Shown here piece after piece: positions 1 to 64,000 of a DNA stretch of 64,000 bases. Below the pieces are notes generated by a model. That model had not been told where the DNA came from. It made no database searches and worked only from the letters and a program-made list of their open reading frames with translations. The position numbers and the translations under genes are program-made. Position 1 is the stretch's first letter; each line of letters opens with the position of its first letter. The DNA comes from Pseudoxanthomonas sp. X-1 (GTDB taxonomy: Bacteria; Pseudomonadota; Gammaproteobacteria; Xanthomonadales; Xanthomonadaceae): NCBI RefSeq assembly GCF_020042665.1, contig NZ_CP083376.1:2950001-3014000 (forward strand), in the 5' to 3' direction.

Positions 1-1
1 G

Positions 2-529
2 CCAGCCGCCCTGCCCGGACGCGGCCTGGCCGTTGCCGGACTCGCACTGGTCCTGGCCCTGCTGGCCGGCTGCGGCAGCGAGCGCCCGGTGGTCCGGGCC
101 AAGGCGCCGCCACCGCCCCGGGTCTGGTCGGTGCAGCCGGTGGCCGACCCGATGGCGGTCAATTCGGTGGTCATGCGGGCGCTGGGCCTGGTCGGCACGC
201 CCTACCGCTACGGCGGCAACACGCCCGACTCGGGCTTCGACTGCAGCGGATTGGTCAACTACGTCTACCGCGACATGCTCGACCTGCGCCTGCCGCGCAC
301 GTCCCGGGAGCTGGCCCAGATCCAGGGTCCTCGGATCGAGGAGACCCGTCTGGCGCCGGCCGACCTGGTGTTCTTCGGCACGCCCGGCAGCGTCAGCCAC
401 GTCGGCATCTATGTCGGCGAGGGCCGCTTCGTGCACGCCCCCAGCAGCGGCGGAACGGTCCGCCTGGACTCGCTGGACGGGGTCTACTGGCGGGATCATT
501 ACAGTGGCGCGCGCCGGGTTGTTAATTAA
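2..529 (+). CDS. NlpC/P60 family cell-wall hydrolase, lipoprotein (5' partial)
   Basis: Predicted peptidoglycan endopeptidase of the NlpC/P60 (C40) family, which cleaves stem-peptide bonds in the cell wall. The reading frame is open to the window edge, so the start codon lies upstream. The frame begins with a hydrophobic stretch ending in a lipobox (LLAGC, Cys codon at 71-73), so the protein is probably an outer-membrane-anchored lipoprotein. The catalytic motif FDCSGL (Cys codon 242-244) and the downstream histidine in SHVGIYVGEG are both present. A GTG at 89 would give a shorter protein but would lose the lipobox, so it is not preferred. A second NlpC/P60 gene follows directly and looks like a paralogue. 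Confidence 0.85.
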   Translation, partial: PAALPGRGLAVAGLALVLALLAGCGSERPVVRAKAPPPPRVWSVQPVADPMAVNSVVMRALGLVGTPYRYGGNTPDSGFDCSGLVNYVYRDMLDLRLPRTSRELAQIQGPRIEETRLAPADLVFFGTPGSVSHVGIYVGEGRFVHAPSSGGTVRLDSLDGVYWRDHYSGARRVVN

Positions 530-650
530 GCGTGATTCTTAAAATGTGATGGGTGTCGCAACCACCTCCACGCTCCTGTAACGAACTTTGAACAATTTCA
601 CCGGCATCTAACGGCAAACTCCAGTCTCCGCCGCGAACCTTCACCAGCCC

Positions 651-1565
651 GTGACGAACGACGACCTGAAGTTGGGCCAGCCGCTCACCACCCGCAAACT
701 GCGTCGTGGCCCGCTTCCCCTGCTGATCCTGGCTCTGCTTGGCACCGGTGCCGCGCCGCTGGCGATGGCCCAGGAAGCCACCTCTCCTCCCGCCGCGCCG
801 TCCCCGGACGTGGCCACGGTCACCAGCCCGGTGGCCACCACGGTCGCCACCGGCGTACCGACTCCGATCAATACCAACGCCACCGCCGCCGTTCCGGCCG
901 GGCAGCCGATCGCCGCTCCTGCGGCGCCGGCCGTGACCGTCCCGGTCGCGGCGCTGGCCCCGGCGGCCGCCGTGCCGGCCGTGGCCGCCAGCGGTTCGCT
1001 GCGCGACAAGGCCACCGAGGCCGCCGCCGCCACCCTCACCGCGCTGCTGCCGCGCCTGGCCGCCAGCGACACGGTGCCGGTCATGGACCGTTCCACCACG
1101 CTGGCCGGTGACCTGAGCCGCCTGCTGAGCCACTACAACCTGGCCGGTGCCGCGGCTGCGGCCGGCGGCCAGGCCGATGTCGGCAAGGTGCAGAGCGTCC
1201 TGCAGAGCGCCCTGGCCCTGCTCGGCACGCCCTACCGCTGGGGCGGCACCGACCCGGACAGCGGTCTGGATTGCAGCGGCCTGGTGAGCTACGTGTTCCG
1301 CACCGCCCTGGGCGTGGACCTGCCGCGCGTCTCGCGCGACATGGCCGCCGATGGCGAGGGCGAACTGATCAGGAACCGCGAGCAGCTGCGCCAGGGCGAC
1401 CTGGTGTTCTTCGGTGCCCGTGGCCGCGTCAACCACGTCGGCATCTATGTCGGCGAGGGCCGCTTCCTGCATTCGCCCAGCACCGGCAAGGACGTGCGCG
1501 TGGATACGCTGACCTCCGGCTACTGGGGCGGTCGCTTCATGCAGGCGCGCCGCGTCTCGCTGTAA
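651..1565 (+). CDS. NlpC/P60 family peptidoglycan endopeptidase
   Basis: Second C40-family hydrolase of about 304 residues. The N-terminus has a basic start followed by a hydrophobic signal segment ending near AMA (about residue 40). A long Ala/Pro/Thr-rich linker (about residues 45-170) precedes the C-terminal NlpC/P60 domain. Catalytic Cys208 lies in LDCSGL, and the partner His lies in VNHVGIYVGEG. The domain closely resembles that of the preceding lipoprotein, which suggests tandem duplication followed by divergence of the N-terminal part (lipoprotein versus linker-bearing secreted protein). The GTG at 651 has no obvious Shine-Dalgarno sequence, so the exact start is uncertain. A strong hairpin with a T-run follows. 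Confidence 0.82.
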   Translation: MTNDDLKLGQPLTTRKLRRGPLPLLILALLGTGAAPLAMAQEATSPPAAPSPDVATVTSPVATTVATGVPTPINTNATAAVPAGQPIAAPAAPAVTVPVAALAPAAAVPAVAASGSLRDKATEAAAATLTALLPRLAASDTVPVMDRSTTLAGDLSRLLSHYNLAGAAAAAGGQADVGKVQSVLQSALALLGTPYRWGGTDPDSGLDCSGLVSYVFRTALGVDLPRVSRDMAADGEGELIRNREQLRQGDLVFFGARGRVNHVGIYVGEGRFLHSPSTGKDVRVDTLTSGYWGGRFMQARRVSL

Positions 1566-1588
1566 GCGCGGACTCAGGGCTGCAACCG

Positions 1589-1615
1589 AAAGCCGGCGCA
1601 TGCGCCGGCTTTTTT
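1589..1615 (+). terminator. Rho-independent terminator after NlpC/P60 gene
   Basis: A perfect 10-bp-arm palindrome at 1591-1610 is followed directly by a run of T residues. It sits 25 bp after the stop codon. Confidence 0.85.
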
Positions 1616-1664
1616 GTTGTTCGCTCTGATCGAGGGACTTGGCGCGTGCCAGTGCTGCTTCGGA

Positions 1665-1706
1665 CGGGCAACGGTCCGGCGGGCGGTGGCCGCCTATCCC
1701 TGAGGG
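1665..1706. repeat. Partial copy of the dispersed palindromic element (one arm)
   Basis: This stretch resembles one arm of the element found complete at 42613-42727 and 45902-46017, in reverse orientation. The shared core is GGTCCGGCGGGCGG followed by a version of CCTATCCCT. Only one arm is recognisable, so it is a fragment. It lies between two convergent genes. Confidence 0.4.
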
Positions 1707-1707
1707 T

Positions 1708-2199
1708 CTAGGCGTGGAACGCGGCCACGGTCTGCTCGATGTCCTTGCTCAGCTCCATCACCTTGATGGCGTAGTCGGCCAGGCGCTGGTCCGCCTCGCT
1801 GGTCGGCGTCCATGGCGGCACGGGGGTCGGCTTGCCCTCGGCCTGATCCATGGCCACGAACACGATCACGCAGTGCGTGCACAGGCGGCTGACCGCCTCG
1901 CCTTCGCCCGGCTCCAGGTCGCGCGCGCGCACGTCCACGGCGAAGTGCATGCTGCTGGTGCCGGTGTGGACCAGCTTGGCGGTGACCGTGACCAGGTCGC
2001 CGATGCGGATCGGGGCGACGAAGCGGATGCCGCCCACCGCGACGGTGACGCTGTAATGTCCGCTCCAGCCGACGGCCGCGGCATAGCCGACCTGGTCGAT
2101 CCAGCGCATGACCACCCCGCCGTGGACCTTGCCGCCGTAGTTGACGTCCTTGGGTTCGGCCAGGAAGCGGAAAGTCAGTTCGCGTTGCTCGCCACGCAT
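1708..2199 (-). CDS. Acyl-CoA thioesterase, hotdog fold
   Basis: A 163-residue protein of the YciA/cytosolic acyl-CoA hydrolase type, which releases CoA from acyl-CoA thioesters. The conserved region VNYGGKVHGGVVMRWIDQ is near the N-terminus, as in YciA and BACH proteins, where the Asp of the hotdog helix is catalytic. The open frame runs far upstream, but the ATG at 2199 matches the family start and has AGGAGA at 2203-2208, so it was chosen. It is converged upon by the NlpC/P60 gene. The acyl-chain preference cannot be read from sequence. Confidence 0.85.
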   Translation of the reverse strand: MRGEQRELTFRFLAEPKDVNYGGKVHGGVVMRWIDQVGYAAAVGWSGHYSVTVAVGGIRFVAPIRIGDLVTVTAKLVHTGTSSMHFAVDVRARDLEPGEGEAVSRLCTHCVIVFVAMDQAEGKPTPVPPWTPTSEADQRLADYAIKVMELSKDIEQTVAAFHA

Positions 2200-2349
2200 G
2201 GGGTCTCCTGAAGATCGGGCTGGGGCGCGCGCCGCGCCGGGCTGGTCGAGGGGCCGGCGCCGACGCCGGTCGGGCGAGGATAGTCGGTTGCGGGTCGGGC
2301 GACTTTCGCGCCATCCTGTTGGCTTCCCGCTCAATGGAATGAACACCGC

Positions 2350-2754
2350 ATGCGCACCTCCCTCGGCCTGCTGTTGGGCATCGTCGTCGCCGCCGCCGTC
2401 GTGGCCGGCGGCGGCTATGGCTACCAGCACCTGTACCGCCTGCCCTCCGGCCCGGACTTCTATACGGTCTCCAACCTGGCCGAATACGCCATGGCGGCGC
2501 CGCGCGAGGCGCTGGCCTGCCTGATCGGCGGCTTCGCGCTGGCCGGGCTGTTCGGCGGCGCCGTCGCGGCCAAGATCTCCAGCGCCAACCGCAGCGCCCC
2601 GGCGATCACGGTGGGTGCGCTGGTGATGGTGGGCGTGATCGCGCTGGCGGTGTTCGTGCCCTTCCCGGCCTGGGTCACGGTGGTCGCGCTGCTGCTGCCG
2701 ATCCCGATGGCCCTGTTCGCCACGCGCCTGGCCACGCCGCGCCACGAAGTCTGA
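2350..2754 (+). CDS. Hypothetical four-helix inner-membrane protein
   Basis: A 134-residue protein that I do not assign to a named family. Hydrophobic segments lie at about residues 5-22, 52-72, 88-106 and 110-128, with short polar loops, which predicts a small polytopic inner-membrane protein. An alternative ATG lies just upstream at 2340, but its frame differs. The gene is transcribed away from the thioesterase and toward the symporter, and ends at a bidirectional terminator. Function unknown. Confidence 0.7.
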   Translation: MRTSLGLLLGIVVAAAVVAGGGYGYQHLYRLPSGPDFYTVSNLAEYAMAAPREALACLIGGFALAGLFGGAVAAKISSANRSAPAITVGALVMVGVIALAVFVPFPAWVTVVALLLPIPMALFATRLATPRHEV

Positions 2755-2843
2755 GCGCAGCACGCGGGGCGCCTGATCGCCTCGATGCGGACGACCAGCG
2801 ACGCGACGCCGCGAATGCCGAAGCGGCGCACGTGGCGAAAACG

Positions 2844-2880
2844 CAAAGGGCGCGCTGCCAGGCAGCGCGCCCTTTGCTTT
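2844..2880. terminator. Bidirectional terminator
   Basis: A near-perfect stem of about 16 bp (GGGCGCGCTGCC and its complement) lies between the convergent membrane-protein and symporter genes. A/T-rich flanks let it act on both strands. Confidence 0.75.
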
Positions 2881-2897
2881 GACGAGGCGTTGGACGG

Positions 2898-4220
2898 TCA
2901 GCGCTGCGGAGCCGACTCCACGCCGACGTTGGTCGGCGCCGCATCGTAGACCTGCTTGTCGAGCAGGCCGGTCTCGCGCGCCACCAGGGTCGGCACCAGC
3001 ATCTGCCCGGTGACGTTGGTCAGGGTGCGCATCATGTCCAGGATGCGGTCGATGGCGTACAGATAGCCGATGGTCTCCAGCGGCAGGCCCGCGGCGGTCA
3101 GCACCACCGTGGCCATCACCACCGCCGTGCCCGGCACGCCGGCGGTGCCGAAGCTTCCGAGCACCGAGGCGATCAGCACGATGAAGTACTGGTTGGCGGA
3201 CAGCGGCACGCCGGTGTACTGCGAGATGAAGAGCGCGCACAGCGCCGGGTAGATCGCCCCGCAGCCGTCCATCTTGATGCTCGCGCCCAGCGGCACGGCG
3301 AAGGCCGCGTAATCCTTGTTCACGCCCAGGTTGTGGGTGATCGAGCGCATCGACACCGGCATGGCGGCGAAACTGGACGAACTGACGAAGGCCACCTGCA
3401 TGCCCGGCGCGGCGCCACGGAAGAATTTCAGCGGGTTGAGCCCGTGGATCAGCAGCAGGCCGCCGTAGACCACCACGATGTGCAGGATGCAGGCGATGTA
3501 CAGGGCCAGCACGAAGTTGCCCAGCGGCAGCAGTTTCTCGAAGCCGTAGGCGCCCACCAGCGCGGCGATCAGGCCGAAGGTGCCGATCGGGGTGACCTCC
3601 AGCACGAAGCGCGTCACCTGGATCATGATCTCGCTCATCTGCGCGGTGACCTTGCGCGCCTCGGCCACGCGATCGCCCAGCTTGACCATGGCGAAGCCGA
3701 GCAGCGCGGCGAAGAAGATCACGGGCAGGATGGAACCGCGGCCCGCCGCCAGCACCGTCTCACCGGCCGCGTTGGTCCGCGTGCCGATGCCGGTCAGGGC
3801 GAAGAACGGGTTGGACGGGACCACGTCCAGCAGCACCTTGATCGGGCTGGGCACGTCGCGCGGCTTCCACGCCGAATCGATGGCGATGCTCAGCGCGCCG
3901 CTGCCCGGCTGCATGACCGTGCCGACCAGCAGGCCCACGCCCACCGCCAGGCAGGCGGTGACGACGAACCAGCCGAAGGTGCGCGCGCCGAGCGCGGCGA
4001 TGGACTTCTGCCCGCTCAGCGCCGAGATCGCGTTGATCACCGCGAAGAACACCAGCGGGATGGCGATCATCTTGATCAGGGTGACGTAGAGATCGCCCAG
4101 CGGGCCGAACCAGGTCTCCGCGCGCGGCCCGAGCGCCCAGCCGGCCAGCGCGCCGAGCACGAAACCGGCCACCACCCGCTGCCAGAACGGGATCTTCAGC
4201 CATGCCTGCACGAGTTTCAC
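2898..4220 (-). CDS. Dicarboxylate/amino acid:cation symporter (DAACS family)
   Basis: Secondary transporter of the GltP/DctA/GltPh family (SLC1-like), about 440 residues. It imports glutamate, aspartate or C4-dicarboxylates with H+ or Na+. The serine-rich hairpin-1 motif (SSSSFAAMP), the unwound TM7 segment (KMDGCG) and the TM8 substrate segment (DRILDMMRTLTNVTGQ) are present. In the last motif, archaeal GltPh has Asp (D405, a Na+ ligand) where this protein has Gln, so the coupling ion may differ. The GTG at 4220 just before KLVQAWLKIPFW matches usual N-termini, but an ATG at 4277 is possible. Divergent from the phosphatase gene. Confidence 0.88.
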   Translation of the reverse strand: MKLVQAWLKIPFWQRVVAGFVLGALAGWALGPRAETWFGPLGDLYVTLIKMIAIPLVFFAVINAISALSGQKSIAALGARTFGWFVVTACLAVGVGLLVGTVMQPGSGALSIAIDSAWKPRDVPSPIKVLLDVVPSNPFFALTGIGTRTNAAGETVLAAGRGSILPVIFFAALLGFAMVKLGDRVAEARKVTAQMSEIMIQVTRFVLEVTPIGTFGLIAALVGAYGFEKLLPLGNFVLALYIACILHIVVVYGGLLLIHGLNPLKFFRGAAPGMQVAFVSSSSFAAMPVSMRSITHNLGVNKDYAAFAVPLGASIKMDGCGAIYPALCALFISQYTGVPLSANQYFIVLIASVLGSFGTAGVPGTAVVMATVVLTAAGLPLETIGYLYAIDRILDMMRTLTNVTGQMLVPTLVARETGLLDKQVYDAAPTNVGVESAPQR

Positions 4221-4355
4221 GAAAGGGCGCCCCGCCGTCGATGCAAGCACGCACCTTACCGCGCGCCGCCCGCGCATGGCGATGCCCGGCGTGGAACCCG
4301 GCGGGCCAGCAGCGGGACAGGTCGGGCCTGCGCCGCGCTGGGACGCCGGTCCGGA

Positions 4356-4373
4356 TCGTCATCTGGCTGTTGT
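4356..4373 (+). promoter_or_regulatory. Candidate Pho box upstream of alkaline phosphatase
   Basis: Two heptamers, TCGTCAT and CTGTTGT, are separated by 4 bp. Each matches the PhoB half-site consensus CTGTCAT at 5 of 7 positions with the correct 11-bp phasing. It lies 45 bp before the phosphatase start, a sensible position. The match is modest, and the assignment rests partly on the gene it precedes. Confidence 0.4.
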
Positions 4374-4418
4374 CTGGGCGAGGCAGACTTGGCGGTCGGT
4401 CCATTCCAACGTCCCCGC

Positions 4419-6119
4419 ATGCGCCTGTCTCCCCGCCCCGCCCTCGCCCTGACCGCCTCCCTGGGCCTCACCCTGCTCACCGGCTGCGCCAGCAGCGGCG
4501 GCGCCAGGCCCGCGACCGCCGTCGCGGCCCCGGACGTGCCGCAGGTCGCCCACCCGCAGGGCGAGACGCCGCAGTGGTGGTATCGCAGCGGCGCCGCGCG
4601 CGCGGCGGGCAACGGCGCGATGGCCGGCAAGGCGCGCAACGTGATCCTGTTCCTGGGCGACGGCATGAGCCTGACCACCGTGGCGGCCGCGCGCATCCTG
4701 GAAGGCCAGCGCCGCGGCGCTTCCGGCGAGGAGAACGCCCTGAGCTGGGAGACCTTCCCCGCCACCGCCCTGAGCAAGACCTACAACACCGATTCGCAGA
4801 CGCCCGATTCGGCCGGCACCATGACCGCGATCATGACCGGCGTGAAGTCGCACATGGGCGCCATCGGCGTCAGCGCCGGCACCCGCGGCGACTGCGCCGA
4901 CAGCTTGAACAAGGGCCTGCTGACCTGGCTGCAGCTGGCCGACAGCGCCGGGCTGGCCACCGGCATCGTCACCACCACGCGCCTCACCCACGCGACCCCG
5001 GCGGCGACCTACGCGCACAGCCCCGAGCGCAACTGGGAGAACGACGCCGACCTGCCCGAGGCCGCGCGCCAGGCCGGCTGCACCGACATCGCCCAGCAGC
5101 TGCTGACCGACGCGCGCTTCGGCCGCGGTCCGCAGGTGGTGCTGGGCGGCGGACGCAGCCAGTTCCAGAGCGCCACCGAGCGCGACCCGGAGTACGACGA
5201 CAAGGTTGGCCTGCGCCTGGACGGGCGCGATCTGGTCGATGAGTGGAAACAGGCCCATCCGGGCGGCGCCTACATGTGGAACGCGGGCCAGTTCGAGGCG
5301 GCCAAGGACGCGCCGGCCCTGCTTGGCCTGTTCGAGCCGGACCACATGCAGTTCGACCACGACCGCAACCGCGGCGCCCAAGGCGAGCCCAGCCTGGCGC
5401 AGATGACCACTGCGGCCATCCAGTCCCTGGCGCGCCAGCCGCAGGGCTTCGCGCTGATGGTCGAAGGCGGCCGCATCGATCACGCCAACCATTACGGCAA
5501 CGCCTTCCGCGCGCTGGACGAGACCATCGCCCTGTCCGACGCGGTGCGCGCCGCGGTCAGGACCGCGCCGCCGGACACGCTGATCATCGTCACCGCCGAC
5601 CATTCGCATGCGCTGAACTTCGTCGGCTATCCGGTGCGCGGCAACCCGATCCTGGGCAAGGTGCGCGGCGTCTCCGGCGAGGATGGCGACCGTTCGCAGT
5701 ACGCGCGCGACGCCAACGGCCAGACCTACACCACGCTCAACTACGCCAACGGTCCGGGCTATCCCGGCGCGAGCAACGCCCAGCCGGCCGGCCCCAAGCG
5801 CTTCCCGCACGAGCCCTCGGAGTTCAAGGCCGCGCAGGGCCGCCCGGTGCTCGACGAGGTCAACACCGAGGATCCGGACTACCTGCAGGAAGGCATGATC
5901 CCGATGAAGTCCGAGAGCCACGGCGGCGACGATGTCGGCGTCTGGGCCATCGGACCGGGCAGCGAGGCGGTGCACGGCACGATCGAACAGAACACGCTCT
6001 ACCACCTGATCGTGCAGGCCACGCCCGCGCTGCGTGCGCGCCTGTGCAAGGCGGGGACGTGCAATGCCGATGGCGTGCCGGTGGAACTGCCGGTGGTGGG
6101 GGCGTTCGAGGTGAAGTGA
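4419..6119 (+). CDS. Alkaline phosphatase, PhoA superfamily lipoprotein
   Basis: A 566-residue metal-dependent phosphomonoesterase of the alkaline phosphatase family. It has a lipoprotein signal (LLTGC, Cys23), so it probably acts on the periplasmic face of a membrane. Zn/Mg-binding motifs appear in order: NVILFLGDGMS, the nucleophile segment TPDSAGTMTA (Ser131), EGGRIDHANH, TADHSHALN and SESHGGDDV. The ATG at 4419 starts a clean signal peptide, whereas the open frame upstream is antisense to the symporter. A candidate Pho box lies just upstream. Releasing inorganic phosphate would feed the porin and Pst transporter encoded about 40 kb away in this window. Confidence 0.9.
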   Translation: MRLSPRPALALTASLGLTLLTGCASSGGARPATAVAAPDVPQVAHPQGETPQWWYRSGAARAAGNGAMAGKARNVILFLGDGMSLTTVAAARILEGQRRGASGEENALSWETFPATALSKTYNTDSQTPDSAGTMTAIMTGVKSHMGAIGVSAGTRGDCADSLNKGLLTWLQLADSAGLATGIVTTTRLTHATPAATYAHSPERNWENDADLPEAARQAGCTDIAQQLLTDARFGRGPQVVLGGGRSQFQSATERDPEYDDKVGLRLDGRDLVDEWKQAHPGGAYMWNAGQFEAAKDAPALLGLFEPDHMQFDHDRNRGAQGEPSLAQMTTAAIQSLARQPQGFALMVEGGRIDHANHYGNAFRALDETIALSDAVRAAVRTAPPDTLIIVTADHSHALNFVGYPVRGNPILGKVRGVSGEDGDRSQYARDANGQTYTTLNYANGPGYPGASNAQPAGPKRFPHEPSEFKAAQGRPVLDEVNTEDPDYLQEGMIPMKSESHGGDDVGVWAIGPGSEAVHGTIEQNTLYHLIVQATPALRARLCKAGTCNADGVPVELPVVGAFEVK

Positions 6120-6180
6120 GGCGGCGTTTCTTGTTTCGTGGCGTCATGAAGCAAGAGCAGAGCAAGAGCGGAAGGAGCAA

Positions 6181-6213
6181 AGTCCCTGGATTCCCGCTTT
6201 CGCGGGAATGACG
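6181..6213. repeat. Dispersed REP-like palindrome
   Basis: It contains ATTCCCGCTTTCGCGGGAAT (6190-6209), a perfect hairpin preceded by CCTGG. The same kind of sequence occurs twice at 54838-54918, and a degenerate version forms the array at 47307-47485. Confidence 0.7.
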
Positions 6214-6276
6214 ACCGGGGAGTGATGCTCTGCTCGCTGCTCCTGCTGCGATCGCGGTTGCTTTTACCAGGCGCCA

Positions 6277-6306
6277 AAAAGGAAAAGGCCGCTTTCGCGG
6301 CCTCTC
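6277..6306 (-). terminator. Terminator of the M61 peptidase gene
   Basis: On the minus strand a stem AGGCCGC/GCGGCCT with a TTTC-type loop is followed by a T-rich tract. It lies about 50 bp past the peptidase stop codon. Confidence 0.75.
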
Positions 6307-6353
6307 CTCCGGCTTGGCGCCCGCACCACCCCGGGCGGACGCCAACCCCGGAC

Positions 6354-8246
6354 TCAACGCGCCTCGAGCAGCTTGCTCAAGGTGTCGGTGGTGCCGGCCA
6401 CGCGTTCCAGCGACGGGTACTGCAGCCCCCCGTGGTAATCGAGCTTGTAGGTGTCGTAACGGTCGAAGTTCTTCACCAGCAGCTCGATCGGCGCCTTGCC
6501 CGTCTTGGCCGCGGTCACCGCATCCTTGATCGCGTCGCCGGAATAGGCCTGGCCGTTGACCGCCACGATCGTCATGCCCGGGGCGATGCCGGCCTGGAAC
6601 GCCGGGCTGTCCCACAGCACATCGCCCACGCCGCCGTCGCTGCCCACCGACAGGCCCAGCGAATAGGTCAGGTTGGTCGACTTGCTGCGGCCCTCGGCGG
6701 CCTTGATCGCGGCGCTGGGCTTGTCGCTGAACACCAGCTTCCAGCCGCTGGCCTCGATGCCGCCGGTCAGCGGCTTGCGGCCATCCAGGCGGTCGCGCAG
6801 GAACGTGGCCCAGTCGTAGGCCGCCACGCCGTTGAGCGTGGCCACGACCTCGTCGAAGTCGTACGGCTTGACCTGGTAGCTGCCGTTGTCCATGCCGAAG
6901 AAGGCCTTGGCGAAATCGTCGATCGACTTCTTGCCCCGGCTCAGCTCGCGCAGCTTGGCGTCGGCCTCCAGCCACACCATCTGGCCACCGGAGTAGTAGT
7001 CCTCGCTCAGCTGGTAGCTGCGATAGGCCTGCGGGCGGCGCATGTTGATGGTTGGATCGTTGGTGGTGTCCTGCAGCGGACGCCAGTCCAGGCCCGGCCG
7101 GCCGCGGGCGTAGGTCGCCGCGACGCTGGCCAGAGCGTCCATCGTCTGCTCCTTGGACCACAGGCCCGAGCGCGCGGCCAGCACATAGCCGTAAAACTGG
7201 GTCTGCCCCTCGTAGACCCACAGCAGGCTGTCGCCCATGGGCACGTTGAAGTTGGGCGTGGCCAGGTCCGCGCCGCGGCGGAACTTGCCGTTCCAGGAGT
7301 GGTTGAACTCGTGCGGCAGCAGATCGCGGCCGCCCCAGGTCTCGTCCCACTTGGTGAAGTAGTCCGGGCTGCCGCTGTTCTCGCTGGAGCGATGGTGCTC
7401 CAGGCCGATGCCGCCCATCTGGTTGGTCAGCGCCAGCAGGAAGTCGTAGTGGTCGTAATGGTGCGCGCCGTAGAGCTTGTAGGCCTGCTCGACCAGCGCC
7501 TTGTGCTTGGCGATCTGCTCGGGCTTGGCCTCAAGCGACTTGGGCGCATCGGCGAACACGTTGAGCTTGACCGGCGTCTCGCCCTGGCTCAGGTCGAACT
7601 GCTTGTAGTACTTGCCGGCGAACAGCGGCGAATCCTGCAGCACGTTCCACGGCAGGGTCTTGAACTGCACCGTGTCGCCGGCCTTGCTGGCGGTCTCAGC
7701 GGCGGTGGCGTAGGACCAGCCGGCCGGCAGCTTGACGCTGGCCTGCACCGGGATCTGGCGGCTGTAGTAGCCGGCCGGATACAGCACGGTGAGGTTCCAC
7801 TGCAGGTTGAGCATGGCCGGGGTCATCACCACGCGGCCCTGGTCGCGGCTCAGCGGCGAGAGGTAGTCGAACTCCACCTGCAGCTCGCTCACGCCCTCGG
7901 GAATGTTCACCTTGTAGGCGAACACGTCGTACTGGTCGCGCGTCCAGGCCAGCTTCTGGCCGTTGGCGGTGAACTTCAGCCCGGCGACCTTGGCCACCTG
8001 CCCGGTCGGGCTGTGGTTGCCGGGGATCCATTCCGGATACAGCAGGGTCAGCTCGCCCGCCTTCACCGGCAGGGTCTCGCGCACCTTGAAGATGCGCCGG
8101 CCCAGATCGGTGGCATCCACGTCCACCCGCAGGGTGCCGGGATACGGGATGTCCTGCGGCGCAGGCGTGCTGGACTGCTGGGCCTGCGCGGCGCCGGCGA
8201 GCGCGCACAGGACGGCCAGGGCGACAGGCGAGAAAGCGATCTTCAT
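6354..8246 (-). CDS. M61 family metallopeptidase (glycyl aminopeptidase-like) with PDZ domain
   Basis: A 630-residue secreted zinc peptidase. The signal peptide (about residues 1-21) ends at AQAQ. The M61 N-terminal domain follows, then the zinc site LLPHEFNHSWNGK (HExxH) near residue 310, typical of M61 glycyl aminopeptidases, which remove N-terminal Gly or Ala. A C-terminal PDZ domain (about residues 520-600) contains GVGDVLWDSPAFQAGI. The length fits the family. The ATG at 8246 gives the signal peptide, and the frame extends further upstream without support. Likely periplasmic; substrates unknown. Confidence 0.9.
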   Translation of the reverse strand: MKIAFSPVALAVLCALAGAAQAQQSSTPAPQDIPYPGTLRVDVDATDLGRRIFKVRETLPVKAGELTLLYPEWIPGNHSPTGQVAKVAGLKFTANGQKLAWTRDQYDVFAYKVNIPEGVSELQVEFDYLSPLSRDQGRVVMTPAMLNLQWNLTVLYPAGYYSRQIPVQASVKLPAGWSYATAAETASKAGDTVQFKTLPWNVLQDSPLFAGKYYKQFDLSQGETPVKLNVFADAPKSLEAKPEQIAKHKALVEQAYKLYGAHHYDHYDFLLALTNQMGGIGLEHHRSSENSGSPDYFTKWDETWGGRDLLPHEFNHSWNGKFRRGADLATPNFNVPMGDSLLWVYEGQTQFYGYVLAARSGLWSKEQTMDALASVAATYARGRPGLDWRPLQDTTNDPTINMRRPQAYRSYQLSEDYYSGGQMVWLEADAKLRELSRGKKSIDDFAKAFFGMDNGSYQVKPYDFDEVVATLNGVAAYDWATFLRDRLDGRKPLTGGIEASGWKLVFSDKPSAAIKAAEGRSKSTNLTYSLGLSVGSDGGVGDVLWDSPAFQAGIAPGMTIVAVNGQAYSGDAIKDAVTAAKTGKAPIELLVKNFDRYDTYKLDYHGGLQYPSLERVAGTTDTLSKLLEAR

Positions 8247-8349
8247 GGAGTCTCCGGGACGGGGAAGGCCAACGCGGCAACCCTCGATGCTATCCCCTGT
8301 CGCCCGCCTGACGTTCCTGCCATTGGTCACGGTCGCCGCGTCGGGGCCC

Positions 8350-8385
8350 ACGAAAAAGGCCGCCCGGAGGCGGCCTGTTCGTGAC
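8350..8385 (-). terminator. Terminator of the cyoABCD operon
   Basis: Minus-strand stem AGGCCGCC/GGCGGCCT followed by a T5 run, about 20 bp beyond the cyoD stop. Confidence 0.8.
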
Positions 8386-8405
8386 GCGGCGCGACCCGAA
8401 GGCCT

Positions 8406-8750
8406 TCAGTGCATCATGTTCGCGTTCATGTTGTGCAGCACCCACAGCGAACCGACGATCACGATGCCGATCACCACCACCGTGGAGATGAACACCATGG
8501 TGTTGCTGCGCTGGGCCGGGGTCAGGTCCATGTGCAGGAAGTACACCAGGTGCACGACGATCTGCGCCGCCGCGCACAGCGCGGCGATGGCGGCGGTGAC
8601 GCCGGCGGGGAAGAACCCGCTCATCGCCAGGCCGAACGGAATGACCGTCAGGATCACCGCCCAGACGAAGCCGATCAGGTAGGACTTCACGCTGCCGTGG
8701 CCGGCCGCCTCGTGGGCGTGGTCGTGGGAAGAATGGACAGGACCGCTCAT
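8406..8750 (-). CDS. cyoD: Cytochrome o ubiquinol oxidase subunit IV
   Basis: A 114-residue accessory subunit of the bo3-type quinol oxidase, with three transmembrane helices (about residues 22-42, 48-72 and 82-105). Family motifs include SYLIGFVWAVILT and the HLVYFLHMD segment. The N-terminus is His-rich (HSSHDHAHEAAGH). The ATG at 8750 overlaps the cyoC stop as ATGA, implying translational coupling. It is the last gene of the cluster. No cyoE (heme O synthase) gene follows here, so that activity must be encoded elsewhere. Confidence 0.93.
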   Translation of the reverse strand: MSGPVHSSHDHAHEAAGHGSVKSYLIGFVWAVILTVIPFGLAMSGFFPAGVTAAIAALCAAAQIVVHLVYFLHMDLTPAQRSNTMVFISTVVVIGIVIVGSLWVLHNMNANMMH

Positions 8751-9373
8751 CACAGGGCTCCCAGCAGATAGACGACGGTGAACACACCGATCCAGATGAT
8801 GTCCAGGAAGTGCCAGAACAGGCTCAGGCAGGACAGGCGGGTCATGACCCGCGGCGTCAGGCCCTTGGTCAGGACCTGGATCACCAGCACCGCCATCCAC
8901 AGGATGCCCGCGGTCACGTGCAGACCGTGGGTGGCCACCAGGGTGAAGAACGCCGACAGGAACGCGCTGCGCCCCGGGCCCGCGCCCTCCTCGATCAGGT
9001 GGTGGAACTCATAGAGTTCCATCCCCAGGAAGCCGGCGCCGAACAGGAAGGTGATGAACAGCCAGCCCAGCAGCTGGCCCTTGCTGCCCTTGTGCGCGCC
9101 GATCATCGCCAGGCCGAAGGTCAGGCTGGAGAACAGCAGCAGGAAGGTCTCGACAAGGACGAACTTCAGGTCGAACAGCTCCTTGGCCGTGGGGCCATCG
9201 ACCGTGGCGCCGGACAGGACCGCATAGGTGGCGAACAGGCCTGCGAAGATCAGGCAGTCGCTCATCAGGTAGATCCAGAAGCCGAACACCGAATTGGCGC
9301 CGGCATCGTGGTGCCCGTGGTCGTGGGCGTGCGCGTCGTGGTGCGCGTGGCTCATGGTGTTGCTCGCGGACAT
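8750..9373 (-). CDS. cyoC: Cytochrome o ubiquinol oxidase subunit III
   Basis: A 207-residue subunit III of the heme-copper oxidase family, with five predicted helices. Motifs [11 protein letters not shown] and the C-terminal [20 protein letters not shown] are typical. The first 28 residues are unusually His-rich ([14 protein letters not shown]). The ATG at 9373 lies 1 bp after the cyoB stop, which fits tight operon organisation; the open frame upstream overlaps cyoB and is not used. The subunit stabilises the CyoB core and does not bind redox cofactors. Confidence 0.93.
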
Positions 9374-9374
9374 G

Positions 9375-11375
9375 TCAGAGGGCCCCCGTCTTGGCGGCAC
9401 GCAGGCGGTCGAGCCGGTCATAGCGCGCGTTCTCGATGCGCGCCACCTCGGCGGCCGGCACGTAGTAGTCGATGTCGTCGTCGAAGGCACGCACCAGGAA
9501 GCTGCCGATCATGCCGACCAGGCCGATGATGGCCATCCACCAGATATGCCAGATCATGCCGAAGCCCAGCAGCACGCTGAAGGCACCCATCCACACGCCG
9601 ATGGCGGTGTTGCGCGGCATGTGGATGTCCTCGAAGTGGGTCGGACGCTGGTAGGCGGTGCCGGCCTCCTTGTCGCGCCAGTGCTGGTCCAGGCCGTTGA
9701 CCTTGGGCAGGTGGGCGAAGTTGTAGAACGGCGCCGGCGAGGAGGTGGCCCATTCCAGCGTGCGGCCATCCCACGGATCGCCGGTCAGGTCCGGATTTTC
9801 CTTGCGCTTGATGATGCTCCAGACGATCTGGACGATGTTCAGGAAGATGCCGCAGGCGATGATCAGCGCACCGCAGGCGGCCACCATCAGCCACGGGGTC
9901 CATTCCGGGTTGTTGTAGCTGTTGAGGCGACGGGTCATGCCCAGGAAGCCCAGCACGTACAGCGGCATGAACGCCACGAAGAAGCCCACGATCCAGCACC
10001 AGAACGAGGCCTTGCCCAGCTTGTCGATGAGCTTGAAGCCGAACGCCTTGGGGAACCAGTAGGTCAGGCCGCACAGGCAGCCGAACACCACGCCACCGAT
10101 GATCACATTGTGGAAGTGCGCGATCAGGAACAGCGAGTTGTGCAGCACGAAGGACACCGCCGGGATCGCCATCATCACGCCGGTCATGCCGCCGATGGTG
10201 AAGGTGACCATGAAGCCCACCGTCCAGTACATCATCGAGGTCATCTGCAGACGACCGCGGAACATGGTGAACAGCCAGTTGAAGATCTTCACGCCCGTGG
10301 GCACCGCGATGATCATCGTGGTGATGCCGAAGAAGGCGTTGACGTTGGCGCCCGAACCCATCGTGAAGAAGTGGTGCAGCCACACGATGAAGGACAGCAG
10401 GCCGATGCAGCTGGTGGCCCACACCATCGAGGTGTAGCCGAACAGCGGCTTGCGCGAGAACGTGGACACCACCTCGGAGAACACGCCGAAGCACGGCAGG
10501 ATCAGGATGTAGACCTCCGGGTGGCCCCAGATCCAGATCAGGTTGATGTACATCATGGCGTTGCCGCCACCGTCGTTGGTGAAGAAGTGCGTGCCCAGGT
10601 AGCGGTCGGCGGTGAGCAGCGCCAGGGAGACGGTGAGGAACGGGAACGCGGCGATCATCAGGATGTTGGTGATCAGCGCGGTCCAGGTGAAGATCGGCAT
10701 GTGCATCATCTTCATGCCCGGCGCGCGCATCTTGAGGATGGTCACCAGGAAGTTGATGCCGGTCAGCGTCGTGCCCAGGCCCGAGATCTGCAGCGCCCAG
10801 ATGTAGTAGTCGACCCCGACCCCGGGACTGTATTGCAGCCCCGACAGCGGCGGGAACGCCAGCCAGCCGGTCTGGGCGAACTCGCCCACGAACAGCGACA
10901 GCATGATCAGCACCACGCCGGCCACGAACAGCCAGAAGCTCAGCGAGTTCAGGAACGGGAATGCCACGTCGCGCGCGCCGATCTGCAGCGGCACCACCAG
11001 GTTCATCAGACCGGTGATGAACGGCATGGCCATGAAGAAGATCATGATCACGCCGTGCGCGGTGAAGATCTGATCGTAGTGGTGCGGGGGCAGGACGCCG
11101 GCGGCACCGTCATGGGCGAGCGCCTGCTGGGCACGCATCATGATCGCGTCGGAGAAGCCGCGCAGCAGCATGACCAGCGCCACGAAGATGTACATCACAC
11201 CGATCTTCTTGTGGTCGACCGAGGTCAGCCACTCGCGCCACAACCAGCCCCACTTCTTGTAGTAGGTCATCAGCGCCAGCACGACCAGCCCGCCCAGCGC
11301 GACACCGGCGAAGGTCGCGATCAGGATCGGCTCGTGGTACGGGATCGCCTCGAGCGTCAGTTTGCCGAACAACAT
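9375..11375 (-). CDS. cyoB: Cytochrome o ubiquinol oxidase subunit I
   Basis: A 666-residue catalytic subunit holding low-spin heme, the high-spin heme and CuB, with about 15 helices as in E. coli CyoB. Metal-ligand motifs are visible: the low-spin heme His in [14 protein letters not shown], the CuB/cross-linked His-Tyr in [12 protein letters not shown], the CuB pair [10 protein letters not shown], and heme ligands in [10 protein letters not shown]. It reduces O2 to water while pumping protons. The start overlaps the cyoA stop by one base (TAATG). Confidence 0.96.
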
Positions 11376-12448
11376 TAGTGCGTCTCCTGCGGATTCTGCG
11401 TCTCACCCGCCGGCGCCTTGGCGTCGTCGTGGTGCATGTGCTCCATGCCGGGCATGGCGTCCATGGACTGCATGTCGTGGCCGTCGTGCGCGTTGCCCGG
11501 CGGCGCCTGGTCGCCCGCGTGGGCTTCGGCCTGCTGCGCGGCCTCGGTGCCCGGCTCGGCCGGGTTGTCCATGCCGAGCATCTTGTGCCCGCCCTTGCCG
11601 TGCGAGCCCATCATGTACTTGGCGATGATGCCGTTGAACAGCTCCGGCTTGACCGACGCGTAGTAGATCGGCGCCACGTTCTCGCTGGGCTTGGCCAGCT
11701 CGGCGTAGCTGGCATCGTCCAGGGCCTTGCCCGAGGCCCTGGCCTTGGCGATCCAGGCCTCGAAGCCGGCCTGATCGGTGGAGATGGCCTTGAAGTGCAT
11801 GCCCGAGAAGCCCTGGCCGCTGTAGTGCGAGGACAGGCCGCGCAGATCGCCCTGCTCGTTGGCGATCAGGTGCAGCTTGGTCTCCATGCCCGCCATCGAG
11901 TAGATCATCGTCCCCAGCTGGGGGATGAAGAACGCGTTCATCACCGAATCGGAGGTGATGCGGAAGTTGAGCGGGGTCTTCTCCGGGAAGGCCATCTCGT
12001 TGACGGCCGCCACGTTCTGCTCCGGATAGATGAACAGCCACTTCCAGTCCAGCGACACCGCCTGGATCGTCACCGGCGTCACGTCCGAATCCAGCGGGCG
12101 GTACGGATCCAGCGCATGCGAGGAGCGCCACACCAGCACGCCCAGCACCGTGATGATCACGCAAGGGATGGCCCACACCACGATCTCGATCGGCGTGGAG
12201 TGGTGCCACTCGGGCTCGTAGCGGTTCTGCTTGGAGGCCCGGTAGCGGTAGGCGAACACCAGCGCCATCACGATGACCGGCACCACCACCAGCAGCATCA
12301 GCACCGTGCAGGTGACGAGCAGGTTGCGCTCATCGATGCCGATCTGCCCCTTCGGGTTCAGGATGGCGGACTGGCACCCGCCGAGAAACAGCACACTTGC
12401 CAGCAAGACCCATGGACGCAGCCGTCCAGGAAGCTTCAGCAGGGACAT
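11375..12448 (-). CDS. cyoA: Cytochrome o ubiquinol oxidase subunit II, lipoprotein
   Basis: A 357-residue quinol-oxidase subunit II with a lipobox (LGGCQS), two N-terminal helices and a periplasmic cupredoxin-like domain. The CuA cysteines of cytochrome c oxidases are absent (the equivalent region reads [11 protein letters not shown]), which marks a ubiquinol oxidase. The protein ends in a low-complexity tail of about 75 residues with nine His and seven Met, including [11 protein letters not shown], beyond the usual COX_ARM domain. First gene of cyoABCD. The ATG at 12448 has a weak GGAT 9 bp upstream. Confidence 0.94.
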
Positions 12449-12773
12449 GATCTATCCAGTTGCGAGAAGAAATCGGCTACCTAGACGGACGGCCGGAGGC
12501 CGGCCGTCCGCAGCGCAGGCCGCGCGTGGGCTGCCGCACAGGCGCCCGGACGCGGGCAGAGCCTGCGCTAGAACCGCACTATCTTATGCTGCCAAGCAAC
12601 ATCAAGGAATCCCTTGGCCGACGCGATCGCGTCAGTGAGCCGCGATCTCGCCGACCCACCTCGTGTGATCCATGTCCCAAGGCGAATGCGGGCTCGGCGC
12701 TGGCTTTCGCGACAGGAGCGATGCCACGCCCGTTGGCGTGTCGCGCTGTCGACACAGCGCACAAGAACGCCAA
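12449..12773. promoter_or_regulatory. Upstream region of cyoA with a long hairpin
   Basis: No coding region is supported here. At 12486-12510 there is a perfect inverted repeat with 11-bp arms (CGGACGGCCGG) and a 3-nt loop, 38 bp before cyoA. It would lie in the cyo leader RNA or overlap a regulator site. No T-run follows, so it is not a simple terminator. The cyo promoter must lie in this stretch, but I see no convincing -35/-10 pair. Confidence 0.45.
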
Positions 12774-12854
12774 AAAAGAAAGGCCCCGCCAACGCTGCGG
12801 CGGGGCCTTGAGAATGACCTTGGTGCCGGAAACAGGAGTCGAACCTGCGACCTA
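12774..12854. repeat. Left attachment-type direct repeat (truncated tRNA-Thr 3' end plus terminator)
   Basis: Matches 22626-22706 over 81 bp with a single G/A difference. Positions 12821-12854 are the CCA end, acceptor strand and T-arm of tRNA-Thr on the minus strand; beyond 12854 the tRNA sequence stops. The hairpin at 12781-12810 is perfect here and is interrupted by the mismatch in the right copy, so this copy probably keeps the original tRNA terminator. Confidence 0.85.
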
Positions 12855-13014
12855 TCGCGCGGGGATGTTCCTCCGGATCACCTCATCCTGCCACTCATAG
12901 CCTGTTCAGCCGATCGATGTCTGAGGGAGCGCCGACGCAACTACTCATCGCCTCGCTACCGAACTCGTCGCAAGCTCCCGATCTGCGGCTCTGTAGAAGG
13001 GGCAAGGCCCAAGT

Positions 13015-13372
13015 TTACAGAGCCATTTTCGAAAGCGTTTTTTTGGCCTCTTTCCTTACCCACGCCTTGGGATGGCTTTTTAGTAGCTCCACGCGATCGC
13101 GAGCCTGCTCAAAGTTTCCACCATCAGTTTTGCTACCTAGGCAGATATACCGCCCATCCAGATCAGTAAACCGATATGGGTCATTGTTGGCTTAAGAGAG
13201 ATTGCCACCGTTATAGACGGTGTTGCCGTTTTCCTGTAGCTAATAGGAAGAAGCGTTGCCGACAGCGCTCCACGAAACGGTGTAAGAACCCGTACTGCTC
13301 GAGCCCGGAGCACTGACGGCAGGCGCGCCCGATGGCGGCGTCGGTATCGTCAACGCGACCGGCGCGCCTGGA
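13015..13372 (-). pseudogene. Orphan Rhs C-terminal tip fused to an FN3 repeat fragment
   Basis: Read on the minus strand, 13194-13372 matches one FN3-like repeat of the long Rhs protein but contains in-frame stops. It runs straight into NNDPYRFTDLDGRYICLGS, a copy of the Rhs core end found in the intact short gene (NNPYRFTDPDGRYVCSGS). After the shared KTDGGNF the sequence diverges into a different tip of about 30 residues, ending at TAA 13015. No start codon or complete core remains. It is a displaced, inactivated toxin cassette. Confidence 0.75.
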
Positions 13373-13463
13373 TCGGATGCCAATCATGTCGCCGAAAAGA
13401 GGGGCTTGTTCAGAGGTTTCTTAGCTAACACTTGCGGGACCGTTACCCGGCAAGGGGCATCAC

Positions 13464-13853
13464 TCACTCATGCACTCTTGCATGAACTTCAAAGCTAACT
13501 GCTCGCCCGTCACTATCTAGCAACAGGCGGCCTTCGAAGGTGCCTTGTATCTGAGCATAGGGCTGTCCTCTGTTGGCGTACGCAAGCTCTTCCAATAGCA
13601 GGGCAGTTGATCTTCTGTATTGAGGCAAGTCTGAGAATACTGCTGCCAACACGTCAGACCCGTCAGGTTCGTCTACTAGATAGGCGCCATGGCGGGTTGA
13701 TATCAAGTAAGCGTTAATTTTGATGGAGCGGTTAGAACAAGTCTCTTTTCTCTCCTTGACATCTGATGCGGTTGAGCAAACTTCTTTGCCGGAATCAGCC
13801 GTCGCGTATCCCGGGAAAAGCGCGGCAAAAATCAATAGAGCTGTTGCCTTCAT
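13464..13853 (-). CDS. Small secreted hypothetical protein, candidate orphan immunity protein
   Basis: A 129-residue protein with a clear signal peptide (ending GYATA, about residue 20) and four cysteines in the mature N-terminal half or its border. I recognise no family. The ATG at 13853 is preferred over 13859 because AGGAG then sits 7 nt upstream. It starts 38 bp after the end of a decayed toxin fragment (13892-14250), the position expected of a cognate immunity gene. The immunity role is inferred only from position and periplasmic targeting. Confidence 0.6.
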   Translation of the reverse strand: MKATALLIFAALFPGYATADSGKEVCSTASDVKERKETCSNRSIKINAYLISTRHGAYLVDEPDGSDVLAAVFSDLPQYRRSTALLLEELAYANRGQPYAQIQGTFEGRLLLDSDGRAVSFEVHARVHE

Positions 13854-13891
13854 TCGCATGCTCCTGGCTCTTCGCAAACTGAATTCGTAGA

Positions 13892-14250
13892 TCAGTCTGC
13901 GCCTATGAGTATCGCATCAGAGTTGATCTCGCCACCTGGGTTCAATAGCCCATATGGATTGATCCGCGCGCCCTGATAAAAATTCGCCTCAGCCGTATAA
14001 ACTCTAATCTCACCAGTGTTGATCTCCTCACGCCTGTATGGATCTAGCCGTCACCACCCTTTCGACTCAGCTGCTGCACGCTCCTCGGGGGTACGCCTGT
14101 CCCGCGTCGTGAGGTGGCCAAAGGGGTCGGAACCTAAGCGCTCACTGGTCTTCTCGTCGGTCTCGGTGTCCATAGCAGCAGCCTACGGGCCATCGGCGCA
14201 CTGCTTCATGAAGGCGCACCTCATCTTCATCTCAGAGAGGGTTGCGGCAC
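13892..14250 (-). pseudogene. Decayed toxin-tip-like fragment with in-frame stops
   Basis: One continuous minus-strand frame reads through two stop codons, one of them a TGA at 14053-14051. The part from the ATG at 14173 would give about 94 codons, beginning MDTETDEKTSERLGSDPFGH and ending NPYGLLNPGGEINSDAILIG. The coherent, charged, non-repetitive sequence on both sides of the stop suggests former coding sequence. It precedes a small secreted protein gene, as toxin C-termini precede immunity genes. The family is not recognised. Confidence 0.5.
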
Positions 14251-14380
14251 GGCTTTTTAGGATGTCCGACTCTTATGCAGGACTCTGCATTTTTCACTTA
14301 GGATTACAAAAATTTATTTGCTGCAAGACATCCGCCGAAACTCTGCCAGTCAAAGCCTCGGAGCACGACACACATATCAG

Positions 14381-14646
14381 CTACCACACCTGATCGCTTA
14401 TAGATTTCTCTTCTATACTTCGATAATTGCCAAGAATTTGGCGAAAGAAGTAAAAAACTGCCAAACCAAGCCCAGCCCCCCACGCCGAAACAATTCCAAT
14501 GAATACTAACCACTGCAACACCCTGCTACCTGTCAGCAAAGTCAGTAAAACCCAAAACCGCCAAAGACCAGCGAGAGTAATGCTATAGATACGATCAACC
14601 AGAACAGTTTCGGCTTTTTTGTCTTACGATCAAAGAGAGTCTTCAT
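14381..14646 (-). CDS. Small membrane protein requiring a -1 frameshift at A AAA AAG
   Basis: The ATG at 14646 opens a 34-codon frame that ends at 14542. At codons 9-11 the sequence is ACA AAA AAG (heptamer A AAA AAG at 14620-14614), the canonical -1 slippery site. Slipping there enters a frame of 77 further residues with two hydrophobic segments and a charged tail, giving an 88-residue two-helix membrane protein. Alternatively one A was lost and the gene is a pseudogene. Its start overlaps the end of the upstream toxin-like fragment by 17 bp, as expected of an immunity gene. Confidence 0.5.
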
Positions 14647-15215
14647 TCCTTACTGCCCTCCCGAAGAGGCGGAGTGACCAAGGTCCATGTATATATTTTT
14701 CCACCACCGACCCTAGGTAACTACCCACTCCTGGCTTGAATCCAGCGGAAGCACTCCCCCCACTACTCCACTGTACAGCGCCACCAACGTCCAATGGAGT
14801 GCCGGTAGCCGTAACCGCTGTCGCCCGAGCGAAGGCCACATTTGACGTGGAAAATCCTGTTTCCAAGGGGCCGTTCTTCAAACCACCTTGAAAGTTCCCC
14901 GACGCAACAGCACCACCGCCTACAGACGGACCATCCCTAAGTTAGCTTGAAGATCAATCTGACCGGAGCTTAAATTCGCTACTACTCCCAAATCACCAAG
15001 AACAGTCAGTCCCAAAGGAGCTGTATTTGGCCCAATAGGTGTACCTAGCATGCCAGCTATGCCGACACTTACTACCACGTCATGTTGACTAACATAATTT
15101 CTCAGGTCCTGCTTGCCACTTTCGAACGCAGCCTTTCCTTCAGCACCAAGTGCCCTATCGAAAGCAACTGTTTTCTCCGCTACAAAGGTTAGCGCCTCAG
15201 CTTTTGCTACTTAAA
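14630..15215 (-). pseudogene. Decayed toxin C-terminal domain (frameshifted)
   Basis: Minus-strand coding-like sequence begins after an in-frame TAA at about 15211 with AKAEALTFVAEKTVAFDRAL. It continues to about 14935, then is interrupted by a stop. After a frameshift it resumes as DGPSVGGGAVASGNFQGG and runs to the stop at 14630. The Gly/Ala/Ser-rich, weakly hydrophobic composition is compatible with a toxin or glycine-zipper domain, but I cannot name it. It overlaps the start of the downstream small membrane protein, mimicking toxin-immunity organisation. 15216-15491 holds no supported gene. Confidence 0.5.
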
Positions 15216-15491
15216 CGATTTTTTTGCAAGGCCCGCAGTGATGCAGAATGCCGTCGCCGGCACCTGCATTATCTACAACAGGCTCACCATTTTCCACAAC
15301 TGCGCCCCGCATCACGACAGCTGGATGGAGGGGGTGACCAGGCAATTTATGTTGATAATTTGCGCGCGGCTGGCGCTCGCGCTGCATCTCTACGTGCCTA
15401 TAGTGCCGTGTAGCCGCGCACCGCCAACGAAGTGATGGAAGCACAACAAGGCCCGCAGCGCGGCCTTGTGCTTTCGCTTCACAAGCAAGCT

Positions 15492-15983
15492 CTATGGCAC
15501 ATCTTCGTAGCTAATGTAAGCGCGCCTATTTTGTGCTCGCCCATCTTCTGTCTCGTTACTGCTAATAGGCCTTGCACTACCCAAACCCTTTGGTGCAGAC
15601 AACCGAGACTTAGATACACCATGATTGAGCAACCAATCTTGCAAAGCTTGTGCTCTGCGTAGCGACAATTCAGAGCACGACAACCCGGAGCATTCTTCTG
15701 AGTCTGTAAATCCTAAAACTCTTAAGGGGACATCCGGCGGCATCCTTTTAAGGAGCGCAAGGTCATTCTCCAACGCTTCTTGATCGCGAGGGCCGGCCAC
15801 CGCTTCCAGCAACGCCTTGCCAGAAGCTGGCTGGCCAGTCTTGAAGTTGACGCCCCAGAAGTCGCCAGGATCAGCAAAATAACCTTCCTTGCTAACGGTA
15901 GCAGTAGATTCAAGATGGGACGAGCTTGCGCAAGCCGAGATCGCGGCCACGGCTAGGCAAACAAAGAACGATCGACCTTTCAT
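15492..15983 (-). CDS. OmpA-like domain lipoprotein, candidate immunity protein
   Basis: A 163-residue lipoprotein (signal then ISACASS) with a C-terminal OmpA-like peptidoglycan-binding region. That region includes VLGFTDSEECSG, the helix SLRRAQALQDWLLNHGV and the end motif GRAQNRRAYI. The ATG at 15983 shares ATGA with the stop of the upstream Rhs-tip gene and has GGGGAG about 7 nt upstream, so the two are translationally coupled. A gene directly coupled to a polymorphic toxin is usually its immunity gene. An OmpA-fold immunity protein would be unusual, so it may instead help anchor or deploy the toxin. Confidence 0.75.
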   Translation of the reverse strand: MKGRSFFVCLAVAAISACASSSHLESTATVSKEGYFADPGDFWGVNFKTGQPASGKALLEAVAGPRDQEALENDLALLKRMPPDVPLRVLGFTDSEECSGLSCSELSLRRAQALQDWLLNHGVSKSRLSAPKGLGSARPISSNETEDGRAQNRRAYISYEDVP

Positions 15984-16975
15984 CGGCAACTCCCCTCGCT
16001 CGAACCCGCGCAGGATGACATGACAGAGAAATTCGCTCTCGCATCAACCGCGTTTTCATTTATGCCATCGCCGGGATTCCAAGGTGCCCAAAGATTATTG
16101 GCATTCTGAAGAAAGCCCGTTGCCTTCTGGAAATAGGCCTCGGAGCGATACGCCGCCTGCTCTCTTCCGAATCGTTCCAACTTCGATCCTGGAAAGCCTT
16201 CTTGTACAATTCGAACCCCATGATCTCCCTCGTGCAGTGCTCTCATAGCAAGCCCGCTTATCAACCCTGACTCTCCAGGACTCTTTTTCCCGATGGCTGT
16301 TAAATCAAACTTGACGGTTCCTTTTCCTTCTCTATTTGTATTGATCAGGCCGTAGTCTCCTTTCAAATCACCAAATGAAACTTTGATGTCTGAATTCCCC
16401 TTCTCCCCAAAAAAATTCACAGCTGCGCTGAGCTGACCCCTTTGCCCTTCCGTGAGCTTTGAGCTAGTAGAAGCTGCTTTAGCCGCGTCAATTGCTTTGT
16501 CAAAGTTCCCACAATCAGTTTTGCTGCCTGAGCAGACATACCGTCCATCTGGATCAGTAAACCGATATGGGTTATTGCTAGCATACCAGTACCGATTGAA
16601 GTTGACGCCGGGCTTCGCGTAAGCAGTAACCGGATCGACGGACAGGAACAGTCCGATCATCGGGTCGTAATAGCGCTGCTGCATGTAGTTCATGCCCGTG
16701 GCAGCATCCAGGACATGCCCGGTGTATCCAGGGCCATCTGTGTCGGGTCGGTTGAGTAAATCGCCATATGGGGCGTACTCGCTACGCTCAATCACCTGCT
16801 GGCTGGCATTCGTGACCGCGATAGGGCTTCCCAACGCATCGGTGTGGATGTACTCGACCGTCTGAGCGTATGCCGGCACTCCAACGCAGGCACACCACAG
16901 CGCGAACATGAACCAGAGCAGCCGATTCGCGCCCCAACGGATCCTTGCGAAACTGCCTGTCGAATTACTATTCAT
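15980..16975 (-). CDS. Short secreted Rhs core protein with HExxH metallopeptidase-like toxin tip
   Basis: A 331-residue protein with its own signal peptide (residues 1-38, ending PAYAQ). Residues 39-145 are the Rhs-associated core: VEYIHTDALGSPIAVTNA, EYAPYGDLLN, YMQQRYYDPMIGLFLSVDP and NPYRFTDPDGRY. The variable tip (about 146-331) contains ALHEGDHGVR, an HExxH-type zinc site (His248, Glu249, His252), then EQAAYRSEAYFQK, which could supply the third Glu ligand. The ATG at 16975 lies 31 bp after the long Rhs gene ends, and its signal peptide decides the start. Inferred role: a secreted antibacterial zinc hydrolase toxin, with the core used for encapsulation or export. Confidence 0.8.
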   Translation of the reverse strand: MNSNSTGSFARIRWGANRLLWFMFALWCACVGVPAYAQTVEYIHTDALGSPIAVTNASQQVIERSEYAPYGDLLNRPDTDGPGYTGHVLDAATGMNYMQQRYYDPMIGLFLSVDPVTAYAKPGVNFNRYWYASNNPYRFTDPDGRYVCSGSKTDCGNFDKAIDAAKAASTSSKLTEGQRGQLSAAVNFFGEKGNSDIKVSFGDLKGDYGLINTNREGKGTVKFDLTAIGKKSPGESGLISGLAMRALHEGDHGVRIVQEGFPGSKLERFGREQAAYRSEAYFQKATGFLQNANNLWAPWNPGDGINENAVDARANFSVMSSCAGSSEGSCR

Positions 16976-17006
16976 TAATACGGATCCTTGACAGCTCGAA
17001 TTTGAT

Positions 17007-20000
17007 TCAGAACACCGCAGACCATGCCGAGCACCCGGTCGCATTGCAAGCGCGCACGCGGTACGTGGGATTGTTGGAGGGAGGATTGACCCCAACCTTC
17101 ACCGTGGACGCAGAGGTGTTCGGACCCGAGTAAGTGATGTAACCCTGAAGCTCATAGCTCGTGGCATTGGGAGCCGCATCCCACCAAGCCGTGTATTGCC
17201 AGCGTTTCCCGCCGGTATTAGTCAAATCCTGCTGCGTGTTGACAGGTGTTGGTGGGATCAACGCCACTGTGGTTGACGCGCTAGCGCTCCACGGGCCACA
17301 CCCGACGTTATTGCATGCTCGAGCCGTGTAAGCGTAAGTGCCGTTGCCGCGCCCACCGATTGCTAGGGCGAGATTGCCACCGCTGTAGACGGTGTTGCTG
17401 TTTTCCTGCAGCTCATAGGAAGAAGCGTTGCCGACCGCACTCCACGAAACAGTGTAGGACCCGGTGCTGCTCGAGCCGGGAGCGCTGACAGTGGGCGCAC
17501 CAGATGGCGGGGTCGGGATCGTCACCGCGACCGGCGCACCGGCGCTCCACGGTCCGCACCCGACGTTGTTGCATGCTCGGGCGGTGTAGGTGTAGTTGCC
17601 CGTCCCACGACCACTGATGCCAGCCGACAGGTTGCCCCCGCTGTAGACGGTACTCCCGTTCTCCTGTAGCTCATAGGAAGAAGCGTTGCCGACGGCGCTC
17701 CACGAAACGGTGTAAGAGCCTGTACTGCTTGAGCCCGGAGCACTGACGGCAGGCGCGCCCGACGGCGGCGTCGGGATCGTCACCGCCACGGTGGCCCCTG
17801 CGCTCCACGGCCCGCACCCGGCGCTATTACAGGCACGGGCGGTGTAGGTGTAGTTGCCCGTGCCACGCCCGCTGACCGAGGTCGATAGCCCGCCCCCGCT
17901 GTAAAGGCCGTTGCCGTTCTCTTTCACCTCATACGACGTGGCCGTATTCACCGACGTCCAGGAAATGGAATAGGCACCATTGCTGCTGTTCGCGGGCGCG
18001 CTGACGGCAGGAGCGGCCGAGGGCGCGCTGGGCAGCGTCACCGCAACGGTGGCTTCGTTGCTCCAGCCGCCGCAGGTACTGCCGGCGCATGCTTGCACCC
18101 GATAACTGTAGACACTGGTGCCCTTGCCGCTGGCGCCGTAGCTTGTGGCACTCCCGCTGTAGACCGTGGTCCATGCCCCGGTGCTACCGACCTTTTCCTG
18201 CAGGGTGTAGGTGATGGCGTCGGTGACCGCGGTCCAGCTGACCGTATAAACGCCGGTGCCATTCGAGGCGGGCACGCTGGTGGTCGCGGTGCCCACGCTC
18301 TGCACGTTAGTGATCCGCGCCACAAGGCTGCCGCCGAGATAGATGTATTCGTATCGGCGATTCGCGCGCTGGTTCTGCTGATAGCGCAGCACGCCGTCCT
18401 GGCCATAGAGCGAGTAGATGTTGCCATTTGAGGCGACCGATAACACGCGGCGCCCGCTGGCGTCGTAACGATAGGACTCCTTGTTCGGGACCGAGCGCAG
18501 ACGATTACCGTAGTCGAAGGCGTAGGTCTGACCGTTCTTGTTGGCCAGGTTGCCTTGCGCGTCGTAGCCCAACCCGATCACCGCGCTGCCGCTTCCGGCG
18601 TTGCTGACCGTTTCCAGCTGCTGCCTGGCGTTGTACGCATAGACGTAGTTGGACACCGCCCCGACCTTGAAGGTCTTGAGGTTGTCCAGTGCGTCATAGG
18701 TGAACGCAGCCTGGTTGTCGCCGCCGAACATCACCGATTGGGTGGTGGCCAGGCGATCCAGTCCGTCGTAGGTCATGCTGCGGGTCTGGCGGCCGTCCAC
18801 GTAGTCGGTGACCGCGCTGACGTTGCCGTTCGGGTCGAAACCGTAGGCCATGTCGATGACGGCGCCGCCGCCCGTGTCGGTGCTGCGCGCCGGCATCTGG
18901 CGAGCGTTCTGCGCCATGGTGTGGACCACACCATTGCCGTACGTGAACTGCTTGATCGCCCCGTTGGGGTAGTACGACACGCCCGTGGCGTAGGACCCCG
19001 CCTGCGTCGGCTGGCCCAGCGCGTTGGGGGCGTAGGACAGGGTCAGCCCGGAGGGATAGGTCTGGGTGGCAAGGTTGCCGTTGGCATCGTATCCGTACCC
19101 GATAGATAGCGCCGCGGCCTGGCCCGCCTGCGCCATACCTTCGCCGATGAGCTGGCGACGCGCGTTGTAGGTGTAGGTGTTGATGACACTTTCCGCCCCG
19201 CTTCCGGCATTGGCGGTGGTGACTTGGTAAGGCTTACCGTCCGGTGTATATGTCCAGGTCTGATTACCCCGTCCGTCCGGAAAACTCAACGTACTGAGCC
19301 GATTCCGAGCGTCGTAGGTACGCCCGACTTTTCGAGCGGAGACAGCCGTGCCGCTACCATCATCACAAGCCTGCGTCGCGGCCAAACCCGCGGCGGTCCA
19401 AGCCACGTTTCCAGCCAAGTCATAGCCGACCAGGGTTGCGCCGCTTTCCGGTTCCACGCTGCGACAAAGTTGCTGATAGCCGTTATAGATATAGCTGCGA
19501 GTGACGCTGACCGTATTTGAAACATCTCGCCGGGTAATTGCGGTGGGCTTGCCAAAGTCATCACGATTGATCTCAGTGATAGTGCCCTCGGCAGCCTCTA
19601 TCTTTATAGGAAGATCGTAGCTCGGCTGATCGTAAGCCTTGAATGAGGTGATCTTCACTCCGCCGCGCGGATCGGTAGTGCGCGTCTTGAAACCGCTCAA
19701 GTATGCAGTGGTGGCCACCTGGACACTTGGCGTCAGTTCGGTGTCCTGACCTACCGACGTCTCACGTCCCAACGCATCATAAGAAGTCCAGGAGCCAGTG
19801 GCCAAGCTATCTGTCGTCCCCGGATAAGAGGCAAAGGTGGTCCTGCCTTCGTGATCGTATGCGAATCGCCGGAAACGCTTGGTGGCAGTCTCATTCCCAT
19901 TGTCGTATTCCCGGGTCACGATCGGACGCCACAAGCTGTCGTAGTAAGCTACCTTCCGCGCGTTACCAGTCGAAACGGTCTGTCGCCAATGACCGGCCGC

Positions 20001-22267
20001 CAGTCCGAACTCGGCCATGCCAATCGGTTCAAACACCTGTGTCGTGGGATTCGCTGGTGCACCATCGCTTGGGTAACTGGTCGAGGCCAATCGCCCCGCC
20101 CCATCATAAGTAAAGATGTACTGGTAGCCGATTTCATCGGTATGACTGGTAATCCAGCCAGCGTCACTGACGACCGCCGAGCGTCCATTTCCATCAGCGT
20201 ACCCGACACTTTGCGGGATACCGCGCTTCCAGTTGGAGTAAGTTGTCGTGCGATTATTCGGGTCGGTCACCGTGGAAAGCATTCCACCCGTCCCGTATCC
20301 ATAGATGCCCGTCAGTCGGCCGAACGCATATGTCTTGGTCAACTGGCCCAGATTGTTGTACTCGCCAGCAGCGACAACCAGTCCGTTCCCCAGATTGGTG
20401 ACCGAAGCTGGCTGGTCCATCACCCAGATGGAAGGAAGATCCGAATAGATCGTTTTCTCCGTCACAGCAGCGGAAGGGCCACTGCGAGTTACCTGCGAAG
20501 GCCGTGCCATCGCATCGAAGGTCGTGGACCACGAAAAAGTGACGCCGTCTTGTTGAATAACCCTTTGTTTGACAGGGTGGTGGCGGCTCGCATAGCCACC
20601 GTCGCCTCGAGGCTGGATACTGAAGCCGATGCTTGTCGGATACGGCCCTTCGTCTGGCGCGCCATAGGCCACTGTTTCCGTACGAAGCGCCGCAGTGCCG
20701 GATATCGCAGTCTGCGTGGACAGCAGCTGTCCTTCATCGACCTGCCACCGATTGCCATAGACATGCTTGTCCACACTTCCGTCAGGATTGGTGACAGTTG
20801 CTGTCCGGACCGATGGTGTCGATGAAGTGCACTTGGGAGCACCGCTGGCGTTGGCCTGTACAGTCGCCGGATCCCAGCAGCCTGCCGTTCCATCGTAGCT
20901 GTATGTCCAGTTGTATCCCGCGCTTGGCAAGCCTGGTCCGTTGATACTCTTGGACACCAAGGCCATGACGAACGACTCTTTGGGATAGTACGCACTCGTC
21001 GGCGCACCATCCACGTAGAAGCACTCACGCGGCACCCACGTGCGCGACATGCGTACTGCCTGTAGTCCGAACGTGACCACCGCACCACTGGGATGCGTGA
21101 CGCTTCCGGTGGAAGTTCCACCGCCGTTCGTATTATCGCATTGCCCATTCTGCCCAGGCGTTCTGGAGACCAGGGATTGGAGATTGAACTTCCAGCTACT
21201 CTGATCGGGCAGAGTAACCTGACTCAGCGATATGGAAGAGGTATAGGTATAGGTCCATGTTCGCCCTGCACTGCTCGCCGACTGTATCTGATAGCCCGCA
21301 CTGTCAACGTAGGTAAAGCTTATGGAACGACCATCACTGCTGGTGATGGACTGCAACTGGTTGGGATTGGAAGAATTCCAGTTGTAGGTGACAGAGTTGC
21401 CGAATCTATCCGTTACCTGAGTGGGATAAATAATGTACTCATCTCGATACAAAATATACCCATTGATAGCCTGCGGAGTCACTCCGGTTGCCAGCCTGGC
21501 AGAAGCGGCCTGCGGAGCCGGCAATGATTTCTTCAGGGCCGAATGGGCACGGGTGACCATGTGGTCAAACCTGTAGTGCGTGCCATCCCGGGTCACGACC
21601 TCGAACCCCTCACCCACGGAAGGGTTACTGCCAACGGCGAGGTTGGCGACGCAAGATACCGCCGAACCATCCGCCAAGGTCAAAGGATATGCGCGACCAT
21701 CGGTCGGCATGGCGCTGGAGGGGTAACTTAAAAGTTCCTGGTCTCCTTTCCCGGGCAGGTAGACGAAAGTCCCCTGCCAGTACTCGGTTGCTGAAAAATC
21801 GCCCCCCTGCTGACCGACAGCATCCAAAGGAGCTTCATAGCTGGAACAACGCTTGCCATATACGGACGGAACACCGAACGCCCACTTGCTCCCCTGCGGA
21901 AACACTCCGTGAATACTGGGAATGGAGAGATCCCAGTCCCCGAAGAATCCCCGAAACCGTCGACTCCCTGACCCGCGCTCAGCCGGCGGGTAAGTTCGAC
22001 CGCCAAGCCTGAATTCCCAGGCACTGAAACATCTGTCTGAGTTAGACCGAGCGAACCGCTGTAGAGATTGACCTCGTCACCCACCAGACCAGTGTTTAAG
22101 CCCTTTACCTGCGAGGTGGCTGTCACCAGCTTGCCGAACTCTTCAGGGACCGTGACGGTCTGGGCATCGGCTCGCGCCATGACCGCCAGCGCTATCACCC
22201 TAGGTAGGAAAGAAAACAACGCTCGAGCGCAACACGACCTGAGGCCGGCACTTTGATTCGCACGCAT
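17007..22267 (-). pseudogene. Secreted RHS/YD-repeat protein with C-terminal FN3 repeats (frameshifted near the N-terminus)
   Basis: About 1750 codons. The ATG at 22267 (AGGGG 6 nt upstream) gives a signal peptide ending near ARADAQ, followed by an Rhs N-terminal region. Around 21925-21945 the frame breaks: the family motif GDWDLSIPSIHGVF continues in another frame, consistent with one lost base near TCGGGG. The second frame runs uninterrupted to 17007. It carries many YD repeats (for example YDALGRETS, YDANGNLATQTYPSG) and the pre-core RRYEYIYLGGSLVARI, then five FN3-like units. It stops before the usual YIHTDALG core, which is encoded by the next gene. If the frameshift is real the gene is broken; otherwise it is the toxin carrier. 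Confidence 0.8.
17010..18290 (-). repeat. Five tandem FN3-like repeats within the Rhs gene
   Basis: Units of about 258-261 bp (86-87 residues) with the shared pattern YTVSWSAVGNASSYELQEN, then YTYTARACN, then GCGPWSA. The middle three are nearly identical at DNA level; the first and last are diverged. A sixth, damaged copy lies outside the gene at 13194-13372. High identity suggests recent unequal recombination or gene conversion. Confidence 0.85.
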
Positions 22268-22625
22268 CGACATCCCCTGTGCTAGGGGCTGCAGCCCCAT
22301 ACCGCTTGTTCCCTAGCAGTTCGAGCCATTAGCCGGCAAAGATGTCAGCCTTGTCAAGTGCGGCCCTCGAAAGTAATGCCGCGGGAGGAGGGGCCATTGA
22401 GGCAACTGAGGCCCGTCTGTGAACTACCCCCCCCGGCGCACGCAGTTGTTCATGGCAAGCAGTATGGCCTGCGTCAGTTAGTAGAAGTGGGCATCGGGGG
22501 CGGGGGCAGACCGGCGAGCCTGCGTGTGACCGTAAGCGGCTGGGAAGCCGACTTAGGATTGACAGGCGAGCCATGCTCGGATGCGGGTCGTCCACGCCGG
22601 GCGTACACCAGAGCGTAAGCCCTTG
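22268..22625. other. Intergenic stretch at the right end of the island
   Basis: Between the Rhs start and the right direct repeat I see no supported gene. Short open frames on both strands lack ribosome sites and family motifs. An integrase would be expected here, next to the tRNA, but no tyrosine-recombinase motif (R..HxxR..Y) is readable. The Rhs promoter must lie here. Confidence 0.5.
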
Positions 22626-22706
22626 AAAAGAAAGGCCCCGCCAACGCTGCGGCGGAGCCTTGAGAATGACCTTGGTGCCGGAAACAGGAGTCGAACCTGC
22701 GACCTA
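22626..22706. repeat. Right attachment-type direct repeat (within tRNA-Thr)
   Basis: The 81-bp partner of 12774-12854. It spans the terminator hairpin (one arm mismatch relative to the left copy) and the 3' 34 nt of the intact tRNA-Thr gene. Confidence 0.85.
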
Positions 22707-22748
22707 CGCATTACGAATGCGCCGCTCTACCAACTGAGCTATTCCGGC
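22673..22748 (-). tRNA. tRNA-Thr (anticodon CGU)
   Basis: A 76-nt minus-strand gene starting GCCGGAATAGCTCAGTTGG and ending TTTCCGGCACCA, with encoded CCA. The anticodon loop reads TTCGTAA, giving CGU, which decodes ACG. Acceptor, D, anticodon and T arms all pair. Its 3' end is duplicated at the far end of the Rhs island. Confidence 0.95.
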
Positions 22749-22914
22749 GGGGAGGGCGAATTCTAGGGACCGTGCCGCCTCCGGTCAATTGAGCAGGCGG
22801 GCGCGATCCGTCCAGCGGCGCTGCCGGTGCGCGACGCGGCGTGCGGGACGCGGCATCATCGCGCTGGACGCGCCTCGGCGCCCTGCCCCGTCCTCGCCGC
22901 CGCAAGGAGCCCCC

Positions 22915-23889
22915 ATGCCTGCCCGCACCACCGCCGCTTCGTCCGACGCCACGCCTGCCGGCGCCGAGCCGCAGGCCATCGACGCGCCGCTGTCCATCGC
23001 CGCGACGTTCCTGGTGCTCAACGTCAAGGACACGCCACAGGCGCAGGCGTCCGTGCGGTCCACGCTCGGTGCCACCGGCGACCTGGTCAAGACCATCACC
23101 AGCCGCGACCTCAGCCGTGGCTTCACCTGCAATGTCGGCATCGGGTCGCGGGTCTGGGAGGCGCTGACCGGGCTGTCCAAGCCACGCGAGCTGCATCCGT
23201 TCAGGGAGATCCGCGGCGCGACCCACACCGCTGTCTCCACGCCGGGCGATCTGCTCTTTCACCTGCGCGCGCCATCGATGGACCTGATCGTGGAGTTCGA
23301 AAAGCTGCTGCTGCAATCCTTCGGCGATGCGGTCGAGCCGGTCGATGAAGTCTGTGGTTTCCGTTATTTCGACGGGCGCGATCTGCTCGAGTTCGTCGAC
23401 GGCACGGCCAACCCGGACGGACTGGCGCTGCCGCAGGCCACGCTGGTGGGCCAGGAGGATCCGGATCACGTCGGGGGCAGCTATGTGGTAATCCAGAAGT
23501 ACCTGCACGATCTGGACGCCTGGCGCGCGCAGCAGGTGGAGGCGCAGGAGACGATCATCGGACGCAGGAAGTTCGACAACACCGAGTTGCCGGACGCCCC
23601 CGCGCCGGCGCAGAAATCGCACAAGACGCTGTGCACGATCAGCGATGACCAGGGCGAGCACGACATCCTGCGCGACAACATGCCCTTCGCCTCGCCGGCG
23701 CGCGGGGAGTACGGCACCTACTTCATCGGCTACACGCGTCACCTGTGGGTGATCGAGAAGATGCTCGAGCGCATGTTCATCGGCGACCCGGCGCCGCTGC
23801 ACGACCGCATCCTGGACTTCTCCACTGCCAAGACCGGGGTGGTGTTCTTCGTGCCGGCACGCGCGGTGCTGGACGCGATGGGCGACTGA
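22915..23889 (+). CDS. Dyp-type heme peroxidase
   Basis: A 324-residue dye-decolourising peroxidase of the bacterial B-type (YfeX-like) group. The signature FVDGTANP carries the distal Asp. The proximal heme His is in GEHDILRDNMPFA, and the distal Arg is in FIGYTRHLWVIEKML. It uses H2O2 to oxidise dyes, phenolics or porphyrins. No signal peptide is apparent, so it is likely cytoplasmic or encapsulin-loaded, but no encapsulin gene is adjacent. The ATG at 22915 follows AAGGAG and was preferred over upstream in-frame codons. Confidence 0.92.
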   Translation: MPARTTAASSDATPAGAEPQAIDAPLSIAATFLVLNVKDTPQAQASVRSTLGATGDLVKTITSRDLSRGFTCNVGIGSRVWEALTGLSKPRELHPFREIRGATHTAVSTPGDLLFHLRAPSMDLIVEFEKLLLQSFGDAVEPVDEVCGFRYFDGRDLLEFVDGTANPDGLALPQATLVGQEDPDHVGGSYVVIQKYLHDLDAWRAQQVEAQETIIGRRKFDNTELPDAPAPAQKSHKTLCTISDDQGEHDILRDNMPFASPARGEYGTYFIGYTRHLWVIEKMLERMFIGDPAPLHDRILDFSTAKTGVVFFVPARAVLDAMGD

Positions 23890-23898
23890 AGGCGCCGA

Positions 23899-24849
23899 TC
23901 AGTCCACCAGCTGCAGGCGCAGCTCCTTGGGCAGGGCGAAGACCATGCTCTCCGGCTCGCCGGCCAGTTCGCTGACGTCGCTGGCGCCCAGCTCGCGCAG
24001 GCGCGCGATCACGCCGTCGATCAGCACGTCCGGCGCCGAGGCGCCGGCGGTCACGCCGACCCGGCGCTTGCCGTCGATCCAGCGCGGATCGATCTCCTGC
24101 GCGCCGTCGATCAGGTAGGCCTCCACGCCATCGCGCTGGGCCAGCTCGCGCAGGCGGTTGGAGTTGGAGCTGTTGGGCGAACCGACCACCAGCACCAGGT
24201 CGCATTCGCGCGCCAGGTCGCGCACGGCGTCCTGGCGGTTCTGCGTGGCGTAGCAGATGTCGTCGTTCTTCGGCCCCTGCATCGCCGGGAAGCGCGCGCG
24301 CAGGGCCTCGATGATGCCGACGGTGTCGTCCACCGACAGCGTGGTCTGGGTGGTATAGGCGAAATTGTCCGGCTGCGCGATCTGCAGCGTGGCGACATCG
24401 TCGATGTCCTCCACCAGATAGATGCGGCCGGTGCCGCGTTCGCGGTCCCACTGGCCCATGGTGCCCTCCACCTCGGGGTGGCCGGCGTGGCCGATCAGCA
24501 CCACGTCGCGTCCGGCGCGGCAGTGGCGCGCCACTTCCAGGTGGACCTTGGTCACCAACGGGCAGGTCGCGTCGAACACCTTCAGCCCGCGCCGGTTCGC
24601 CTCGGCGCGGACGGCCTGCGACACGCCGTGGGCGCTGAAGATGACCGTGTTGTTGTCCGGCACCTCGTCGAGCTCCTCGACGAAGATCGCACCGCGACGC
24701 TTGAGGTCATCGACCACGAAGCGGTTGTGCACGACCTCATGGCGTACGTAGATCGGCGCGCCCAGGGTTTCGATGGCGCGCTTGACGATCTCGATGGCGC
24801 GGTCGACGCCGGCGCAGAAGCCGCGGGGATTGGCGAGCAGGACGTCCAT
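23899..24849 (-). CDS. ispH: 4-hydroxy-3-methylbut-2-enyl diphosphate reductase
   Basis: A 316-residue [4Fe-4S] enzyme catalysing the last MEP-pathway step, from HMBPP to IPP and DMAPP. Cluster cysteines are in [24 protein letters not shown] and [13 protein letters not shown] (with the third Cys just before, in [10 protein letters not shown]). The HEVVHN motif and the catalytic Glu region ([12 protein letters not shown]) are present. The stop lies 9 bp from the convergent DyP stop. lspA lies upstream on the same strand, the common order in gammaproteobacteria. Confidence 0.96.
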
Positions 24850-24906
24850 GGGAGGCAGTGTAGAGGAGTGAGGGGGAAGGAAGGCGTAACAGCGGTCCCG
24901 TGGACC

Positions 24907-25449
24907 CTACGGCCTCTCCGTGGCCCGCGCCTCGGCCCCACCCTTCTTGCTCAGCCCGAACAGCGCGATCCCCACCGCCCCGCAGACGATGGCGGAGTCG
25001 GCGATGTTGAACGAGGGCCAGTAGTGGTCGCCCACGTACCACTGGATGAAATCGACCACATGGCCGTGCACCAGCCGGTCGATGACATTGCCCAGCGCGC
25101 CGCCGATGACCAGGGCGTACGGCAGGGCCATGCGCCAGTCGCTGCGCGGGGTGCGCGACAGCCACCAGCCCAGCAGGCCGCACACGCCCAGCGCCAGCGC
25201 GGTGAAGAACCAGATCTGCCAGCCGCCGGCGTTGCTGAGGAAGCTGAAGGCCGCGCCGGTATTGTAGGTGCGGTACCAGTTCCAGAAGCCATTGATCACC
25301 TTGACCGCCTGGAACTCCGGCAGGCTGGCCAGCACCCAGGCCTTGGACCACTGGTCCAGCCCGATGACCACGGCCGACAGCAGCAGCCAGATCAGTGCCG
25401 AAGGCTGCCGCGTCCCGGAGCCCGGATGCTGCGCTTGGTTCAGAACCAT
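24907..25449 (-). CDS. lspA: Lipoprotein signal peptidase (signal peptidase II)
   Basis: A 180-residue inner-membrane aspartyl protease that removes signal peptides from prolipoproteins. It has four transmembrane helices. The catalytic aspartates lie in [11 protein letters not shown] and FNIADSAI, and the conserved NTGAAFSFL motif is present. The ATG at 25449 overlaps the ileS stop by 10 bp, consistent with coupled translation; the longer upstream frame is antisense noise. Several lipoproteins in this window would be its substrates. Confidence 0.95.
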
Positions 25450-28271
25450 TGCCGGTCCTCCCCCGCGCCATCGACATTGTCTACGCAGCGCCCGCACAGT
25501 TCCGGGTGGGCCGCGTAGGCACCGACGTCGGCGCGGCGCTGCCAGCAGCGTACGCACTTGGGCTTGTCGGTCGGCTGGGCGCTGACGAAGAGTTCCTCGG
25601 CGCTGGCCTGGCGCACGTTGACATCGCCGCTGATGAACAAGAAGCGCAGCTCATCGGCCAGCGGCTGCCAGCGCGCGGCGGTGGCCGCGTCGGCGGCGAT
25701 CGCGATCTCCGCATCCAGCGCCGCACCGATCGCGCCGCTGGCGCGCATCGGTTCGAGCACCTTGGCCACCTGCTCGCGCAGGGCCAGCAACGCGTCGAAG
25801 TCGGCCTCGCCGAGCTTCGCATCGGATGGCAGCGGCGCCAGGCCGTCGTACCAGGTGGCGAACAACACGTTGCCCAGGCGGTTGCCGGGCAGGTAGCCCC
25901 ACATCTCGTCGGCGGTGAAGCTCAGGATCGGCGCGATCCAGCGCGCGAAGGCCTCGGCGATGCGGTACATGGCGCTCTGCGCGCTGCGGCGGCCGCGTGA
26001 GTCCTCCTGCATCGTGTACAGGCGGTCCTTGGTCACGTCGAGATACAGCGAGCCCAGGTCCACGCTGCAGAAGTTCAGCAGCGCCTGCACGATCGCGGCG
26101 AAGTCGTAGCGCGCATAGGCGGCCTTGATCTTCTCCTGCAGCTCGAATGCGCGGTGCACGATCCAGCGGTCCAGCGCGACCATGTCGTCCAGTTCGCGCA
26201 GGTGCACGGCCGGGTCGAAGCCATGCAGGTTGCCCAGCAGGAAGCGCGCGGTGTTGCGGATGCGGCGGTAGGCGTCGGCGTTGCGCTTGAGGATCTCCTG
26301 CGACAGCGACATCTCGTTGCTGTAGTCGGCGCTGGCGATCCACAGGCGCAGGATGTCCGCGCCCAGGGTCTTCATGATGTCCTGCGGCTCGATGCCGTTG
26401 CCCAGCGACTTGGACATCTTGCGGCCGTGCTCGTCCACGGTGAAGCCGTGGGTCAGGCACTGCCGGTACGGCGCGGCCTTGTCGATGGCCACGCCGGTCA
26501 GCAGCGAGGACTGGAACCAGCCGCGATGCTGGTCGCTGCCTTCCAGGTACAGGTCGGCCGGCTTGCCGAAGCCGCGCTCCAGCAGCACGCCCTCGTGGGT
26601 CACGCCGGAGTCGAACCAGACATCCAGGATGTCGGTGACCTTCTCATAGTCCGCGGCCGCATCGCCGAGCAGTTCTGCCGGATCAAGGTCGTACCAGGCG
26701 TCGACGCCGTCCTGCTCCACCTTCAGCGCCACCTGCTCCATCAGCGCGACGCTGTCCGGATGCGGCAGGCCGGTCTCGCGGTGCATGAACAAGGCGATCG
26801 GCACGCCCCAGGTGCGCTGGCGCGAGATCGTCCAGTCCGGGCGGCCTTCGACCATGCCGGCGATGCGCGCGCGGCCCCATTCGGGGTACCACTTCACCGT
26901 GTCGATGGCCTTCAGCGCGTCGCCACGCAGGTTGGCCTGCTCCATCGAGATGAACCACTGCGGCGTGGCGCGGAACACCACCGGCGTCTTGTGCCGCCAG
27001 CAGTGGGGGTAGCTGTGGGTCAGCGGGTGGAAGGCCAGCAGCGCGCCATTGCCGCGCAGGCCTTCGACGATGGCGTCGTTGGCCTTCCAGATGTGCTGGC
27101 CGGCCAGGGCCATCTCGCCGAACGGCGGCGTGGACGGCAGGTACACGCCACGGCCATCGACCGGGGTGATCTGCGCGGCGGTGTAGCGATCGATCAGACC
27201 GTACTTCAGGCAGACCGCGTAGTCCTCCTGGCCGTGGCCGGGCGCGGTGTGGACCGCGCCGGTGCCGTCCTCGGCCGAGACGTGCTCGCCCAGGATCAGC
27301 GGGATGTCGCGCTGGGCGTAGAACGGATGGCCCAGCAGCAGGCCTTCCAGCGCCGCGCCCTTGGCATGGCCGTGCACTACCACCTCGGGCACCCCATAGC
27401 GTGCCAGGGCACGCGCGGCCAGCGCCTCGGCCACCACCAGCCAGCGCGGCGCGCCGTCGCGGGCTGGGCCTTCGACCAGCACGTAGTCCAGCTCCGGGCC
27501 CAGGCTCACCGCCAGCGAGGCCGGCAGCGTCCACGGCGTGGTGGTCCAGATCGGCACGGCCACCTCGGTGCCGGCCGGCACCTGCGCGCCGAACGCCGCG
27601 GCCAGGGCCTGCGGATCGCGCGCGGCATAGGCCACGTCCACCGCCGGCGAGACCTTGTCCTGGTACTCGATCTCGGCCTCGGCCAGCGCCGAACCGCAGT
27701 CGAAGCACCAGTGCACCGGCTTGGCGCCGCGCACCAGATGGCCGTTGGCGACGATCTTGGCCAGCGCGCGGATCTCGTCGGCCTCGAAGCGGAAGTTCAG
27801 CGTTTTGTACGGGTTGTCCCAGTCGCCGATCACGCCCAGGCGCTTGAAGTCCTTGCGCTGCAGGTCGATCTGCTCCTCGGCGTACTCGCGGCACTTCTGC
27901 CGGAACGCGCGCGCGTCCAGCTTGGTGCCCACCTTGCCCCACTTCTTCTCCACCGCGATCTCGATCGGTAGGCCGTGGCAGTCCCAGCCCGGCACGTAGG
28001 GCGCATCGAAGCCGTCCAGGTAGCGCGACTTGACGATGATGTCCTTGAGGATCTTGTTGACCGCATGCCCCAGGTGGATCGCGCCATTGGCGTACGGCGG
28101 GCCGTCGTGCAGCACGAACAGCGGCCGGCCCTTGGCGTTGGCCCGCAGCTGCGCGTACAGGTCCTGCTCGTACCAGCGCTTGAGCGTGTCCGGCTCGCGC
28201 TTGGGCAGGTCCCCGCGCATGGGGAACTCCGTGGCCGGCAGGTGCAGGGTGGCTTTGTAGTCGGTGCTCAA
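25440..28271 (-). CDS. ileS: Isoleucyl-tRNA synthetase
   Basis: A 943-residue class I synthetase. Motifs in order: HIGH-type [15 protein letters not shown] near residue 60, the CP1 editing domain ([29 protein letters not shown]), KMSKSLGNG near residue 610, and a C-terminal zinc finger (CVRCWQRR ... CGRC) typical of bacterial type I IleRS. The length fits the family. The gene overlaps lspA at its 3' end and follows ribF closely. Confidence 0.97.
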
Positions 28272-28347
28272 GGGTGAAGAGTCTCTACGGCTGTACGGGT
28301 GAAGCCTGCGCGGGGCGGCGCGGGCCTGGATTCAAAACGGATGTCCT

Positions 28348-29298
28348 TCAGGCCGTGGCCCGCAGGCGTTCGGCGGACAGCAGCTGGCGTGCATGGGCGG
28401 CATCGCGCTGCATCTGCTCGGTCAGCGCCTCCAGCCCATCGAACTTTTCCTCGTCACGCAGCTTGGCGACGAATTCCACGCGCAGGTGGCGCCCGTAGAG
28501 GTCGCCGCTGAAGTCGAACAGGTGCGCCTCCAGCAGCGGCTCCACGCCCTCCACGGTGGGCCGGGTGCCGAAGCTGGACACCGACGGCCAGGGCCGCTCG
28601 GTCAGCCCATGCACCCAGGTCGCGTAGATGCCGCTGAGCGCCGGCGTCTTGGGAAAGCGCAGGTTGGCGGTCGGGAAGCCCAGCGTGCGACCCAGCTGCT
28701 TGCCGCGCACGACCCGCCCGCCGATGGCGTAAGGATGTCCGAGCAGGCGCTGTGCGTGGAGGAAATCGCCCTGGCGCAGCGCGGCGCGGATGCGGGTGGA
28801 GGACACGCGCTCGCCATCGGCGCAGTGCACCGGCTCGATCTGGCCGGCAGCGAACCCCAGTTCCGCGCCCATGGCCTGCAACAAGGCCACGTCGCCGCCG
28901 CGCTTGTGGCCGAAGCGGAACTCCGGCCCGATCCACACCTCGCGCGCGGCCAGGCGCCCGACCAACAGGGTGTGCACGAAATCCTGCGCCGACATCGCGG
29001 TCATGCGCCGGTTGAAGCGCAGCAGGCCAATGCGGTCGGCCCCGCCCTGCAGCAGGCCCTCGACCTTGGCCCGCGGCAGGCTCAGGCGCGGCGGCGGATC
29101 CTGGGGCTGGAAGAACTCGCGCGGCAGCGGTTCGAAACTCACCGCCACCAGCGGCAGCCCCAGCGCGCGGGCGCGCGCCTGGGCATGGCGCAGCAGCGCA
29201 CGGTGGCCAAGGTGCAGGCCATCGAAGGCGCCGATGCACACCACGCTGCCACCCGGGGTCAGTACCCCGCCTTCGATGTCACGGAACAGCCTGCTCAT
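28348..29298 (-). CDS. ribF: Bifunctional riboflavin kinase / FAD synthetase
   Basis: A 316-residue enzyme converting riboflavin to FMN and then FAD. The N-terminal FAD synthetase nucleotidyltransferase domain has GAFDGLHLGHRALL (HxGH-type), and SSTRIRAALRQGDF is also present. The C-terminal flavokinase domain contains GRTLGFPTANL and the DFSGDLYG motif. The ATG at 29298 before SRLFRDIEGG was chosen on family N-terminus; the frame is open further upstream without support. It sits between murJ and ileS on the same strand. Confidence 0.95.
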   Translation of the reverse strand: MSRLFRDIEGGVLTPGGSVVCIGAFDGLHLGHRALLRHAQARARALGLPLVAVSFEPLPREFFQPQDPPPRLSLPRAKVEGLLQGGADRIGLLRFNRRMTAMSAQDFVHTLLVGRLAAREVWIGPEFRFGHKRGGDVALLQAMGAELGFAAGQIEPVHCADGERVSSTRIRAALRQGDFLHAQRLLGHPYAIGGRVVRGKQLGRTLGFPTANLRFPKTPALSGIYATWVHGLTERPWPSVSSFGTRPTVEGVEPLLEAHLFDFSGDLYGRHLRVEFVAKLRDEEKFDGLEALTEQMQRDAAHARQLLSAERLRATA

Positions 29299-29410
29299 CG
29301 GGTATCGGACGATCGGGCGGCCACGGGAGGCCGCCGCGGAAATCTCTGGGGAAACCCGTGAAGTATAGCCGCCGGGCGCAGGCGCAAGGCCTCGAAGCCC
29401 ATCGCACGCG

Positions 29411-31018
29411 CTAGTGCCCACGCAGGTCGCGCGGGCGCAGGCCCAGCGCGACCTGCACCGCGCCGTAGGTGACCGCGCCGGCGGCGACCAGGCCCAGCAG
29501 ACCGGCCACGCGCGTCGTCTTGGGCAGCACGGTGAAATCGGGCAGCCAGGACAGGCCGGCGCCGACCACGGCGGCCATCGCCGCGCAGGCCAACACCAGC
29601 CGCAGGACGAACCCGCCCCACCCCGCCTTGCGCTGGTACACGCCGGCGCGACGCAGCCAGATCCACAGCAGGCCCAGGTTGATGTAGCTGGCCACCGCGC
29701 TGGCGATGCCCAGGGCCAGGTGCAGGCCCGGCGTCCGCGCCAGCGCCTCGGTCACGCCCAGCGCACGCACCTCCGGCGTGACCATCAGCTGGTACAGCAG
29801 CGCCAGAAACAGCAGGTTCAGCACCATGTTGGACACCAGGGCCACGATGCCGGCGCGCACCGGCGTGGTCGTGTCCTGGCGCGCGTAGAAGGCCGGCAGC
29901 ACGATCTTGAGCAGGGCGAAGGCCGGCAGGCCGAAGCTCAGCCCGAACACCGACATGGCCGCCATGTGGGTATCGAAGGCGGTGAACTTGCCGTACTGGA
30001 ACAGCGTGGCCACCAGCGGCACGCTCAGCAGCATCAGCCCCACCGCCGCCGGCACGGCGATCAGCAGGGTCGTGCGCAGGCCCCAGTCCAGCGCCGCCGA
30101 GAACCCGGCGGCGTCGGTCTTGACGTGGTGGCGCGAGAGCGCGGGCAGGATCACCGTGCCCAGCGCCACGCCGAACACGCCCAGCGGCAGCTCCAGGAAG
30201 CGGTCGGCCTGGGAGAGCCAGCTCTGCGAGCCGGCGAACAGGAACGAGGCGATCACCGTATCGAGCAGCAGGTTGATCTGCGCCACCGAGGAGCCGAACA
30301 GGGTCGGCACCATCAGCCGCAGCACGCGGCGCACGTCCGGATGCGACCAGCCCCAGCGCGGCAGGGTCAGCAGGTCGATCCCGCGCAGCGCCGGCAGCTG
30401 GAACAGCAGCTGCAGCGCGCCGGCCGCCAGCACCGCCCAGCCCAGCGCCAGGATCGACATGCCCATCAGCGGCGCCAGCCACAGCGCGCCGGCGATCATG
30501 CACAGGTTGAGGATCACCGGCGTCAGCGCCGGGATCGCGAAGCGGTTGAAGCTGTTCAGCGCCCCGCCCGCCAGCGCGGTCAGCGAGACGAACAGCAGGA
30601 ACGGGAAGGTCAGCCGCAGCAGGTCCACGATCAGGCCGAACTTGACCGCGTCGTCGGCCGAGCCGGGATTGAACACCAGCGCCACCTGCGGGGTGAAGAT
30701 CAGCCCCAGCGCGGTGACCACCAGCAGCACCCCGCCCAGCGTGCCCGACACGCTGGCCATCAGCGCGCGCAGGTCGGCGTGCGGCCGGGTCTCCTTGACC
30801 TCGGTGAACACGGGCACGAAGGCCGTCGAGAACGAGCCTTCGGCGAACAGCCGGCGCAGGAAGTTGGGGATGCGGAACGCCACCCAGAACGCGTCGGTGA
30901 CCGCATTGGCGCCGAAGCTGGCGGCGATGGCCTGGTCGCGCACAAGTCCCAGCACCCGCGAGATCATGGTCATGCTGCTGAACGACAGCAGCCCCTTCAG
31001 CATCTTCGGCGTGCTCAC
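29411..31018 (-). CDS. murJ: Lipid II flippase
   Basis: A 535-residue MOP-superfamily integral membrane protein (about 14 helices) that flips lipid II across the inner membrane for peptidoglycan synthesis. The N-terminus LLSFSSMTMISRVLGLVRD and the region FRIPNFLRRLFAEGSFSTAF are family hallmarks. The GTG at 31018 matches the usual start. It is divergent from rpsT, a conserved arrangement in related genomes. Confidence 0.95.
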   Translation of the reverse strand: MSTPKMLKGLLSFSSMTMISRVLGLVRDQAIAASFGANAVTDAFWVAFRIPNFLRRLFAEGSFSTAFVPVFTEVKETRPHADLRALMASVSGTLGGVLLVVTALGLIFTPQVALVFNPGSADDAVKFGLIVDLLRLTFPFLLFVSLTALAGGALNSFNRFAIPALTPVILNLCMIAGALWLAPLMGMSILALGWAVLAAGALQLLFQLPALRGIDLLTLPRWGWSHPDVRRVLRLMVPTLFGSSVAQINLLLDTVIASFLFAGSQSWLSQADRFLELPLGVFGVALGTVILPALSRHHVKTDAAGFSAALDWGLRTTLLIAVPAAVGLMLLSVPLVATLFQYGKFTAFDTHMAAMSVFGLSFGLPAFALLKIVLPAFYARQDTTTPVRAGIVALVSNMVLNLLFLALLYQLMVTPEVRALGVTEALARTPGLHLALGIASAVASYINLGLLWIWLRRAGVYQRKAGWGGFVLRLVLACAAMAAVVGAGLSWLPDFTVLPKTTRVAGLLGLVAAGAVTYGAVQVALGLRPRDLRGH

Positions 31019-31039
31019 GCCCTACCCCAGCCGCCGTGG

Positions 31040-31068
31040 TTGACGCAAGTCTTTGAACAGCCCATAAT
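31040..31068 (+). promoter_or_regulatory. Sigma-70 promoter of rpsT
   Basis: TTGACG (31040-31045) and CATAAT (31063-31068) are separated by 17 bp and lie 55 bp before the rpsT start. This is one of the cleanest consensus promoters in the window. Confidence 0.8.
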
Positions 31069-31122
31069 TTCCCGTTCGTTTTTCCGCCCGCCGTCAACCC
31101 CAAGTCTTCTCAGGATCCCAAC

Positions 31123-31392
31123 GTGGCCAATATCAAGTCCGCCAAGAAGCGCGCCAAGCAGACCGTCGTGCGCAATGCGCGCAACGTCGCTCAGCGCTCC
31201 ATGCTGCGCACCGCCGTCAAGAAAGTCATCAAGGCGCTGGACGCCAACGACGCCGCCGGCGCCGAAGCCGCCTTCGCTACCGCCCAGCCGCTGCTGGACC
31301 GTTTCAGCTCGCGTGGCCTGATCCACAAGAACAAGGCCGCCCGTCACAAGAGCCGCCTCACCGCGCGCATCAAGGCCCTCAAGGCCGCTTGA
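31123..31392 (+). CDS. rpsT: 30S ribosomal protein S20
   Basis: An 89-residue, highly basic small-subunit protein that binds 16S rRNA. The N-terminus [12 protein letters not shown] and the C-terminal region [18 protein letters not shown] are typical of S20. It starts at GTG, preceded by a weak AGGAT. It is monocistronic, with its own promoter and terminator. Rare start codons are common in rpsT genes and relate to S20 autoregulation in E. coli. Confidence 0.97.
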
Positions 31393-31419
31393 CGCTCCAC
31401 TGACGGCAAGGGCAACAGG

Positions 31420-31444
31420 AAACCCGGCTCCGGCCGGGTTTTTT
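31420..31444 (+). terminator. Terminator of rpsT
   Basis: Stem AACCCGGC/GCCGGGTT-type with a short loop, followed by T6, 28 bp after the stop codon. Confidence 0.85.
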
Positions 31445-31613
31445 GTTGCCTGCGCTTGCGCCGTGGTGATCGCATGGACGGCGCGCCGCGCGCCGGCGAT
31501 CGTCGCGCGGCCCGGCCTGCGGGCGGCAGTAAGCACCGCGCGGGCATCGCCGCCAGCGCGTGAAGCCCTACCGGGAAGGAAGACGCCCAAGGCGGCGCGG
31601 TCCGCGTCCGGAC

Positions 31614-32841
<1,228 letters not shown>

Positions 32842-32868
32842 CGAAAAACCCCGCCGAAGCGGGGCTTT
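32842..32868 (-). terminator. Terminator of rplU-rpmA
   Basis: Minus-strand stem GCCCCGC/GCGGGGT closed by a TTCG tetraloop, followed by T5. It lies about 25 bp beyond the rpmA stop. Confidence 0.85.
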
Positions 32869-32890
32869 CGCGACGCAGCGACGCGAAGGC

Positions 32891-33151
32891 TCAGCCCTCG
32901 GTCACCACGCTCACGGTGCGACGCTTGGCCGCGCCCTTGACCGAGAAATCGACCTTGCCGTCGACCAGCGCGAACAGCGTGTGGTCGCGGCCCAGGCCGA
33001 CGCCCGGACCCGGGTGGAACTGCGTGCCGCGCTGGCGGACGATGATGTTGCCGGCTTCGATCGCCTGGCCACCATAGACCTTCACGCCCAGCATCTTCGG
33101 GTTGGAGTCGCGGCCGTTGCGCGAAGAACCTACGCCCTTTTTGTGTGCCAT
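32891..33151 (-). CDS. rpmA: 50S ribosomal protein L27
   Basis: An 86-residue large-subunit protein near the peptidyl-transferase centre. The N-terminus [18 protein letters not shown] and the region [13 protein letters not shown] are diagnostic. The start retains the short gammaproteobacterial form without the cleaved N-terminal extension seen in Firmicutes. Cotranscribed with rplU, 12 bp apart. Confidence 0.97.
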
Positions 33152-33163
33152 GACTTGCGCTCC

Positions 33164-33487
33164 TTACTTGTTGTCGCCGGAAGCGTTGATTCCGGTGATC
33201 TCGATTTCGGTGTAGTGCTGCCGGTGACCCTGGTGCTTCATGTGGTGCTTGCGGCGGCGGAACTTGATGATCTTCACCTTGTCGGCGCGGCCGTGCGACT
33301 TGACCGTCGCGGTGACCGTGGCGCCCTTCAGCGCGTCGCCCAGCTTGATGCCGTCGTCGCTGCCGAGCATCAGCAGGGTGTCGAAGGTGATGGCCTTGCC
33401 GGCTTCGGCGTCGAGCTTCTCCACGCGCAGGGTCTCGCCCTGCATGACGCGGTATTGCTTGCCGCCCGTGACCAGAACTGCGTACAT
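33164..33487 (-). CDS. rplU: 50S ribosomal protein L21
   Basis: A 107-residue protein binding 23S rRNA. It begins [14 protein letters not shown] and contains [19 protein letters not shown], both typical of L21. The ATG at 33487 has GAGGA upstream and matches the family start; the longer open frame is not used. First gene of rplU-rpmA. Confidence 0.97.
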
Positions 33488-33562
33488 GGGTGCTTCCTCT
33501 TGTGTTGGCTTTTCGTAGTTATTCTCATGCCTGCCGCCCATCGAGGGGCGGACAGAAGCGGA

Positions 33563-33591
33563 ATGATAGCCGGATCAGTGACTTGGAGCAA
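33563..33591 (-). promoter_or_regulatory. Candidate sigma-70 promoter of rplU-rpmA
   Basis: On the minus strand, TTGCTC (33591-33586) and TATCAT (33568-33563) are separated by 17 bp, about 75 bp upstream of the rplU start. Confidence 0.6.
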
Positions 33592-33760
33592 GTCACCCCA
33601 TGCCGTGACCGCCGGCGGTCCCCGCGGGTCGTCCGGCCGTCCCGGGCCCTTCCGAAATCCGTCAATTGCCCCCATACAGGGGACTCGCTAGGCTGACCGA
33701 TTCGCGACGGATCGACACGCGCCGGCGCTCCCCCTCCTGCACAGGCCAGACCCCCCAGGC

Positions 33761-36717
<2,957 letters not shown>

Positions 36718-36718
<1 letters not shown>

Positions 36719-37146
36719 TGAACGAAGCGACCGATACCCCCATCCCGCGCAAGGTCCTGGCGCGCGTGCCGATCTCCGTGCGCTGGCGCGACATGGATGC
36801 CTACGGCCACGTCAACAACGCCAAGTACATCTCCTACCTGGAGGAAGCGCGCGTGCGCTGGCTGCACGGCGTCACCGGCGGCCAGACGATGGGCAGCGGC
36901 ATCTCGCCGGTGGTGGCCAATACCGACGTCAACTATCGCCGCCCGATCGTGTGGCCCAACGACATCGTGGTCGAGCTGTTCGTCGAGCGCCTGGGCAATT
37001 CCAGCGTCACCATCGGCCATCGCATCGTGGCGGACAACGACGACACGGTGCTCTACTCCGATGGCCACGTGGTGGTGGTGTGGATCGACACGGCCACCGG
37101 CAAGAGCGCGCCGATCCCCGACGCGGTGCGCCAGGCCAGCGTCTGA
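36718..37146 (+). CDS. Acyl-CoA thioesterase, 4-hydroxybenzoyl-CoA thioesterase type
   Basis: A 142-residue hotdog-fold thioesterase. The family motif RWRDMDAYGHVNNAKYISYLEEAR carries the catalytic Asp region of the 4HBT/YbgC group. The start shares one base with the uvrA stop, so it is probably translated by coupling. It precedes an enoyl-CoA hydratase-like gene, which suggests a role in acyl-CoA turnover. The substrate is unknown. Confidence 0.9.
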
Positions 37147-37220
37147 CGCCGAAGCCCTATCCATACCTCGCCGCACGGGCCGCTATCATGCGGGCCCGTT
37201 GCATTTCCAGGAGGCGCACG

Positions 37221-38012
37221 ATGTCCGAGCTGGTCCAGGTCCTGTCCCATGGTGCCGTGCGCGAACTGCGGCTGGCGCGGCCGCCGGTCAACGCGCTCGA
37301 CGATGCGCTGATGCGGGCGCTGCGGCGCGCGCTCGAGGACAGCTTCGCCGATGCCCGGGTCGCCGGCGTGGTGCTGTCGGGCAACGAGCGGGTGTTCAGC
37401 GGCGGATTGGACGTGCCGCACCTGATCTCGCACGGACAGGATCGCGACGCGCTGCGCGCGACATGGTCGGCCTTCCTCGGCTTGGCCGGCGTGATCGCCG
37501 CCGCGCCCGTGCCGGTCGCCACCGCGCTGACCGGCCACGCGCCGGCCGGCGGCTGCGTGCTGGCGCTGTGCAGCGACTACCGGGTGATGTGCCGCAGCGC
37601 TGATGCGGCGCGTCCGCTGCAGATCGGCCTCAACGAGACCCAGGTCGGCCTGGCGGTGCCCGACGGCATCCAGCACCTGATGCGCCGCGTGATCGGCGCC
37701 CACCAGGCGAGCCTGCTGGTCGTGCCCGGGGCCATGGTCAGCGCCGAGCATGCGCTGCGCATCGGCCTGGTCGACGCGCTCGCCGACGATGCGCAGGCCA
37801 CGGTCGAACATGCGGTGCAGTGGCTGCACGGGCTGGCGCGCCTGCCGCAGACGCCGCTGCGCAGGACCCGCGCGATCGCCCGCGCCGACATCATCGCGGC
37901 GCTGGAGACGGTGGTGCTGGAGGAGTTCATCGAGCAGTGGTTCGGCCCGGACACCCAGGCCGCCCTGCAGGCGATGGCCGCGCGGCTCAGCAGGTCGCCA
38001 CCGGCCGCGTAG
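37221..38012 (+). CDS. Enoyl-CoA hydratase/isomerase family protein
   Basis: A 263-residue crotonase-fold protein. The oxyanion-hole regions NERVFSGGLDVPHL and GHAPAGGCVLALCSDYRVM are present. The two usual catalytic glutamates of hydratases are not clear: the position after GLNETQVG retains one acidic residue, so an isomerase-like activity is possible. The ATG at 37221 has AGGAGG 7 nt upstream and was preferred over a longer open frame. Its last 26 bp overlap the convergent sulfurtransferase gene. Confidence 0.85.
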   Translation: MSELVQVLSHGAVRELRLARPPVNALDDALMRALRRALEDSFADARVAGVVLSGNERVFSGGLDVPHLISHGQDRDALRATWSAFLGLAGVIAAAPVPVATALTGHAPAGGCVLALCSDYRVMCRSADAARPLQIGLNETQVGLAVPDGIQHLMRRVIGAHQASLLVVPGAMVSAEHALRIGLVDALADDAQATVEHAVQWLHGLARLPQTPLRRTRAIARADIIAALETVVLEEFIEQWFGPDTQAALQAMAARLSRSPPAA

Positions 38013-38841
38013 GGTCGGCGATCCAGCCGCTCCAGGAGCCGGCATAGAGCTTCGGCCCGGGCAGGCCGGCGTGTTCGAACGCCAGCAGCAGATGGCAGGC
38101 GGTCACCCCCGAACCGCACATCAGCACCGCATCGCCGGGCGCGTGCGGGCCGAGCAGCGCGAGCAACTCCAGCCGCAGGGCCTGCGGATCGCGGAAGCGG
38201 CCGTCGACCAGGTTGTCCTGGAACGGGCGGTTGACCGCGCCGGGGACATGGCCGGCGACGCGATCGACCTGCTCCTGCTGGCCGCTGTAGCGCGCGAAGG
38301 CACGCGCGTCGATCAGCCAGCCCGGCGCCTCGGACAGGCGCGCGGCGACCTGGGCGGCATCGACGATGCGCGTGCGGTCGAAGTGGCCCGGATACGGCGG
38401 CAGCGATGCCGGCGCGGGCGCCACCTCGGTCTCCGGCAGGCCGGCGGTGCGCCACGCGGACAGGCCACCGTCGAGCACCGCCACCCGCGCATGGCCCAGC
38501 AGGCGCAACAGCCACCACAGGCGCGCGGCGGCCATGCCGCCGTCGCCGGCGTCGTAGACCACCACCTGATGCTGGGGCGCGATGCCCCAGCGCCCCAGCG
38601 CGGCCTTGAACGCCTCCTCGTCCGGCAGCGGATGCCGGCCCTGCCCGTCCGCGATGCGCGAGAGGTCGGACAGGTCTTCGTTGAGATCGGCGAAGACCGC
38701 GTGCGGCAGATGCGACTGCGCGTAGCCGGCGCGGCCGGCGGCCGGGTCGGTCAACACGAAGCGGGCATCGACCAGGCGCAGGTCCGGGTCGTGCAGATGC
38801 AGCAGCAGGAGCGTGGGGTCGACCAGGGTGGTCCAGTTCAT
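37987..38841 (-). CDS. Rhodanese-type sulfurtransferase (thiosulfate/3-mercaptopyruvate)
   Basis: A 284-residue protein with tandem rhodanese domains, only the second catalytic. The active-site loop MCGSGVTACH matches the CG(S/T)GVTA motif of 3-mercaptopyruvate sulfurtransferases. The first domain has VVVYDAGDGGMAAARLWWLL. It transfers sulfur from mercaptopyruvate or thiosulfate to acceptors such as cyanide or thioredoxin. The ATG at 38841 overlaps the upstream Nudix gene stop (ATGA), so the two are likely cotranslated. Confidence 0.92.
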   Translation of the reverse strand: MNWTTLVDPTLLLLHLHDPDLRLVDARFVLTDPAAGRAGYAQSHLPHAVFADLNEDLSDLSRIADGQGRHPLPDEEAFKAALGRWGIAPQHQVVVYDAGDGGMAAARLWWLLRLLGHARVAVLDGGLSAWRTAGLPETEVAPAPASLPPYPGHFDRTRIVDAAQVAARLSEAPGWLIDARAFARYSGQQEQVDRVAGHVPGAVNRPFQDNLVDGRFRDPQALRLELLALLGPHAPGDAVLMCGSGVTACHLLLAFEHAGLPGPKLYAGSWSGWIADPTRPVATC

Positions 38842-39638
38842 GCCACTGCCTCCAGGCGTCGGCGCAGGTTGTAGAGGATGGCCGCGGTCGCGCCCCAGAT
38901 GCGCTGCGCGGCCCAGTCGTATTCCAGCACGGTGCGTGCGCGTCCCTTGAACGACAGCTCCACGCTGCGCAGGTTGCCCGGCGCCATCAGATAGTCCAGC
39001 GGCACTTCGAACACCTCGGCGACCTCGCCGGGGTTGGGCACTGGCACGAACGCCGGATCCACCACCGCCACCACCGGCGTGACCAGGAAGCCGCTGACGG
39101 TAGCCAGTGGATCGAGCAGGCCCAGCGGCTGCACCTGGTGACGCGCCAAGGCGATCTCCTCCTGGCTCTCGCGCAGGGCGGCGTCGATGGCATCGGCATC
39201 GCCCGGGTCCACGCGACCGCCCGGGAAGCTCACCTGGCCGCCGTGGTGGCGCAGATCGTCATGGCGGCGGGTCAGCAGCACGGTCGTGCCGGCGGCGCGC
39301 GGCACCAGCCCGGCCAGCACCGCGGCGGCCGCGCTCGGAGCGGTCCTGGGCAGGTCGTCGAGTTCGGCCTGGTTCCAGCCGCGCGTGACCGGCGCCGCGT
39401 CCAGCGGATGCAGCGCGCGCTGCAGCTGCGGGTACTCGGGCAACAGCGCGGGAAGATCGGAAGGCATGCGACGCAGCGGCAGACGGTTCATCAAGGCCAG
39501 ACGCGCATCATCGCCCATCCGCGCCCAGCCGGCGATTTCATCCAGCGTGCGCAGGCAGCCCGCGCACAGCCCGTCGGCGCGCATGCGGCACACGCCGATA
39601 CACGGCGACAGCAGGCTGGGGGCGGAGGCGGCAGACAT
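38838..39638 (-). CDS. DUF1289 - Nudix (CoA pyrophosphatase) fusion protein
   Basis: 266 residues in two parts. Residues 1-60 match DUF1289, with SPCIGVCRMRADGLCAGC, three or four cysteines and RTLDEIAGWARM, a probable metal-binding module. The rest is a UPF0035/NudL-type CoA pyrophosphatase: LLTRRHDDLRHHGGQVSFPG, then GGRVDPGDADAIDAALRE and SQEEIAL (Nudix box). It would hydrolyse CoA or acyl-CoA to 4'-phosphopantetheine and ADP. The ATG at 39638 is needed to include the DUF1289 part. In many genomes these domains are separate genes. Confidence 0.88.
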   Translation of the reverse strand: MSAASAPSLLSPCIGVCRMRADGLCAGCLRTLDEIAGWARMGDDARLALMNRLPLRRMPSDLPALLPEYPQLQRALHPLDAAPVTRGWNQAELDDLPRTAPSAAAAVLAGLVPRAAGTTVLLTRRHDDLRHHGGQVSFPGGRVDPGDADAIDAALRESQEEIALARHQVQPLGLLDPLATVSGFLVTPVVAVVDPAFVPVPNPGEVAEVFEVPLDYLMAPGNLRSVELSFKGRARTVLEYDWAAQRIWGATAAILYNLRRRLEAVA

Positions 39639-39679
39639 GGACGATCGAAGCGGAACGAAGTTTTGGGACGGTTGAAACG

Positions 39680-39708
39680 ACGATGCGCCGGACTGGCCGG
39701 CGCATCGT
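39680..39708 (-). terminator. Hairpin terminator after the FKBP gene
   Basis: Perfect 12-bp arms (ACGATGCGCCGG) around a 5-nt loop, followed on the minus strand by a short T-containing tract. The T-run is weak. Confidence 0.55.
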
Positions 39709-39735
39709 CTGGTCACGCAGCGAATGCGCGAGGGC

Positions 39736-40464
39736 TTACTTGACGCCGACCAGCTTGACGTCGAACACCACGGCCTGGTTGGGGCCGATCGGCGACTGCG
39801 GCGTGTTGCCGTAGGCCTTCTCCGGCGGCAGCACCACTTCCCAGCGCGAGCCGGACGGCATCTGCACCAGCGCATCGCGCAGGCCCGCCAGCGGGATCTC
39901 GCTGACCTTCAGGCTGGCCGGCGGCGGCGGGGTGGTCTGGCCCTGCTGCGGGCTGAAGGTATCGACGAAGGTGCGGCCATCGGCCAGCGAACCCTTGTAC
40001 TGGATGGTCACGGTGCTGGCCTGGGTCGGCTTGGCGCCGCTGCCGGCTTCGACCACGCGGTACTGCACGCCGCCCGGCAGGGACTGCACGCCGGCCTTGG
40101 CCTTGTTCTGCGCCAGGAAAGCGTCGGACTTGGTCTTGTTGGCGGCGGCGGCCTGATCGAACGCGGCCTTGGCCTTGGCCATCTGGCGCGCTTCCATCTG
40201 CTGCACGGCGGTGCGCAGCTGTTCGACCGGAACCGAGGGCTCCTTCTTGGCATAGCCTTCGTTCAAGGCCTTCTGCACGGTGGCCAGATCGACGGACTCG
40301 CCGCTTTCGATCAGGTTACGGCCCAGGTCGTAGCCCAGCGCGTAGCTCAGGGCATTGCGGTCGGGAGCCGGCGTGGAAGCCGGGGCAGTCGAGGTCTGTG
40401 CGGCGGCGGTGCCTGCGGCCAGAGTCATGGCCAGCACGCTGGCGGGAAGCAAACGCAACTTCAT
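39736..40464 (-). CDS. FKBP-type peptidyl-prolyl isomerase, periplasmic (Mip/FkpA-like)
   Basis: A 242-residue exported isomerase. Signal peptide residues 1-22 end in GTAAAQ. The helical dimerisation domain (about residues 35-120) has LSYALGYDLGRNL. The C-terminal FKBP domain has GVQYRVVEAGSG, VTIQYKGSLADGRTFVDTF and GSRWEVVLPPEKAYG. Proteins of this type chaperone outer-membrane proteins and include Mip virulence factors. Its own terminator follows. Confidence 0.93.
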   Translation of the reverse strand: MKLRLLPASVLAMTLAAGTAAAQTSTAPASTPAPDRNALSYALGYDLGRNLIESGESVDLATVQKALNEGYAKKEPSVPVEQLRTAVQQMEARQMAKAKAAFDQAAAANKTKSDAFLAQNKAKAGVQSLPGGVQYRVVEAGSGAKPTQASTVTIQYKGSLADGRTFVDTFSPQQGQTTPPPPASLKVSEIPLAGLRDALVQMPSGSRWEVVLPPEKAYGNTPQSPIGPNQAVVFDVKLVGVK

Positions 40465-40639
40465 GTCTTACAAACCTCCGGGGTTCAAGGGTTGGGTCCA
40501 GCAAGCACTTGCGGCCCAAATGGACGCGCTAGGATAGCCCCCGCCGGACTTAACGGCCAGTGAGGCATGGGCGCGATTGACCGGCCTGCCCGCGGGAAAG
40601 TTCCCGCTTCACCAATTTTTCACGAACTAGGCGTTTTGC

Positions 40640-41422
40640 ATGGCTGAGAACTCCGTTTTGGTCGCCGACGACGGCGCCGTGCGCCGCATCACCGTCCACC
40701 GCCCCGACAAGCTCAACGCGCTCGATGCCGCCACCATCGGCGCCCTGACCGAGGTCTTCCAGGCGGCCGATGCCGATCCTGGCGTGCGCGTGGTGGTGCT
40801 GACCGGGGCCGGGCCCAAGGCGTTCGTGGCCGGGGCCGACATCGCCGGCATGGCCACGATGGACGCGATGGCCGGGCGCGACTTCGGCCTGCGCGGACAG
40901 CGGCTGATGCGCACCATCGAGACCCTGACCAAGCCGGTGATCGCGCGGGTCAACGGCTTCGCCCTGGGGGGCGGGCTGGAGCTGGCGATGGCCTGCCACC
41001 TGCGCATCGCGGCCGAGACCGCCAAGGTCGGGCAGCCGGAAATCAACCTGGGCCTGATCCCCGGCTTCGGCGGCACCCAGCGCCTGCTGCGCCTGGCCGG
41101 GCGCGCGGCAACGCTGGAGCTGTGCCTGCTGGGCGCGCCGATCAGCGCCGTGCGCGCCCTGGAGCTGGGCATCGTCAACGAGGTGGTGTCGCCCGAGGCG
41201 TTGGATGCGCGCGTGGACGCGCTGGCCGCGCAGCTGGCCAACGCCGCGCCGCTGGCGCTGCGCGCGATCCTCGAATCGGTCATCCATGGTGGCGAGTGCG
41301 CGCTGGGCGAAGGCCTGCAGTTCGAAGGCGCGCAGTTCGGGCTGATGTTCGCCACCGCCGACATGCGCGAGGGCACCGCCGCCTTCGTGGAGAAGCGCAA
41401 GCCGCAGTTCTCGGGGCAGTGA
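40640..41422 (+). CDS. Enoyl-CoA hydratase
   Basis: A 260-residue crotonase-family hydratase. The region AFVAGADIAGMATM forms the oxyanion hole, NGFALGGGLELAMACHLRIA the CoA-binding segment, and the catalytic glutamates fall at GGGLELAMAC (Glu) and VGQPEINLGLIPG (Glu). This arrangement is typical of short-chain enoyl-CoA hydratases (beta-oxidation or butanoyl-CoA metabolism). The stop shares bases with the next start (TGATG), forming a three-gene run with the hypothetical gene and nth. Confidence 0.92.
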   Translation: MAENSVLVADDGAVRRITVHRPDKLNALDAATIGALTEVFQAADADPGVRVVVLTGAGPKAFVAGADIAGMATMDAMAGRDFGLRGQRLMRTIETLTKPVIARVNGFALGGGLELAMACHLRIAAETAKVGQPEINLGLIPGFGGTQRLLRLAGRAATLELCLLGAPISAVRALELGIVNEVVSPEALDARVDALAAQLANAAPLALRAILESVIHGGECALGEGLQFEGAQFGLMFATADMREGTAAFVEKRKPQFSGQ

Positions 41423-41787
41423 TGGGCACGGACGGACACGACTGCGCGCAGCTGCGGGCGCTGGCCGCGCTGTTGGCCGCGGACCGCGTCGATGCCGCGC
41501 TCGAGGCCGGACTGATGGAGGTCCATGCCGAGGCCGGCGCCTGCGCGCCGTGCGTCGAGGCGTGGGCGCAGGTGTCCGCGGCGCAGCAGCGTCTGCGCTT
41601 CGCCTGGGCCGCGCGGGAGCGCTACCGCGCGCGCGAAGCCCGCCTGGCCCGGCGCGCGGCCGAGCGCCAGGCGCGCCGGATCAAGCCCGCCGCCACCCCG
41701 AGCCCGCAGGCGCCCGCCCTGCCCCCCGCCGTAGCCGCCGCCCTGGCCCGGGCCAAGGCGCGCGCCGCCGGAACCCCGCGCACGTGA
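41422..41787 (+). CDS. Hypothetical Ala/Arg-rich protein
   Basis: A 121-residue cytoplasmic protein. The first half is predicted helical with a possible metal-binding CAQL...CAPC arrangement (GACAPCVEAW). The middle is strongly basic (ERYRAREARLARRAAERQARR), and a Pro/Ala-rich tail follows. It overlaps the hydratase stop and the nth start (GTGA) and so is translated within this operon. Similar small proteins beside nth occur in related genomes as I recall, but I assign no function. Confidence 0.7.
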   Translation: MGTDGHDCAQLRALAALLAADRVDAALEAGLMEVHAEAGACAPCVEAWAQVSAAQQRLRFAWAARERYRAREARLARRAAERQARRIKPAATPSPQAPALPPAVAAALARAKARAAGTPRT

Positions 41788-42461
41788 GCCCCGCCTCGTC
41801 ACGCCGCTCCCGCACGCTCACGCGCGCGGAGATCGCCGAGCTGTTCTCGCGTCTGGCCGAGCTCAATCCCAACCCGACCACGGAGCTGGAATACACCACG
41901 CCGTTCGAGTTGCTGATCGCGGTGATCCTGTCCGCGCAGGCCACCGATGTGGGGGTCAACAAGGCCACGCGCCGGCTGTATCCGGTGGCCAACACGCCAC
42001 AGGCGATCCTCGCGCTGGGCGAGGAAGGGCTGAAGCGCTACATCTCCACCATCGGCCTGTTCAACGCCAAGGCCAAGAACGTCATCGCCACCTGCCGGAT
42101 CCTGGTCGAGCAATACGATGGGCAGGTGCCGCGCCAGCGCGAGGCGCTCGAGGCGCTGCCCGGCGTGGGTCGCAAGACGGCCAACGTGGTGCTCAACACG
42201 GCGTTCGGCGAATCGACGATGGCGGTGGACACGCATATCTTCCGCGTCGCCAACCGCACCGGCCTGGCGCCGGGCAGGAACGTGCGCGAAGTCGAGGACC
42301 GGCTGGTCAAGGTGATCCCGCCGCAGTACCTCTACAACGCGCACCACTGGCTGATCCTGCATGGCCGCTACGTGTGCAAGGCGCGCAAGCCGGACTGTCC
42401 GCAGTGCGTGATCCGGGATCTTTGCCGGTTTCCGGACAAGACGGTCGAGCGGCAGGAGTGA
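41784..42461 (+). CDS. nth: Endonuclease III
   Basis: A 225-residue bifunctional DNA glycosylase/AP lyase that removes oxidised pyrimidines. The helix-hairpin-helix LPGVGRKTANVVLNTAFG holds the catalytic Lys, and VDTHIFRVANR the catalytic Asp. The C-terminal [4Fe-4S] loop is CKARKPDCPQCVIRDLC (C-x6-C-x2-C-x5-C). The GTG at 41784 overlaps the previous stop. The first 15 residues are basic and poorly conserved. Confidence 0.96.
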   Translation: MSPASSRRSRTLTRAEIAELFSRLAELNPNPTTELEYTTPFELLIAVILSAQATDVGVNKATRRLYPVANTPQAILALGEEGLKRYISTIGLFNAKAKNVIATCRILVEQYDGQVPRQREALEALPGVGRKTANVVLNTAFGESTMAVDTHIFRVANRTGLAPGRNVREVEDRLVKVIPPQYLYNAHHWLILHGRYVCKARKPDCPQCVIRDLCRFPDKTVERQE

Positions 42462-42539
42462 TCGGCGGGATGAAGAAAGCGGCAGATCTGCCGCTCTCAC
42501 GCACGCCTTTTTGCTCTTCTCAAAGAGGTTCTCTGCAAC

Positions 42540-42572
42540 TGGCGGAGCGGACGGGACTCGAACCTGCGACCT
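42540..42572 (-). pseudogene. 3' fragment of a tRNA-Asp gene
   Basis: On the minus strand this reads as the T-arm, 3' acceptor strand and CCA of a tRNA whose end CCGTCCGCTCCGCCA matches tRNA-Asp. The D-arm and anticodon are missing. The T-stem has an A-C mismatch, so it is not functional. Such fragments are left when elements integrate at tRNA 3' ends. No complete tRNA-Asp lies in the window. Confidence 0.75.
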
Positions 42573-42612
42573 GGTGCGGGCGTGCGACGCCTGCGCGTTT
42601 GGACGTCGGAAG

Positions 42613-42727
42613 GGCAGCGGGCCGGCGGGCGGCGTCCGCGCCTAGCGAGGCAGGAAGCCGAGCGCCCGAACCAGGGCCGGATGCCCTGATTGAGGGAAGC
42701 GCGGACGCCGCCCGCCGGCCCGCTGCC
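42613..42727. repeat. Dispersed palindromic (MITE/REP-like) element, copy A
   Basis: Perfect 29-bp terminal inverted repeats (42613-42641 and 42699-42727; GGCAGCGGGCCGGCGG...) enclose a 57-bp centre with GCGAGGCAGGAAGCCGAGCG. The same centre occurs in copy B at 45902-46017, where the arms differ in sequence yet remain self-complementary. Confidence 0.85.
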
Positions 42728-42802
42728 TCGCGCTTTGAGTAAGCAGGCTTCGGTTCGAAGAAGTCCTGATCTTTCTTCTCGCGGAGCGCCGACCCACTCC
42801 CC

Positions 42803-42870
42803 GTGGGAGCCGCCATGGCGGCGATGGGGCTTTCCCGGTAGAGCCCCATCGCCGCCACGGCGGCCCCTAC
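42803..42870. repeat. REP-type hairpin
   Basis: Near-perfect inverted repeat: GGAGCCGCCATGGCGGCGAT and its imperfect complement flank a 10-nt loop. The GTGGGAGCCGCC start is typical of REP sequences dispersed in Stenotrophomonas and pseudomonad genomes. 42728-43008 has no supported gene. Confidence 0.7.
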
Positions 42871-43008
42871 CGGCGCATGAGGCGTGGTCAGGCGCTTCCC
42901 GTTCAAGTGCCAGCGATGAAGGAACAACCGAGCCGAGGAGACGCGCCCGGCCGGGTCGAGGCTGGTGAGCGAAGTATCGCTCGCTGCCCCTTGCTCCCTC
43001 GAAGGAAC

Positions 43009-43039
43009 AAAAAAAGCGGCGGAGCCTTCGCTCCGCCGC
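43009..43039 (-). terminator. Terminator of the phosphate porin gene
   Basis: Minus-strand stem GCGGCGGAGC/GCTCCGCCGC followed by T7, about 28 bp beyond the porin stop. Strong canonical form. Confidence 0.9.
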
Positions 43040-43067
43040 CGGATGCCGTCGATCGAGGTGAAGTCGA

Positions 43068-44357
43068 TCAGAACGACACGTCGCCCCACACGCCGAACTC
43101 GCTGGTCTTGGTGTCGATGTTGCGGTCGTTGTCGCGGTGCGTGTTCTTGTAGACGGTGGCCAGCTTGAAGCCCTTGGTCACCGGGAACTCGACGCCGAGG
43201 TTGTAGTAGGTCTCTTCCAGGTTCGGATCGACGTCCTTGCTCAGCTTGGCCTTGTCGTAGCGGGCGAACAGGTTGATGCCGCCGTCGGTCAGCGCCACGT
43301 TGGCCCAGCCCGAGTAGCCGTCGGCCTTGTCGTCGACCGTGTTGGTGACGGCCCAGTTCTTGGCCTGGAAGTACTCCACGCCGGCGCGGAACCTGGAACC
43401 GGCATAGGCGGCCATCGCATCGAAGCGCTTGGCGGTCTGCGGCGGGTCGAAGTTCTGCGTTTCCTTGGCGCGCTCGCCGGTGTAACCGCCGATGGCGATG
43501 ATCGTCTCCGGCGTCGGCGCGAAGCCCAGGCGGCCTTCCCAGTCCATGCCCTTGCTGCGGCCCGGATTGCGGTAGCCACCGCCACTGACCACCGAGGCGG
43601 CGTAGTTGAAGCCGGCGCCCAGGTCGCCGAAGGCGTGCACGCCCCAGTCGGCCGAGGTGCCATAGGACAGGCGGTCGATCAGCGTGTTCTCGACGTAGCG
43701 GTAGCCGTAGTACTTCTCCACGAACGGCACCCACGGCATGTCGGCCGCACCGACGCGCACGGTGAAGGCGTCGTCGAACTTGCCCTGCACATAGGCCTTC
43801 TTGATGAAGACCTCGACGCTGTCGGCGCGCTTGCCGTCGCCGTTGGCGCTGCCCGGGCCCGGGGTCACCGAGAAGTACTGCGCGTCGGTGGTGATGTTGG
43901 CCGACCAGATGTCGTTGAACTTGTGGTCGAAGCTCAGGTAGAAGCGCTTGACGTCGAAGCCGGTACCGGTCGAGTTGGTCTTCACGCCATTGCTCTTCTG
44001 GTCGACGCTGGTCAGGTCGAAGAAGATGCGGCCGCCGATCTTGTTGTCGTTGACCAGCTTGGACAGGCTGTCCACCTTGGTGGTGGTGGCGGCCGAGGCC
44101 TCGATGGCCTGCGCCTGGACGACGTTGACCTCGGACTGGGCGTCGGACTGCGCTTCCTGCTGGGCGACCTGGGTCTGCAGCTGCTGGATCTGCGACTGCA
44201 TCGCGGCCAGCTGCGCCTTCAGCGCCTCGATCTCGGTCGCGGTCGAGGACGTCGCGGCGGCGGGCTTGGCCTTCTTGCTCGACTGGGCGTGGGCATAGGG
44301 GCTCGACGCCAGGCCGAGGCCGGCGATGACGGCCACGGCAAGGATATGGGAACGCAT
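43068..44357 (-). CDS. OprO/OprP-family phosphate-selective porin
   Basis: A 429-residue outer-membrane porin. The signal peptide (about 1-25) ends AHAQ. A coiled-coil stretch follows at about 40-85 (EIEALKAQLAAMQSQIQQL). The beta-barrel part shows FDVKRFYLSFDHKF and FVEKYYGYRYVENTL, as in OprO/OprP, and ends in Phe (WGDVSF), the outer-membrane insertion signal. It is divergent from pstS with phased Pho-box-like heptamers between, so expression under phosphate limitation is likely. The ATG at 44357 gives the signal peptide. Confidence 0.9.
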   Translation of the reverse strand: MRSHILAVAVIAGLGLASSPYAHAQSSKKAKPAAATSSTATEIEALKAQLAAMQSQIQQLQTQVAQQEAQSDAQSEVNVVQAQAIEASAATTTKVDSLSKLVNDNKIGGRIFFDLTSVDQKSNGVKTNSTGTGFDVKRFYLSFDHKFNDIWSANITTDAQYFSVTPGPGSANGDGKRADSVEVFIKKAYVQGKFDDAFTVRVGAADMPWVPFVEKYYGYRYVENTLIDRLSYGTSADWGVHAFGDLGAGFNYAASVVSGGGYRNPGRSKGMDWEGRLGFAPTPETIIAIGGYTGERAKETQNFDPPQTAKRFDAMAAYAGSRFRAGVEYFQAKNWAVTNTVDDKADGYSGWANVALTDGGINLFARYDKAKLSKDVDPNLEETYYNLGVEFPVTKGFKLATVYKNTHRDNDRNIDTKTSEFGVWGDVSF

Positions 44358-44438
44358 GGTTCTCTCCGGGTGGTGGGATGCGAGGTCTGTGCCCCTGGTG
44401 CTCCCCCGGGGCGACGGCGTGAAGATTCCGCTAAGCCG

Positions 44439-44467
44439 ATGACGCTCACGCGTCACTTCGATGACAG
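44439..44467 (-). promoter_or_regulatory. Candidate Pho box of the porin gene
   Basis: On the minus strand, CTGTCAT (44467-44461, perfect), GTGACGC and GCGTCAT (44445-44439) recur at exact 11-bp phasing. The outer heptamers fit the PhoB half-site well and the middle one poorly. It lies about 80 bp upstream of the porin start. Confidence 0.5.
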
Positions 44468-44504
44468 TCGCAAGACACCGCGGCGGATCCCTGTCACGGC
44501 AGGG

Positions 44505-44522
44505 ACGTCATCCAGCTGTCAC
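44505..44522 (+). promoter_or_regulatory. Candidate Pho box of pstS1
   Basis: ACGTCAT, 4 bp, then CTGTCAC: 5 of 7 and 7 of 7 matches to the PhoB half-site at 11-bp phasing, about 90 bp upstream of the pstS1 start. Another CTGTCAC lies at 44491-44497 out of phase. Confidence 0.6.
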
Positions 44523-44613
44523 GAATATTTCTTCAAAGCATCATCGAATCGTCCTGCAATGGCGCCCATCGCCGGCAATGCCGCCGGTGCACCACCCGCC
44601 AGGAGCTTCCTTC

Positions 44614-45642
44614 GTGACCCACCTTTCCAAGATCCGCGTACTCGCGGGTGCCGTCGTCGCCACCCTGGCGCTGACCGCCAATCCGGCCTCGGCTGCCGAC
44701 ATCACCGGCGCCGGCGCCTCCTTCATCTATCCGGTGGTGACCAAGTGGTCGGCCGACTACGCCACCGCCACCGGCAACAAGGTCAACTACCAGTCGATCG
44801 GTTCGGGCGGCGGCATTGCCCAGATCAAGGCCAACACGGTGGACTTCGGCTCGTCGGACAAGCCGCTGGATCCGGCCGAGCTGTCGGCCTCGGGCCTGGT
44901 GCAGTTCCCGTCGGTGATCGGCGGCGTGGTGCCGGTGCTCAACGTGGCCGGCGTCGCCCCGGGCGCGCTGAAGCTGGACGGCGCCACCCTGGCCAACATC
45001 TTCCTGGGCAAGATCGCCAAGTGGAACGATCCGGCGATCGCCGCGCTGAACCCGGGCCTGACCCTGCCCGACCAGAAGATCACCATCGTCCACCGCTCCG
45101 ACGGTTCGGGCACCAGCTTCAACTTCACCAACTACCTGTCAAAGGTCAGCCCCGAGTGGAAGTCCAAGATCGGCGAAGGCACCACCGTGCAGTGGCCGGC
45201 CGGCATCGGCGGCAAGGGCAACGAGGGCGTCGCCGCCTACGTCAAGCAGATCAAGGGCGGCGTGGGCTACGTCGAGTACGCCTATGCGCTGCAGAACAAG
45301 CTGGCCTACGCGTCGATGCGCAACTCGGCCGGCAAGTTCGTGCTGCCCAGCGATGAGACCTTCTCGGCCGCCGCCTCCAGCGCCGACTGGTCCAAGTCCA
45401 AGGACTTCAACCTGGTCATCACCAACGCCCCGGGCGCCGAGGCGTGGCCGATCACCGCGACCAACTTCATCCTGATGCGCAAGTCGCCCAAGAGCGCCGC
45501 CAGCGCCAAGGGCGCCAAGGAGTTCTTCAAGTGGGTCTACGCCTCCGGCGACGCCCAGGCCAAGGCACTGGACTATGTGCCGCTGCCCGACGCGCTGGTG
45601 CAGCAGATCGAGACCTACTGGTCGACCAACCTGAAGTACTGA
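44614..45642 (+). CDS. pstS: Phosphate ABC transporter substrate-binding protein (soluble)
   Basis: A 342-residue periplasmic phosphate-binding protein. The signal peptide ends NPASAAD, and the mature protein starts ITGAGASFIYPVVTKW. Phosphate-ligand motifs are visible: GAGASF, QSIGSGGGIAQIKA, DFGSSDKPL and RSDGSGTSFNFTNYL. The GTG at 44614 is favoured by CAGGAG 9 nt upstream; in-frame codons further upstream lack this. It is about 70-75 percent similar by eye to the lipoprotein paralogue downstream. A candidate Pho box precedes it and a terminator follows, so it can be expressed independently. Confidence 0.95.
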   Translation: MTHLSKIRVLAGAVVATLALTANPASAADITGAGASFIYPVVTKWSADYATATGNKVNYQSIGSGGGIAQIKANTVDFGSSDKPLDPAELSASGLVQFPSVIGGVVPVLNVAGVAPGALKLDGATLANIFLGKIAKWNDPAIAALNPGLTLPDQKITIVHRSDGSGTSFNFTNYLSKVSPEWKSKIGEGTTVQWPAGIGGKGNEGVAAYVKQIKGGVGYVEYAYALQNKLAYASMRNSAGKFVLPSDETFSAAASSADWSKSKDFNLVITNAPGAEAWPITATNFILMRKSPKSAASAKGAKEFFKWVYASGDAQAKALDYVPLPDALVQQIETYWSTNLKY

Positions 45643-45681
45643 GCGGACGCGCGGCCTCCTGCGGCCGCACGACGTTCGATG

Positions 45682-45710
45682 ACGCGGCCCTTTGTGGGCC
45701 GCGTTTTTTT
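45682..45710 (+). terminator. Terminator of pstS1
   Basis: Stem ACGCGGCCC/GGGCCGCGT with a 5-nt loop, then T7, 40 bp after the stop. Confidence 0.9.
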
Positions 45711-45901
45711 GTGCGGGGAGGCACATAACCTCGCCGCAGACGAAGGGGCGCTCGAAGTCACGACCTAGCGACTGAAGGGCGGTGTGCTTTTGCTACTCGC
45801 TTCGGTGGCCGGCCCGGGAAAGCCCCGACCCCTCCCCATCCCTCCCTGCGCTGCGCGCAAGGGAAGGGGCACAAACCGAAGCCCTGTGGCCTGGCGCGCG
45901 A

Positions 45902-46017
45902 GGCAGCGGTCCGGCGGGCGGGGGCCGCGCCGAGCGAGGCAGGAAGCCGAGCGCCTTCAGGCAGGGCAGGATGCCCCGATCAAGGGATAAGCGGCTCCCG
46001 CCCGCCGGACCGCTGCC
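45902..46017. repeat. Dispersed palindromic (MITE/REP-like) element, copy B
   Basis: 27-bp terminal inverted repeats (45902-45928 and 45991-46017) with one mismatch enclose a centre sharing GAGCGAGGCAGGAAGCCGAG with copy A. It lies between pstS1 and pstS2. 45711-45901 and 46018-46049 hold no supported gene. Confidence 0.85.
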
Positions 46018-46049
46018 CCTCCGAAGCCGGAAAACGTGCCCCGGCCACG

Positions 46050-46067
46050 GCGTCATGACCCTGTAAC
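46050..46067 (+). promoter_or_regulatory. Candidate Pho box of pstS2
   Basis: GCGTCAT, 4 bp, then CTGTAAC: 5 of 7 and 6 of 7 matches at 11-bp phasing, 73 bp upstream of pstS2. The following AAGCATCATC also occurs after the pstS1 box and may belong to the promoter. Confidence 0.55.
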
Positions 46068-46139
46068 AAAAGCATCATCCAATAGCGCCAAGCAGGCCGG
46101 ATGTTCGTCTGCGCCCTCTTCGCTTCCCTGGAGTTGCCC

Positions 46140-47240
46140 ATGCGTTTCAAGCCGGCCCGCGCGGCCCTGCTGTCCCTGTCCGTTGCCCTGGCCGTCGCGG
46201 CCTGCAGCAAGCCCGCCGACCAGGCCAACACCGCCGCCACACCGGGCGCCGACGGCGCTCCCCAGCCGGCCGCGGCCGCGAAGAACCCCAACGCCGCGCA
46301 GATCTCCGGCGCCGGCGCGTCCTTCATCTATCCGCTGGTGTCCAAGTGGTCGTCCGACTACGCCGCCAGCACCGGCAACCAGGTCAACTACCAGTCCATC
46401 GGCTCCGGCGGCGGCATCGCCCAGATCAAGGCCAAGACCGTGGACTTCGGTTCTTCGGACAAGCCGCTGTCCAGCGAGGAACTGGCGCAGTCGGGCCTGG
46501 GGCAGTTCCCCTCCGCCATCGGAGGCGTGGTGCCGGTGGTCAACCTGGACGGCGTGGACGCCGGCAAGCTGCGCCTGACCGGCGAACTGCTGGCCAACAT
46601 CTTCCTGGGCAAGATCGCCAAGTGGAACGACCCGGCGCTGGTGGCCGTCAATCCGGACCTGAAGCTGCCGGACGCCAAGATCAACCTGGTGCACCGCTCC
46701 GATGGTTCGGGCACCAGCTTCAACTTCACCAACTACCTGTCCAAGGTCAGCCCGGAGTGGAAGTCCAAGGTCGGCGAAGGCACCTCGGTGCAGTGGCCCG
46801 ACGGCGTGGGCGGCAAGGGCAACGAAGGCGTGGCCTCGTACGTGAAGCAGATCAAGAACTCGATCGGCTACGTCGAGCTGGCCTATGCCCTGCAGAGCAA
46901 CATGCCCTACACCGCCATGCAGAATGCGGCCGGCCAGTGGGTGCAGCCGGATGCGGCCTCCTTCGCCGCCGCGGCCGAGAGCGCGGACTGGGCCAACGCC
47001 AAGGACTTCAACCTGGTGATCACCAACGCGCCCGGCGAGAAGGCATGGCCGATCACCGCCACCAACTTCATGCTGATGCACAAGCAGTCGGCCGACGCCA
47101 AGCGCAACGCCGACACGCTGGCGTTCTTCAAGTGGGCCTTCGAGCACGGCCAGAAGCAGGCCGAAGACCTCCACTACGTGCCGCTGCCGGCGCCGCTGGT
47201 GCAGCAGATCGAGGCGTACTGGACGGCGGAGTTCAAGTGA
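46140..47240 (+). CDS. pstS: Phosphate ABC transporter substrate-binding lipoprotein
   Basis: A 366-residue PstS paralogue with a lipobox (AVAAC, Cys22) and an Ala/Pro-rich linker (residues 25-60) before the binding domain. The same ligand motifs as pstS1 occur: GAGASFIYPLVSKW, QSIGSGGGIAQIKA, DFGSSDKPLS and RSDGSGTSFNFTNYL. The ATG at 46140, with GGAG about 8 nt upstream, gives the lipoprotein signal; an upstream ATG at 46101 is less likely. It leads into pstCAB-phoU but is separated from pstC by a 286-bp repeat array. Tethered PstS probably delivers phosphate to PstCA while soluble PstS1 scavenges. Confidence 0.93.
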   Translation: MRFKPARAALLSLSVALAVAACSKPADQANTAATPGADGAPQPAAAAKNPNAAQISGAGASFIYPLVSKWSSDYAASTGNQVNYQSIGSGGGIAQIKAKTVDFGSSDKPLSSEELAQSGLGQFPSAIGGVVPVVNLDGVDAGKLRLTGELLANIFLGKIAKWNDPALVAVNPDLKLPDAKINLVHRSDGSGTSFNFTNYLSKVSPEWKSKVGEGTSVQWPDGVGGKGNEGVASYVKQIKNSIGYVELAYALQSNMPYTAMQNAAGQWVQPDAASFAAAAESADWANAKDFNLVITNAPGEKAWPITATNFMLMHKQSADAKRNADTLAFFKWAFEHGQKQAEDLHYVPLPAPLVQQIEAYWTAEFK

Positions 47241-47306
47241 CGCAGCGGCGCGGCTGGGCCATAGGCCCGGCCGCCTTTGCCGCTGCCGGAGGCGGCATGC
47301 CGCCTC

Positions 47307-47485
47307 CATCCACGCGAAAGCGGGAATGACCAGTTGAGAGACGGCTTTCCGCTTCCGCGGCAATGAAGAGTTGAAAGAACACTTGCCCGCTTTCGCGGCA
47401 ATTGAAGAATTGAAAAGCCGCTTTCCCGCCTCCGCGGCAATCACGAACTGAAAGATTGTGCGTTCACGCTTTCGCGGCAACAACG
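47307..47485. repeat. Five-unit degenerate palindromic repeat array between pstS2 and pstC
   Basis: Five copies of a unit of 37-40 bp. The core is CGCTTTCGCGGCAAT (first copy CGCGAAAGCGGGAAT) followed by GA-GTTGAAA-type sequence. Core AAT/AAC positions are 47325, 47362, 47400, 47439 and 47479, so the period is 37, 38, 39, then 40 bp. Each unit can form a short TTCG/GAAA-capped hairpin. The units resemble the dispersed ATTCCCGCTTTCGCGGGAAT repeat. No gene lies in 47241-47526. Confidence 0.85.
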
Positions 47486-47526
47486 CCGCGTCGCGTCTCC
47501 CGCCCCCCTCCGAGCCCTCATCCTGC

Positions 47527-48495
47527 ATGAACGCAGCAACGCTCCCCCTTCCCGACGGCAACTCGCGCGACGCGCGCGATGCGCGTGCCGACCGCCTGTT
47601 CCGCTGGGTGCTGGTCGGCACCGTGGTCTTCGTGCTGGTCGCGCTGGCCAGCGCCGCCCTGTCCATGCTCTGGGGCGGGCGCCACGTGCTGCTCGACCAG
47701 GGCTGGCACTTCATCACCTCCACCGACTGGAATCCGGTGGAGAACAAGTACGGCGCACTGGCGCCGATCTACGGCACGCTGGTCACCGCCGTCATCGCCA
47801 TGATCATCGCCGTGCCGGTGAGCTTCGGCATCGCCTTCTTCCTCACCGAAGTAGCGCCGCGCTGGCTGCGCGGCCCGATCGGTACGGCCATCGAACTGCT
47901 GGCCGGCATTCCCTCGATCATCTACGGCATGTGGGGCCTGTTCGTGCTGGTGCCGGTCATGACCGAATACGTCACGCCCTGGCTCAACGACAGCCTCGGC
48001 ACCCTGCCGGTGGTCGGCGTCCTGTTCCAGGGACCGCCGCTGGGCATCGGCATCCTGACCGCCGGCTTCGTGCTGGCGATCATGGTCATCCCCTTCATCT
48101 CCTCGGTGATGCGCGAGGTGTTCCTGACCGTGCCCACGCGCCTGAAGGAATCGGCCTACGCGCTGGGCGCGACCAAGTGGGAGGTGAGCTGGGACATCGT
48201 CCTGCCCTACACCCGCTCGGCGGTGATCGGCGGCATTTTCCTGGGATTGGGCCGTGCGCTGGGCGAGACCATGGCCGTGGCCTTCGTGGTCGGCAACAGC
48301 GTCAGCCTGTCGGCCTCGCTGCTGATGCCGGGCACCACCATCGCCGCGCTGATCGCCAACGACTTCGGCGAGGCCACCGAGACCTACCGCTCGGCGCTGC
48401 TGCTGCTGGGCTTCATCCTGTTCATCGTGACCTTCGCGGTGCTGGCCGCCGCGCGCTTCATGCTGATGCAGCTGTCCCGCCGGGAGGGCAACTGA
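47527..48495 (+). CDS. pstC: Phosphate ABC transporter permease PstC
   Basis: A 322-residue inner-membrane permease with about six core helices. The transporter motif GIPSIIYGMWGLFVLVP and the EAA-loop region ESAYALGATKWEVSWDIVLP are present, followed by GRALGETMAVAFVVGN. It forms the channel with PstA. The ATG at 47527 is chosen because the open frame upstream runs through the repeat array. The stop overlaps the pstA start (ACTGATG). Confidence 0.95.
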   Translation: MNAATLPLPDGNSRDARDARADRLFRWVLVGTVVFVLVALASAALSMLWGGRHVLLDQGWHFITSTDWNPVENKYGALAPIYGTLVTAVIAMIIAVPVSFGIAFFLTEVAPRWLRGPIGTAIELLAGIPSIIYGMWGLFVLVPVMTEYVTPWLNDSLGTLPVVGVLFQGPPLGIGILTAGFVLAIMVIPFISSVMREVFLTVPTRLKESAYALGATKWEVSWDIVLPYTRSAVIGGIFLGLGRALGETMAVAFVVGNSVSLSASLLMPGTTIAALIANDFGEATETYRSALLLLGFILFIVTFAVLAAARFMLMQLSRREGN

Positions 48496-49346
48496 TGTCC
48501 AGCGCCGCCATCTATGCGCGCCGCCGCGTGGTCAACGTGCTGGCGATCTTCATCTCCTGCATCACCGCGCTGTTCGGCCTGGCGTTCCTGGCCTGGATCC
48601 TGTGGACGCTGGTGGCCAAGGGCATCGCCGGGATCAACCTGGACCTGTTCGTCCAGAACACGCCGCCGCCGATGCAGGAAGGCGGCCTGCGCAACGCCTT
48701 CTTCGGCAGCGCGGTGATGTGCGTGCTGGCGATCGTGATCGGCGCGCCGCTGGGCGTGCTGGCCGGCACCTGGCTGGCCGAGTACGGCAACGCGCGCAAG
48801 GCCGGCACGGTGGTGCGCTTCGTCAACGACATCCTGCTGTCGGCGCCCTCGATCGTGCTGGGCCTGTTCGTATACGCGATGGTGGTCTCGGTGATCGGCT
48901 TCTCGGCGCTGGCCGGTGCGATTTCGCTGGCCTTCATCGTGCTGCCGGTGGTGGTGCGCACCACCGACGAGATGCTGCGCCTGGTGCCGGCGCAGATGCG
49001 CGAGGCCGCGCTGTCGCTGGGCATCCCGCAGTGGAAGGTGATCATGCAGGTGCTCTACCGCAGCGCCTCTGCGGGCATCGTCACCGGCATCCTGCTGGCG
49101 CTGGCGCGCATTTCCGGCGAGACCGCGCCGCTGCTGTTCACCGCCTTCGGCAACCAGTTCTGGAGCAGCAACATCTTCCGCCCGATGGCCTCGGTGCCGG
49201 TGGTGATGAACCAGTTCGCCGGCAGCCCCTACGAAACCTGGCAGACCCTGGCCTGGGCCGGCGCGCTGGTCCTGACCGTGTTCGTCCTGCTTGTCAGCCT
49301 CGGCGCGCGCTTCTTCCTGCTGCGCAACCGGATCTCCAATGACTGA
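48495..49346 (+). CDS. pstA: Phosphate ABC transporter permease PstA
   Basis: A 283-residue permease partner of PstC. Hydrophobic segments include [18 protein letters not shown]. The EAA loop [20 protein letters not shown] is followed by [20 protein letters not shown], typical of PstA. The ATG at 48495 shares one base with the pstC stop, and the 3' end overlaps pstB by 8 bp, so the genes are tightly coupled. Confidence 0.95.
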
Positions 49347-50196
49347 TCTCTCGATGGATCCCACCATGAACGATGTGCAGCACGCCTCGCCCGCCCCGCG
49401 CCTGACCCCGGTCACCACCGAGCGCGGCGCGCTGCCGCCGGCCGAGGTCAAGCTCGAAGCCCGCGGCCTGGACTTCTACTACGGCAACTTCCACGCGCTC
49501 AAGGGCATCAACCTGCAGATCCCGGAGAAGCGCGTGACCGCGCTGATCGGTCCCTCGGGCTGCGGCAAGTCCACGCTGCTGCGCATCTTCAACCGCATCT
49601 ACGCGCTCTATCCCAAGCTGCGCGCCACCGGCGAGGTGCTGCTGGACGGCGAGGACATCCTCTCGCCCAGGTATCCGATGAACCGCCTGCGCAGCAAGGT
49701 CGGCATGGTGTTCCAGAAGCCGGTGCCGTTCCCGATGACCATCTTCGAGAACGTCGCCTACGGCATCCGCCACCACGAGAAGCTGTCCAAGGCCGACATG
49801 AACGATCGCGTCGAGCAGGCCCTGCGCCAGGGTGCGCTGTGGGACGAGGTGAAGGACAAGCTGGGCCAGAGCGCGCTCGGGCTGTCCGGTGGCCAGCAGC
49901 AGCGCCTGTGCATCGCCCGCGCCGTGGCGCTGCGTCCCAGCGTGCTGCTGCTGGACGAGCCGACCTCGGCGCTGGACCCGATCTCCACCAGCCGCATCGA
50001 GCAGCTGGTCGAAGAGCTCAAGCAGGACTACACCATCGCCATCGTCACCCACAACATGCAGCAGGCCGCGCGCGTGAGCGACTACACCGCCTTCATGTAC
50101 CTGGGCGATCTGATCGAACACGATGCCACCTCGATCATCTTCTCGCGTCCGTCCAAGCAGCAGACCGAGGACTACATCACCGGGCGGTTCGGTTGA
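49339..50196 (+). CDS. pstB: Phosphate ABC transporter ATP-binding protein PstB
   Basis: A 285-residue ABC ATPase. Walker [14 protein letters not shown]-loop [11 protein letters not shown], signature [13 protein letters not shown], Walker [13 protein letters not shown] and the switch His in IVTHNMQQA are all present. The first about 30 residues are not conserved. Possible starts are 49339, 49354 and 49366. 49339 is chosen because it overlaps the pstA stop, but a shorter form is possible. Confidence 0.95.
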
Positions 50197-50356
50197 AGCC
50201 AGGAGCGAGACGCGAGGAACGGGTCGACGCGGGGATGTGCCGCCCTCCCGCTGATCCACACGCCCCGTCGCGCTCGCCCCTTCGTCGCGCCCCTCGTTTC
50301 TCGTTTTCCGCCGCCCGTTCCTGGCTCCCCACACTCTCCCCTCACTTCCCGCGCCC

Positions 50357-51088
50357 ATGAACAACTTCCCGCACGACCACATCGTCAAGAGCTACGACGA
50401 AGAGCAGCGCCGCATCGCGGCCGAGATCCTGCACATGGGCGAGATCGCCGTGGCCCAGCTGGAAGCGGCGCTGGACGTGGTCGAGCGCCGCGACGACCGC
50501 GCCGCCGAGCGCATCATCGCCAACGACGAGGCCATCGACACGCTGGAGGACAAGGTCAGCCACGACGTGATGCAGCTGGCCCTGCGCGGTCCGATGGCGC
50601 GCGATCTGCGCGTGATCCTGGCCGCGCTGCGCATCCCCAACGACATCGAGCGCATCGGCGACTACGCCTCCAACGTGGCCAAGCGCTCGATGGCGCTGAA
50701 CATGCTGCCGCCGGTGCCGCACGCCACCGGCCTGCGCTCGCTGGGCCAGCTGGCCGCCGAACTGGTGCGCGATGCCATGGCCGCCTACCGCGACCAGGAC
50801 GCGCAGCTGGCGCTGGACGTGCGCGACCGCGACGCCGAACTGGACGCGATGTACACCTCGCTGTTCCGCGAACTGCTGACCTACATGATGGAAGACCCGC
50901 GCAACATCACCTCGTGCACGCATCTGCTGTTCATGGCCAAGAACCTCGAGCGCATCGGCGACCATGCGACCAACATCGCCGAGAACGTGTGGTTCCTGGT
51001 GCAGGGCGATCATCCGCTGCCGCCGCGCGACAAGCGCGACGAGACCTCGACGACCAATATCCCGTCCGGCGGGTTTTCGCAATCCTGA
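50357..51088 (+). CDS. phoU: Phosphate transport system regulatory protein PhoU
   Basis: A 243-residue helical protein with two PhoU repeats. Each repeat carries the metal-binding motif, visible as PNDIERIGDYASNVAKR and AKNLERIGDHATNIAENV. PhoU links PstB to the PhoR sensor and represses the Pho regulon when phosphate is plentiful. It is last in the pst cluster, after a 160-bp gap without a visible terminator. phoB and phoR are not in the window. Confidence 0.95.
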   Translation: MNNFPHDHIVKSYDEEQRRIAAEILHMGEIAVAQLEAALDVVERRDDRAAERIIANDEAIDTLEDKVSHDVMQLALRGPMARDLRVILAALRIPNDIERIGDYASNVAKRSMALNMLPPVPHATGLRSLGQLAAELVRDAMAAYRDQDAQLALDVRDRDAELDAMYTSLFRELLTYMMEDPRNITSCTHLLFMAKNLERIGDHATNIAENVWFLVQGDHPLPPRDKRDETSTTNIPSGGFSQS

Positions 51089-51192
51089 CTCCCGAGTGCG
51101 GGGCGTAACGAAAATTTTTAGCGTGTTCATATTCGCCAGCGCAGGCTGCACGCGAGCCCGGAGACCCGGGCCCCCCTGCAGAGGAGAACGCC

Positions 51193-51513
51193 ATGAAACG
51201 CTTGTCCACCCTCTTCCTGGCCCTGTCGCTGGCGGCGAGCGGCACCGCGATGGCCGCTCCGCAGCATCATGGCGATCGCCATGACGACCGCCGCGGCCCG
51301 CCGCCGCCGGCGCACCGTCGTGATGGTCCGCATCACTGGAGCCGTGGCGAGCATCTGCGCCACGATCACCGCGGCGTCTACGTCCGCGACTACCGCATCC
51401 ACCACCTGCCTCCGCCGCCGCGCGGTCACCAGTGGCGCCGCGTCGACAACGACTATGTGCTGGTGGCCGTGGCCACGGGCATCATCACCAGCGTGATCGC
51501 GGCCAGTCACTGA
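51193..51513 (+). CDS. RcnB-family small periplasmic protein
   Basis: A 106-residue exported protein. The signal peptide (1-22) ends AMAAP, then comes a His/Arg/Asp/Pro-rich segment (HHGDRHDDRRGPPPP) and an RcnB-type C-terminus (PRGHQWRRVDNDYVLVAVATGIITSVI) ending in a hydrophobic helix. E. coli RcnB modulates Ni/Co efflux in the periplasm. Here the His content suggests metal binding, but no metal transporter is adjacent. RBS GAGGAGA, with its own terminator. Confidence 0.75.
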   Translation: MKRLSTLFLALSLAASGTAMAAPQHHGDRHDDRRGPPPPAHRRDGPHHWSRGEHLRHDHRGVYVRDYRIHHLPPPPRGHQWRRVDNDYVLVAVATGIITSVIAASH

Positions 51514-51541
51514 CCCGCTGGCCTCATGCGGCGATCGAAAC

Positions 51542-51570
51542 GGACGCGCCGGCGACGGCGCGTCCTTTTT
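51542..51570 (+). terminator. Terminator of the RcnB-like gene
   Basis: Stem GGACGCGCCG/CGGCGCGTCC with a 4-nt loop, followed by T5. Confidence 0.85.
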
Positions 51571-51629
51571 CATGGTCGCGAGCGCCGGGCGCGGGCGGAC
51601 GCGCGAGGCCGGTCTGCTAGGCTTTCGCG

Positions 51630-52292
51630 ATGCAAGACGCCCCCGTTCCCCCTTCCCCCGCCCCGTCCGCCGCTTCGTTCACGCCCATGGCGCGCCGCTT
51701 CCGCGGCTTCCTGCCGGTGGTGGTGGACGTGGAGACCGGCGGCTTCGACTGGAACCGCCACGCGCTGCTGGAAATCGCCGCCGTGCCGCTGGACCTGGAC
51801 GAGACCGGCCGCTTCGTCCTGGGCGAGACCGCCTGCGTGCACCTGGAGCCGGCGCCGGGGCTGGAGATCGACCCCAAGTCGCTGGAGATCACCGGCATCG
51901 TGCTCGACCATCCCTTCCGCCTGGCCAAGCCGGAGAAGGAGGCGCTGGACCACATCTTCGCGCCCGTGCGCGCGGCGGTGAAGAAGCACAACTGCCAGCG
52001 CGCGATCCTGGTCGGGCACAACGCGCATTTCGACCTGCATTTCCTCAACGCCGCGGTGGCGCGCACCCAGCACAAGCGCAATCCGTTCCATCCCTTCAGC
52101 GTGTTCGACACGGTGACCCTGGGCGGGCTGGCCTACGGGCAGACGGTGCTGGCGCGCGCGGTGCAGGCGGCCGGCATGCACTGGAACGCCGAGGAGGCGC
52201 ATTCGGCTGTCTACGACGTCGAGCAGACCGCGCGGCTGTTCTGCAACATCGCCAACCAGTGGCCGCGGACGCAAGCCGCGTCCGAATCATGA
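51630..52292 (+). CDS. rnt: Ribonuclease T
   Basis: A 220-residue DEDDh 3'-5' exoribonuclease that trims tRNA and other stable RNA 3' ends. Exo[13 protein letters not shown], Exo[14 protein letters not shown] and Exo[14 protein letters not shown] contain the acidic residues and the catalytic His. The first about 20 residues are Pro/Ala-rich and not conserved. A start at 51687 (MARRFRGF) would fit the E. coli protein better. The stop overlaps the next gene start (ATGA). Confidence 0.92.
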
Positions 52293-52630
52293 CGCGCGAA
52301 GTCCCGCCGCCGGCTGACGCCTCGCTGCAGCCGATCATCGATGTGCTGGACGCCTTGATCCAGGTGCTGGAACAGGACGGCGATACCCACTGGAGCGCGT
52401 GGATGCGGCGCGCGAAATCCCGCCTGGCGCAAGGCGACGATCGCGGCGCGGACGACCTGCTTGGTGCCTACGGCGGCATGGGATCGTTCAACGACCTGAT
52501 CCTCGGCCAGTCGTACCAGGACGGACGCTTTGCCTGGAAACCGGGCTACGCCGACCTCAATGAGCGCTTCGACGCGTTGCGCGGCCGCGCCTGGGAACTG
52601 GCGCAAGGGATCCGGCGGCGTCGCGCCTGA
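52289..52630 (+). CDS. Conserved hypothetical protein (DUF6966-like)
   Basis: A 113-residue soluble protein coupled to rnt by an ATGA overlap. It contains [18 protein letters not shown] followed by [15 protein letters not shown], a pattern I associate with DUF6966 proteins of unknown function. The end is basic (GIRRRRA). It converges on the EamA gene 4 bp away. No function is inferred. Confidence 0.7.
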
Positions 52631-52634
52631 GTGC

Positions 52635-53525
52635 CTAGTCCGGCAGCCGCGCCGCCGGTGGCGGGGTCCGGGCGCCCAGCGTGGCGCCGGCCGAGGCCAC
52701 GATCACCGCGGCGATCGCCAGCCACTGCAGGCCCGACAGGCGCTCGTGCAGGAAAGCCAGGCCGCACAGCGCGCCGACGGCCGGTTCCAGGCTCATCAGC
52801 ATGCCGAAGGTGCGCGTGGGCAGACGGGTGAGCGCCATCATCTCCAGCGAATACGGCAGCGCCATCGACAGCAGCGCCACGCCCAGCGCCGCCGGCAGCA
52901 GCGCCGGCGCCAGCAGCCCGCTGCCGGCGTGGATCACGCCCCAGGGCACGGCCACCACCGCGGCGATGGACGACCCCAATGCGACCATGCGCGGGCCATG
53001 CCCGGCGCCGGCCTTCTGACCGAAGACGATGTACAGCGCCCAGCACACGCCGGCGCCGACCGCGCAAGCCACGCCGAACGGGTCCAGCGCCGCGTCGCGG
53101 CCCGGCCACGGCACCAGCAGCGCCAGGCCGAGCGCGGCCAACAGCGCCCACAGCAGATCCAGCGCGCGGCGCGAGCCCAGCAGCGCCAGCGCCAGCGGCC
53201 CGGTGAACTCCAGCGCCACCGCCAGGCCCAGCGGCACGGTCTGCAGGGCGAGATAGAACAGGGTGTTCATCGTGCCCAGCGACACGCCGTAGCCGACCAG
53301 CATCTTCCACGGCAGCGCGCGCCAGGGCAGCGTCCAGGGCCGGAAGGCGATCCACAGCAGCACCGTGCCGAAGCCGAGCCGCAGCGCGGTCGCGCCGGTG
53401 GCGCCGACCGCCGGGAACAGCGTCTTGGCCAGGCTCGCGCCGGCCTGGATGGACACCATCGAGGCCAGCAACAGCAGCACCGGGAACAGCACCGAGGACT
53501 TCAGCGAGGGGGACGAGGTGGACAC
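52635..53525 (-). CDS. EamA-family transporter (RhtA-like exporter)
   Basis: A 296-residue permease with ten predicted helices in two EamA repeats. It resembles RhtA: SIQAGASLAKTLFPAVGATG near the N-terminus, LALQTVPLGLAVALEFTGPL in the first repeat and SMALPYSLEMMALTRLPTRTF in the second. RhtA exports threonine and homoserine. The GTG at 53525 fits the family N-terminus; the longer open frame upstream crosses the operator region and the regulator. Divergent from an XRE-cupin regulator with paired operators between them. Confidence 0.88.
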   Translation of the reverse strand: MSTSSPSLKSSVLFPVLLLLASMVSIQAGASLAKTLFPAVGATGATALRLGFGTVLLWIAFRPWTLPWRALPWKMLVGYGVSLGTMNTLFYLALQTVPLGLAVALEFTGPLALALLGSRRALDLLWALLAALGLALLVPWPGRDAALDPFGVACAVGAGVCWALYIVFGQKAGAGHGPRMVALGSSIAAVVAVPWGVIHAGSGLLAPALLPAALGVALLSMALPYSLEMMALTRLPTRTFGMLMSLEPAVGALCGLAFLHERLSGLQWLAIAAVIVASAGATLGARTPPPAARLPD

Positions 53526-53554
53526 GAAGAGCCTGTAGTGGATGAGCGCGAGCC

Positions 53555-53572
53555 TGCGCACTATATTGCGCA
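53555..53572. promoter_or_regulatory. Operator half 1 of the EamA/XRE intergenic region
   Basis: TGCGCACTATATTGCGCA. The reverse complement recurs at 53591-53608 with one mismatch. Each site is itself nearly palindromic (GCGCA...TGCGC), the form expected for a dimeric XRE repressor. Confidence 0.75.
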
Positions 53573-53590
53573 GGATGGTCAGTCTAATGA

Positions 53591-53608
53591 CGCGCAATAT
53601 AGTGCGCA
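53591..53608. promoter_or_regulatory. Operator half 2 of the EamA/XRE intergenic region
   Basis: CGCGCAATATAGTGCGCA, the inverted partner of 53555-53572, centre-to-centre 36 bp, 17 bp before the regulator start. A minus-strand TTGCGC-17-TAGACT overlaps both sites and may be the exporter promoter. Confidence 0.75.
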
Positions 53609-53624
53609 ACCGGACGGAGTCACG

Positions 53625-54167
53625 ATGAGCGTGCTCGAACATGTGGCCGGCAATCTGCGCCGACTGCGCCAGCAGGCCGGCCTGAGCCAGCAGGCCCTGG
53701 CCGAGGCCGCCCAGGTCAGCCGGCGCATGCTGGTGGCGATCGAATCGGGCGATGCCAACGTCAGCCTCAACACCCTGGACCGCTTGGCCGCGTCGCTGGG
53801 GGTGCAGTTCGCCGACCTGCTCAAATCCGCGGCGATCGACGACCCGACGCGTGTGGATGCGCTGGCCTGGCGCGGACGCGACCCCGCCTCGCGCGGCGTG
53901 ATGCTGTCCAGCGTGCCGGCGGGCCATCAGGTCGAACTGTGGCAATGGACGCTGATGCCGGGCGAGCGCTATGCCTCGCAGGCCGATCCGGCCGGCTGGC
54001 GCGAGCTGCTGCTGGTGATCGAAGGCACGCTGACGCTGGAGAGCGTCCACGGCCTGCGCCAGTTCGCCGCTGGCGAACACCTGGTGTTCGCCAGCGATGC
54101 CGGCGACTACGCCTACCGCAACGACGGCGACGCACCGCTGCGGCTGGTGCGCAACGTGGTGTACTGA
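53625..54167 (+). CDS. XRE-family transcriptional regulator with cupin domain
   Basis: A 180-residue regulator. The N-terminal helix-turn-helix (residues 1-62) has [20 protein letters not shown] and [20 protein letters not shown]. The C-terminal cupin (about 95-178) includes [20 protein letters not shown] and [14 protein letters not shown], probably a small-ligand sensor. It is divergent from the EamA exporter and probably represses it and itself through the paired operators. The ATG at 53625 has CGGAGT upstream. The ligand is unknown; an amino acid exported by the neighbour is plausible. Confidence 0.88.
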
Positions 54168-54214
54168 CGGCCGTCTTCGCATCCAGGCCACGCGCGCCGT
54201 GGCAGGCTGCTCCC

Positions 54215-54721
54215 ATGCCCGCTCAACTCCGTGCCCTGCGCGCCGACATCACCACGCTCCAGGTCGATGCCATCGTCAATGCCGCCAACAGCAGCCTGCT
54301 CGGCGGTGGCGGTGTCGATGGCGCCATCCATCGCGCCGCCGGGCCGGAACTGGTGGCAGAGTGCCGGCTGCTCGGCGGCTGCCAGACCGGGCAGGCGCGC
54401 ATCACCGCCGGCTATCGCCTGCCGGCGCGCTACGTGATCCACACCGTCGGGCCGGTCTGGCGCGGCGGCGAGCACGGCGAGGCGGCGCTGCTGGCCGACT
54501 GCTACCGCAACAGCCTGCGCCTGGCTGGCGAACGCGGCGTGGCCAGTCTCGCCTTTCCCTGCATCAGCACCGGCATCTACGGCTTCCCGCCGGCGCCTGC
54601 GGCGAAGATCGCCGTGGAGACCGTGCGCGCCGAGGCGGTCGCGTATCCAGGCCTGCGCGAGGTGCTGTTCTGCTGCTTCTCGCAGGAGGACCTGGCGCTG
54701 TACGAAGCGCTGCTGCGCTGA
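54215..54721 (+). CDS. Macro domain O-acetyl-ADP-ribose deacetylase
   Basis: A 168-residue MacroD/YmdB-type hydrolase that removes acetyl groups from O-acetyl-ADP-ribose and ADP-ribose from acidic residues. Motifs are [35 protein letters not shown] and [15 protein letters not shown], which contain the catalytic Asn and Asp and the phosphate-binding loop. Single-domain, without an ADP-ribosyltransferase or sirtuin partner nearby. Confidence 0.93.
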
Positions 54722-54837
54722 CGCCTGTCACGGCGCGGGCCTGGCACCAGACCGGCAAGACCTGAGCTCGCCAAGCTCGACCCTGAAAGGCATCCACTGC
54801 CCTGCGGCCTCGGACCCACACGCCCGACAAGATCTCG

Positions 54838-54918
54838 TCATTCCCGCGCAAACGGGAATCCAGGGACTTTCGCGCGAGGAGCCCCAGGTCGCTGGGTTCC
54901 CGCCTTCGCGGGAATGCC
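54838..54918. repeat. Two facing REP-like palindromes
   Basis: CATTCCCGCGCAAACGGGAA at about 54840 and TTCCCGCCTTCGCGGGAA near 54897, separated by CCAGGGACTTTCGCGCGAGG-type sequence with CCCAGG. They are the same family as 6181-6213 and lie between convergent genes. Confidence 0.7.
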
Positions 54919-54940
54919 GAGCGCACGCGCCCCCCAGCGC

Positions 54941-57900
54941 TCAATCGTGCTCGATCCGGTCGCGGCCATTGCGCTTGGCGCGGTACAGCAGGCGGTCGGC
55001 GCGCTGGTACAGCGCGGCCGGCGCGGCGTCGCCCGGCTCCAGCATCACCAGGCCGGCGCTGAAGGTGATGGCCAGGCCGGCGACCCCGCCCCAGTCGCGG
55101 CGCGCGTGGAACAACCCGCGCAGCCGCTCGCAGGCGCGCGCGGCCTGTTCCAGCGTGGTGTCCGTGAACAGCAGGCAGAACTCCTCGCCGCCGCTGCGCG
55201 CGGCCATGTCGGCCTCGCGCTGCTGCGCGGCCAGCAGCCGCCCGACTTCGCGCAGGACCGCATCGCCGACCGTATGCGAGTGCTGGTCGTTGACGCGCTT
55301 GAAGTGGTCCACGTCGAGCATCGCCAGGCACAGCGGCTGCCCGCTGCGCCGGGCACGGGCCATTTCCTGCGCCAGCCGCTCCTCGAACGCGCGGCGGTTG
55401 GGCAGGCCGGTCAGCATGTCCTCGCGCGCCTGGCGCTCGAAGGCCTCGGCCTGCACGCGCATCTGCTGCAGCAGGTCGGTCTTTTCCTCGTCGGCCTGGC
55501 GCAGGCGCTGCGCCTGGGCCTGCAGGTCGCGCGTGCGCGCATCGACCAGCCCGGCCAGGCGCGCGGTGCGATGCCGGTAGCGGTGCATGCGATAGCGGTA
55601 CAGACCGAACAGGGCCAGCACCAGCAGCGCCGTCGCCGCGAACTGCACATCGTGGCGCTGCCACAGGAGGGGATCGACGGTGAAGCGCAGCACCGCGGGC
55701 GGATCGCTCCAGGCGCCGTCCGGATGCGCGGCCGAGACGCGCAAGGTGTAGTCGCCAGGCGGCAGCCGCGCCAGTTCGATGCTGCGCTGGTGGCCGCGGC
55801 GCACCCAGTCGCTGTCCAGGCCGTCGAGGCGGGTGCGGTACTCGGTGCGCTCGGGCATCAGATAGCTCAGGCCGACGTAGCTGACCGTCAGGCGCTGGTC
55901 GCCGTTGAGCCGCAGCGGCCGCTCGGTGCGCCAGGCCAGGGGCGCGCCGTCGCGCTGGACATCGTCGATCACCACCGGCGGCGCGGGCCGGTCGCGGAAC
56001 CACTGCATGCGCGCGGGATCGACGATGCTCACGCCGCCGGCCGTGGCGATCCACACCGTGCCGTCGCCGCGCACCACCTCGGTCGGCCCCGAGCTGCCGT
56101 TGGCCTGCGAATTGGCCATCCCGTCCATCTCGTTGAAGCTGGTCATCAGCACGCGCGGCTGCAGGCCGTCGGCGACGCGGTCCAGGCTCGCCAGGCTGGT
56201 GTACAGCACGCCGCGGTTGCTGGTGATCCACAGGCGACCGGCGTGGTCGGGCTTCAGTTCGAACACCGTGTCCACCGGCACGCCCTGCTCGCGGCCCACG
56301 CGCGCCAGGGCGCCGTTGCGCTCGCGATACAGGCCGCGGTCGGTGGCGATCCACATCGCATCGCCCAGGCGGGTGAAGCCGAACACCGTGCGCGCGCCGC
56401 CCATGGCGCCCACCGGCAGCGCCCGCACCTGCGTGCCGCGCAGCACCAGCGCGCCTTCCAGCGTGCCCATCCAGACCGCCCCGGGCTCGCTGTGGACCGC
56501 GGTGATCAGGCCGCTGGGCAGGCCGGCCACCTGCGGGCGCACCGCGCGTGCGCCGTCGATGTAGGCCAGGCCGCGCTGGGTGGCCAGCCACACCACATCG
56601 TCCGCGCCCACGCTGATCGCCCGCACCGTGCCCTGCGGCACGCCCTGCTCGGTGCCGTAGCGCGCGATCGCGCCGTGGACCGGCACGCGGTACACCCCGT
56701 CGCTGGCCGTGCCCACCCACAGCGTGCCGTCGCGCTGGCGCGCCAGGCTCAGCACCGAGGGCGGCTTGCCGGTCTGCGTGGGCAGGGCCACGGAGGTCAC
56801 ACGGCGATCGGCCTCGATCCGCTGCAGCCCCAGCGGATGGCCCACCCACATCGCGCCCTCGCCGTCCTCCAGCAGCGCGCGCACGTAGTCCGAGTCCAGG
56901 CCGTGGCGCTTGGTGATGTTGGAGAACAGGGTCTCGTGCAGGCGGAACAGGCCGCCGTTGGCGCCGATCCAGAGGCTGCCCTCGGCGTCCTCCTTCAGGC
57001 TGGTGATGCGCCCGCCCGGCAGCGGCCAGGCCGAGGTCAGGGTCTCCACGCCGTTGCGGCCGATGCGCAGCACCTCGCCGCTCTCGGTGCCGAGCCACAG
57101 CTCGCCGCGCCGGTCCTGCACCATCGAACTGGGGCGCCCGACGCGGGGCAAGACATGGCGCAGCACCAGGCGCTGGCCTTCCATCCGGTACAGATGGTCC
57201 TGCGCGACCACCCACAGCGCGCCGTCCGGCGCCAGGTAGGGCCAGGCCGCGCCGGCCGGCAGGCCGGCCTCGCGGGACACGTTGTGCAGGGTGCCGTCCT
57301 GATCGCGGCGCAGCAGGCCCTCGGTGCTGCCCACCAGGACGCGGTCCTGGGCATCGATGGCCAGGTGCGCGTAAGCCGTGCGCAGCGGCGAATCCGGCCC
57401 CGGCGTCTCATAGCGATAGCGGCCGTCCGGTTCCAGGCAGGCCAGGCCGCGGCCCTCGAACAGCATCCACAGCCGGCCGTGGCGGTCCATGGTCATCGCC
57501 GGCAGCAGCACCTCGGGCGCGTCGGCCGGACGCGGCCAGATCTTGAAGGTGCCATCGCTGCCGTAGCGGCTGATGTTGCCGCGCGAATCGCTCAGCCACA
57601 GCGCGCCGTCCGGGGCCACGTACAGGGCGCCGATGCCGTTGTCGGCCAGCGCCGGCCGGGTGCCGCGGTCGAAGGTGGTGAAGTCCAGGCCGTTGTAGCG
57701 GGTCAGGCCTTCCCAGGTGCCGAACCACAGGTAGCCATCGGGCGTCTGGGCGATGTCGCGGATCGAGTTGTGCGGTAGCCCCTCGCGCGAGGTCCACAGG
57801 TCGATGGCGTAGTCGCGCAGCGGCGGCGCCGGTGCGATCGGCGCGGCGGCCGGCACCGGCCCGGCCAGCGCCGAGAGCAGGAGGCCCAGCACGAGCAGCG

Positions 57901-57946
57901 CCCACGCCCGTGGCCAGCCGGCGCCATGCCGATGCGTCCGCCTCAT
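54941..57946 (-). CDS. Diguanylate cyclase with periplasmic Reg_prop/Y_Y_Y sensor
   Basis: A 1001-residue one-component signalling protein. A signal anchor (about 12-35) is followed by many Reg_prop (two-component propeller) repeats such as DGYLWFGTWEGLTRYNG and DGALWLSDSRGNISRYG. Next comes a Y_Y_Y domain (LPPGDYTLRVSA), a transmembrane helix (about 767-787), a coiled coil and a GGDEF domain. The active site is SGGEEFCLLF (near residue 917), with RxxD (READ) five residues before GGEEF, a complete c-di-GMP inhibitory I-site. It should make c-di-GMP in response to a periplasmic ligand. No histidine kinase domain is present. Confidence 0.92.
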   Translation of the reverse strand: MRRTHRHGAGWPRAWALLVLGLLLSALAGPVPAAAPIAPAPPLRDYAIDLWTSREGLPHNSIRDIAQTPDGYLWFGTWEGLTRYNGLDFTTFDRGTRPALADNGIGALYVAPDGALWLSDSRGNISRYGSDGTFKIWPRPADAPEVLLPAMTMDRHGRLWMLFEGRGLACLEPDGRYRYETPGPDSPLRTAYAHLAIDAQDRVLVGSTEGLLRRDQDGTLHNVSREAGLPAGAAWPYLAPDGALWVVAQDHLYRMEGQRLVLRHVLPRVGRPSSMVQDRRGELWLGTESGEVLRIGRNGVETLTSAWPLPGGRITSLKEDAEGSLWIGANGGLFRLHETLFSNITKRHGLDSDYVRALLEDGEGAMWVGHPLGLQRIEADRRVTSVALPTQTGKPPSVLSLARQRDGTLWVGTASDGVYRVPVHGAIARYGTEQGVPQGTVRAISVGADDVVWLATQRGLAYIDGARAVRPQVAGLPSGLITAVHSEPGAVWMGTLEGALVLRGTQVRALPVGAMGGARTVFGFTRLGDAMWIATDRGLYRERNGALARVGREQGVPVDTVFELKPDHAGRLWITSNRGVLYTSLASLDRVADGLQPRVLMTSFNEMDGMANSQANGSSGPTEVVRGDGTVWIATAGGVSIVDPARMQWFRDRPAPPVVIDDVQRDGAPLAWRTERPLRLNGDQRLTVSYVGLSYLMPERTEYRTRLDGLDSDWVRRGHQRSIELARLPPGDYTLRVSAAHPDGAWSDPPAVLRFTVDPLLWQRHDVQFAATALLVLALFGLYRYRMHRYRHRTARLAGLVDARTRDLQAQAQRLRQADEEKTDLLQQMRVQAEAFERQAREDMLTGLPNRRAFEERLAQEMARARRSGQPLCLAMLDVDHFKRVNDQHSHTVGDAVLREVGRLLAAQQREADMAARSGGEEFCLLFTDTTLEQAARACERLRGLFHARRDWGGVAGLAITFSAGLVMLEPGDAAPAALYQRADRLLYRAKRNGRDRIEHD

Positions 57947-57982
57947 GCGCCCCCCGCCCGCACGTGGTCCCCCTTGTCCGCC

Positions 57983-58729
57983 TCAGGCGCCGCGCTGGCG
58001 CACGGCCTCGAACAGGGTCACGCCGGTGGCGACCGAGACGTTGAGGCTTTCGATGTCGCCCGGCATCGGGATCTTCACCAGCCCGTCGCAGTGCTCGCGC
58101 GTGAGCCGGCGCATGCCGTCGCCCTCGCCGCCGAGCACCAGCGCGACATTGCCGGTCAGGTCCAGTGCGTACAGCGAGTTCTCCGCCTCGCCGGCCAGGC
58201 CGTAGATCCACACGCCGGCCTTCTGGATCTCGCGCAGCGTGCGCGCCAGGTTGGTCACGGCGATCACCGGGATGCGGTCGGCGGCACCGGCCGAGGTCTT
58301 GCGCACGGTGGCGTTCAGGCCGACCGACTTGTCCTTGGGGATGACCACCGCCGTGACCCCGGCCGCGGCCGCGCTGCGCAGGCAGGCGCCGAGGTTGTGG
58401 GGGTCCTGCACGCCGTCGAGCACCAGCAGCAGCGCGCGGCCCTGAGCCCCCTCGATCAGGCCGGGCAGCTCGCCCTCGTCCCAGGTGCGCGCGGCGGCGT
58501 AACGCGCGGCCACGCCCTGGTGGCGCACCTGGCCGCCGACGCCGTCCAGCGCCTGGGTGGTGACCCGGCGCACGTCGATGCCCTTGCGGCGCGCGTTCTC
58601 CTCGATTTCGATCAGGCGCGCGTTCTTGCTGCCGCCATCGATCAGCACTTCGCGCACGTGGTCGGCGTCGTTGTCGATGGCCGAGGCGACGGCGTTGACG
58701 CCGACGATCCATTGGTTCTGTTTGCTCAT
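57983..58729 (-). CDS. rlmB: 23S rRNA (guanosine-2'-O-)-methyltransferase RlmB
   Basis: A 248-residue SpoU-class methyltransferase modifying G2251 of 23S rRNA. The N-terminal substrate-binding domain begins WIVGVNAVASAI. SpoU motifs follow: LVLDGVQDPHNLGACLRSA, ALVLGGEGDGMRRLTRE and IPMPGDIESLNVSVATGVT. The ATG at 58729 fits the family. Followed 36 bp downstream by the start of the GGDEF gene on the same strand. Confidence 0.95.
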   Translation of the reverse strand: MSKQNQWIVGVNAVASAIDNDADHVREVLIDGGSKNARLIEIEENARRKGIDVRRVTTQALDGVGGQVRHQGVAARYAAARTWDEGELPGLIEGAQGRALLLVLDGVQDPHNLGACLRSAAAAGVTAVVIPKDKSVGLNATVRKTSAGAADRIPVIAVTNLARTLREIQKAGVWIYGLAGEAENSLYALDLTGNVALVLGGEGDGMRRLTREHCDGLVKIPMPGDIESLNVSVATGVTLFEAVRQRGA

Positions 58730-58871
58730 GGGGGGAACGTCTTGAGGAATCGGCTTGCTTGGGACGGGACGCGGGGCTTGCGGCTCTGGAACGGGGCGAT
58801 GCGGTGGCGCGATGCAGGGAGGCCATCAGCCCCCGCGTGTACTCCTGGATCCGGATCCCTGGCCCGTCAGG

Positions 58872-59321
58872 TCAGAGATCGCGGTCAGGATGCTGGAACG
58901 AGACGATGCGCGACAGGAACTCCAGCGACTCGGCGTCCTGTTCGGTGCGACGCGTCGGCAGTCCATGCAGCGCATCGACGAACGGCAGCCGACCTTCCAC
59001 GCCGTACTGGATGCGCGGCGGGAATAGCGCCGGGGTGTCGAACGCGCCGGCCGCCAGCGCCACGCCATCGGGCGCCTCGTAGGTCAGCGGCGTGCCGCAC
59101 TGGTTGCAGAAGCCGCGTTCCACCAGGTTGGAGGAGGCAAAGCGCGTGGGCTGCCCCCGCGTCCAGGTCAGGGTGGCGCCGCGCGTGGACACCAGCGGCG
59201 CGTAATACGCACCGAAGGCCTTCTGGCACATGCGGCAGTGGCAGATCGAGGCGTCCTCCAGCGTGCCGCTGACGTGGAAGCGCACCGCACCGCACTGACA
59301 CCCGCCGCTGTACTCGCCCAT
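58872..59321 (-). CDS. GFA family (glutathione-dependent formaldehyde-activating-like) protein
   Basis: A 149-residue zinc-binding protein of the CENP-V/GFA fold. Cysteine pattern: GGCQCGAVRF, CHCRMCQKAFGAYYAPLV and FCNQCGTPLTYE, the ligands for two zinc ions. Family members were first linked to formaldehyde-glutathione chemistry, but most have unknown function. It begins 16 bp downstream of the rnr stop on the same strand. Confidence 0.9.
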   Translation of the reverse strand: MGEYSGGCQCGAVRFHVSGTLEDASICHCRMCQKAFGAYYAPLVSTRGATLTWTRGQPTRFASSNLVERGFCNQCGTPLTYEAPDGVALAAGAFDTPALFPPRIQYGVEGRLPFVDALHGLPTRRTEQDAESLEFLSRIVSFQHPDRDL

Positions 59322-59337
59322 CGCCCGCCGCCCCCGC

Positions 59338-61884
59338 TCAGTACTTCTGCTTCTTGCGCTTGGCCGGGAACGCGCGCGGCGGCTGCTCGTCCGCGGCGGC
59401 CCCGTCCTGGCGCTGCTCCACCAGCCGGAAGTCGATCTTGCGCTCCTCCATGCTGGCCTTCATGACCTGCACCTGGACCGCATCGCCCAGGCGGAACTCC
59501 ATGCCGCGGCGCTCGCCGGAGAGCGTCTTGCGGATCGGATCGAAGTGGTAATAGTCGTGCGGCAGCTGGGTCACGTGCACCAGGCCGTTGACCTTGGACT
59601 GGTTGAGCTCGACGAACAGGCCGAAGCTGGTCACCCCGCTGATCACGCCGTCGAAAATGCCGCCGACGTGCTGTTCCATCCACGCGGCGCGGTAGCGCTC
59701 GTCGACCTCGCGCTCGGCCTCGTCGGCGCGGCGCGCGCGTTCGGAGCACTGCAGCGACAGCGCGGCCATCTCGCGCGGGCTGTACTGGAACTTCTCCACC
59801 GGCTTGCCGCTGAGCGCGTGCTTGATCGCCCGGTGCACCAGCAGATCCGGGTAGCGGCGGATGGGCGAGGTGAAATGCGCGTACGCATCCAGCGCCAGGC
59901 CGAAGTGGCCGGCGTTGTCCGGCGTGTACACCGCCAGGCTCTGGCTGCGCAGCACCACCGACTCCAGCAGCGCCACGTCCGGGCGCTGGCGGATCTTGTG
60001 CAGCAGCGCGGTGAAATCGCGCGGCTCGACCTTGCTCCACGGCGGCATGGACAGCTTGAACTCCTTGAGGAACTCCAGCAGGTCGGCGTACTTGGACTCC
60101 GGCGGACGCTCGTGCACGCGGTACGGCGCCGGCACGCCCTTGGCCAGCAGATAGCGCGCGGCCTGCACGTTGGCCGCGATCATGCATTCCTCGATCAGCT
60201 TGTGCGCGTCGTTGCGCACCTGCATGCCGGCCTGGGTGACCTCGCCCTTGTTGTCCAGGACGAAGCGCACTTCGCTGGTCTCGAACTCGATCGCGCCGCG
60301 CTTCTGCCGCGCCTTGGCCAGCAGGCCGTACAGCGCGTGCAGGCGCTGCACGTGCGGCAGGATGGCTGGGCCGATCTGGGCCTGCGCCTCAGCATCGTCC
60401 TCGCCCACCGCCTTCCACACCTGGTCGTAGGTCAGGCGCGCGTGCGAGCGCATCACCGCCTCGTAGAACTTCGACTCGGTGACCTCGCCCTCCTTGTTGA
60501 CCTGCATGTCGCACACGAAGCACATGCGGTCCACGTTGGGATTGAGCGAGCAGATGCCGTTGGACAGGGTCTCCGGCAGCATCGGCACCACGAACCCGGG
60601 GAAGTACACCGAGGTCGCGCGCAGCTGCGCCTCCTCGTCCAGCGGCGTGCCGGGACGCACGTAGTGCGACACGTCGGCGATGGCCACCACCAGCCGGTAG
60701 CCAGAGCGGTTGCTGATGCGAAGGCCCTTGCGGTTGGACTCGCAGTAGACCGCGTCGTCGAAGTCCTTGGCGTCGGCGCCGTCGATGGTCACCAGCGGCA
60801 TGTCGCGCAGGTCCACGCGCCCGCCGATCATCGACGGCTCGACCTTCAGCGGCACCGCGGCGGCCTCGTCCAGCACCGCCTGCGGGAATTCGTAGGGCAG
60901 CTCGTGGCCGTGGATGGCGGTCTCCACCACCAGCGAGGGGGTGAGCTTGTCGCCGAGCACGGCGATGATCCTGCCGATCGGTTCGCGGCGTCCGTCCGGC
61001 GCGTGGGTCAGCTCGCACACCACCAGCTGGCCGTCGCGTGCCTCGCCGCGCGCGTCCGGCGGGATCAGCACGTTGCGCTGCATGCGTTTGTCGTCGGGCA
61101 CCACGAAGCTCACGCCCGCCTCCAGCGCGAAGCGGCCGATCAGCCGGTTCACCCGGCGCTCGAGCACTTCCACGATCGCACCCTCGCGGCGGCCGCGGCG
61201 GTCCATGCCGGTGACGCTGGCCAGGACACGGTCGCCGTGCATGACCTTGCGCATCTCAAACGGGGGCAGGAACAGGTCGTCGCCGCCCGCCTCGGGCCGC
61301 AGGAAGCCGAATCCTTCCGGATTGGCGATCACCACGCCCGGCACCAGGTCCATCTGCTCGGCCGGGGCATAGCCGCCACGGCGGTTGAGCAGCAGCTGGC
61401 CGTCGCGGACCATCGCATTGAGCCGCTTGCCCAGCGCCTCGAAGCGGTCCGGCGCGGTCAGGTCGAGCTTGGCGGCCACTTCCTCGGCGGTCAGCGGGCC
61501 TTCGCTGGCGGCCAGCGTGCCCAGGATCACTTCGCGGCTGGCGATGGGCTGGGCGTAGCGCTCGGCCTCGCGCGCGGCGTGCGGGTCGACGAAGCCGGCC
61601 TGGCCCGCGCCCTGCGCGGGCACCACCACGCGCGGACCGCGCGGGCGACGTTCGAAGGGACGCGGGCCGGCATCGCGCTGGCGCTCATCGCCGCCGCCGC
61701 GCCGGCCGCCGGACGCGCCCTTGCCCGAGCGCGCCGGGGCGGGCGCGTCTGGCAGTTGTGGCATCCAGGGGGGGAGCGACTTGCCGGCGGGCTTCTTTCC
61801 GCCGCCGGAGGCGGTGCGTGATTTGGAAGGCGGAGCCTTGCCCGATGGGGGGTTGCGTCCGCCCGATCCAGTTTTTTTGGTCAT
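59338..61884 (-). CDS. rnr: Ribonuclease R
   Basis: An 848-residue processive 3'-5' exoribonuclease. After a basic, Gly/Lys/Arg-rich N-terminal extension (1-110) come the HTH_12 domain (ASREVILGTLAASEGPLTAEE), cold-shock domains, the RNB catalytic domain (DGADAKDFDDAVYCE with clustered Asp; PMLPETLSNGICSLNP) and an S1 domain (GVISGVTSFGLFVEL). A Lys-rich C-terminus ends PAKRKKQKY. The ATG at 61884 is followed by a 7-A run. The longer open frame upstream overlaps the tRNA promoter region and is not used. Confidence 0.95.
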   Translation of the reverse strand: MTKKTGSGGRNPPSGKAPPSKSRTASGGGKKPAGKSLPPWMPQLPDAPAPARSGKGASGGRRGGGDERQRDAGPRPFERRPRGPRVVVPAQGAGQAGFVDPHAAREAERYAQPIASREVILGTLAASEGPLTAEEVAAKLDLTAPDRFEALGKRLNAMVRDGQLLLNRRGGYAPAEQMDLVPGVVIANPEGFGFLRPEAGGDDLFLPPFEMRKVMHGDRVLASVTGMDRRGRREGAIVEVLERRVNRLIGRFALEAGVSFVVPDDKRMQRNVLIPPDARGEARDGQLVVCELTHAPDGRREPIGRIIAVLGDKLTPSLVVETAIHGHELPYEFPQAVLDEAAAVPLKVEPSMIGGRVDLRDMPLVTIDGADAKDFDDAVYCESNRKGLRISNRSGYRLVVAIADVSHYVRPGTPLDEEAQLRATSVYFPGFVVPMLPETLSNGICSLNPNVDRMCFVCDMQVNKEGEVTESKFYEAVMRSHARLTYDQVWKAVGEDDAEAQAQIGPAILPHVQRLHALYGLLAKARQKRGAIEFETSEVRFVLDNKGEVTQAGMQVRNDAHKLIEECMIAANVQAARYLLAKGVPAPYRVHERPPESKYADLLEFLKEFKLSMPPWSKVEPRDFTALLHKIRQRPDVALLESVVLRSQSLAVYTPDNAGHFGLALDAYAHFTSPIRRYPDLLVHRAIKHALSGKPVEKFQYSPREMAALSLQCSERARRADEAEREVDERYRAAWMEQHVGGIFDGVISGVTSFGLFVELNQSKVNGLVHVTQLPHDYYHFDPIRKTLSGERRGMEFRLGDAVQVQVMKASMEERKIDFRLVEQRQDGAAADEQPPRAFPAKRKKQKY

Positions 61885-61979
61885 GGGTGCATGGTACACC
61901 GCCGGCCCGCGCCCACCGGCGCGGTGTGGGCCGTTGCGTTGACAATCCTCGCCGTTCACCGCACCATACGCGCCCCGTT

Positions 61980-62064
<85 letters not shown>

Positions 62065-62092
62065 ACGGATCGGCAGGCCACTGCCACACATC

Positions 62093-62117
62093 AAACCCCG
62101 CCAACGCGGGGTTTTTT
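62093..62117 (+). terminator. Terminator of tRNA-Leu copy 1
   Basis: Stem ACCCCGC/GCGGGGT followed by T6, about 30 bp after the tRNA. Confidence 0.85.
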
Positions 62118-62465
62118 GTTGCGCTTCTCCTGGGCGGCGAGGGAGCGTGGTGCACTGGCCTTCTGGCTTCGTGGGCAGCGGTCGGGCAGGCGGGCGCGCG
62201 TAGTGCTCGCCGAACCCGGTGGAAGCCGGTCAATCGGCCCTACCCTAGAGTCAACCCTGGGTGGCGGACCGAGCCGAGGAGTTGCGCCTGCCCGGGCCCA
62301 GGCCGGCTGGCGAAGTGCGCTCACCCGCCCCGCACGCTCATCAAAGCGTCTGCGCTCACGGACTTCGGCGAAGCGACTTTCCGATCTTCCTGCCCACGCG
62401 CGTGGCGTGATGCGCCGAACCTGTTGACGCGCCCCCCGCCCTGACCGCAGAATGCGCGCCCCGTT

Positions 62466-62550
<85 letters not shown>

Positions 62551-62578
62551 ACGGATCGGCAGGCCACTGCCACACATC

Positions 62579-62603
62579 AAACCCCGCCAACGCGGGGTTT
62601 TTT
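62579..62603 (+). terminator. Terminator of tRNA-Leu copy 2
   Basis: Same hairpin and T6 tract as copy 1. Confidence 0.85.
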
Positions 62604-62701
62604 GTTGCCGTCGCGGCGCGCCGCTTCAGGTCCAGGCGCATACACCGTGCGCATGGAGCCCCGGCTTAAGCTGGCGCGCGCCTTCCTCCCGGAGCCATCG
62701 C

Positions 62702-64000
62702 GTGCCACTGGAACCTCAGCAGCTGCTCTTCCTGGTCATCCTGGCGGTGACGCTGGCGCTGTTCGTCAGCGAGAAGCTGCGCGTGGACCTGGTGGCCATG
62801 CTGGCCATGCTGGCCCTGACCCTGACCGGCATCCTCAACCCGCGCGAGGCGCTGTCGGGCTTCTCCAGCGAGCCGGCGATCATCGTGGCGGCGGTCTTCG
62901 TGCTCTCGGCGGGCCTGGCCGCGACCGGGATCACCGACCGCATCGGCCAGGCGATCGGCCGGGCCGCCGGCGGCAGCGAGTGGCGCACCATCGCGGTGGT
63001 GATGCCGGCCACCGCGGCGCTGGCCGCGTTCTCGCACCATCTGATGGTCACCGCGATGATGCTGCCGATCCTGATGCGGCTGGCGCGCGAGCAGAAGCTG
63101 GCGGCGTCGCGCCTGCTGATGCCGATGTCGCTGGCCGCCTCGCTGGGCACCACGCTGACCCTGATCAGCGCGCCGGCCTTCCTGCTGGCCAACGACCTGC
63201 TCAAGCGCTCGGGCCAGGACGGGCTGGGGTTCTTCGCCATCACCCCGATCGGCGCGGTGCTGGTGCTGCTGGGCACCGTCTACATGCTGCTGGGCCGCTG
63301 GCTGGTGCCCAAGCGCAGCGGCGAGTCCGGCAGCGACAGCTACATGCGCCTGGAGCGCTATTACACCGAGCTGGTGGTGGACGAGGACTCGCCGTGGATC
63401 GGCCAGTCCTACGAGGCGTTCCGCACGCACTTCGGCGAGCGCCTGCAGGTGGTGAACTGGCTGCGCCACGGCGTGCGCCGGCCCCGGCAGCGCGCCGACA
63501 GCCCGCTGCAGCGCGGCGACGTGCTGCTGGTGCGCGCCTCGCCCGACGAGATCGCCTCGATCAAGGACGAGCCCGGCCTGTCGCTGCATGCGGTGGTCAA
63601 GTACGGGGAGCAGCCGCGCGACGATGCGCGCAAGACCGAGCTGCTGGGCGAGGAGCAGCTGGTGCAGGCGGTGGTGGCGCCGCATTCGGAGTTCGTCGGT
63701 CGCAGCGTGGCCAGCATCGACTTCCTGCACACCCTGGGCGTGGTGGTGGTCGGCCTGTGGCGCAAGGAGGGCTGGCTGCACGGCGAGCTGTCCGAGGTGG
63801 CGCTCGAGGAAGGCGACCTGCTGGTGCTGTGGGGCCGCCAGAACACCTTCGGCAAGCTGGCCCAGCACCATGGCTTCCTGATGCTGATGCCGTTCGAGGC
63901 GCACCAGCGCAGCCGCCGGCGCGCGCCGCTGGCCCTGGCGATCATGGTGGCCTCGGTGGCCGCCGCGGCCAGCGGCTGGCTCAGCCCGCAGATCGCCTTC
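62702..64000 (+). CDS. SLC13-like permease with two RCK-C (TrkA-C) domains (3' partial)
   Basis: The frame is open for 433 codons to the window end. N-terminal helices (LLFLVILAVTLALFVSEKLR, LVAMLAMLALTLTGIL) are followed by SEPAIIVAAVFVLSAGLAATG, as in SLC13/CitM-like anion transporters. A cytoplasmic insert carries two TrkA-C domains (about 215-290 and 305-385; GDVLLVRASPDEI, EGDLLVLWGRQNTF). A second transmembrane half is just beginning. The usual SNT-type substrate motifs are altered: SHHLMVTAMMLP replaces the NNT-type motif and SAPAFLLAN the second. GTG start with GGAG 8 nt upstream. The substrate is unknown. Confidence 0.85.
   Translation, partial: MPLEPQQLLFLVILAVTLALFVSEKLRVDLVAMLAMLALTLTGILNPREALSGFSSEPAIIVAAVFVLSAGLAATGITDRIGQAIGRAAGGSEWRTIAVVMPATAALAAFSHHLMVTAMMLPILMRLAREQKLAASRLLMPMSLAASLGTTLTLISAPAFLLANDLLKRSGQDGLGFFAITPIGAVLVLLGTVYMLLGRWLVPKRSGESGSDSYMRLERYYTELVVDEDSPWIGQSYEAFRTHFGERLQVVNWLRHGVRRPRQRADSPLQRGDVLLVRASPDEIASIKDEPGLSLHAVVKYGEQPRDDARKTELLGEEQLVQAVVAPHSEFVGRSVASIDFLHTLGVVVVGLWRKEGWLHGELSEVALEEGDLLVLWGRQNTFGKLAQHHGFLMLMPFEAHQRSRRRAPLALAIMVASVAAAASGWLSPQIAF

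Follow-up and report, generated by a model that had tools for sequence, protein, structure and literature searches.

The window (the whole analysed stretch of 64,000 nucleotides from Pseudoxanthomonas sp. X-1) probably harbours a split Rhs polymorphic-toxin system, in which a carrier providing the shell and a separate protein providing plug and toxin would assemble with each other, the shell being loadable in trans. Antibacterial Rhs toxins usually consist of one giant protein, whose shell is understood to enclose a toxin belonging to its own chain. Were plug and toxin supplied by a second exported protein, different toxins could be filled into a shell in trans. Explanations of toxin diversity, exchange and self-protection would change accordingly. 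The accessory proteins of Bcn-A have lacked a clear role, and the split would explain that locus in a testable way; it would also establish Sec plus type II secretion as an export route for Rhs toxins in bacteria lacking a type VI secretion system (T6SS). Readable from the DNA itself are the split, likely export signals on both parts, the coupling of the two genes, the swapping of toxin tips and an association of tips with immunity genes.

The carrier and the short core-toxin gene

All features described here lie on the minus strand (-). The main frame of the carrier (17007..22076; 1689 codons from stop to stop) encodes a YD-repeat shell devoid of the Rhs core and contains a GTG-started open reading frame of 1632 amino acids (17007-21905). 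The presence of the shell typical of Rhs proteins is indicated by a Pfam match to the YD repeats (PF05593, 5.2e-24), while the core, for which the long frame was searched, is absent. The C-terminal end is formed by five FN3-like repeats (17010..18305) followed by a TGA stop codon at 17009-17007. Despite these repeats, which are seen in the sequence and resemble the tails of 88 of the 120 listed homologues, Pfam calls no fn3 domain in the window carrier; the precomputed Pfam column contains PF00041 for 2 of the 120 listed relatives. The coreless, FN3-ended YD frame described by the sequence-only reading is thus found as proposed. That reading had, however, regarded 17007-22267 as one continuous secreted carrier, and of this claim the long YD/FN3 frame stands, not the continuity. 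The carrier signal peptide and the first ~100 residues are encoded in another frame (21728..22267, with its ATG at 22267) than the YD repeats, whose frame is open from 22076. When both pieces were blasted separately, the signal-peptide piece aligned with residues 1-105 of the intact relative P0124 and the YD-repeat piece with the same protein from residue 75 onward; 67 of the 120 listed carrier homologues match both pieces. The switch of frame falls at about 21950-21976 and leaves the signal peptide out of register with the YD repeats. Judged from the sequence, the window carrier appears to be disrupted by a frameshift, or the assembly contains an error at that point. Signal peptides were assessed by eye and with a hydropathy script.

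The short core-toxin gene (15980..16975) starts with an ATG at 16975, 31 nt past the carrier stop, and encodes a protein of 331 amino acids predicted to be exported, in agreement with what had been read at 16975-15980 beforehand. Residues 1-37 (16865..16975), inspected by eye and by hydropathy, likely constitute the signal peptide that had been postulated for this protein. The following segment (16541..16855) contains the final strands of the shell as well as the plug and both autoprotease DP motifs, and its match to TIGR03696 (Rhs_assc_core, 7.2e-19) places the core missing from the carrier where it had been suspected; the score of PF03527 remains under its cut-off. The protease aspartates are retained, both DP motifs being present in this core and not in the carrier. 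The variable tip (15983..16540), with an HExxH motif at about 16220-16234, is a predicted zinc metallopeptidase-like toxin, although the fold match is weak: a fold search with the short protein yielded weak matches only, the best (E 0.005) to an Rhs core and one to the zinc peptidase 1g12 at E 0.1. In the predicted structure of the short protein alone the tip is confident and the core poor, a result for the core which discriminates between none of the readings considered below. Shell, core and tip, joined in a single polypeptide in typical Rhs proteins, are here encoded by separate genes.

Tip swapping, immunity genes and relics

The toxin gene shares an ATGA overlap with a candidate immunity gene encoding an OmpA-like lipoprotein (15492..15983). 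Further downstream the window contains three relics, namely three pieces of another Rhs tip (14649..15234) resembling residues 1019-1214 of P0218, the final 63 residues of the P0013 tip (13853..14041; 92% identical), and an FN3 piece, ~90% identical to that of the carrier, followed by a core end and a tip (13021..13368). Immediately past the P0013-tip relic lies an intact small open reading frame with a likely signal peptide (13464..13877) and no Pfam match, which may be a left-over immunity gene. P0013 possesses the same core as the short protein combined with a different tip, and it is this tip which is found as a relic in the window. By sequence, the short gene behaves like a swappable cassette, in line with the earlier suggestion that a short cassette eases the exchange of toxins. 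A downstream gene family is shared by 13 of 49 tip-linked pairs vs 1 of 2229 unlinked pairs; 36 of the 49 have no detectable shared immunity family. The variable tip with a cognate immunity gene that characterises Rhs systems is therefore recognisable at sequence level, both in identical cores bearing different tips and in the association of tip and downstream gene.

Recurrence of the split pair in relatives

The sequence-only reading had proposed searching related genomes for a long FN3-ended gene followed by a short signal-peptide core gene. Among 63 exported cores of the Xanthomonadaceae (a count to which L019-L024 and L108-L116 do not belong), 36 are located directly behind an FN3-ended carrier, four are second in an array behind such a carrier, and 11 follow a carrier with an LYQLLL tail; arrays of two or three cores exist. 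Conversely, of 14 additional FN3-ended YD carriers, 12 are followed by an exported core 62-128 nt downstream, and for the other two no core is present in 4-4.8 kb of downstream sequence. The gap between carrier and core ranges from -43 to +83 nt in the 36 measured pairs and amounts to exactly -4 in 12 of them. Hydropathy before the core (1.44-3.17 in the pairs vs 0.65-1.79 in 22 fused genes) separates both groups only partially; L073 and L106, classed as exported cores by script, were reassigned to the fused class by eye. The model of a fused relative predicts an Rhs-like shell with confidence, but not most of the plug and the tip, and together with that of the short protein it leaves docking of carrier and short protein neither proven nor excluded.

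Comparison with known systems

WapA of Gram-positives and the Rhs effectors of the T6SS consist of YD shell, core and polymorphic tip accompanied by an immunity gene, and both are one polypeptide. The window pair differs from them in not being a single chain, although fused relatives occur here too, and in that its genome lacks VipB: a search of the single-contig genome for this T6SS sheath protein gave no match, and the control search did find that of E. coli. A T6SS effector was therefore rejected for the window genome. Rhs orphan modules, which the relics at 13021-15234 resemble, are core-tip-immunity fragments displaced to the region behind a complete system. Unlike such modules, the short gene of the window has its own start, a likely signal peptide and a complete core, and thus encodes an exportable protein rather than being a silent store only.

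In the TcB/TcC components of ABC (Tc) toxins the shell is spread over two chains, the second of which carries an Rhs core together with a variable toxin; the genes of the window pair are arranged as for such a two-chain shell. The core of the short protein aligns with the C-terminal ~105 residues in each of the chains TccC3, TccC2 and YenC2. TccC2 (664 residues) and YenC2 (690), however, hold several hundred shell residues ahead of the core and the short protein almost none, so that the division in the window pair is far closer to the C-terminus. In contrast to TcB/TcC, the window pair further shows likely signal peptides on both parts, an FN3 tail and a downstream immunity gene. For a Yersinia ABC toxin, the packaging of three components from distinct loci is reported (PMC11067744).

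Bcn-A of Xanthomonas perforans looks like a published locus of the split-Rhs kind, a comparison which draws on the published description and on translations of the primers (PMC7259588). It comprises the large Rhs-like ORFA (1398 aa), the short ORF4 (290 aa), which has a signal peptide and is similar to WapA and RhsA, and, after ORF4, the immunity gene ORF5; killing requires ORFA, ORF2 and ORF4, and activity is abolished without the type II secretion gene xpsD. Bcn-A and the window have in common a coreless carrier, a short core protein with an export signal, and a gene for immunity, which in the window is a candidate. In Bcn-A the carrier ends in LYQLLL, as deduced by translating a published primer, rather than in five FN3 repeats, ORF2 and ORF3 are inserted between carrier and ORF4 in place of the 31-nt gap, and the required ORF2 is without counterpart in the window. 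L046 and L064, among others, combine an LYQLLL tail with a pair of small genes that separates the carrier from the short gene. Since two ORF4 helix peptides printed in the paper matched nothing in the collected proteins and loci, ORF4 is tied to the short cores only by layout, description and primers. Bcn-A is the experiment nearest to an assembly of carrier and short protein, its evidence being a joint genetic requirement and not a complex. Its authors regard ORFA, whose product they describe as lacking a signal sequence, as the toxin and assign secondary roles to ORF2-4 (PMC7259588).

Proposed mechanism and alternative explanations

In the split system which we favour, the carrier would form most of the YD shell, halt before its final part and finish in FN3 modules, while the short protein would add the last shell strands, the plug with its aspartyl autoprotease and the toxin tip. 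Both proteins possess a likely signal peptide, so that Sec would take them across the inner membrane; they would join in the periplasm and be released through type II secretion, a route suggested for the window pair by analogy to Bcn-A; GspD, a type II secretion component, was found in the genome. We infer the assembly of the two proteins, toxin activity and entry into target cells. Because plug and toxin constitute a separate gene of 1 kb, one shell could be loaded in trans with different toxins, the gene after the short gene providing the immunity protein, and recombination within the FN3 repeats and within the core may exchange and displace cassettes.

That carrier and short protein are one gene divided by a stop codon is highly improbable. 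Fused YD-core genes are indeed common, the script having identified 19 among 90 core frames and visual inspection a further 2, and the more distant relative Tahibacter caeni L137 combines FN3 repeats and core in a single frame. Yet the FN3 tail is missing from the fused homologues, and many genomes show the same division, in which the carrier has an FN3 tail and the short gene a start and a signal peptide of its own. The 120 listed carrier homologues comprise 88 with FN3 but no core, 29 with a core but no FN3 and three with neither; none combines the two. A single gene damaged at the carrier/short-gene boundary was rejected on the basis of this exclusivity and the recurrence. The sequence-only reading had named a continuous FN3-and-core gene, or the lack of a split pair elsewhere, as evidence against itself, and neither was found among close relatives. 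Programmed frameshifting or read-through was likewise dismissed, since the relative frames of the 36 measured pairs are mixed (22, 8 and 6) and start codons of their own are present in the short genes. As far as sequences can tell, the split is real and recurrent.

It is also unlikely, if less so, that the short protein is an exported toxin acting alone, its core being a shell-independent leftover and the carrier having another role. Nine of the 63 exported cores are without a carrier in 5-9 kb upstream, and Mizugakiibacter has two such cores lacking one in 7.5 kb upstream. Against this, a coreless carrier is present elsewhere in all eight genomes in which the sequence upstream of an exported core is free of carriers for at least 5 kb; in G332, whose core is near a contig end, no FN3-tailed carrier was found. 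Moreover, shell strands and both protease motifs are kept in the core, a carrier directly precedes the majority of exported cores as given above, and Bcn-A needs the Rhs-like ORFA as well (PMC7259588). Only slightly short of an even chance is given to decay of the locus in the window genome, with a frameshifted carrier lying next to the remains of displaced cassettes. The frame change and the three relics conform to this, as does another, intact carrier which the genome encodes at 935-939 kb and whose searched end is 90% identical over 427 residues; an intact pair lies there, at 935-940 kb. On the other hand, the remainder of the carrier frame is open, as are the short gene and that of the OmpA-like lipoprotein, and an error in sequencing may account for the frame change. 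Since the window carrier is frameshifted, the short protein would need an intact carrier such as that at 935-939 kb, by which it may be served, or it may be idle; local decay is compatible with the split system as explanation for the family.

Counted against the split system are the frameshift of the window carrier, the 9 of 63 cores and 2 of 14 carriers without a partner nearby, G332, the 36 of 49 pairs mentioned above, the view of the Bcn-A authors, and the need of Bcn-A for ORF2, which the window lacks. The wider proposal, to which we assign even chances, is that Rhs shells of Xanthomonadaceae consist of two to three Sec-exported chains which assemble outside the cytoplasm and are loaded in trans with any of several plug-toxins of the same cell, Bcn-A being the first studied example with ORF4, not ORFA, as its toxin. 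The window genome contains a second pair, which is split into three exported parts.

Recurrence of the split between shell and core

The division of carrier and core recurs within the Xanthomonadaceae. Searching 395 genomes of this family with the core as query gave matches in 267. The loci taken from the best matches listed comprise about 90 with an open frame of at most 600 aa (counted by eye) and 9 longer ones, with 8 listed places at contig ends left out; 8 stretches of the window's own genome (G000) were added to these. A script assigned the 90 core frames classified (window, L017, L018 and L037-L107), again among the matches listed, to 65 exported short cores, 19 fused frames and 6 cut by a contig end; as L073 and L106 were reassigned by eye from exported to fused, 63 exported cores remain. 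Among the matches listed, 36 of these 63 are directly preceded by an FN3-ended YD carrier, four occupy the second position of an array behind such a carrier, 11 lie 0.6-11 kb downstream of an LYQLLL-tailed carrier, nine show no carrier in the 5-9 kb of upstream sequence examined and two have too little flanking sequence; in the remaining one (L038) the upstream carrier frame ends 862 nt before the core. Direct pairs are present in Lysobacter enzymogenes (L120), Xanthomonas hortorum (L178), Pseudoxanthomonas mexicana (L154), Luteimonas aestuarii (L135) and Stenotrophomonas sp. HITSZ_GD (L129), genomes which partly overlap with those of the 63-core count. Mizugakiibacter sediminis, of a genus outside the family searched, harbours two short exported cores (L131, L172) with no YD carrier within 7.5 kb upstream.

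The same arrangement is seen from the carrier side. The C-terminal end of the carrier matched 85 of 159 genomes, and 20 further places covering the FN3 repeats were examined, with G103, G138 and one contig-end place in G119 among those left out. Fourteen of the 20 are FN3-ended YD carriers, 12 of which are followed by an exported core 62-128 nt past their stop; one carrier (L209) precedes three consecutive exported cores. For the other two (L211, L217) no exported core was found within the 4-4.8 kb of downstream sequence examined; the genome of L217, G350, has its exported core (L099) about 21 kb away. At the remaining six places the FN3-like frames show no match to YD repeats within the stretch examined, and the core-bearing frames further on look fused.

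As a rule, FN3 tail and core do not occur together. Among the 120 listed homologues (of 2229) of the YD end of the carrier, which include the window carrier and the second one of G000, a BLAST comparison with the FN3 repeats and the core of the window found FN3 without core in 88, core without FN3 in 29 and neither in three, which bear the LYQLLL tail; none of the 120 combines both. An exception outside this set is Tahibacter caeni (L137, 4285-6082), where FN3 repeats and Rhs core share one frame in which no YD repeats were seen, possibly an intermediate between the fused and split forms. Its tip resembles that of the window.

Junction measurements were made on 36 short genes behind FN3-ended frames (34 carriers and two FN3 fragments; starts chosen by script), a set leaving out one L039 pair and the L104 pair. 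The gap between carrier and short gene ranges from -43 to +83 nt and is exactly -4 in 12 pairs, the relative frames are mixed (22, 8 and 6) and the start codon is ATG in 35 cases and GTG in one. Since fused relatives run from YIYLGGSLVA through a short linker into YQHTDALG, we place the split at this linker. The highest hydrophobic mean over 11 residues before the core amounts to 1.44-3.17 in the pairs versus 0.65-1.79 in 22 fused genes, with slight overlap.

The window locus and further loci of the same genome

On the minus strand of the window, the long carrier frame (17007-22076; 1689 codons between stops) comprises YD repeats and five C-terminal FN3-like repeats, with no Rhs core detected. 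The core (TIGR03696, 7.2e-19) is instead part of the 331-aa protein of the short gene, between a likely signal peptide and the tip. The sequence-only reading had correctly described this gene (ATG at 16975, end at 15980) and its distance of 31 nt from the carrier stop. Its single secreted carrier did not hold up, since the signal peptide at 22267 and the YD repeats lie in different frames, the change occurring at about 21950-21976. Compared separately, both carrier pieces are matched by 67 of the 120 carrier homologues. The window carrier is either disrupted or misassembled. Its closest named homologue among the matches listed belongs to a Pseudoxanthomonas spadix assembly. Upstream of the carrier lies a tRNA-Thr gene (22673-22748), a possible island boundary.

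Three exported cores (window, 939 kb and 1268 kb) are present in G000, along with two carriers that lack a core and a single uninterrupted Rhs gene of 1587 aa. Its second locus, at about 933-940 kb (L017, 3081-9835), encodes a 647-aa YD protein, a 1270-aa YD-FN3 carrier, a short exported core and a 157-aa protein, the first three each with a likely signal peptide (by eye). Here the shell itself is split into two parts. Two-part shells in which a signal peptide also precedes the second part were found in seven cases (L017, L041, L107, L108, L110 and twice in L112), with and without a separate core. For the exported short core at about 1268 kb (L018, 6132-7477), the preceding 6 kb contain no carrier; two genes resembling pilus retraction ATPases (by eye) precede it and a 141-aa lipoprotein-like gene follows. 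In eight genomes (G000, G003, G046, G098, G145, G202, G252, G350) an exported core is preceded by 5 kb or more without any carrier, and all eight encode a coreless carrier elsewhere, of the LYQLLL kind in G202. G332, with its core close to a contig end, gave no FN3-tailed carrier in the genome search.

Relation to Tc toxins, Rhs proteins and Bcn-A

The final ~105 residues of the TcdB2-TccC3, TccC2 and YenC2 chains match the core, as do the cores of RhsA and Tse5; in the alignments shown, which are those with TcdB2-TccC3, both DP motifs align. A structure model built for P0198, one of the fused relatives, has matches among Rhs, teneurin and Tc shells; in this model the shell is continued by the first core strands (791-816). 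Bacterial teneurins are the subject of PMC13018210. The open-access titles and abstract openings searched describe no Rhs shell that is divided ahead of the core and has its core-toxin exported separately.

The closest published comparison is the bacteriocin Bcn-A of Xanthomonas perforans. According to PMC7259588, it requires ORFA (1398 aa, Rhs-like), ORF2 and ORF4, the latter a 290-aa protein with signal peptide and similarity to WapA and RhsA. Activity is only reduced when ORF3 is lost, loss of xpsD abolishes it and ORF5 confers immunity. The primers given there encode LYQLLL and, just upstream of ORF2, TQDGTCT, both shared with our LYQLLL carriers. Between LYQLLL carrier and short core, at the position of ORF2/ORF3, six loci (L046, L055, L058, L064, L067, L107) encode one or two small proteins that look exported and are about 105-140 aa long. 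In our reading, the core-toxin protein of Bcn-A is ORF4. The authors regard ORFA, in their description devoid of a signal sequence, as the toxin, and this counts against our reading unless the ORFA start was set too far downstream. By analogy with Bcn-A, the window system may use a type II secretion system; GspD is present in G000 (549.8 bits, above cut-off), and the genome search found no VipB.

Tip, candidate immunity gene and cassette exchange

In 42 aligned proteins picked from the search hits as sharing most of the query, HExxH and a downstream Glu are invariant. The structure model of the tip is confident; its likeness to zinc peptidases is weak. The short gene is followed, with an ATGA overlap at its stop, by the candidate immunity gene, encoding an OmpA-like lipoprotein (15492-15983, minus strand), and an OmpA-domain gene is also next in three relatives bearing the window-type tip. 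With exported and fused frames pooled (71 tips, 68 downstream genes), 13 of 49 tip-linked pairs have a downstream gene family in common, versus 1 of 2229 unlinked ones.

The homologue P0013 shares with the window's short protein 40 of 42 signal-peptide, 84 of 102 core and 54 of 178 tip residues in identical form, and a relic downstream in the window retains 63 residues of the P0013 tip (92%); close to it are remains of another tip and of an FN3-plus-core piece. In L039 and L049 displaced cores follow FN3 fragments, which suggests that FN3 repeats act as recombination sites. The displaced cassettes downstream of the window's candidate immunity gene (13021-15234) consist of the two tip relics and the FN3-plus-core relic, together with a small ORF that is intact and may be a left-over immunity gene.
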